From a virus, in IMG/VR virus record IMGVR_UViG_3300009079_000077, positions 1 through 30,994 of that record: 30,994 nucleotides of DNA; one strand, 5' to 3'. Under the pieces are notes generated by a model. That model saw nothing but the letters and a program-made list of their open reading frames with translations, had not been told where the DNA came from and made no database searches. Numbering within the stretch: position 1 is the stretch's first letter; every line of letters starts with the position of its first letter. The translations under genes and the position numbers were made by a program. Positions 1 to 30,994 of this stretch are shown piece by piece.

Positions 1-1920
1 TGGACTAAAGGTGGATTGGAGAACTTTAAAAACAATCCAATTATACTTTTTAACCATGATTATAACAAACCTATCGGTAGAGCAACTGGTTTAGAAGTCA
101 CTGACAAAGGCCTAGATATTACTGCAAAAATATCTAAAGCTGCAGGTGACATTACTCATTTAGTGAAAGATGGTGTCCTTGGCGCTTTTTCAGTTGGATT
201 TAGATGCAAAGAATCTGACTATATGACAGAGCACGATGGATATAAAATTAAAGACGCGGAACTATTTGAAGTCTCAGTAGTATCAGTACCTTGCAACCAA
301 GGGGCAACCTTTGGATTAAGCAAGTCATTTGATTCTATGGATGATTACAGAAAGTACCAAAAAGAAATATTACAGGCTAACTCAACTGCACCAGCAGATG
401 CTGTTAAAATTGAGCAGCCAAGCGAGGAGAAATCCTCATCAACGGAGACTGATATGTCAGAAGAAAAAAAATCTCCTGAAACTTCAATCGATCTTGAAGC
501 ATTTGCAAAAAAAGTAGCAGAAGATACTGCGACTAAAATTGCGATGAAGCAAGCCGAACAGAAGGCAGCAGACGAAGCTAAACAACAAGAAGCAATTCAA
601 GTTGAAGCTGAACAAAAAGCTGTTCAAGAAGCAAAGGAAATGGAAACAAAAACTATAGTGGAAGCTGGTTTGACAGGAGCTGAAAGGCTAATGAACGACC
701 TAGAAACTAGAGTCAATGAAAAACAAGAAGACTTAAAATCAGTAGTCGATAGCCTAGAAAAGCAACTCGCTGAGAAATCAGAAGAAATCATGAATATTCG
801 TGAATCTAAAAGAGTTTTTGCTAATAGACAAGGTAACGGCGACTGGAAGAAAGACTTTGAACAAGATGTTATGGATGCAAAATTTGCTGGTTTAGCGACT
901 GGTAAAGGTTGGGATACAGACTACTCTAAGTCATTAATGGAAAAAGTTAATGCACAAGCAGGTGTAGAAGTATCTTCAGCTAACTTTGAACAGTTAGTAT
1001 CAACATCAATTGAAAGAGATATCCAAAACGAGCTAGTATTAGCTCCATTATTTAGAGAAATTCAAATGAATTCCGCTAATATGGTTATCCCAGTATTACC
1101 AGACGCTGGTTATGCTGAATTTACATCAGGACAAACAGCTGGTGGAAGTAATCCAAAAGGAAACTTAGAAGCTAGAGGCGCCGCTTTAGGTGCTAATGAT
1201 GGTGTTGACTTAACAGAAGTTACATTATCAACTAAAAAGCTTATTTCACAATCTTACTTAGGTAACGAGACTGAAGAAGATGCAATCATGCCTATCCTCC
1301 CTTTAATCAGAGAGTCAATGGTAAGAGCACATGCAAGAGGTATCGAGAATGCTATCTTAGCAGGTGACAATGCTGAAGGTGTATATGGTACATCAGCAGC
1401 AGCTTTTGAAGGTTTGATTGAGCATGCAAGTAATGGTTCATTTAATACTGTAGACGTCGGTGGCGGTTCAGGTGGAATCTTTGCAGCAGGCGATGCTTTA
1501 ACTGCAGCAGACCTATTAGGTCTAAGAAAGAACATGGGCAAATATGGTGTTAATCCATCAGAAGTTGTTTATCTTGTTTCACAAGAAGGTTACTACAACC
1601 TACTTGAAGATGCAGAGTTCCAAGACGCTAACCTAGTTGGTGACATGGCTACTAAATTAAGTGGTGAAATCGGACAAGTATTTGGCTCAAGAGTCATCTT
1701 ATGTGACGAGTTCGCTTCTAAAGCAGCTTCAAAAACTGGTGCTATCGCAGTATACCCAAGAAACTATGTAATGCCTAGACTAAGAGGTGTAACAATAGAA
1801 TCTGACTACGAAGTAGCAAACCAAAGAAGAGTACTAGTAGCTTCACAAAGATTAGGCTTTGCCGAATTGATTGAGAATGCACACACAGTACACGGATGGA
1901 AGTACGCAGCAGCTAGTTAA
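1..1920 (+). CDS. Prohead protease-major capsid protein fusion (5' partial)
   Basis: The frame is open from base 1, so the true start lies left of the window; the TTG at 16 is only the first possible start inside it. Numbering from 16, residues 1-100 look like an HK97-type prohead protease (S78/U35): NPIILFNHDY with a candidate catalytic His14, GAFSVGF with Ser59, and FEVSVVSVP with Glu85. Residues about 150-270 are Ala/Glu/Lys-rich and predicted by eye to be coiled coil, like the HK97 delta (scaffold) domain. Residues about 280-634 fit an HK97-fold major capsid protein. The protease would mature the prohead by removing the delta segment and then itself. In HK97 these are two genes; here they are one frame. 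An in-frame ATG at 454 with GGAG 6 nt upstream could make a separate delta-capsid product. The gene ends in a strong terminator. Confidence 0.88.
   Translation, partial: WTKGGLENFKNNPIILFNHDYNKPIGRATGLEVTDKGLDITAKISKAAGDITHLVKDGVLGAFSVGFRCKESDYMTEHDGYKIKDAELFEVSVVSVPCNQGATFGLSKSFDSMDDYRKYQKEILQANSTAPADAVKIEQPSEEKSSSTETDMSEEKKSPETSIDLEAFAKKVAEDTATKIAMKQAEQKAADEAKQQEAIQVEAEQKAVQEAKEMETKTIVEAGLTGAERLMNDLETRVNEKQEDLKSVVDSLEKQLAEKSEEIMNIRESKRVFANRQGNGDWKKDFEQDVMDAKFAGLATGKGWDTDYSKSLMEKVNAQAGVEVSSANFEQLVSTSIERDIQNELVLAPLFREIQMNSANMVIPVLPDAGYAEFTSGQTAGGSNPKGNLEARGAALGANDGVDLTEVTLSTKKLISQSYLGNETEEDAIMPILPLIRESMVRAHARGIENAILAGDNAEGVYGTSAAAFEGLIEHASNGSFNTVDVGGGSGGIFAAGDALTAADLLGLRKNMGKYGVNPSEVVYLVSQEGYYNLLEDAEFQDANLVGDMATKLSGEIGQVFGSRVILCDEFASKAASKTGAIAVYPRNYVMPRLRGVTIESDYEVANQRRVLVASQRLGFAELIENAHTVHGWKYAAAS
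444..456 (+). promoter_or_regulatory. Internal ribosome binding site and start for capsid-only product
   Basis: GGAG at 444-447 is followed, after 6 nt, by an ATG at 454-456 that is in frame with the protease-capsid gene. It lies exactly between the protease domain and the coiled-coil delta segment. Translation from here would give a 488-residue delta-plus-capsid protein (MSEEKKSPETS...). The spacing is ideal for initiation. That it is used is inference; it would solve the need for far more capsid than protease. Confidence 0.6.
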
Positions 1921-1939
1921 TAGCTAATTACAGGTTTTC

Positions 1940-1968
1940 GGTGGGTTTCCTTAAAACCCACCCTTTTT
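1940..1968 (+). terminator. Rho-independent terminator after the capsid gene
   Basis: A perfect 9-bp stem (GGTGGGTTT, 1940-1948, with AAACCCACC, 1954-1962) has a 5-nt loop and is followed by CTTTTT. It lies 20 nt after the capsid stop and 5 nt before the next start. No promoter is visible after it, so the next genes probably depend on read-through or antitermination. Confidence 0.88.
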
Positions 1969-1972
1969 AACT

Positions 1973-2569
1973 ATGGCAGACTTAATAACAGTAAACGAAT
2001 ATAAAGACGCAGAAGGCCTTCGAGGGGAGAAGGATGATGATCGTCTAGCTGTTATAGTACCTCAGGTATCTGATTTAGTTAAAAAGTATTGCGGAACAAG
2101 TTTCGTAGATTTTTATAGTACAGATAAAGTTGAAGTTTTTACAATTGAAGATAACTATACTAACACCATAATTGTGAGTGAAAGCCCTATAGTTTCTGTA
2201 ACAAAAGTAGAAGAAAGACAGAATTATTCAGATAGTTATACAGAACTTACTATACCTAAATATGAATACTATGTTGATGAAGAAGCCGATGCAATCATTA
2301 GAACTAATGCAGGTGGTAATCAGATACATTGGGCAAGAGGTGTAGGTGCTGTAAAAATTACATATAAAGCAGGGTATGCCTCAACACCAAGAGATTTACA
2401 ACTAGCTTTATTTGACTTAATTAATTACTACATAAAAGACGAGCATAAAGAAAGAAGAAGTTTGGGCGGAGCTGTCCAACAGAATCAAGGTACTGCAGGA
2501 ATCAGAAATAGTACTGACTTCCCAGACCACATAAAAAGGGTACTTGATTTATATAAAGTAGTTATTTAA
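1973..2569 (+). CDS. Head-tail connector protein (gp6-like)
   Basis: This 198-residue protein has the layout of the HK97 gp6/YqbG head-tail connector family. An N-terminal helical part (LITVNEYKDAEG, then LAVIVPQVSDLVKKYCG) is followed by a beta-rich middle and the typical 'VKITYKAGYASTPRDLQLALFDL' type segment near residues 125-150, which this family carries before its C-terminal helix. Such proteins form a 12- or 13-fold ring under the portal and start the head-tail joint. Its place directly after the capsid gene agrees. No good ribosome binding site precedes the ATG, which lies just after the U-tract of the terminator. The stop overlaps the next start as TAATG. Confidence 0.8.
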   Translation: MADLITVNEYKDAEGLRGEKDDDRLAVIVPQVSDLVKKYCGTSFVDFYSTDKVEVFTIEDNYTNTIIVSESPIVSVTKVEERQNYSDSYTELTIPKYEYYVDEEADAIIRTNAGGNQIHWARGVGAVKITYKAGYASTPRDLQLALFDLINYYIKDEHKERRSLGGAVQQNQGTAGIRNSTDFPDHIKRVLDLYKVVI

Positions 2570-4290
2570 TGTCAGTAAAAAACTTACGAGATATAATTGT
2601 ACAAGAAATAGATAAAAATAAAGCACAATTAAGAGAATTACAATATCAAAATTACGTAGTTCACATGTATTTTTATAATAACTTAATAAAAGAACATGTA
2701 CTTGACCTTATGACTCAAGCAGTTTTAGGAGTCACTAAACATGCAGGATTAAGCACAAAAGAAAAAAGTACACTAAATGGAGCTGTACAAAGGTACACAA
2801 ATGGACAACTTAGTATAGGTAATATTGGCCATATACATGAAAAAGTAGGTTACAAAGTTTTTAAAGGGCCAAGCCCAGCACAGGCAAATGCTTTTGATAA
2901 ACTAGTTAGTTATAGAACTCCTGGTATAAAAGGAACTCCTAAAATGCAAAAAGGCAAAGTAGGGCCAAAAGTAGTATTCGTGCATGCTAGAGGTTCAAAA
3001 CACTTTGGAGTACATTTAGGTATCGCACAGAATAACCCTTGTACTGTTGCAACTTATAAAGCTAGTATGGGTTCTGATGAAGCTAATAGAGCTGTTATGA
3101 GGACTATAATTCAAAACATAATTGATAATAGTACTTATCATATGGAACAAAAATTTCCGTACTTAAAAGGAGGAGCCAGAGGACGAGGAGGCTTAACCAA
3201 TAAAACTAGATTAGGTAATGATGGTCAAGACGGAAACCCATTCGTACAACCAGGACCTTTCAGTGCAAGAGGAAATTATGCTAGATTGCATGGTCCAGTA
3301 GCAGGTAGATTTAATAGTGGTACTCTAGACCCTACTGTAAATGACGAATATGGAGATACCTCAGTAGCTGTAGTAGGACTAGTTGAAACACTTAGAGGTG
3401 AAAAACAAAAAGCGCATTTAGCAGGAGACTTTGTAACAAGTTCAGCAACAATGTATTTAGCTTCTAAATTAGATGCTTCTTTTTCCGTTAATAGCACAAC
3501 TATAAGTGATTTGCTAAAATTTGATAAAGTTATAGAATTTGCAATGGCACTAGGCTCAAATACTCCAGGCAGTACTCCAGGGAGCCAACAAGCCATGATG
3601 AGTAAATCTGATACAGACGCAGTATTAGATATAGTAGAAAAAATTGTAAACGATGTTTTAGCTAATCCAAAGTTTAATAAAGATTTTAAAACATCTAAAG
3701 GCATAACACAAAGAATGGGTGAAATTGGTGGTTCTGCGTACTTAAAAGAAATATTAAGTAAGAAATGGTGGAACAAACCAAATATGCGTTTAAGGGTTAA
3801 TAAGCAGTTAGTAAAGCTAGGCAAGAGCGAAAAAGAGATGTCAGAAGCTTTACATAGTGTAATAGTTGCAGGAGCTACTAAACTACAAGGAAAAAGAAAT
3901 CCTAAGAAAGGAAGAAAAGGCAGTAGTAAAGTAAGTAATAGGCAAAGAATAGCAGCTTCAACAAGTAAACAAAGACAAAGTCCTATGGCTTTGAAGAATT
4001 TAATAAATTCAGTATTACCACAAGCAGTGGCAATGAAAATGAATCCACCAAGTCTACGTTATAGAACAGGTAGATTTGCAAACTCAGCCCGAGTTACACA
4101 AGTAATGCAAGGGCCAAGAGGAGGGTTACAGGCAGATTATACATACATGAGAGACCCTTATGGAACATTTGAACCAGGTGGAAAAATGGGTAGTGTGCAA
4201 AGAGACCCAAGAAGAATAATCGGGCAAACAATTAGAGAGATTGTTGCTCAAGCAATGCAAAATAAATTTATAAAAGTCAGGAGAATATAA
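2569..4290 (+). CDS. Large head-tail joining / tail completion protein in gpZ position
   Basis: This 573-residue protein lies between the connector and the tail terminator, where lambda has gpZ and HK97 has gp10. The last 80 or so residues (LRYRTGRFANSARV near residue 496, then YMRDPYGTFEPGG and a final basic helix) resemble the C-terminal part of the HK97 gp10/lambda Z type, which carries a 'TGR..NS' motif before strands and helices. The N-terminal 470 residues are not recognised. They are rich in Lys and Gly, without membrane segments or signal peptide, and far longer than the usual 120-200-residue family member. It is translationally coupled to both neighbours by TAATG overlaps. The role in neck assembly is inferred mainly from position. 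Confidence 0.55.
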   Translation: MSVKNLRDIIVQEIDKNKAQLRELQYQNYVVHMYFYNNLIKEHVLDLMTQAVLGVTKHAGLSTKEKSTLNGAVQRYTNGQLSIGNIGHIHEKVGYKVFKGPSPAQANAFDKLVSYRTPGIKGTPKMQKGKVGPKVVFVHARGSKHFGVHLGIAQNNPCTVATYKASMGSDEANRAVMRTIIQNIIDNSTYHMEQKFPYLKGGARGRGGLTNKTRLGNDGQDGNPFVQPGPFSARGNYARLHGPVAGRFNSGTLDPTVNDEYGDTSVAVVGLVETLRGEKQKAHLAGDFVTSSATMYLASKLDASFSVNSTTISDLLKFDKVIEFAMALGSNTPGSTPGSQQAMMSKSDTDAVLDIVEKIVNDVLANPKFNKDFKTSKGITQRMGEIGGSAYLKEILSKKWWNKPNMRLRVNKQLVKLGKSEKEMSEALHSVIVAGATKLQGKRNPKKGRKGSSKVSNRQRIAASTSKQRQSPMALKNLINSVLPQAVAMKMNPPSLRYRTGRFANSARVTQVMQGPRGGLQADYTYMRDPYGTFEPGGKMGSVQRDPRRIIGQTIREIVAQAMQNKFIKVRRI

Positions 4291-4751
4291 TGGACTCAAC
4301 AACAGCAAGAAGATATTCGTCGCGTCGTAGAGCCATAGTTGAAGCAATAGCAGTAGCACTAGAAGGAATAAATGGACAACCTCCATTTAGAAGTTCGGTA
4401 GCAAAAGTAGAGCGTAGACTTAAATTCTGGGATGAAGTAAATGAATTTCCAACTATACATGTTGGAGCAGGTGCGGAAACCAGAGAATATGATGGTGGTG
4501 GATTTCGATTTAGATTTTTAACAATAACAGTTCGATGTTATGTTTCTGACGACAATGATGTCGTAGAAGCTCTCGAAGAATTGTTAGAAGACGTTGAAAC
4601 TGTGTTGGAGGATAATGATCCCTTAACCTACACAGACTCAACAGGAACATCTCATACTACAGTGCAGACTACAATTGCTACTGTAGATACAGATGAAGGC
4701 GTATTAGAACCTCTGGGTGTAGGAGAAATCACCTGCGAGATTCGATATTAA
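4290..4751 (+). CDS. Tail terminator protein (gpU-like)
   Basis: This 153-residue protein fits the tail terminator/minor tail U family. It has an N-terminal helix (RRRAIVEAIAVALEGI), then a 'FPTIHVGAGAETREY' strand segment, an acidic helix (EALEELLEDVETVLED, about residues 95-110), and a late 'TDEGVLEPLGVGEITCEIRY' type end. These proteins form a hexamer that caps the finished tail tube and joins it to the head. Position directly before the tail tube gene matches lambda U-V. AGGAGA at 4279-4284 precedes the ATG by 5 nt, and the start overlaps the upstream stop (TAATG). Confidence 0.75.
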   Translation: MDSTTARRYSSRRRAIVEAIAVALEGINGQPPFRSSVAKVERRLKFWDEVNEFPTIHVGAGAETREYDGGGFRFRFLTITVRCYVSDDNDVVEALEELLEDVETVLEDNDPLTYTDSTGTSHTTVQTTIATVDTDEGVLEPLGVGEITCEIRY

Positions 4752-4765
4752 TGGAGATATAAAAA

Positions 4766-5992
4766 ATGTCATTTTTCTTTAGTAGAGATACAAAAGTTTT
4801 CATGAAGTGGAGTGCTGACAGTACAACTGCCAATACAGCTCTTTATGAAATTCCTGTGTTGGATGGATTTTCGTTCAGTCAGGCAACAAATACTACCGAA
4901 GTAACTTTGAATGAAGCAGCCGGAACAGGTGGTTATAGTAAAAGAGGTAGAACAATGTTCACCGATTCTTACGCACCAGCTGAATGGAGCTTTAGTACTT
5001 ACATCAGACCTACTACATCGGCAGCTGGTTCAGTTGCGGCGGATGCAGGATTACACGCTGGAAACGGTAAAAAGTTTGCAGTAGAAGGCCCACTATGGGC
5101 TGCTATGGGTGGTAAGGATTATCAGAAAGCAGTTGGAGAGTCAGGAACATTTGATCCTGCAGCTCACGAACCTAATTCTTTTGATTTTGCAAATTCAAAT
5201 AACGTACTTATCGGAACGTTTGACCTATTCTTTGTTCTTGGTGCTACCAAGGATACTGAAGGTACAACATTTACAACAGGTACAGACGGAGTAACCGTTT
5301 ATAAATTAGCAGATTGTTCAGTTGGTTCTGCAACAATTGACTTTGATATTGATGGTATCGCGCAAGTAGCGTGGTCTGGAAACGGTAAATCAATAACAGA
5401 AACAGCTTCTTTAGTAACAACTGGTGGTGGTGAAACTACTCTCGGTTTAATTAATGAAGGTCTTTCTTCAACAGGAAACTTTATCAGACAGAAGTTAACA
5501 GATTTAACAGTCGTATATGATGCATCTGAAGTAAGTGGAGCAACTGGAGCTTTAGGCAACAGTGATATCACTTTTGGAGTAACCTTAACAGGTGGAAGTA
5601 TAAGTATTGAAAACAATCTTACTTATCTAACCCCCGAAACACTAGGTACTGTTAGTCAGCCATTAGGTCATATAACAGGTACTAGAAATGTTTCTGGTAA
5701 CTTTACTTGTTACTTAAACGCTGAATCAAATGGGTCTTTAGACTTATTTGAAAAGATGCAGGAATCAACAGGAATTATTACTAATGCTTTTGCCTTAACA
5801 TTTAACATAGGTGGAGGAAGTAATACTCCTAGATGTACAGTAGCTTTACCAAAAGCGCATATGGAATTACCAACTCATAGTATTGAAGACGTAATTTCAG
5901 TAGATGTCGCTTTCCATGGTTTATCAACTGATTTATCATCATCAACTGCAGCTGATGCAACAAACGAAATGAGTATAACATATACATCATAA
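4766..5992 (+). CDS. Major tail tube protein
   Basis: A 408-residue, beta-rich, Thr/Ser/Gly-rich protein in the lambda V position. Features include an opening 'KVFMKWSADSTT' and 'IPVLDGFSFSQATNTTEVTLNE', and a late 'FALTFNIGGGSNTPRCTVALP' then 'HSIEDVISVDVAFHGL' segment, as seen in tail tube proteins of many siphophages and myophages. It would polymerise as stacked hexameric rings around the tape measure. It is longer than lambda V (246 residues), probably from an expanded middle. It has the best ribosome binding site of the early block (GGAGAT 4753-4758, 7 nt before the ATG) and is followed by a strong terminator, both fitting high output. Confidence 0.85.
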   Translation: MSFFFSRDTKVFMKWSADSTTANTALYEIPVLDGFSFSQATNTTEVTLNEAAGTGGYSKRGRTMFTDSYAPAEWSFSTYIRPTTSAAGSVAADAGLHAGNGKKFAVEGPLWAAMGGKDYQKAVGESGTFDPAAHEPNSFDFANSNNVLIGTFDLFFVLGATKDTEGTTFTTGTDGVTVYKLADCSVGSATIDFDIDGIAQVAWSGNGKSITETASLVTTGGGETTLGLINEGLSSTGNFIRQKLTDLTVVYDASEVSGATGALGNSDITFGVTLTGGSISIENNLTYLTPETLGTVSQPLGHITGTRNVSGNFTCYLNAESNGSLDLFEKMQESTGIITNAFALTFNIGGGSNTPRCTVALPKAHMELPTHSIEDVISVDVAFHGLSTDLSSSTAADATNEMSITYTS

Positions 5993-6000
5993 ACTAACTA

Positions 6001-6038
6001 GAATGAGTGAGGAATCCAATCCTCACTCGTTCATTTTT
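6001..6038 (+). terminator. Rho-independent terminator after the tail tube gene
   Basis: A 13-bp stem with one G-T wobble (6001-6013 with 6020-6032) has a 6-nt loop (ATCCAA) and is followed by ATTTTT. The ribosome binding site of the next gene (GGAG, 6039-6042) directly abuts the U-tract. Confidence 0.92.
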
Positions 6039-6049
6039 GGAGAATAAAA

Positions 6050-6499
6050 TTGGAAAACAAAGAAGTAGTACAAGAATTAAAAAAAGAACCAATATCGCTT
6101 AAGAGCTTACTTGCTCCTAGCAAAACCGTAGAATTTGATTATCCTGGGATGGAAGATTTCAAAGTTAAACTAACTTATCTTGCAAGAGAAGAGTTATTAA
6201 AATTACGTAATAAATGCGTAACTAATAAGTTTAATAAGAAAACTAGAGCATACGAAGAAGAATTCGATGCAGATAAATTCCTACCTCAGTATATATCCGC
6301 AGTTATAAAAAACTGGACTGGACTGAAGTATAAATACTTAGAAGAGCTTCTATTAGTTGATACATCAGGGGTCGATACAAATGATTGCTTAGAATTTACA
6401 CAAGAAAATTGTGAAGTTCTAATGAAAAATTCAAACGATTTCGATACATGGGTTACTGAACAAGTTGGTGACTTAGAAAATTTTACAGAACGCAAGTAA
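6050..6499 (+). CDS. G: Tail assembly chaperone G
   Basis: This 149-residue protein starts at TTG 6050, with GGAG at 6039-6042 and a 7-nt spacer; no in-frame ATG lies upstream. It resembles the lambda gpG-type tail chaperones in size, acidic and helical character, and position between tail tube and tape measure genes. The segment 'YLAREELLKLRNKC' and the later 'ISAVIKNWTGLKYKY' are typical of this group. It would bind the tape measure and recruit tube subunits, and is not part of the virion. Near its end lies a complete -1 frameshift signal, so a fraction of ribosomes make the longer GT product. Uncertainty is mostly about symbol, not role. Confidence 0.85.
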   Translation: MENKEVVQELKKEPISLKSLLAPSKTVEFDYPGMEDFKVKLTYLAREELLKLRNKCVTNKFNKKTRAYEEEFDADKFLPQYISAVIKNWTGLKYKYLEELLLVDTSGVDTNDCLEFTQENCEVLMKNSNDFDTWVTEQVGDLENFTERK

Positions 6500-6513
6500 T
6501 ATTACTACTTGCG
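6478..6513 (+). promoter_or_regulatory. Programmed -1 ribosomal frameshift signal (G to GT)
   Basis: In the G frame the bases read GAA AAT TTT, giving the canonical X XXY YYZ heptamer A AAT TTT at 6478-6484. Six nt later a perfect 8-bp stem starts (CGCAAGTA, 6491-6498, with TACTTGCG, 6506-6513; 7-nt loop). The stem covers the G stop codon (6497-6499). The -1 frame is open from 6472 to 6855. All three parts of a -1 signal are thus present at usual spacing. Confidence 0.93.
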
Positions 6514-6855
6514 GATTTAGAAAGATTTTTTAAAAATGACATAGACTTAGATAAGTATCTAAGAGTATGTGAACAATTAGGACAGGAACCTGATCCCGCT
6601 AAAATGCCTCCGTCTCGTGGCGAATTGCCATACGAGGTACAAATAGCATTTTCAATTCATGACATGCTCCCCGATAGATGGGATGGAATGTCTGGGTCTT
6701 ATTTTGGAAAAGATTTATCAGCATTAGGAACAATAATAGATATATATGAAGTTGAAGACAAGAAACAATGTGTTTTTTGGCTAAAAAACATCGAAGCTCT
6801 CAACAGTCGTTCAATAAACGATAGAATGACACAAGAGAGAAAGCGTAAAAAATAA
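6484..6855 (+). CDS. T: T part of the frameshifted tail chaperone GT
   Basis: This is the -1 frame extension of G. Slipping on AAATTTT joins 145 codons of G (from 6050) to 123 codons here, giving a 268-residue GT fusion. The T part begins YRTQVILLLADLERFF and ends in a very basic tail (RKRKK). The frame has no good start of its own: the first ATG, at 6604, lacks a ribosome binding site and would drop the conserved-looking first 40 residues. Lambda GT binds tail tube subunits through its T domain and the tape measure through G. The stop overlaps the tape measure start (TAATG). Confidence 0.88.
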   Translation, partial: YRTQVILLLADLERFFKNDIDLDKYLRVCEQLGQEPDPAKMPPSRGELPYEVQIAFSIHDMLPDRWDGMSGSYFGKDLSALGTIIDIYEVEDKKQCVFWLKNIEALNSRSINDRMTQERKRKK

Positions 6856-9800
6856 TGGCAGGAAAGAAAAGAGATGGCGGTTCGGTTAAGGTTAAAATTA
6901 CTGATGATGGTTCGTTAAAGAATCTAGGTAAAAACGCGAAGAAGGCTGGAAAAGACGTTGGTTCAGTCGCAAAGAATGTACAAGAAAGCGATAGAAGACT
7001 AAAATCCTTATCACAACAAACATCAAACTCAACAAAAGCATTTTCAAAACAAGCCCAAACTATTGGTGGGGGACTTGTGCCTATTTATGCAACAATCGCT
7101 GCGCAGGTATTCGCCGTTTCAGCAGCATTTAGATTTTTACAAGACGCAATGGAAACCAGAAATATGGTAGAAGGCCAGAAAGCTTTCGGTGCTGTAACTG
7201 GTCAAGCCTTTGCAACTATGACTTCCTCCGTACAGAAAGCAACTGCCAATATGTTATCATTTAAAGAAGCAGCTTCAGGTGTTGCGATTGGTTCTGCGGC
7301 TGGATTAACTCGTACTCAATTAGAAGGATTAGGTACTGTGGCAAAAAATGCATCATTAGCTCTTGGTAGAGACTTAACAGATGCTTTCAACAGATTAATA
7401 AGAGGTGTGACGAAAGCAGAACCCGAATTATTAGACGAATTAGGTATTATATTAAGACTTGAGCCTGCAACAGAAAAGTATGCAGCAGCTATAGGTAAAA
7501 CAAGAGAAGCTTTAACAGCCTTTGAAAGATCACAAGCAGTTGCAAATGAAGTACTAGAACAAGGTGCTGAAAAATTTGGTAGAATTACAGAAATTATGGA
7601 TGAAAGTGCTTTTGTACTTGGTCAGTTTGCAAAAGAGTTTGATGATTTAACAAAAGTAATCAAGCTAGGACTTGCAGAATTTTTAATTCCAATTATTTCA
7701 TTTTTAAAAGATAATATTACCTCTTTAATTGGTGTATTCGGATTATTAGCAGCACCTATTGTTAGTCAAATAATACCAGACTTTGGAAAAATGGCAGCTG
7801 CATTTGATAGAGCAGCAGATAGCTCAAGAAATATGGGTAAACAAGCTGGAAAAGATCTTAAACTTTTGAAAGGTTTAAAAGGTGGCGGCGACATTGGGAA
7901 ACAAGCACAAAAAGACTTCATGGCTAGTGGAACAAGTGGAATGCAAAGCATGTTAGCTGGACAAGACATGACTGGACAGAGTGCTACTTTACAAAAAGCT
8001 GCCCTAGGAAAGAAACTAAATGCAAAAGAACTTGGTGTTTTAAAAAGGCATTTAAAACAGAAAAATAATATGATTGGTAACATGACTAAACAAGACCAAT
8101 TAATATTTGATAGATATATAAAACACCAAGAACTTGGATTAAAAGGTAGTATGACAAAAGCCAAGTTAGAATATAAACAATTAGGTTTAGCTACCAATAA
8201 GTATCTTGCAACTACTAAAGTAGGATTTGGAACAGTATTTGGTACAATAGCAAAAGGAGCTTCATTTGCAGGTAGAGCAGTATCAAAATTATTAGGTGCC
8301 TTTGGTTGGATAAGTTTAGCTTTTATTGCTTTTGATGGTATAAGAGCCATGATGAAAGGCACAGAAGAAGATTTAACAAAAGCTCAACAGGCCGCATTAG
8401 ACTTCAAAGAAACACTAACAGAATTAAATACAGAATTAGCAAGAATGAGCCAAGTAAGAAGAGAGGGATTTGTTGTAGGAGGACTTCAGGTTTTAGAACA
8501 ACAAGCAAACTCTTTAAAAAGTAGTGATATTCTTGGTATAATAAAAGAATTTAATAAACAATTAGAAGAAGGCACTTTTGATAAAGAAGCACAAAGCAAG
8601 TTACTAGTAACTGCAACTCAAATAGAACAATTAGTTCCTAAAATGAAAGGGTTTGCAGAAGAATTCGCAGGACCTGTAGACCAATTAGAAAGAATTTCTA
8701 TGAAAAATAATGCTTTCGTAACTATAGCAAATGATATTATGTTAGCAGGACAAGCAATGTCACAGTTTAGTCAACAAATGCAAAGTCTTGATAAACAAAG
8801 ATTAAGTCTGGTAACTGGTTTTGGTAGTAATAATAAATTTGCAAATATACTAAGAGAAATAGACGCAGTTACAGGAGCAGGGGGTAGTTTAAATACAGGC
8901 ACGATTCAGGCTATGCGAGACGCTCAAGGCGATAGTGTTGCAACTCAAACACAAAGACAAAAAGATTTAAATAAGTTTAAGGAGCTTGATAAGTTATTAG
9001 GCACGGGCGCAGGAAAAAGCACTGCAACTGAGGAAGAAACGGGGGGAAATATGACCCTTATTCCAACACTCAAAAGTGAAAATAAAAATAGAGAAGCCCA
9101 ATTTGCACAGCTAGTGGCTTTAGCAGACACCCCCCAAGGACAAAAAATATTACAAGATGCTTTGGGCTTAAGCGCAGAAGAATTAATGACACCAGAGATA
9201 GCTGCACAAAGTATGAGAAAGGCTATGCAAAACAACAAGGGCGCAAATGCACTGCAATTTAGTAGTTATAGACCAGGAAAAGACGGAGATATGTTTAAGA
9301 AAGGATTTGATGCAATTGCAAGAAGAATGGGCATAGAAGGTTTCGACCAAATGCAAAGCGATATAGATGTTGATGTAAAAGCAGATAAAGCAGCTCAAGA
9401 TGAAATTGACAGAAGAGATACTTTAAGAAAGATTAATGAGTCTTTTGCTAAAGCTATTCGAGACGAAGACCAAGTAATTGAAAGAATACAAGAAAGAAGC
9501 CATCAAAATAAAATAGACACTTTAGATTCAGCACTTATAGCAGATAAAAGATTGTTAATGTTTGAAAAAGATAGAATAACTACAGATACAAAACTAAATG
9601 CTTTAGATAAAGCTAGAATGGAGCAAAGAATAGCAGAAAAAGTTCTTGCTAAAGAAAAAGATACTGTTGATAGTGAAAATCTTAAAAAGTTAGAAGACCA
9701 AGTAGAATTTGCAAAATTAAAAACTGCAGAAGCACAAAAAGAATTAGACATACAAAGACAACTTTTAGGTTTACCTTTTCAAAAATTTACAGCAGAGAAC

Positions 9801-10679
9801 GTTAGAATGGGTGAATTAAATAAAGGCTTAACATCTGGTATTGGAGGAAGTTATCAAAATCGTTTTGCTACTTTTTTACAAGGAGACCTTGCTCAAGGAG
9901 CTCTACAAAATGCTAGAACTAACGCGGAAAATCAATCACGTAGTAATATGATATCAAATGACTTCAGCGGAACAAATCTTGAAGAAGATGCAAATGTACT
10001 AAAACAACAAGCAGTTGACTCCACCTTGACAAAACTAGAAGAAGAATTTAGACTACGAGAAAAAATTTCGGCACAAATGAAATTGCAAACAGATATAGCT
10101 ACAAGACTAACAGAAGGACTTGCAAATGATATGGCAGGAGCTTTAGTTGAAGTTGCAAAAGGTACAAAAACAATGAAACAAGCCTTTGGAGATATGGCAA
10201 TTTCTATATTAGCAGATATAACAAAGATGATAATTAAGCAACTTATATTAAATGCACTTATGGCTATGGTAGGAATGGTTAATCCAGGAGCAGCAGCATC
10301 GCTTGGTGCAATGATGGGAATGACTGGAACTCCTGCAAGACAAGGCGGAATTATGCAACAAGGTGGTAATGGAGGCTATCGTTCATATAGAAGTGGTGGA
10401 ATAGCAGATGGACCAGAGGGCGGATATCCTGCAACACTACATGGAACAGAAGCAGTTGTACCTTTAGGAAACGATAAAGAAATACCAGTAAAAATGTTAA
10501 GTGCTGGTGGCGGTACTAATAATGTTACTGTTAACGTTAGCATGTCAGATGGCAGTGCAACACAAGATATAAAAACAGAAGGAGAGAAAGCAAAAGCATT
10601 TGGAGCAAGTATCTCAGCGGCGGTGCAACAAGAGATTGTTAAACAGCAAAGGGCAGGAGGCCTGTTAAATAGTTACTAA
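6855..10679 (+). CDS. H: Tail tape measure protein
   Basis: A 1274-residue protein in the lambda H position, directly after G/T. The start is Lys/Gly-rich and helical. Hydrophobic segments lie near residues 75-95, 282-305, 475-495 and 1120-1155. Long charged helices that look like coiled coil span about 880-970. The end has Gly-rich runs followed by 'GTEAVVPLGNDKE', a motif common near tape measure C termini. The protein would fill the tail tube and set its length. At about 0.15 nm per residue this predicts a tail near 190 nm, longer than lambda. No peptidase or lysozyme motif was recognised. Start and stop overlap the neighbours as TAATG. Confidence 0.92.
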   Translation: MAGKKRDGGSVKVKITDDGSLKNLGKNAKKAGKDVGSVAKNVQESDRRLKSLSQQTSNSTKAFSKQAQTIGGGLVPIYATIAAQVFAVSAAFRFLQDAMETRNMVEGQKAFGAVTGQAFATMTSSVQKATANMLSFKEAASGVAIGSAAGLTRTQLEGLGTVAKNASLALGRDLTDAFNRLIRGVTKAEPELLDELGIILRLEPATEKYAAAIGKTREALTAFERSQAVANEVLEQGAEKFGRITEIMDESAFVLGQFAKEFDDLTKVIKLGLAEFLIPIISFLKDNITSLIGVFGLLAAPIVSQIIPDFGKMAAAFDRAADSSRNMGKQAGKDLKLLKGLKGGGDIGKQAQKDFMASGTSGMQSMLAGQDMTGQSATLQKAALGKKLNAKELGVLKRHLKQKNNMIGNMTKQDQLIFDRYIKHQELGLKGSMTKAKLEYKQLGLATNKYLATTKVGFGTVFGTIAKGASFAGRAVSKLLGAFGWISLAFIAFDGIRAMMKGTEEDLTKAQQAALDFKETLTELNTELARMSQVRREGFVVGGLQVLEQQANSLKSSDILGIIKEFNKQLEEGTFDKEAQSKLLVTATQIEQLVPKMKGFAEEFAGPVDQLERISMKNNAFVTIANDIMLAGQAMSQFSQQMQSLDKQRLSLVTGFGSNNKFANILREIDAVTGAGGSLNTGTIQAMRDAQGDSVATQTQRQKDLNKFKELDKLLGTGAGKSTATEEETGGNMTLIPTLKSENKNREAQFAQLVALADTPQGQKILQDALGLSAEELMTPEIAAQSMRKAMQNNKGANALQFSSYRPGKDGDMFKKGFDAIARRMGIEGFDQMQSDIDVDVKADKAAQDEIDRRDTLRKINESFAKAIRDEDQVIERIQERSHQNKIDTLDSALIADKRLLMFEKDRITTDTKLNALDKARMEQRIAEKVLAKEKDTVDSENLKKLEDQVEFAKLKTAEAQKELDIQRQLLGLPFQKFTAENVRMGELNKGLTSGIGGSYQNRFATFLQGDLAQGALQNARTNAENQSRSNMISNDFSGTNLEEDANVLKQQAVDSTLTKLEEEFRLREKISAQMKLQTDIATRLTEGLANDMAGALVEVAKGTKTMKQAFGDMAISILADITKMIIKQLILNALMAMVGMVNPGAAASLGAMMGMTGTPARQGGIMQQGGNGGYRSYRSGGIADGPEGGYPATLHGTEAVVPLGNDKEIPVKMLSAGGGTNNVTVNVSMSDGSATQDIKTEGEKAKAFGASISAAVQQEIVKQQRAGGLLNSY

Positions 10680-11044
10680 TGGCAATAGGATTTAATGTAG
10701 GCGGAAGCCTGGGACAAGCAGTGCCCGATAAAGGATTTACTAGAAAGACCACCCCTAGAGTTTTTAAAGCTGATTTTGGTGATGGGTATTCTCAAAGAGT
10801 AGGAAACGGTATAAATGTACTAAATGAATCATTTAGTATAAATTTTGCAAATAGAACAAAAGAAGATATAGACCAAATATCAAACTTTTTAGAAACTAAA
10901 GCAGGTGTTACATCTTTTAATTTTGTATACTCAGAAAGCGGGGGAGAAACAACAATTAAAGTACTATGTCCTGATTGGAGTCAATCTTGGGCATATGATG
11001 ATTATTATAATTTATCAATGAAATTAGAGAGAGTTTACGAGTAA
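10679..11044 (+). CDS. M: Minor tail protein M-like
   Basis: This 121-residue protein matches the lambda gpM type in size (109 in lambda), position and pattern: 'TPRVFKADFGDGYSQRVGNGIN' near the start (residues about 25-45), a helix 'TKEDIDQISNFLETKAGVTSF', then 'KVLCPDWSQSW' and 'LSMKLERVYE' at the end. gpM-type proteins form part of the tail tip between the tape measure end and the L ring. TAATG overlaps join it to both neighbours. Confidence 0.88.
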   Translation: MAIGFNVGGSLGQAVPDKGFTRKTTPRVFKADFGDGYSQRVGNGINVLNESFSINFANRTKEDIDQISNFLETKAGVTSFNFVYSESGGETTIKVLCPDWSQSWAYDDYYNLSMKLERVYE

Positions 11045-12387
11045 TGTCTATAATCGCAACAGTACAAACTTTAACACCAGGTGCTATAGTACATATGTTT
11101 GAAATTGAAAAAGCAGATGGAACTTATGTGTACTTTAGTGGGCATAACAATTCAGACGCAAGTGCAATACAAATGTATGACTATACTACAAATACTCAAT
11201 TAAATACTTATAATACTTTGCCTATAGTTGCGGATGGGTTTGAGAAAAATCAATCAGGAGCTATGGCTAGACCAAGATTAAGAATATCTTCTGCTACAAA
11301 TAGTACAAATGTTGCAGTAAGTTTTAAAGAAGCAATAGGTGGAGATTACACTAAATTACTAGGTAAAAAAATAGTTCGTAGAGCAACTCTTGTTAAATAT
11401 ATTGTAGGAGGAGACAACGAGACAACTGCAGGAGAGCCTCCAGTAGAGTTTAATAGAGAAGTATGGGTTATAGATAAAATATCTAGCGAAGATTCAACAA
11501 GTATTGAATTTGAACTAAACTCTCCTTTTGATATGGATGGAGTAATGGTGCCAAAAAGAACCATTGTAGGAAACGGGTGTGCATGGGAATACCAAGGTGC
11601 AAGTCCTACTAGAAAAGAAAGTCAAAAAATAGGTGGATGTAGTTGGCACTCTCATGGATTATATAGACCTGAGATAACAAATGCAGGAACAAGTACAGGA
11701 ACACAATTTACTGCATTTGTGAACGTGGATGACCATTACATACTTCCAAATACTTCAGTAACAAGTTGGGATAGTTTAGGAGGAAGCTCAAACATTACAA
11801 CAGATACTTTATATTCATATAATCAAACAGCAACGAGATTAGATGCAAATGGAAACTACACAAGTGCTTCTGTAAAAAGTTATTGGCAGGCAAGAGTTAC
11901 TGGAACTAAAACTTCAAAAGGAACACCTAGCGAAAGCAATGCTAACTTTGTTAGAGCTTGTGTATATGATGATTATAGTTCAAGTACTACTTACTATGCC
12001 TATACTGATGAAAAATTTAATAATTATGTTAGAAAAACACAAACAATTACAGCACCAACTACAGTAGGATTACCTAGTAATCCAAGTAATGGGGCTACTA
12101 CTCATAACTATGGAATGACTTGGACTTATGTAAGTGCAAATACAGCATGGGAAGCTACAGGATATAGTATTTGGCAAACAAAAGTTACTAATGCAGGAAA
12201 CACTCCTAACTTTGGAGACTTCTGGAAAAGAGGAGATATTTGTGGGAAGAGATTATCTTCTTGTAATCGTAGATTCAATGCAACTCCAATTAGTACCTCA
12301 AGTGCTACTTCAAATCCAAAAGCAGATAATGATAATACTAGCGTACTACCATTTGGAGCTTTCCCAGGAAGTTCAAGGTTTGACTAA
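11044..12387 (+). CDS. L: Minor tail protein L-like with a large insertion
   Basis: This protein has 447 residues against 232 in lambda gpL. The N-terminal half (GAIVHMFEIEKADGTYVYFSG..., then PFDMDGVMVPKRTI) follows the L family. Cysteines at residues 179 and 199 (GNGCAWEY, GGCSWHSHG) and at 400 and 407 (GDICGKRLSSCNRRF) correspond to the four that hold the [4Fe-4S] cluster known for lambda gpL. Between the second and third lie about 200 residues where lambda has only a short loop. The insert contains a segment (residues about 268-315, with Trp281 and Cys306) that resembles the region around Trp377 and Cys400, suggesting an internal duplication. It acts in the tail tip between M and J. The extra part may bind the host surface; that is inference. 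Confidence 0.83.
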   Translation: MSIIATVQTLTPGAIVHMFEIEKADGTYVYFSGHNNSDASAIQMYDYTTNTQLNTYNTLPIVADGFEKNQSGAMARPRLRISSATNSTNVAVSFKEAIGGDYTKLLGKKIVRRATLVKYIVGGDNETTAGEPPVEFNREVWVIDKISSEDSTSIEFELNSPFDMDGVMVPKRTIVGNGCAWEYQGASPTRKESQKIGGCSWHSHGLYRPEITNAGTSTGTQFTAFVNVDDHYILPNTSVTSWDSLGGSSNITTDTLYSYNQTATRLDANGNYTSASVKSYWQARVTGTKTSKGTPSESNANFVRACVYDDYSSSTTYYAYTDEKFNNYVRKTQTITAPTTVGLPSNPSNGATTHNYGMTWTYVSANTAWEATGYSIWQTKVTNAGNTPNFGDFWKRGDICGKRLSSCNRRFNATPISTSSATSNPKADNDNTSVLPFGAFPGSSRFD

Positions 12388-12704
12388 TGTTAGATAGTAT
12401 TTATAAAGCAGCAGAACAAGCCGCCCCTGAAGAAATGTGTGGTTTAATTATAGAAAAAGATGGAAATGAAGAATTTATAAATTGTGAAAATTTTGCGGAG
12501 AATAAATTAAATGAGTTTAAAATTGACCCAAAAACTTTTGTTAAGTATCAACTCATTTCAAAAATAAAATATGTAGTCCATAGTCACTACGACTCAAAAT
12601 GTGAACCAAGTGACCATGACAAAAAGTGTTGCAAGAGAATGGGCGTACCTTACATGATAGTATCGTACCCAAAAAAGGAGATGTGTATATATGACCCACG
12701 TTAA
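12387..12704 (+). CDS. K: JAB/MPN metallopeptidase domain tail protein (K-like, JAB only)
   Basis: This 105-residue protein is a JAB/MPN (JAMM) domain. Glu16 lies in PEEMCGLI, and HSHYDSKCEPSDHD carries the full metal site HxH-x7-S-x2-D (His65, His67, Ser75, Asp78). Lambda gpK has this domain fused to an NlpC/P60 peptidase; here only the JAB part is present and no P60 gene is seen nearby. The zinc site appears intact. Its role in tail tip assembly or processing is inferred from lambda order. The start overlaps the L stop (TAATG), and the end overlaps gene I by 14 nt. Confidence 0.88.
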   Translation: MLDSIYKAAEQAAPEEMCGLIIEKDGNEEFINCENFAENKLNEFKIDPKTFVKYQLISKIKYVVHSHYDSKCEPSDHDKKCCKRMGVPYMIVSYPKKEMCIYDPR

Positions 12705-13416
12705 GTTAATGGGAGAATTAGGAGAAAAGTTTGGAACAGATTGGGTATCTGCGGATAACAACATGCGTGATATTTTTAAACTCATAGAAGCACAATGTGA
12801 AGGTTTCGCAGAAGAAATGGCTAGAATGCTACAAAAAGATAATGTAGGCTTAGAAATAATACATGGAAAAGACTTACTTATTGAAACAGAAGACGATATT
12901 GCAGATATGTTTTTACCTGTAATAAAAGACACAATATACATAACACCTATTCCAGCAGGTTCTGGCTTTGGGGATGTATTCAAGATAGTACTAGGAGTAG
13001 TAATTGCTATATTTGCACCTGCGCTCATAGCAACATTAGGTTCTTTTTTAGCTTGTAGTACTGCATTTGGTGGCTTAGGTTTATTTTTAACTGCAAATGC
13101 AGCCTTAATAGCAGGAGCAATAGGAGGATTATTAGCACTAAAAGGACTAACTGATTATTTAACTCCTCAAACTCCTGGAACATCTCCTGATAGTTACTTA
13201 TTTGGTAATGCACAAGAAAATGTAAAGATGGGGAGTCCGGTTCCTTTGCTTTATGGAGAATTAATAGTTCCTGGAGTAACAATAAACTACTCTATGAGAG
13301 ATCAAAAAACAACAGGTTATAATGCGTCATTTACTTACATAAATTCAACGTCAAATAGCCCAGCAAACAGTGGGGGAGATTCTACAAAATCATCTGCTGT
13401 TGTAATGCAAAAATAA
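12691..13416 (+). CDS. I: Tail assembly protein I-like
   Basis: This 241-residue protein matches lambda gpI in position, between K and J, and in layout. The N-terminal 85 residues look like a ubiquitin-like fold ending 'DTIYITPIPAG'. A Gly/Ala-rich hydrophobic region follows (about 94-118 and 127-150). The C-terminal part carries 'GSPVPLLYGELIVPG' (residues 181-195), typical of this family, then a Ser/Asn-rich tail. The start at 12691 has AAGGAG ending 10 nt upstream, inside the end of the JAB gene. It acts in building the tail tip. Lambda gpI is needed for tip assembly but is not found in mature tails. Confidence 0.85.
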   Translation: MTHVKLMGELGEKFGTDWVSADNNMRDIFKLIEAQCEGFAEEMARMLQKDNVGLEIIHGKDLLIETEDDIADMFLPVIKDTIYITPIPAGSGFGDVFKIVLGVVIAIFAPALIATLGSFLACSTAFGGLGLFLTANAALIAGAIGGLLALKGLTDYLTPQTPGTSPDSYLFGNAQENVKMGSPVPLLYGELIVPGVTINYSMRDQKTTGYNASFTYINSTSNSPANSGGDSTKSSAVVMQK

Positions 13417-13418
13417 GT

Positions 13419-16400
13419 ATGAGAAATATAAATAAAAACGGTACCGCAGCGTCTTCTCCAGTTGGCGTAACACGAAATAGACGAAGAAGTCCTAATCAGG
13501 AACAGTCTGTTATTGTCTACGATTTAATATCAGAAGGACCTATTGAAGGACTTATAAATGGAGCTTCATCCATATATTTAGATACTACTCAAGTTTTAAA
13601 TAATGCATATAAAACTTCCCATAATCCAAAACAAAGTTTTGATGTATCTTACAATGCTAGTACTAATACTATTACTGATAACACAGGTTCTTCTATGTTC
13701 TCAGGATATAACTCCAGTAATGGAAGTTATAAAGTTAGAATAGAAGAAGCAAAAAAGACTATTTCAGGAATATCTATAACAGCAGGTAGTAAGACTGTTA
13801 CTTCCTCAGGAGGTTTTGCTACTAATGATGTTTCAAAAGCATACGTAAGTGGTCAATATTTAAGAATAAAAGAAGGCGGTCCAAATAAAACAACTTTAGT
13901 ATGTAAAATTACAAAATACACAAGTGCAACTTCTGTAGAGATAGATAGAATGGCAGAAATAACTGCGTCATCTTTAGCAGGTACTATTGATTTATGTGGA
14001 ACTGTTAGTTCTACTAGCAATGCAAATACAGCTGTAATTACACCTGATACTGGTGGAGATAGAACAGTTGCAAACACAGCGGCTTATATGGATAGCCCCT
14101 CAAGTGTAGCAGAATATCAAGCAACAAATTTTAATTATAATTTTGATAACGTAACTTATGGATTTAAAACAGGAGAAAGAAGTCAATCTTATGTAGGTAC
14201 TGCAGCAGACACCGGCAACGCTTCAGTGATTGCAAATATTAGTAAAACACTTACAACTACTGATTTAAGTGGAATAGGGGTAAGTAATAATTTTAATAGT
14301 TATGGATATAGTACTTCAGGAGACGAAACAGCTACTTGGACAGCTAATCCAATTTTTATTACTTCTACTCAAATGAATGTAAGTACTCAAAAATCTGCAG
14401 TAGATAGATTAAAACTTACTTTCCAATATGATAATATGCATGCCATAAAGTCAAAAAACGGAAGAGAATGGCCTTCTATGATAGAACACAGAATTTATCT
14501 TAGATACAAAAATCCAGGAGATGCAAACTTTACAGAAGACTTGCTATATGGTCCAACAGACTCACAATTATTAGCTAGACCATCGAATAAAAGAGTACAC
14601 GGTTGGACTTATACTTCTTCAGGAACAGTAGAAGCTTATTGTAAAAATCCTTTTGTAGAAGTATTTGATATTAACTTAGAGCCTTACCAACCTCTTGAAG
14701 ACTATGAAATAAAACTTGAAACAATTACTCCAATTAATAGAGAACATGGAGAAACTACACACTATAATTCAGGTAGACTTGCTTCTATAGAATCAGTTAT
14801 TAATGACAAACTTTCTTATCCTTTAGCAGCTTATGGGCAGATGATGTTTAATGCTTCTGACTTTGGAAATGTTCCAGAAAGAGGTTATCACGCAAGAGGA
14901 TTAAAAGTAATGGTGCCTACTAACTATTCTCCTAACCATGAAGGATATGAAGGAAGCCCCGCACAATATACTAGAAATATTACTACAGGAGCAGTAGGAA
15001 GTGACTATGTAGCATGGGATGGAAACTTTAGGGGAGATACAGATGTCTTTGACGCAACTTCTCCTAACTTTGAGAAAGTATACTCTAATAATCCTGCATG
15101 GGTTTTCTATGATATAATGACCAATGACCGATATGGTTGTGGAGAGTATATAGACGCTAGTGATATAGATAAATATGCTTTGTTTAAAATAGCAAGATAT
15201 TGTGATGAATTAGTACCAAATGGAGAAGGAGGTACAGAACCTCGTTTTACAGCAAATGTGTGGTTTACTGAACAAGCAGAAGCTATGAAAGTTGCACAAG
15301 ATATGTTATCTATTTTTAGAGGTATGATGACTTGGGTAAATGGACAAATTACAATAGAGCAAAATAGAGAAAGGTCTCCAATAGCAGCTTTTAATAAAGG
15401 CAATGTATTAGGGGGTTCATTTTCTTACCAGTCAACAAGAAATAGATTTAGATATAATCAAGTTAATGTAACATGGAATGACCCAAAAGCTTTTTATAAA
15501 AAAACAGTAGAAATAGTAGAAGATTACGACAACATAGTAGAAACAAGACAAATAAAGAAAAAAGATGTAGTCGCATTTGGTTGTACTAGTAGAGCGCAAG
15601 CAGTAAGATATGGTAAGTGGCATTTATTTACAGACCAAATGGAAACTGATGTAGTAACATTCCAAGTAGGATTAGAAGGTGTAAATTTAAGTAGTGGAGA
15701 TGTAATAACAGTTGCTGATGCAGATAGAAACAATCTAAGATTCGGAGGAAGAACTTTAGCTAATTCTACTACTACTAATATAAAAGTAGACTCTTCCTTA
15801 GATTTATCAAATACAGCAACCTTCTTTATGGAAGTAGTATTCCCAGAAGGTGGAGCATATTTACAGCAAGATACCGCAACAATAAGAGGAGCTTCTAGAA
15901 AAAGAGGAGACTTTATACAATATGCAAATAATGTTGCAGGATCAAATACAGCGCTAACGTCTGAAGCTATAATGATAAATGCAGTAGATGATAGCGATAA
16001 TAAGTTAGATTTAGTATGGTCTGGTGAGACAAGAGTTGAAAGACAAGAAGTATCAAGTTACAACTCTACAAGTGTTACTGTCGCTAGTGCCTTTACTAGT
16101 GCACCTGCAACTCATAGTATTTGGGCAATTATAGAACTTGATGCAGATGGACAAATGGTTCATGGTTCTGCTAAAGAGTATATGATACAGAATATAAAAG
16201 AAGACGACCAAGATCCTATATTTGCAATATCAGCAGTAGAATATAATAGGAAAAAGTTTTCTTTAGTAGATAGAGGGTATGTTATAGAAGATTTACCAGA
16301 GACAACAAGAATGCCTAGGTACACAGAAAACGTACCATTCCCTACAGATGTAGTATTGAAAGCGGTTCCTCATCAACAAGAAAGTATAGATGGAACAACT

Positions 16401-19400
16401 GAAGCACCTGAAAGCTCAGCATTAGATTTAGCAATAACCTGGGGGCATCCGAGTACAGATAGAACGGACACAGCCGGAAATACAATTACAAACAAATACG
16501 AATTTATAGAATCCTATGAAGTAAAACATAACTTAGGATTTACAGGGAAATTTAAGACAGAGATAATTCCTTCTACGGAAACTTCCTTCTTACTAGAAAA
16601 CCCTGCACAAAAAATAGGTACGGTACTGGTAAGACTTACCAATACACAAGGTCATTTCTCAAAATGGATAAGGAGAGAAATTGATACTTCCCTAATGGTA
16701 TTAAAAATACCAACGAGTACTACTTCTAAAATTGGTGCTATAGCAACAGGTGGAGGTTTATCCACTGGGCTAAGTATCAACTCATCAACGGGATTAGCAA
16801 GTCTTGGCAGTACAACCTATGATTTTACAAATACAGTAGGAGACCTAATAAGTGTTTCTTCAGGTAATACAGCACAAACAAGTCAAGTATTTTCAGGAGT
16901 CAGTGATGGTGGAGAAGCATTTGTAGTTCATGATTTTGATGATGCAGCAGACCCTCTTAAAGCAGTAGAGATAAAAAAAGATACAACTGCAAGAAATCCA
17001 AATGTTGGAGATAACAATGAAATTGTATATTACAATTTTGAATATGTATCAGAGGTAGGTGCTGCTAATGCTGGACTCACACAAAAAACAGGTACAGTTT
17101 CAATCCCACAATATAGTTCAGAAGTAACAGGTAGTGGAACAAGTTTTACTACAGAATATGAAGTCGGAGATAGAATTATAATTGATACTAGTACTACTCG
17201 TTATTTTGCTACTGTTACTTCAATAGAAAGCAATACAAAATTATTCTTAGACCAGTCTGTACCAAGAAGTTATAGTAGTGTAAATATATTTAAAACAAGT
17301 TTTATTTCAACCAACCAAGATACAGTAATAGGAAAAGTAACTAGAAGCGGAAGTACATATACTTTGGTTTCTTTCTTATCAGGAGGTACAGGAGAAGACG
17401 GTCAAGATGGACAAGATGGTGAAGACGGTCAAGACGGTCAAGACGGTCAAGATGGAACTGCAGGTGATAGAGGTAGAAAAATACAAGAGATTATTTTATA
17501 CTACAAACAAACCTTTAATAATGCAAATATATCAGCTCCTTCCGCACCAAGTACAGGTACTTATAATTTTAGTACTGGCACCGTAGCTAGTATACCTTCG
17601 GGGTGGGTAGCAGTACAACCTGAATTTGCAGTAGGAAGCATAATATTTAAATCAGAAGCTCTTGCACTCGAAACCACATCTTTGAATGATGTCTCAGGAA
17701 GTTTAACTTGGGGTACTCCAAGTAACGCTTTTAGTCCTCAAAATGATATTAACTTTATATTTATAAGAAGTGCTAATCAACCAACTACTCCAAGTATAAC
17801 AAACTTTCCTATAATACCTACAGGCTGGCATGATGATATAGCAAATGTACCTAGCGCAGCAACTCCAATATGGGTTGTAAAAGGTGTTACAGCATTTGAT
17901 ACTAGTGGCGGAGCTTTTAGATTCAGAACTACTTGGCAGGCTGCTAATATAATTGAAGGCAGCAATGGAACAGATGGAACAGATGGAACAGATGGAGACC
18001 CAGGAGCAGATGGAGATGATGGAGCATCAAACTTTACCGTCTTCCAAGAATCCAGTAGTCAACCTGCTACTCCAAGTGCAGGAACCCCAAATCCACCAAC
18101 AAGCTCTTGGTACTCTACTCTTACTGCTGCAAGAAACGCAGTATCTGGAGATGGATTAGTATGGTTCTCTGTAGGAACAAAACCAGGAACAAGTAATACG
18201 ATTACTTGGAGCGTACCTATAAGATATGTAGAAGATTATGGAAACTTAGGCGGAACAAAACCACCTGAAGATGCGAATAAATTTACACCAATTGCCGATT
18301 CCACAGAAGGTCGTTGGAGATTCTCAATAAATGATGGTAGTACAACTGATGTAGATGTTTTCTCTGACACAGAAAGAACTAAACTAGATAATTTAAGAGC
18401 AGGAACTTTGCCTGGAGGAACAGGGAGTATAGAAAGTACTACAGGTTCTCAAAGTAAAGCTACAGCAGCTCAAACAGCCGCAGCTTCAGATGCTACTACA
18501 AAATCAGATGCAGCAGAAGCAGCAGCTAAATTACAAGAGTCTAATAACAGAGTTACATTCCCAACTGATAATACAGAGGGAAGATTCAGTTTCCAAATAG
18601 GCGGAGGCACTGCCGTTGTAAATAATGTTTTTTCTAGTGAAGAAAGAACAAAGCTAAATAATCTAAGAGCTGGAACTGCGCCCGGAGGAACAGGAAGTAT
18701 CTTAAATTCAGGAATAGCTCTAAGTTCTGCAGGTGCTTTAACAGGAGCAGGTGGAGGAACACTAGACCTTGACGATATAAATGATACAGGTACTACTAAA
18801 GCAGGGGCTATAAGAGCTAATGCAGGACTTAATTCTGATGGAGATGTAGACAGAGCAGTACCGGTAGGTGTAGGTGGAACAGGACAAACAAATACAAATA
18901 AATTTTTAAATAGCGGCATAGCTATTAGCCAAGGAAACTCTGGTGTATTTACACTAACAAAAGGAGATGGTACAACTGATACCACTACTATAACAAAAGG
19001 TAAACTAGGACTTTCATATACAGACGGTGCTGACATTACAGGGAATAATACAGCAAATAATGTATCAAATGTAGGTACTCAGACTGTAGCAAACGCCCAA
19101 CAAGCTGTTATAGCAGCTAACGCAGGTTTAACTACTACTGGAGATGTTAATAGAGCAGTCCCTACAGGTAAGGGTGGTACTGGTGAAACAAATACAAATA
19201 AATTTTTAAATAGTGACTTAGGAATTACCTTAGACGGTACTAATATTACACTTACAAAAGCAGGAGATACTAACTCAACGGACACAGTACCTACTGCACT
19301 TAAAAACTCTAATATAGCAATTAATGGTAGCGGACAGCTAACTGGTATTGGTACCGGGGTAAATACTGTTATATCAAACACTAAGATAGTAGCAGCTGAC

Positions 19401-20348
19401 ATAGGTGGCTCCGGAAAAGCATTCGCAGTTTTACCAGCTTCAGGAGCTACAGTAGGTGCGGTATTAGGTACTAACCTTAAAGCATCTAACGGTACAACTA
19501 CATTAGGCGACGATGACGTTAAAAACGACAGTCTTGACATAGATACAAACGGTACATCTATAAGAATTAAGAAAGGCTCAACAGTCATACAATCAACTAC
19601 TCTTGACAAAGGTAGTGTTGGACTAACTAATTTAAATTCACTTGAAACTGGTTCAGGAACTAAACTGAGTGGTATAGCAACAGGAGCTACAGTAGGTGCA
19701 GTTTTAGGCACTAATCTTAAAGCAGCTAATGGTACAACTACATTAGGAGACGATGATGTTAAAAACGCTTCTTTAGATGTAGCCATATCAGGAACAGCAA
19801 TTAAATTAAAAATTGGAAGTACTGAAACTTCAACTGTAAGTGCTACTCAAGCTCTCGTTGGATTAAGTGGAGTATCTAATAACGCCGACCAAACAAGTAG
19901 TAATACTGCTGCAGATGTTACTAATGTAAACGGTACAGCAGCCTCAACAGTGAAGGCAGGAGCTGTAAGAGCTAATGCAGGACTTAATTCTGATGGAGAT
20001 GTTAATAGAACAGTCCCTGTAGGAGTAGGCGGAACAGGTCAAACAGCTACAAATAAATTCTTAAATAGTGATATTGGTATTGCTATGGATGGAACTAATG
20101 TAACTATAACCAAAGCGGGAGATACTAACTCAGCTGTTGCTATTCCATCCACACTCAAAAATTCAAGTGTAACATTATCAGCTTCAGGTATACTATCGGG
20201 AGGAGGAACTTCAACACAGATAAATGTAGGAAGCATAGCAAACTCACCATTTGATACATCAGGAAATGTAGACACAGGGGAAACAATAACAGTTGGTTCC
20301 AAATTTACAATAGATAGAAATAACGAAAGGATATTAATAGAAGACTAA
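13419..20348 (+). CDS. J: Tail tip host-specificity protein J-like, greatly extended
   Basis: The protein has 2309 residues, about twice lambda gpJ. Residues about 1-1060 carry the J core: VIVYDLISEGPIEGL (31-45), the hub region with 'VFYDIMTNDRYGCGEYID' near 565-582, and 'LGGSFSYQSTRNRFRYNQVNVTWND' type sequence near 665-690. Fibronectin-like segments follow to about 1120. Two Gly-X-Y runs, at about 1325-1354 (GEDGQDGQ...) and 1517-1537 (GTDGTDGT...), look collagen-like and should trimerise. From about 1615 on there are three families of long repeats. The end is FTIDRNNERILIED. The core forms the trimeric hub and central fibre; the extension probably reaches the host receptor. There is no obvious ribosome binding site; the ATG lies 2 nt after the I stop. 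Confidence 0.9.
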   Translation: MRNINKNGTAASSPVGVTRNRRRSPNQEQSVIVYDLISEGPIEGLINGASSIYLDTTQVLNNAYKTSHNPKQSFDVSYNASTNTITDNTGSSMFSGYNSSNGSYKVRIEEAKKTISGISITAGSKTVTSSGGFATNDVSKAYVSGQYLRIKEGGPNKTTLVCKITKYTSATSVEIDRMAEITASSLAGTIDLCGTVSSTSNANTAVITPDTGGDRTVANTAAYMDSPSSVAEYQATNFNYNFDNVTYGFKTGERSQSYVGTAADTGNASVIANISKTLTTTDLSGIGVSNNFNSYGYSTSGDETATWTANPIFITSTQMNVSTQKSAVDRLKLTFQYDNMHAIKSKNGREWPSMIEHRIYLRYKNPGDANFTEDLLYGPTDSQLLARPSNKRVHGWTYTSSGTVEAYCKNPFVEVFDINLEPYQPLEDYEIKLETITPINREHGETTHYNSGRLASIESVINDKLSYPLAAYGQMMFNASDFGNVPERGYHARGLKVMVPTNYSPNHEGYEGSPAQYTRNITTGAVGSDYVAWDGNFRGDTDVFDATSPNFEKVYSNNPAWVFYDIMTNDRYGCGEYIDASDIDKYALFKIARYCDELVPNGEGGTEPRFTANVWFTEQAEAMKVAQDMLSIFRGMMTWVNGQITIEQNRERSPIAAFNKGNVLGGSFSYQSTRNRFRYNQVNVTWNDPKAFYKKTVEIVEDYDNIVETRQIKKKDVVAFGCTSRAQAVRYGKWHLFTDQMETDVVTFQVGLEGVNLSSGDVITVADADRNNLRFGGRTLANSTTTNIKVDSSLDLSNTATFFMEVVFPEGGAYLQQDTATIRGASRKRGDFIQYANNVAGSNTALTSEAIMINAVDDSDNKLDLVWSGETRVERQEVSSYNSTSVTVASAFTSAPATHSIWAIIELDADGQMVHGSAKEYMIQNIKEDDQDPIFAISAVEYNRKKFSLVDRGYVIEDLPETTRMPRYTENVPFPTDVVLKAVPHQQESIDGTTEAPESSALDLAITWGHPSTDRTDTAGNTITNKYEFIESYEVKHNLGFTGKFKTEIIPSTETSFLLENPAQKIGTVLVRLTNTQGHFSKWIRREIDTSLMVLKIPTSTTSKIGAIATGGGLSTGLSINSSTGLASLGSTTYDFTNTVGDLISVSSGNTAQTSQVFSGVSDGGEAFVVHDFDDAADPLKAVEIKKDTTARNPNVGDNNEIVYYNFEYVSEVGAANAGLTQKTGTVSIPQYSSEVTGSGTSFTTEYEVGDRIIIDTSTTRYFATVTSIESNTKLFLDQSVPRSYSSVNIFKTSFISTNQDTVIGKVTRSGSTYTLVSFLSGGTGEDGQDGQDGEDGQDGQDGQDGTAGDRGRKIQEIILYYKQTFNNANISAPSAPSTGTYNFSTGTVASIPSGWVAVQPEFAVGSIIFKSEALALETTSLNDVSGSLTWGTPSNAFSPQNDINFIFIRSANQPTTPSITNFPIIPTGWHDDIANVPSAATPIWVVKGVTAFDTSGGAFRFRTTWQAANIIEGSNGTDGTDGTDGDPGADGDDGASNFTVFQESSSQPATPSAGTPNPPTSSWYSTLTAARNAVSGDGLVWFSVGTKPGTSNTITWSVPIRYVEDYGNLGGTKPPEDANKFTPIADSTEGRWRFSINDGSTTDVDVFSDTERTKLDNLRAGTLPGGTGSIESTTGSQSKATAAQTAAASDATTKSDAAEAAAKLQESNNRVTFPTDNTEGRFSFQIGGGTAVVNNVFSSEERTKLNNLRAGTAPGGTGSILNSGIALSSAGALTGAGGGTLDLDDINDTGTTKAGAIRANAGLNSDGDVDRAVPVGVGGTGQTNTNKFLNSGIAISQGNSGVFTLTKGDGTTDTTTITKGKLGLSYTDGADITGNNTANNVSNVGTQTVANAQQAVIAANAGLTTTGDVNRAVPTGKGGTGETNTNKFLNSDLGITLDGTNITLTKAGDTNSTDTVPTALKNSNIAINGSGQLTGIGTGVNTVISNTKIVAADIGGSGKAFAVLPASGATVGAVLGTNLKASNGTTTLGDDDVKNDSLDIDTNGTSIRIKKGSTVIQSTTLDKGSVGLTNLNSLETGSGTKLSGIATGATVGAVLGTNLKAANGTTTLGDDDVKNASLDVAISGTAIKLKIGSTETSTVSATQALVGLSGVSNNADQTSSNTAADVTNVNGTAASTVKAGAVRANAGLNSDGDVNRTVPVGVGGTGQTATNKFLNSDIGIAMDGTNVTITKAGDTNSAVAIPSTLKNSSVTLSASGILSGGGTSTQINVGSIANSPFDTSGNVDTGETITVGSKFTIDRNNERILIED
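17391..17480 (+). repeat. Collagen-like Gly-X-Y run 1 in J
   Basis: About ten consecutive Gly-X-Y triplets, mostly GQD and GED, encoded by a 9-nt near-repeat (ggtcaagac). Such runs act as trimeric stalks in phage fibres. Confidence 0.85.
17967..18029 (+). repeat. Collagen-like Gly-X-Y run 2 in J
   Basis: Seven Gly-X-Y triplets (GTD three times, then GDP, GAD, GDD, GAS). It is separated from run 1 by a domain of about 160 residues. Confidence 0.8.
18270..20110 (+). repeat. Three families of long repeats in the J C-terminal third
   Basis: Family one (about 18290-18440 and 18560-18715): 'EGRWRFSINDGST...ERTKLDNLRAGTLPGGTGS' and its partner. Family two (about 18795-18920, 19095-19220, 19950-20070): 'RANAGLNSDGDVNRTVPVGVGGTGQT...NKFLNS'. 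Family three (about 19440-19540 and 19680-19775): 'GATVGAVLGTNLKA.NGTTTLGDDDVKN'. Some DNA stretches are identical between copies, for example about 36 nt at 18812 and 19967, and about 28 nt at 18887 and 19187. Confidence 0.85.
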
Positions 20349-21649
20349 TGGGAAACAATACAATATTAGGTAAATTAAGAACTCAACATACTGTTACTGC
20401 AAAAGGAAATAGTAATGGCACTAGTGCATATTTAAATGTAACTAACCCAGAAAGTATACTTGTCGGTAGCAGTATGAGTATAGATGGAGTAAACCAAGTA
20501 AATCATACAGGCCACTATGGTGGTGGAGTTTATGGACTATACTATACAGTTAGAGGTAAACATGACACAAGTTCAGGGACTAGTTATGATGTAAGATTAA
20601 ATTACACAATTGCAAATAGTTTTTTAGCAGTAGGAGATACTGTATATTTTGATTACGATACTTATGGCTTAAAAATAGCAAAGAAAAATGCTGATGTTAC
20701 AACTGCAGGGCCAAAAGATACTATATTTGATAGTAGAATAAGAAGAAGAGGTGTAGTATATGGAACAGGTTTTCAATCTTCTTTAGGTTCATCAGGAATT
20801 GATTTCAAAGGCAGCAAAGATACTTTAGGGTATATTCCTTTAGTTGTTTCTTCAGAAGCAAACGAAGGTGACTTTGAATATGACGGAGACGGTGATGAGG
20901 AAGATGCTTTTTACACAAGTCTGAGAAATTCACTAGAATTTACTGAAACACATATTTATCCTGCAGAGGAAGGTGACAATAGTTATGATGGAGATATACA
21001 TCCCACAGTCAGAACAAGAACAACAGGTAATGCTGTTACAGATTTAAGTTTTAAAGTGTTAAGAATACCCTGTGCATATGGATATATGACAGATACTTAT
21101 TTTGCAAATCCTCAAACTACAACAGATACAAGCAGAGGATTAGTTGGGGGCGGAAGAGAAATAAAAGACAAGAAAAGAGTACTGCAAGGCAAGCTAACAA
21201 ATTCAACAGCAGGATATAGTAGTAAAGGTGGATTATTTGTATCTAGAGCAGGTACAGATATTGATAGTTGTGGACTAGATGATATTTTGTTAACTGTAGA
21301 TGATGGAAAAGGAGCTACAGGGTATAGAGGAGAGGAGCAAAAATTTGCACTCAACTATGATGCAGTTATAGCAGGTACAGCACTTCCTTCTACAAGTATA
21401 ACAACAAGTGTTAATACTTCTACTACTCAAACTTTTACATTAAGTATGTTTAATCCATATACATTCAGCCCTATTGCTTTTTCAGGAATAACAACAAGTG
21501 CAGCTTCTAGTTCAGAAGTAACAACTAGTGTAAGTAATCTAGCAGGACTTACTTCCAATATTACGTATACACTAAGTGCAAGTTCAGGAAGTTTTGATTT
21601 ATTTGCTTCCGCAGAAAAACAGAACTTTACAACATTGAGTTTATTTTAA
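20348..21649 (+). CDS. Unrecognised tail-tip-associated protein
   Basis: A 433-residue protein of unknown family that is coupled to J by a TAATG overlap, so it is probably a J partner. It opens 'MGNNTILGKLRTQHTVTAKGNS' and is beta-rich, with many Thr, Ser and Gly. An acidic run (YDGDGDEEDAF) lies near residues 178-188. The last 85 residues are Ser/Thr-rich strands without Cys, like an immunoglobulin-type or fibre-tip domain. There is no signal peptide or membrane segment. A structural or receptor-binding accessory is the best guess from place only. Confidence 0.6.
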   Translation: MGNNTILGKLRTQHTVTAKGNSNGTSAYLNVTNPESILVGSSMSIDGVNQVNHTGHYGGGVYGLYYTVRGKHDTSSGTSYDVRLNYTIANSFLAVGDTVYFDYDTYGLKIAKKNADVTTAGPKDTIFDSRIRRRGVVYGTGFQSSLGSSGIDFKGSKDTLGYIPLVVSSEANEGDFEYDGDGDEEDAFYTSLRNSLEFTETHIYPAEEGDNSYDGDIHPTVRTRTTGNAVTDLSFKVLRIPCAYGYMTDTYFANPQTTTDTSRGLVGGGREIKDKKRVLQGKLTNSTAGYSSKGGLFVSRAGTDIDSCGLDDILLTVDDGKGATGYRGEEQKFALNYDAVIAGTALPSTSITTSVNTSTTQTFTLSMFNPYTFSPIAFSGITTSAASSSEVTTSVSNLAGLTSNITYTLSASSGSFDLFASAEKQNFTTLSLF

Positions 21650-21650
21650 G

Positions 21651-22580
21651 ATGGGAAGAGTAGTATTAGGAAAAAGGTCACAACCAACAACTGTTAGTGA
21701 TGGAACAACAACTGTAAATGTCACACGAGTAGAGTATGATTACATAGATGCAGGTGGATTCTATATAGTAAAAGCTATATTAAGTTTACAATCAACAGCA
21801 AGTTTTAGTGGAAATGTAACTGTAACTATGCCAGATGGAACTACTTATGTAGAAGATGATTATACATATCAAGCAACTGGTAACTATCAACCTTACTACG
21901 GTAGTAGTGCTCAACCTCCGGGAGGAGTAAATGGGCCTATGATTAGGTTAAATGACTATGGACAAACGCAGTTTAATAGTACCCCTATAGTAATAGGAAG
22001 TCCTACTTTATCTCGGGGAACTTTTGTTTCAGGTATAAATACAGGAAGTGGTGCGGGAACTAATGCAAGTCCTTACGCTTCAGCAAATGTAGTAGCAACG
22101 AATGCTCAAGGTCAATTAGAAGCTACTTCTTTTGATGGAGGAGCACACATAGGGGGAGGTTTACAATCTTACTCTTGGCATCAAGGCACTTTAAGTATAA
22201 CAGGAGGAAGTGCTACTACAGATGTAGCTACTACTATAAATCACGAATGGGGTACTAATTCTGGAGCAGCTACAGCAGCAAGACCTGCTTATGCATTACG
22301 TTGGTCCCATTCTACAGATATAACTAGCGGAGTCGCTACTAGATGTTTTCCACCTATGGAAGTTTATAGCGATGGAGAAATATATGAAGAAGAGGAAGGC
22401 GAAGAAGAGTTAATAGCAGAATGGAATGATGGATTTCATATATATGGAGAGCATATAGACAAAGACAATATAAAAGTAGAACTTGAAGCTTACGATATAG
22501 ACGGAGGTAGAGCAACTACAATATATTGGGCATTAATAATATTTTTTGAAGAAGATTATACAGGAGGAAAAAGTATATGA
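21651..22580 (+). CDS. Unrecognised structural protein
   Basis: A 309-residue protein with an opening 'MGRVVLGKRSQPTTVSDGTTTV' followed by a beta-rich segment (VKAILSLQSTASFSGNVTVTMPDG). The middle is Gly/Ser/Ala-rich. A highly acidic stretch (EIYEEEEGEEELIAE) lies near residues 244-258, before a C-terminal domain ending in 'YWALIIFFEEDYTGGKSI'. It starts one base after the upstream stop, and its stop overlaps the next start (ATGA). The family is unknown; position among tail genes suggests a virion or tail-assembly role. Confidence 0.6.
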   Translation: MGRVVLGKRSQPTTVSDGTTTVNVTRVEYDYIDAGGFYIVKAILSLQSTASFSGNVTVTMPDGTTYVEDDYTYQATGNYQPYYGSSAQPPGGVNGPMIRLNDYGQTQFNSTPIVIGSPTLSRGTFVSGINTGSGAGTNASPYASANVVATNAQGQLEATSFDGGAHIGGGLQSYSWHQGTLSITGGSATTDVATTINHEWGTNSGAATAARPAYALRWSHSTDITSGVATRCFPPMEVYSDGEIYEEEEGEEELIAEWNDGFHIYGEHIDKDNIKVELEAYDIDGGRATTIYWALIIFFEEDYTGGKSI

Positions 22581-22993
22581 TATGGAACATATTTTATCAA
22601 TCAGATAAACAAATAGCGTGGACTTCGACAGGAGGAGTAAACGAGGATATAATAGCAGGAGAACTTGAGAGAGGCTTTAGTCATATAGCTGTAGAACAAG
22701 ACGACCATATAGACGCAAGTACTAATATGGTAAATTCTACAGAAGATGGTATAGTAGCAAAGAGTACATTTGATCCTACATTTAACACTACCACTCCTGC
22801 ATTAGAAGGAACTGTAAGCATTACAGGATTAGTTGTAGGAACAAAAGTATACATAGATAATGTACTAAAAGCAACTATGACTGATACTACATTAAATTTA
22901 ACTTTTAACGACCCAGGCACTTTTATGTTAAAATTACAAAAGTTTGATTATCTAGAATATACTAAAAAGATAACAACAGCGAGACAATCATGA
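22577..22993 (+). CDS. Small tail accessory protein with PEGA-like C-terminal part
   Basis: This 138-residue protein has a strong ribosome binding site (AGGAGG 22562-22567, 9 nt before the ATG). The first 70 residues (MIWNIFYQSDKQIAWTS...) are unrecognised. Residues about 75-135 read like a PEGA-type beta domain: 'GTVSITGLVVGTKVYIDN', then 'FNDPGTFMLKLQKFDYLEY'. Such domains often bind surface sugars or act as rigid modules. It is joined to both neighbours by ATGA overlaps, and its partner is probably the following 62-residue protein. The function is not known. Confidence 0.6.
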   Translation: MIWNIFYQSDKQIAWTSTGGVNEDIIAGELERGFSHIAVEQDDHIDASTNMVNSTEDGIVAKSTFDPTFNTTTPALEGTVSITGLVVGTKVYIDNVLKATMTDTTLNLTFNDPGTFMLKLQKFDYLEYTKKITTARQS

Positions 22994-23178
22994 CAGATAT
23001 AACAATTACAACAACAGAAAACTCTACTGATAAAAGAGCAAAGTATTATTCTATGCTTAATGAACAACTAGATAAATTATATCACGATATTGATTCTGGA
23101 AAGTTTGGTGATACAGCAAAAACTGGACAATTTTATTTAGCTAGGAAAGCAGTTAAAGACAAATTCCCGAACTCGTAG
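22990..23178 (+). CDS. Small conserved-looking protein, unknown function
   Basis: A 62-residue hydrophilic protein with an acidic-basic helix (RAKYYSMLNEQLDKLYHDID) and an end 'AKTGQFYLARKAVKDKFPNS'. It is coupled to the upstream gene by ATGA and ends in TAG, the only TAG stop among the genes seen here. It is the last gene before the promoter at 23208. It may be a small chaperone for the preceding tail proteins; this is a guess from size and place. Confidence 0.55.
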   Translation: MTDITITTTENSTDKRAKYYSMLNEQLDKLYHDIDSGKFGDTAKTGQFYLARKAVKDKFPNS

Positions 23179-23194
23179 GTCAAGCATATACCCC

Positions 23195-23230
23195 TCAAAA
23201 ATAGTTCTTGACACCACCTCAAGTTTTTGA
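23195..23230 (+). repeat. Interrupted inverted repeat overlapping the promoter
   Basis: TCAAAAA (23195-23201) pairs with TTTTTGA (23224-23230), and CTTGA (23207-23211) with TCAAG (23219-23223). The loop is CACCACC, with a 5-nt bulge on the left arm. It covers the -35 box and ends at the base before the -10 box. It could be an operator, or a weak terminator for upstream read-through (5-bp stem then TTTTT). Confidence 0.5.
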
Positions 23231-23236
23231 TATAAT
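23208..23236 (+). promoter_or_regulatory. Perfect consensus sigma70 promoter with extended -10
   Basis: TTGACA (23208-23213), a 17-nt spacer and TATAAT (23231-23236) match the sigma70 consensus exactly. TG at 23228-23229 adds an extended -10 (TGATATAAT). Transcription should start near 23243, just before AGGAG (23246-23250) and the ATG at 23257. It lies in the only sizeable gap of the tail and fibre half and would drive the fibre cassette. Confidence 0.9.
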
Positions 23237-23256
23237 TTAGCATATAGGAGTACAAT

Positions 23257-23598
23257 ATGGCAGCAGGAAAATATGATATAGTTATTGACCAGGGAGCGGA
23301 TTTCGCCCTTGAAATTGCACTTGCAGAAGATGGAAGTCCAATAGTTTTAACTAGCAATCACGTAGCAACAGCACAGTTGCGACCTACCCCCACATCAAGC
23401 ACTCTTACAGCAACATTTACATGTACTATTACTAGCGGATCCCAAGGCAAATTAAATATGGCTATGGGGCATGCCGTTACAAGTAACGTAGCTGCAGGTA
23501 AATACTATTATGATTTAGAATTGCAAAATACATCAGCAGATAGTATTACAAGAATAATCGAGGGGGTAGCAAGAGTTACTCCAAATGTAACAAGATAA
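23257..23598 (+). CDS. Virion protein with Ig-like/BppU-type N-terminal fold
   Basis: This 113-residue protein is the first gene after the promoter, with AGGAG 6 nt before the ATG. The pattern 'DIVIDQGADFALEIALAEDGSPIVLTSNHVATAQLRPTP' is typical of small beta-sandwich proteins found in fibre and baseplate modules of many phages (BppU-like N-terminal type). The rest continues as strands (KLNMAMGHAVT, GKYYYDLELQN, IIEGVARVTPN). It probably connects fibres to the tail. Family assignment is by pattern only. The stop overlaps the next start (TAATG). Confidence 0.65.
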   Translation: MAAGKYDIVIDQGADFALEIALAEDGSPIVLTSNHVATAQLRPTPTSSTLTATFTCTITSGSQGKLNMAMGHAVTSNVAAGKYYYDLELQNTSADSITRIIEGVARVTPNVTR

Positions 23599-23978
23599 TG
23601 GCAACAACAGTAACTATAACTCCTAAAACTAGCGCTATAACTGCCACCTCTAATACTACCACCCTTACTATTTCTTCAGCAGTAGCCGCAGCACTCAGTG
23701 ATGCGTCGGGGATAACTCTTTCCTCACCGTCAGGTACTCTTGTAGGCACAAACAATGTCGAAGATGCACTAAATTTTTTAGCAGAGCAATTTCATGTTGC
23801 TACAACGGCTCCATCAGCAGACCTTGCAAACTTAGCTGAAGGAGATTTATTTTATGACACTGATGATAATCAGTTAAAGATCTACCGAGAAATAACAAGT
23901 GGAAACTTTGAATTTGTCCCTATAATGATAGGTAACAATTCAGCGGACTCAGACACGGTAGACGCAGGGAGCTTTTAA
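23598..23978 (+). CDS. Small fibre-module protein
   Basis: This 126-residue protein begins with a Thr/Ser-rich part (TVTITPKTSAITATSNTTTLTISS). It continues 'GTNNVEDALNFLAEQFHVATTAPSADLANLAEGDLFYDTDDNQLKIYRE', whose 'GDLFYDTDDNQLKIY' is a motif of phage fibre proteins that display short beta-hairpins. It ends DTVDAGSF, similar to the DGGTF end of the next protein. It is likely a fibre or fibre-attachment component; its exact role is unknown. Confidence 0.6.
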   Translation: MATTVTITPKTSAITATSNTTTLTISSAVAAALSDASGITLSSPSGTLVGTNNVEDALNFLAEQFHVATTAPSADLANLAEGDLFYDTDDNQLKIYREITSGNFEFVPIMIGNNSADSDTVDAGSF

Positions 23979-23998
23979 TAGCTCGATAGGAAATAATC

Positions 23999-25624
23999 AT
24001 GGCACAAACCATTAAAATCAAAAGAAGTAGCTCCTCCGCTGCTCCTACCTCATTAGGTGCTGGTGAATTAGCATATTCTTCTAATTCGCAAAAGCTATTT
24101 GTAGGCTCACCGGCAGTCGGTAACGCAGTAACAACAATCGGAGGAGATTTGTATGTTGCAATGCTTGACCATTCAGCAGGTACTTTAACAGCTAGTTCAG
24201 CTATATTAGTAGGCTCAGACAGTAAGATTGATCAGTTAAAAACTGGTTCTACTGTAATCACAGGTGCTAATAATACTATTGCTACTACCTCAGCTACTTT
24301 TGAATTAAAAACAGTAACAAGCGGAAACTTAACAATAAATTCTGCGGCAGATTTAATTCTAAAACATGGCGGTACTCTAAATCTAGCAACTCAAGCCAAC
24401 TCAATAACAATTTTAGATGATAACGCAGCAGCGTTAGATATCAATGAAGGCGGAACATCTTACATTAAATTAGTAACTACTAACGGTGGTGAAAAGATAC
24501 AATTTGGTAAAAATGTAGATTTAAATGGTACTTTAGATGTATCAGGTTCTGCTACTGTTAACTCTTTAAGTTCTAATACTTCAATAGCCGCAACAGGTAA
24601 TCTAACAGTTAATACTAACAAGTTCTCTGTAGTAGGTGGAACTGGTAATACAATTATAGCAGGAACACTTAACGGTCAAGGCAATGTAGACTTTGATTCC
24701 AATTTAAACGTAGATGGAAACACAACTTTAAATGGAAACGTTACTTTAGGTAACGCAGGTGGAGACACTATAACAGTTACAGGTACTTCAACATTTACAG
24801 AATCAGCAGACTTTGATGGAGGCTTAACAATAGCTGGGTCACAGACTGTAGACGCAGGTGGAAACAAAATCCTAAACGTAGGAACTCCTGTAAGCACAAC
24901 AGATGCAGCAAATAAAGGATATGTAGATGCAGTAAAACAAGCACTAGATATTAAAGATTCAGTAAGAGCAACAACAACAGCTAATTTAGCAGCAGCTTAC
25001 AACAACGGTACAAACGGTGTAGGAGCTACTTTAACAGGAGACTCTAATGGAGCAATAGCTGTAGATGGCGTATCACCTACAACTGGCGATAGAATACTTG
25101 TTAAAAATCAGACTGCAACAGCACAAAATGGTATTTATACAGTAACTACAGTAGGTAGTGGATCAGCAGTTTTTGTACTAACAAGAGCAACAGATAACGA
25201 TTCATCAGCACGTATGACAGGTGGTTGTTTTACTTTCATCGAAGAAGGGTCAGTAAATGCAGATGCAGGATTTGTACTATCAAACGTAACAGGTTCAGCA
25301 ACACTAGGTACAACTGGTTTAGGATTTACACAGTTCTCAGGAGCTGGTAGTGTTACTGCAGGAGACGGTCTTGGAAAATCAGGAAACACAATATCCGCAA
25401 ATGTTGATGATACTACAATTGAAATAGCTTCAGATACTTTAAGATTAAAAGGAGTAAGCGCATTACCAGAAGGAGTACTATTATATGGTGCTAATACAGG
25501 TGGCTCATTCGCTTCTTTATCAATAGGAACATACGACTCAACAAATGCAGTAGGACAAATTCTACAAGTTGGGGCAAACGGAACAATAGCGTGGTCTAAT
25601 AGCATAGACGGGGGCACATTCTAA
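23999..25624 (+). CDS. Tail fibre protein with repeat shaft and tip domain
   Basis: A 541-residue protein. The start 'MAQTIKIKRSSSSAAPTSLGAGELAYSSNSQKLFVG' is the common N-terminal attachment module of marine phage fibres. Residues about 90-295 are strand repeats (LTINSAADLILKHGG, LNVDGNTTLNGNVTLGNAGG) typical of a trimeric beta shaft. TTDAANKGYVDA (about 300-311) is a fibre repeat motif. Residues about 314-445 form a known fibre domain pattern: 'LDIKDSVRATTTANL', 'GDRILVKNQTATAQNGIYTV', 'LTRATDNDSSARMTGG'. The end is IDGGTF. AGGAAA at 23988-23993 precedes the ATG by 5 nt. It probably contacts the host surface. Confidence 0.8.
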   Translation: MAQTIKIKRSSSSAAPTSLGAGELAYSSNSQKLFVGSPAVGNAVTTIGGDLYVAMLDHSAGTLTASSAILVGSDSKIDQLKTGSTVITGANNTIATTSATFELKTVTSGNLTINSAADLILKHGGTLNLATQANSITILDDNAAALDINEGGTSYIKLVTTNGGEKIQFGKNVDLNGTLDVSGSATVNSLSSNTSIAATGNLTVNTNKFSVVGGTGNTIIAGTLNGQGNVDFDSNLNVDGNTTLNGNVTLGNAGGDTITVTGTSTFTESADFDGGLTIAGSQTVDAGGNKILNVGTPVSTTDAANKGYVDAVKQALDIKDSVRATTTANLAAAYNNGTNGVGATLTGDSNGAIAVDGVSPTTGDRILVKNQTATAQNGIYTVTTVGSGSAVFVLTRATDNDSSARMTGGCFTFIEEGSVNADAGFVLSNVTGSATLGTTGLGFTQFSGAGSVTAGDGLGKSGNTISANVDDTTIEIASDTLRLKGVSALPEGVLLYGANTGGSFASLSIGTYDSTNAVGQILQVGANGTIAWSNSIDGGTF

Positions 25625-25626
25625 GA

Positions 25627-25836
25627 ATGGCTCAAGTTATTAAACCAAAAAGGTCAGAGACAACAAACTCAGTGCCACAGACAAATGATTTACAAACTCA
25701 TGAAATCGCTATGAATGTGGCTGACCAAAGAATTTATACAAAGAAAGCAGATGGCACAGTAGTAATACTAGCCAGTCATGTAGAAGGAGCGTTAACAGCA
25801 GACGACCTCGTAGCTTTCTCAATAGCATTAGGATAA
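25627..25836 (+). CDS. Small fibre N-terminal-module paralogue
   Basis: This 69-residue protein begins MAQVIKPKRSETTNS, matching the start of the preceding fibre (MAQTIKIKRSSSS). It continues 'THEIAMNVADQRIYTKKADGTVVILA', the hairpin module GELA..../KLY seen in phage fibres. It lacks a shaft or tip. It looks like a free copy of the attachment module or a remnant of a fibre gene. It starts 2 nt after the upstream stop, without a clear ribosome binding site, and so is probably coupled. Confidence 0.65.
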   Translation: MAQVIKPKRSETTNSVPQTNDLQTHEIAMNVADQRIYTKKADGTVVILASHVEGALTADDLVAFSIALG

Positions 25837-25840
25837 TATT

Positions 25841-26173
25841 ATGGCATCAGCATTTAAAACAGAAACAGCAGTAGATATAGGCACAGGATTAACCTCTGTG
25901 TATACCTGTCCAAATAGCACAACAACAACACTTATAGGATTATATATTTGCAATGTTGCAGGAGCAGACATTACAGCAACTGTTCAATTGTTTAATGCAA
26001 GTGCCAATCATCACGCCTCAATAGTAAATGGAGTAGAAATACCTGCGGGTTCAACACTAGCTCCAATAGGTGGTGATGCAAAAGTCGTTTTAGAAGCAGG
26101 TGACATTATAAAGTGTCTATCAAACACGACAAGTTCAATAGACATAGTTCTATCGTATTTGGAGCAAACATAA
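25841..26173 (+). CDS. Small beta-sandwich virion protein
   Basis: A 110-residue protein with strand pattern throughout: 'TSVYTCPNSTTTTLIGLYICNV', 'ADITATVQLFNAS', 'VEIPAGSTLAPIGGDAKVVLEAGDIIKC' and 'SIDIVLSYLEQT'. This looks like a small jelly-roll or capping protein found beside fibre genes in marine phages. AGGA at 25830-25833 lies 7 nt before the ATG. The function is inferred only from its neighbours. Confidence 0.6.
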   Translation: MASAFKTETAVDIGTGLTSVYTCPNSTTTTLIGLYICNVAGADITATVQLFNASANHHASIVNGVEIPAGSTLAPIGGDAKVVLEAGDIIKCLSNTTSSIDIVLSYLEQT

Positions 26174-26174
26174 A

Positions 26175-29100
26175 ATGCCGTTAATAGGTAAATTTTTAGT
26201 ACAACAAGACTCAATAGGTAATAATAGTGTAGTTGCAAGTAAGATTGCTGCAAATGCTATTACAGCATCTGAGTTAGCTTTAAATTCTGTAACATCTGCA
26301 GAATTAGCAACAAACTCTGTTGGAGCTGCAGAACTACAGTCAACTGCTGTAACTTCAGTAGCAGATAACTCTGTAACAGCTTCAGGCTTAGCTGCAAACT
26401 CAGTAGATAGTTCAGAAATTGTAACAGGCAGCATAGACACTATACATTTAGGAACAGGACAAGTTACAACAGCGAAGATAGCTGGAAATGCAATAACCTC
26501 AAATGAGATAGCACAAAATTCAATCGATTCAAGCGAAATTGCCACTGGTAGTATCGACACAATTCACATTTCGGCAAATGCAGTTACAACTGCAAAAATT
26601 GCTGGCAACAACGTTACTGCTCATCATATTGCTGATGGGAGTATCACTAGCACTCAACTTGGAGCAAACAGTGTCGACAGCGCAGAATTAATTACTGGCT
26701 CGATCGATACGATACATCTAGGAGGTTTACAGGTTACTACTGCAAAGATCGCTGCAGGAGCTGTCACAACTGCTAAACTCGGAGATAATTCTGTCACTTC
26801 AGCAAAAATAGTCAATGGAACAATCGCGACAGCAGACATTGCAGACCTTGCTATAACAAGTGGTAAGATAGCTGCAAACACAATTTTAACAGCAAACATT
26901 GCTGACAACAATATAAACGGAACAAAAATAGCTACGGACAGTATAGTTGCAAGACATATAGCAGCTAACTCAGTAGATAGTGCAGAATTAGTCACTGGTA
27001 GTATAGATACTATACACTTAGCAGATGACGCAGTTACTGGTGCTAAAATAGCAGGATTAACAGTTACTGGCCCAAACATTGCAAATAACGCAATAAATGC
27101 TAACAAGATTGGTACAGATGTTATCGATGCATCACACATAGCAGCTGGTGTAGTAGGTTCTTCAGAACTTGCCGCAAATTCAGTAGATTCATCAGAATTA
27201 GTAACTGGTAGTATAGATACTATACATATTGGAGCATTACAAGTAACAACAGCTAAAATAGCTGATAACAATGTTACTTCAGGAAAAATAGTAAGCGATG
27301 CTATTGTAGCAAGACATATTGCAGCTAATGCAATTAATAGTGTTGACTTTATTACAGACGGTTTAATTAACACTGCACAATTAGCAGGTAATTCAGTAGC
27401 AACTGCAAAAATACAAGACAACGCAATAGATGCAACAAAAATAGCAGCGAATAGTGTAAGTGCAAGTGAATTAAAATCAGATGCACTAGGCGGACAAACC
27501 TTCTCAGGTAACGTTGTGTTATCTGGAAACTTAACTGTATCAGGAACAACAACTACAGTATCTTCTACAACAATCAATGTAGCAGACCCACTTCTTGCAC
27601 TAGCGACAACAAATAGTTCAGCAGATACAGTTGACATAGGTTTTTATGGATTGTATGATGTAGGCGGAACAGATAAGTATACAGGTTTATTCAGAGATGC
27701 TGGAGATTCAGGTAAATGGAAAATATTTAAAGATTTACAGACTGTACCAACCACAGTAGTAAACACAGAAGGCACAGGCTATGCAACAGGAACACTTGTA
27801 GCAAACGTAGAAGGAAATGTTACAGGTAACTTAACAGGAACAGCAAGTGCAATAGCAAACAATACTGTAAATGCAAGTAAGATTGTAGCAGGAAGTATAA
27901 CAACAGCTGAGATAGCAGCGAACACAATCTTAACAGCAAACATTGCAGATAACAATATAAATGGCACTAAGATTATAACTAATGCAATTGTAGGTAGACA
28001 CATAACTGCAAATGCAGTAAATACTAGTGAGATAGCAACAGGAGCTGTAGCAGCCTTACAAATAGCAGGTGATGCAGTAGATGGAACAAAAATTGCAGAT
28101 GATTCTATAGATTCAGAACATTATGCAGATGGCAGTATTGATACAGCACATATTGGAAACGGACAAGTAACAGAAGGCAAATTAGCAGCAAACTCTGTAA
28201 ACTCATCAAAAATAGTAAATGGCTCTATTGTAAACGCAGATTTAGCGAATAACTCTATAAGTGCTACTAAAATAGCAACTGGAGCAGTAGGTTCGTCAGA
28301 ACTAGCTGCAAACTCAGTAGATTCAAGTGAATTAGTATCAGGTAGTATTGATGGAATACATTTAGCTGTAAACTCTGTTTCCTCTAGTAAAATAGCTGGT
28401 AATGCTGTCGGAACAAGCGAAATAGCACTTAACTCGGTCACAGCTGGCATAATTCAAAACGGTATTGTAGGAACAGATGAACTAGCTGATAACTGTGTAA
28501 CAGCAGCTAAAATAGCAGATGGCTCTATTACTAGCACACAAATAGGCACTAATCAAGTAACTTCAAGCGAACTAGCAGGCAACTCTGTAGATAGTGCGGA
28601 GATAGTAAGCAGTAGTGTAGATACTATTCATATCACTAACTTAAATGTAACAAATGCTAAAATAGCAAACAATGCAATAACAAGTTCTAAAATAGCCGCT
28701 AACAATGTAGGTTCAAGTGAAATAGCAGCAAACGCTGTTGGATCAAGTGAGATTGCAAATAATTCTGTAACAACAACACAATTATCAAGTGCAGCACTTG
28801 GTGGTAAAACAATGACAGGAAGTATTACATTTGGAGGAGATTTAGGGTTTGGTGGAAGCACATCTAATAAAGTAAATGTAGCAGGTAGCATAGGTATTCA
28901 AGACACTAATCCACCACAAAAACTTCATATAGACGAAGTAGCTGGTATGGATGTAGGTTCAGGAACTTCTTCAGCAACAGCACAATTTACACTAGACACT
29001 TTTGCAGCAGCTACATTTAGAACTGCTAAGTACTTAGTACAAGTACATAATACAACAGACACAGATTTTCAAGCAATAGAAATTTTATTATTCCATGATG

Positions 29101-29261
29101 GCTCAGATGTTTACTTAACACAGTACGCATCTATATTTGAAAATGGAGCACAGGCAGCATTTGATGCAGACTTAGTATCAGGTAATATAAGGTTAAGAGT
29201 AACGCCAGCAAGTACAGATAGTATGGCATTTAAATTTATAAGGACAACAATAGAGGTATAA
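26175..29261 (+). CDS. Large repetitive tail fibre protein
   Basis: A 1028-residue protein with two long repeat shafts. The units run 'NSVDSSELVTGSIDTIHLG' then 'VTTAKIAGNAIT' and are present many times at residues about 15-435 and 560-875. Hydrophobic residues and Ala-Asn turns recur at short, regular steps, which fits a beta-helical trimer. An interruption at about 438-559 (GNLTVSGTTTTVSSTTINVADPLL, then LYDVGGTDKYTGLFRDAG) matches a domain known from T4-like cyanophage fibres. The C-terminal 150 residues form a head: 'GSIGIQDTNPPQKLHIDEVAG', then a beta domain ending IRTTIEV. TTTGGAG lies 10 nt upstream. It is probably the main long side fibre. Confidence 0.82.
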   Translation: MPLIGKFLVQQDSIGNNSVVASKIAANAITASELALNSVTSAELATNSVGAAELQSTAVTSVADNSVTASGLAANSVDSSEIVTGSIDTIHLGTGQVTTAKIAGNAITSNEIAQNSIDSSEIATGSIDTIHISANAVTTAKIAGNNVTAHHIADGSITSTQLGANSVDSAELITGSIDTIHLGGLQVTTAKIAAGAVTTAKLGDNSVTSAKIVNGTIATADIADLAITSGKIAANTILTANIADNNINGTKIATDSIVARHIAANSVDSAELVTGSIDTIHLADDAVTGAKIAGLTVTGPNIANNAINANKIGTDVIDASHIAAGVVGSSELAANSVDSSELVTGSIDTIHIGALQVTTAKIADNNVTSGKIVSDAIVARHIAANAINSVDFITDGLINTAQLAGNSVATAKIQDNAIDATKIAANSVSASELKSDALGGQTFSGNVVLSGNLTVSGTTTTVSSTTINVADPLLALATTNSSADTVDIGFYGLYDVGGTDKYTGLFRDAGDSGKWKIFKDLQTVPTTVVNTEGTGYATGTLVANVEGNVTGNLTGTASAIANNTVNASKIVAGSITTAEIAANTILTANIADNNINGTKIITNAIVGRHITANAVNTSEIATGAVAALQIAGDAVDGTKIADDSIDSEHYADGSIDTAHIGNGQVTEGKLAANSVNSSKIVNGSIVNADLANNSISATKIATGAVGSSELAANSVDSSELVSGSIDGIHLAVNSVSSSKIAGNAVGTSEIALNSVTAGIIQNGIVGTDELADNCVTAAKIADGSITSTQIGTNQVTSSELAGNSVDSAEIVSSSVDTIHITNLNVTNAKIANNAITSSKIAANNVGSSEIAANAVGSSEIANNSVTTTQLSSAALGGKTMTGSITFGGDLGFGGSTSNKVNVAGSIGIQDTNPPQKLHIDEVAGMDVGSGTSSATAQFTLDTFAAATFRTAKYLVQVHNTTDTDFQAIEILLFHDGSDVYLTQYASIFENGAQAAFDADLVSGNIRLRVTPASTDSMAFKFIRTTIEV
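26220..28790 (+). repeat. Degenerate repeat shaft in the large fibre
   Basis: Variants of 'aactcagtagatagttcaga' plus 'ggtagtatagatact' recur more than ten times, encoding NSVDSSE and GSIDTIH. Copies differ by many silent changes. The run is broken at about 27485-27850 by a non-repeat domain. Confidence 0.85.
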
Positions 29262-29262
29262 C

Positions 29263-29484
29263 ATGGGACAAAAATTAGACTTTAATATCGAAGACGCAGG
29301 GTTAAAAATTGATGGTAGTGATGTAATTGATGCCAGTAGAAACTTTGAGGGAGCAGTAGCGACAAATAAGATTGGTTCAGGAATCATAGCAAAAGCTAGA
29401 TTGCCTTTTACAATAACAACAACAGCACCAACAAATACTACTGGAACGAGTGACGGTCATGTATGGTTTGTTTATTCGAGTTAA
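29263..29484 (+). CDS. Small protein after the large fibre
   Basis: This 73-residue protein opens 'MGQKLDFNIEDAGLKIDGSDVIDASRNFEGAVATNKIG' and ends 'TGTSDGHVWFVYSS', a motif like those at fibre ends ('GDvWfvy'). AGAGGT (29252-29257) lies 5 nt before the ATG. It may be a fibre-tip adhesin or an attachment piece for the following giant repeat protein, whose start lies 3 nt downstream of its stop. The family was not recognised. Confidence 0.6.
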   Translation: MGQKLDFNIEDAGLKIDGSDVIDASRNFEGAVATNKIGSGIIAKARLPFTITTTAPTNTTGTSDGHVWFVYSS

Positions 29485-29487
29485 GAT

Positions 29488-30994
29488 ATGGCAATATATG
29501 TTAATGACAGTGGTACACTACGTCAGATATCCTTCCTTGCAGTCAATGATGGCGGAACAATACGAAGGGTCAATGAAGTATATGTAAATGATAACAGTAA
29601 CTTAGCTGGCCCATTCTCTGCGGTTCATGAAACTGCTAGAAACACAGCAACTGTTAGAACTACAAACACAAATGACATTGTTACAACATTCAATACAACT
29701 ACAGCTTTTGATACAGACGTAGCTACAGTATCGGGATATAATACAAGCAGAGTAACAGAGTTCAATACATCTAGAAGTACTGAAACTAATTTAGTAACTA
29801 CATTTGCAACTACTACCGTTTTTGCTACAACAGTAAATACAACTACTGATTTTACTACTACCACTGCTTTCAATACAACCACAACGTTTAACACAACAAT
29901 TACTACTGTTACAGATTTTACAACTACAACGCAGTTTAATACAACAACAACGTTTAATACAAACACAACTACAACTACTGATTTTACTACTACCACTGCG
30001 TTTAATACAACCACAACATTTAACACAACAATTGCAACCACTACAGTATTTAGTACTGTTACTGCTTTTAATACTACTACAACGTATAATACTACACAGG
30101 GTACAACTACAGCATTTAATACAACTACTACTTTTACCACAACTACAACATTTGATACTAATACTAGTACAACTACAGCGTTTAATACGACTACTACTTT
30201 TACCACAACAACAACATTTAATACAAGTAAAAGCACAACTACAGCATTTAATACAACTACTACTTTTGAAACTACAACAGTATTTGAGACTAGCTTAAGT
30301 ACAACTACAGCGTATAATACAACTACTACCTTTAGTACAACGACAACGTTTAATACAACACTTACGACTACAACTGATTTTACTACTACTACAACATTTG
30401 AGACTAATTTAACTACAACAACTGCGTATGAAACTACTACTACTTTTACAACATTCTTTGATACAGTAATCTCTACAAGTAGACTTAGTGAGTTTACTAA
30501 CAATACAGCTTTTGCTACAACAAGAACAACAACATTTGGTACTGTTACTGCTTATGCAGATAACACTTCATTTGCTACAACAAGAACAACAACATTCGGT
30601 ACTGTCACTGCTTATGCAGACAATACCTCATTTGCCACAACGAGAACAACAACATTTGGTACTGTTACTGCTTATGCAGACAACACATCATTTGCTACTA
30701 CAAGAGATACAACGTATGATACTGTATCTACTTTCGTAGTAAGTACAAGTTATACAACTACTCAAAATACTAATACGAGTAGAAACACTGCATTGGCAGC
30801 TGTAAATACTAATTATACTACTACTCAAAATACTAATACAAGTAGGAATACTGCGCTGGCCGCTGTAAATACTTCATATGATACTACTCAAAGTACTAAT
30901 ACTGTAAGAAACACTGCGTTAGCTGCTGTAAATACTTCATATAATACTACTCAAAGTACAAATACTTCTAGAAACACTGCATTGGCCGCTGTAA
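29488..30994 (+). CDS. Giant Thr-rich repeat protein, putative fibre (3' partial)
   Basis: The frame opens at ATG 29488 and has no stop to the right edge (502 codons visible). The first 50 residues (MAIYVNDSGTLRQISFLAVN..., VNEVYVNDNSNLAG) are a compact beta-like head with a twice-repeated 'R.I....VNDGG/VNDNS' pattern. From about residue 60, more than half of the residues are Thr. Residues up to about 320 form a roughly 22-residue unit with aromatic residues spaced 6, 6 and 10 apart (AFNTTTTFTTTTTFDTNTST). Then comes a 20-residue unit (TVTAYADNTSFATTRTTTFG), and then a 21-residue unit (YTTTQNTNTSRNTALAAVNT plus one) still running at the edge. There is no signal peptide or Cys. A long thin fibre or surface adhesin is the best reading; the function is unproven. 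A long valine-rich frame on the other strand is only its shadow. Confidence 0.78.
   Translation, partial: MAIYVNDSGTLRQISFLAVNDGGTIRRVNEVYVNDNSNLAGPFSAVHETARNTATVRTTNTNDIVTTFNTTTAFDTDVATVSGYNTSRVTEFNTSRSTETNLVTTFATTTVFATTVNTTTDFTTTTAFNTTTTFNTTITTVTDFTTTTQFNTTTTFNTNTTTTTDFTTTTAFNTTTTFNTTIATTTVFSTVTAFNTTTTYNTTQGTTTAFNTTTTFTTTTTFDTNTSTTTAFNTTTTFTTTTTFNTSKSTTTAFNTTTTFETTTVFETSLSTTTAYNTTTTFSTTTTFNTTLTTTTDFTTTTTFETNLTTTTAYETTTTFTTFFDTVISTSRLSEFTNNTAFATTRTTTFGTVTAYADNTSFATTRTTTFGTVTAYADNTSFATTRTTTFGTVTAYADNTSFATTRDTTYDTVSTFVVSTSYTTTQNTNTSRNTALAAVNTNYTTTQNTNTSRNTALAAVNTSYDTTQSTNTVRNTALAAVNTSYNTTQSTNTSRNTALAAV
29800..30480 (+). repeat. 66-nt (22-residue) Thr/Phe repeat
   Basis: The anchor codons for Ala/Asp plus Phe/Tyr recur at 29848, 29914, 29980, then 29998, 30064, 30112, 30178, 30244, 30310, 30376 and 30424. 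Steps are mostly 66 nt, with some of 48 nt where one 6-residue piece is missing, and one short 18-nt step. Confidence 0.8.
30541..30720 (+). repeat. 60-nt (20-residue) repeat, three copies
   Basis: Copies at 30541, 30601 and 30661 are in exact register. The first two encode the same 20 residues but differ at seven nucleotides, all silent. A partial copy precedes them from about 30511. Confidence 0.92.
30751..30994 (+). repeat. 63-nt (21-residue) repeat, four copies, cut by the window end
   Basis: Units start at the Tyr codons 30751, 30814, 30877 and 30940. All keep TTQ, NT and RNTALAAVNT-type positions. Copies one and two differ by seven silent changes and one changed codon. Twenty-one residues equal three heptads, so a coiled-coil stalk is possible. 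Confidence 0.9.

Follow-up and report, generated by a model that had tools for sequence, protein, structure and literature searches.

Phages need hundreds of capsid subunits per few protease molecules, a ratio that fusing the two proteins seems to forbid. In T5-like phages, the prohead protease (pb11 in T5) and the capsid precursor (pb8) are encoded by two adjacent genes, and a stop codon precedes the ATG of the capsid. T5 prohead I is built of 775 copies of pb8, whose N-terminal scaffold is removed by pb11 (PMC5292684). Protease and capsid lie in one protein in the NCBIfam family NF045541 (prohead protease/major capsid fusion) and in PHROGs 617, 10 and 4523. Phage λ provides a different arrangement, C/Nu3, in which a second in-frame start inside the protease gene yields a shorter product that is needed in larger amount. 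Protease–capsid fusions and nested head-gene starts are thus each known already. We know of no described case, however, of a capsid precursor nested in a protease frame behind conserved structured RNA. A literature search in an open library found no protease–capsid fusion with an internal start, which is weak evidence of absence.

Here we analyze a gene that, like those families, joins protease and capsid in one protein. It lies at the 5′ edge of a 30,994-nucleotide stretch of viral DNA (IMG/VR record IMGVR_UViG_3300009079_000077), referred to below as the window.

Protease, delta domain and capsid share one frame

The fused gene occupies positions 1–1920 of the plus strand, as do all features below, and encodes 639 residues in an unbroken frame that is open at the 5′ edge of the window. 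Judged from relatives with more 5′ sequence, about 45–50 protease codons lie upstream of it. A Peptidase_S78 prohead protease domain (positions 40–333; residues 14–111 of the fused protein, Pfam E 1.1e-14) scores 55.4 bits against PF04586 (cut-off 21) and 65.9 bits against TIGR01543 (cut-off 59). Protease residues H19 and S64 are invariant in an alignment of 26 diverse relatives, consistent with an active protease. Beyond the protease lies a helical region at residues ~165–300, placed by an AlphaFold model whose low confidence (mean pLDDT 47.8) allows a rough helix map only, and homology to the T5 delta domain begins at residue 187. Counted from the nested start described below, the delta (scaffold) domain spans ~163 residues (454–942), near the 159 residues of its T5 counterpart; its end was placed with the mature T5 capsid chain 5tjt, which aligns from residue 316 of the window's protein onward. 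The mature HK97-fold capsid protein follows at 943–1917, as placed by Pfam and the 5tjt alignment, with Phage_capsid at residues 333–621 (E 5.7e-8) and scores of 32.9 bits against PF05065 (cut-off 24.2) and 47.5 bits against TIGR01554 (cut-off 27.5). T5 capsid chains match the fused protein with E values of 1e-51 to 1e-56. The open frame, the Pfam domains and the T5 homology together bear out the original prediction that a protease, a delta-type helical domain and an HK97-type capsid share one frame.

The nearest cultured relatives are the T5-like phages (Demerecviridae), in which a homologous protease and a homologous capsid with an N-terminal delta domain appear in the same gene order. The head module continues as in T5, with the same head completion protein (1973–2569, PF24163) and a T5-type tail completion protein. 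It departs from the T5 arrangement in that protease and capsid, separate genes there, are fused here and in all relatives. Against NF045541 the gene scores 50.5 bits, far from the cut-off of 525, and although its 5′ end is cut by the window, full-length relatives score likewise (47–53 bits). Other fusion families in bacterial genomes offered fragments or unrelated frames with no usable border for comparison, and Moraxella phage coat proteins are encoded by separate genes. Among the T5-like phages, the public record of Escherichia phage IME178 (L436) splits the protease gene or labels it as a short hypothetical protein, unlike other members, and in the records of two Aeromonas phages (L435 and L458) the protease gene is likewise fragmented or given as a short hypothetical protein.

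The fusion is kept across three clades

With the full protein as query, viral contigs yielded at least 599 related stretches, of which 80 were examined. Further queries were a second member (L130) and two distant ones from bacterial genome bins, L272 (47% identity) and L275 (57% identity). The relatives, a large set of uncultured marine phages, form three clades: A, which contains the window; B, of the L272 type; and C, of the L275 type. All 404 loci with a resolved border, from uncultured contigs of clades A, B and C, carry the fused frame. No stop codon was seen at the protease/capsid border of relatives, and indels between the conserved codons and the capsid ATG measure only 3 or 6 nt (lengths of the RNA element described below are 42, 45 and 48). 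The fused frame itself is therefore also kept. Two further clade A loci (L263 and L105) carry a stop within the protease domain, away from the border, which would be a sequencing error or decay.

Each of 15 long contigs (30–76 kb) holds a single Peptidase_S78 match and a single capsid match, and the fused gene accounts for both. A second copy of either protein was looked for and found in none of these 15 contigs, which are not known to be complete genomes.

A conserved nested start lies at the domain border

Within the linker between the protease and delta domains, an in-frame ATG (454–456, residue 152) follows a GGAG Shine–Dalgarno sequence (444–447) with a spacer of exactly 6 nt. All 116 non-redundant clade A borders have M152, while adjacent linker residues vary. 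These borders were collected by protein patterns, the first set of which avoids the linker; one of six later patterns (ADIMEKDM) overlaps it. Across clade A, codon 148 may encode M, T, K, E or P, yet its third base is always G, and codon 149 is GAG in all 116 borders; hence the conservation of GGAG extends to its nucleotides. Synonymous constraint within the gene peaks in the codon windows beginning at 149 and 137. Judged from these alignments, the third-base constraint at the nested start is of a kind that protein selection cannot explain.

Clades B and C also carry the start. An in-frame ATG with a Shine–Dalgarno sequence is present in 203 of 203 distinct borders from clades A–C, down to 47% identity, with a spacing of 6–9 nt in 202, although some of these borders were retrieved by a DNA pattern that includes the motif itself. 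By comparison, an in-frame ATG with a usable Shine–Dalgarno sequence occurs in 6% of stretches of 24 codons from other parts of these genes, and the contrast argues that ATG454 with GGAG(N6) is not a product of chance. In the window's gene, one other in-frame ATG with a Shine–Dalgarno-like sequence occurs, at position 691.

Downstream of M152 the protein aligns with the N-terminal region of T5-type capsid precursors, and T5-like capsid genes start at the same place as ATG454, usually with a Shine–Dalgarno sequence. On this alignment, ATG454 corresponds in position to the true start codon of the stand-alone capsid gene of T5-type phages. The original prediction had put an ATG with GGAG at the domain border and had set conservation in relatives as a check beforehand; both expectations held, with start, GGAG and spacing kept in every relative found. 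Its analogy to λ C/Nu3 holds in principle, in that a conserved internal start with a Shine–Dalgarno sequence defines a nested in-frame gene, and fails for the product: in λ the nested product is a scaffold and the capsid is a separate gene, whereas here the capsid precursor itself, scaffold plus capsid, is nested.

Two hairpins precede the nested start

Folding and alignment place a two-hairpin RNA element, which the original prediction had missed, at 375–437, a long hairpin followed by a short one, upstream of GGAG. Hairpin 1 (375–419) has an outer stem (375–378/416–419, GGCU/AGCC), then an internal loop (AA/C), a middle stem (381–385/410–414, CUCAA/UUGAG) and an apical stem (392–395/400–403, CAGC/GCUG). 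Hairpin 2 (424–437) reads GAGGA-GAAA-UCCUC. All 55 clade A representatives, folded singly, adopt the same fold with slight variation in stem lengths. Across 46 aligned sequences, 97.2% of the 762 pair cells are paired, 6 of 17 pairs show double changes (for example GGCU/AGCC to GACU/AGUC), and the covariation score is 0.192, against 0.105 for shuffled and at most 0.050 for slid alignments. One pair of hairpin 2 swaps between A-U and C-G at least 10 times on the capsid tree, a count that recombination could inflate. The G-U pairs within hairpin 1 speak for an RNA rather than a DNA palindrome.

No other 66-nt stretch of the gene is as structured as the border (mean −23.3 kcal/mol, against −17.3 for the next), and its folding z-scores against protein-keeping synonymous shuffles are −3.4 in clade A, −2.0 in clade B and −3.3 in clade C. 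The sequences of clades B and C are unrelated here, yet both clades show the same order of a first hairpin, a short second one and the Shine–Dalgarno sequence. Hairpin 2 ends 14–19 nt before the ATG in 83 of 98 (A), 38 of 41 (B) and 18 of 19 (C) distinct borders; most of the exceptions seem to reflect a second Met chosen by the automatic procedure or an additional weak hairpin close to the Shine–Dalgarno sequence. Each genome or contig has one strong match to the element, at the border. Apparent extra copies in L130 and L097 are weaker matches that look like chance, and a likeness of hairpin 1 to 16S rRNA helix 18 is at about chance level and is not kept in the other clades. The element has no Rfam match over the gathering score.

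T5-like phages, in contrast to the fused relatives, lack RNA structure at the border. Mean z-scores of border folding are −2.4, −4.2 and −2.9 in the fused groups and −0.74 in ten unfused T5-like phages. Because all ten belong to one family (Demerecviridae and kin), few independent origins underlie the link between fusion and hairpins. The coding frame contains conserved RNA structure at the very point that calls for a nested start, and the phages with separate genes lack it. Given the predicted nested start and the RNA element, annotating such genes as a single product is probably incomplete.

Internal initiation as the probable source of two products

We consider it likely that internal initiation gives the capsid precursor in excess of the fusion and that the hairpins are part of the start signal. 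Ribosomes from the upstream start would make the full-length protease–delta–capsid fusion, and others would initiate at ATG454 to make the delta–capsid precursor alone. The latter must predominate on this dosage argument, since capsid subunits are needed by the hundred and protease molecules only in small number. A weak protease start was considered as the source of the ratio and is not supported: its Shine–Dalgarno sequence is as good as the nested one (mean −6.7 versus −6.5 kcal/mol). A low ratio of fusion to capsid must therefore come from elsewhere. The tandem hairpins may keep the upstream mRNA compact right where the rear of an initiating 30S subunit would lie, and would probably slow or space ribosomes coming from the protease part, leaving the Shine–Dalgarno sequence free. 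The nested start could thereby be reached without the stop codon that parts the two T5 genes. The fusion, in turn, would bring the protease into the prohead via its own capsid domain. We infer that both proteins are made, as well as their ratio, the action of the hairpins and targeting by the fusion. One point counts against help from the hairpins in this mechanism: ribosomes arriving from the protease start would melt them.

The main alternative for the hairpins is RNA processing, which is compatible with the nested start. A ribonuclease would cut in or near hairpin 1 to give a capsid-only mRNA whose 5′ end is shielded by hairpin 2, and ATG454 would be used mainly on that mRNA. RNase III cuts long irregular stems in T7 mRNAs, and hairpin 1 is of this type in clades A and B; the hairpins also lie directly upstream of the Shine–Dalgarno sequence, and processing would account for capsid excess despite the strong protease Shine–Dalgarno sequence. 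In part of clade C, however, hairpin 1 has a stem of only 5–7 bp, short for RNase III, and no cleavage sequence is conserved across clades. We judge processing unlikely, at a minority chance.

Another reading gives the hairpins a role as an operator, at which a phage protein would regulate capsid translation from ATG454. Clade A offers a candidate site, with the 3′ strand GAGCAG and one unpaired C invariant, but loops and stems share no sequence across clades A, B and C, which is unusual for a specific protein site. A mechanical role of the hairpins is favored over binding by one specific protein on these grounds, and the operator reading appears improbable.

Still less probable is that the structure only pauses ribosomes for domain folding, with a single fusion product that the protease cleaves and with ATG454 surviving as a relic from the time when the capsid gene was separate. 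The structure does sit exactly at the domain border, and the frame is kept; a relic, however, would not retain GGAG and its spacing over clades at 47% identity, and with a 1:1 fusion each capsid subunit would carry a protease. Release of free protease by a programmed frameshift at the hairpins, with the ribosome restarting at ATG454, is very improbable and was dropped: a stem downstream of conserved codons resembles a frameshift site and many clade A members have a −1 stop overlapping the ATG, but no slippery heptamer was recognized at the conserved codons, stops in the −1 and +1 frames do not keep their positions, and the fused frame is fully open.

Internal initiation supported by the hairpins remains our preferred reading. 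Extended to a general rule, it would make the sequence-independent tandem-hairpin element an internal-start signal in actively translated coding sequence. Sitting where the 30S footprint has its rear edge, the element would replace the missing stop codon and allow a protease fusion and a capsid to be made in unequal amounts from one frame, in hundreds of marine phage genomes. This wider proposal is tentative, and we rate its chances a little short of even. If hairpins do drive internal initiation amid elongating ribosomes, they would constitute a simple, sequence-free design rule for obtaining two proteins in different amounts from one bacterial frame.

Other features of the window

Downstream of the head module, positions 6050–6855 encode a tail assembly chaperone (phrog_313) and, after it, a second frame in −1. 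A canonical slippery sequence, A AAT TTT, lies near 6478–6484, just ahead of the chaperone stop, and the region probably represents the usual −1 frameshift of tail chaperones. Two repeat-rich proteins are encoded at 26175–29261 and 29488–30993, one with repeats around NSVDSAELVTGSIDTIHL and the other rich in Thr, Phe and Asn and cut by the window end. Between the chaperone region and these two, positions 13419–20348 encode a very long central tail fibre of 2309 residues with collagen-like GQD repeats.
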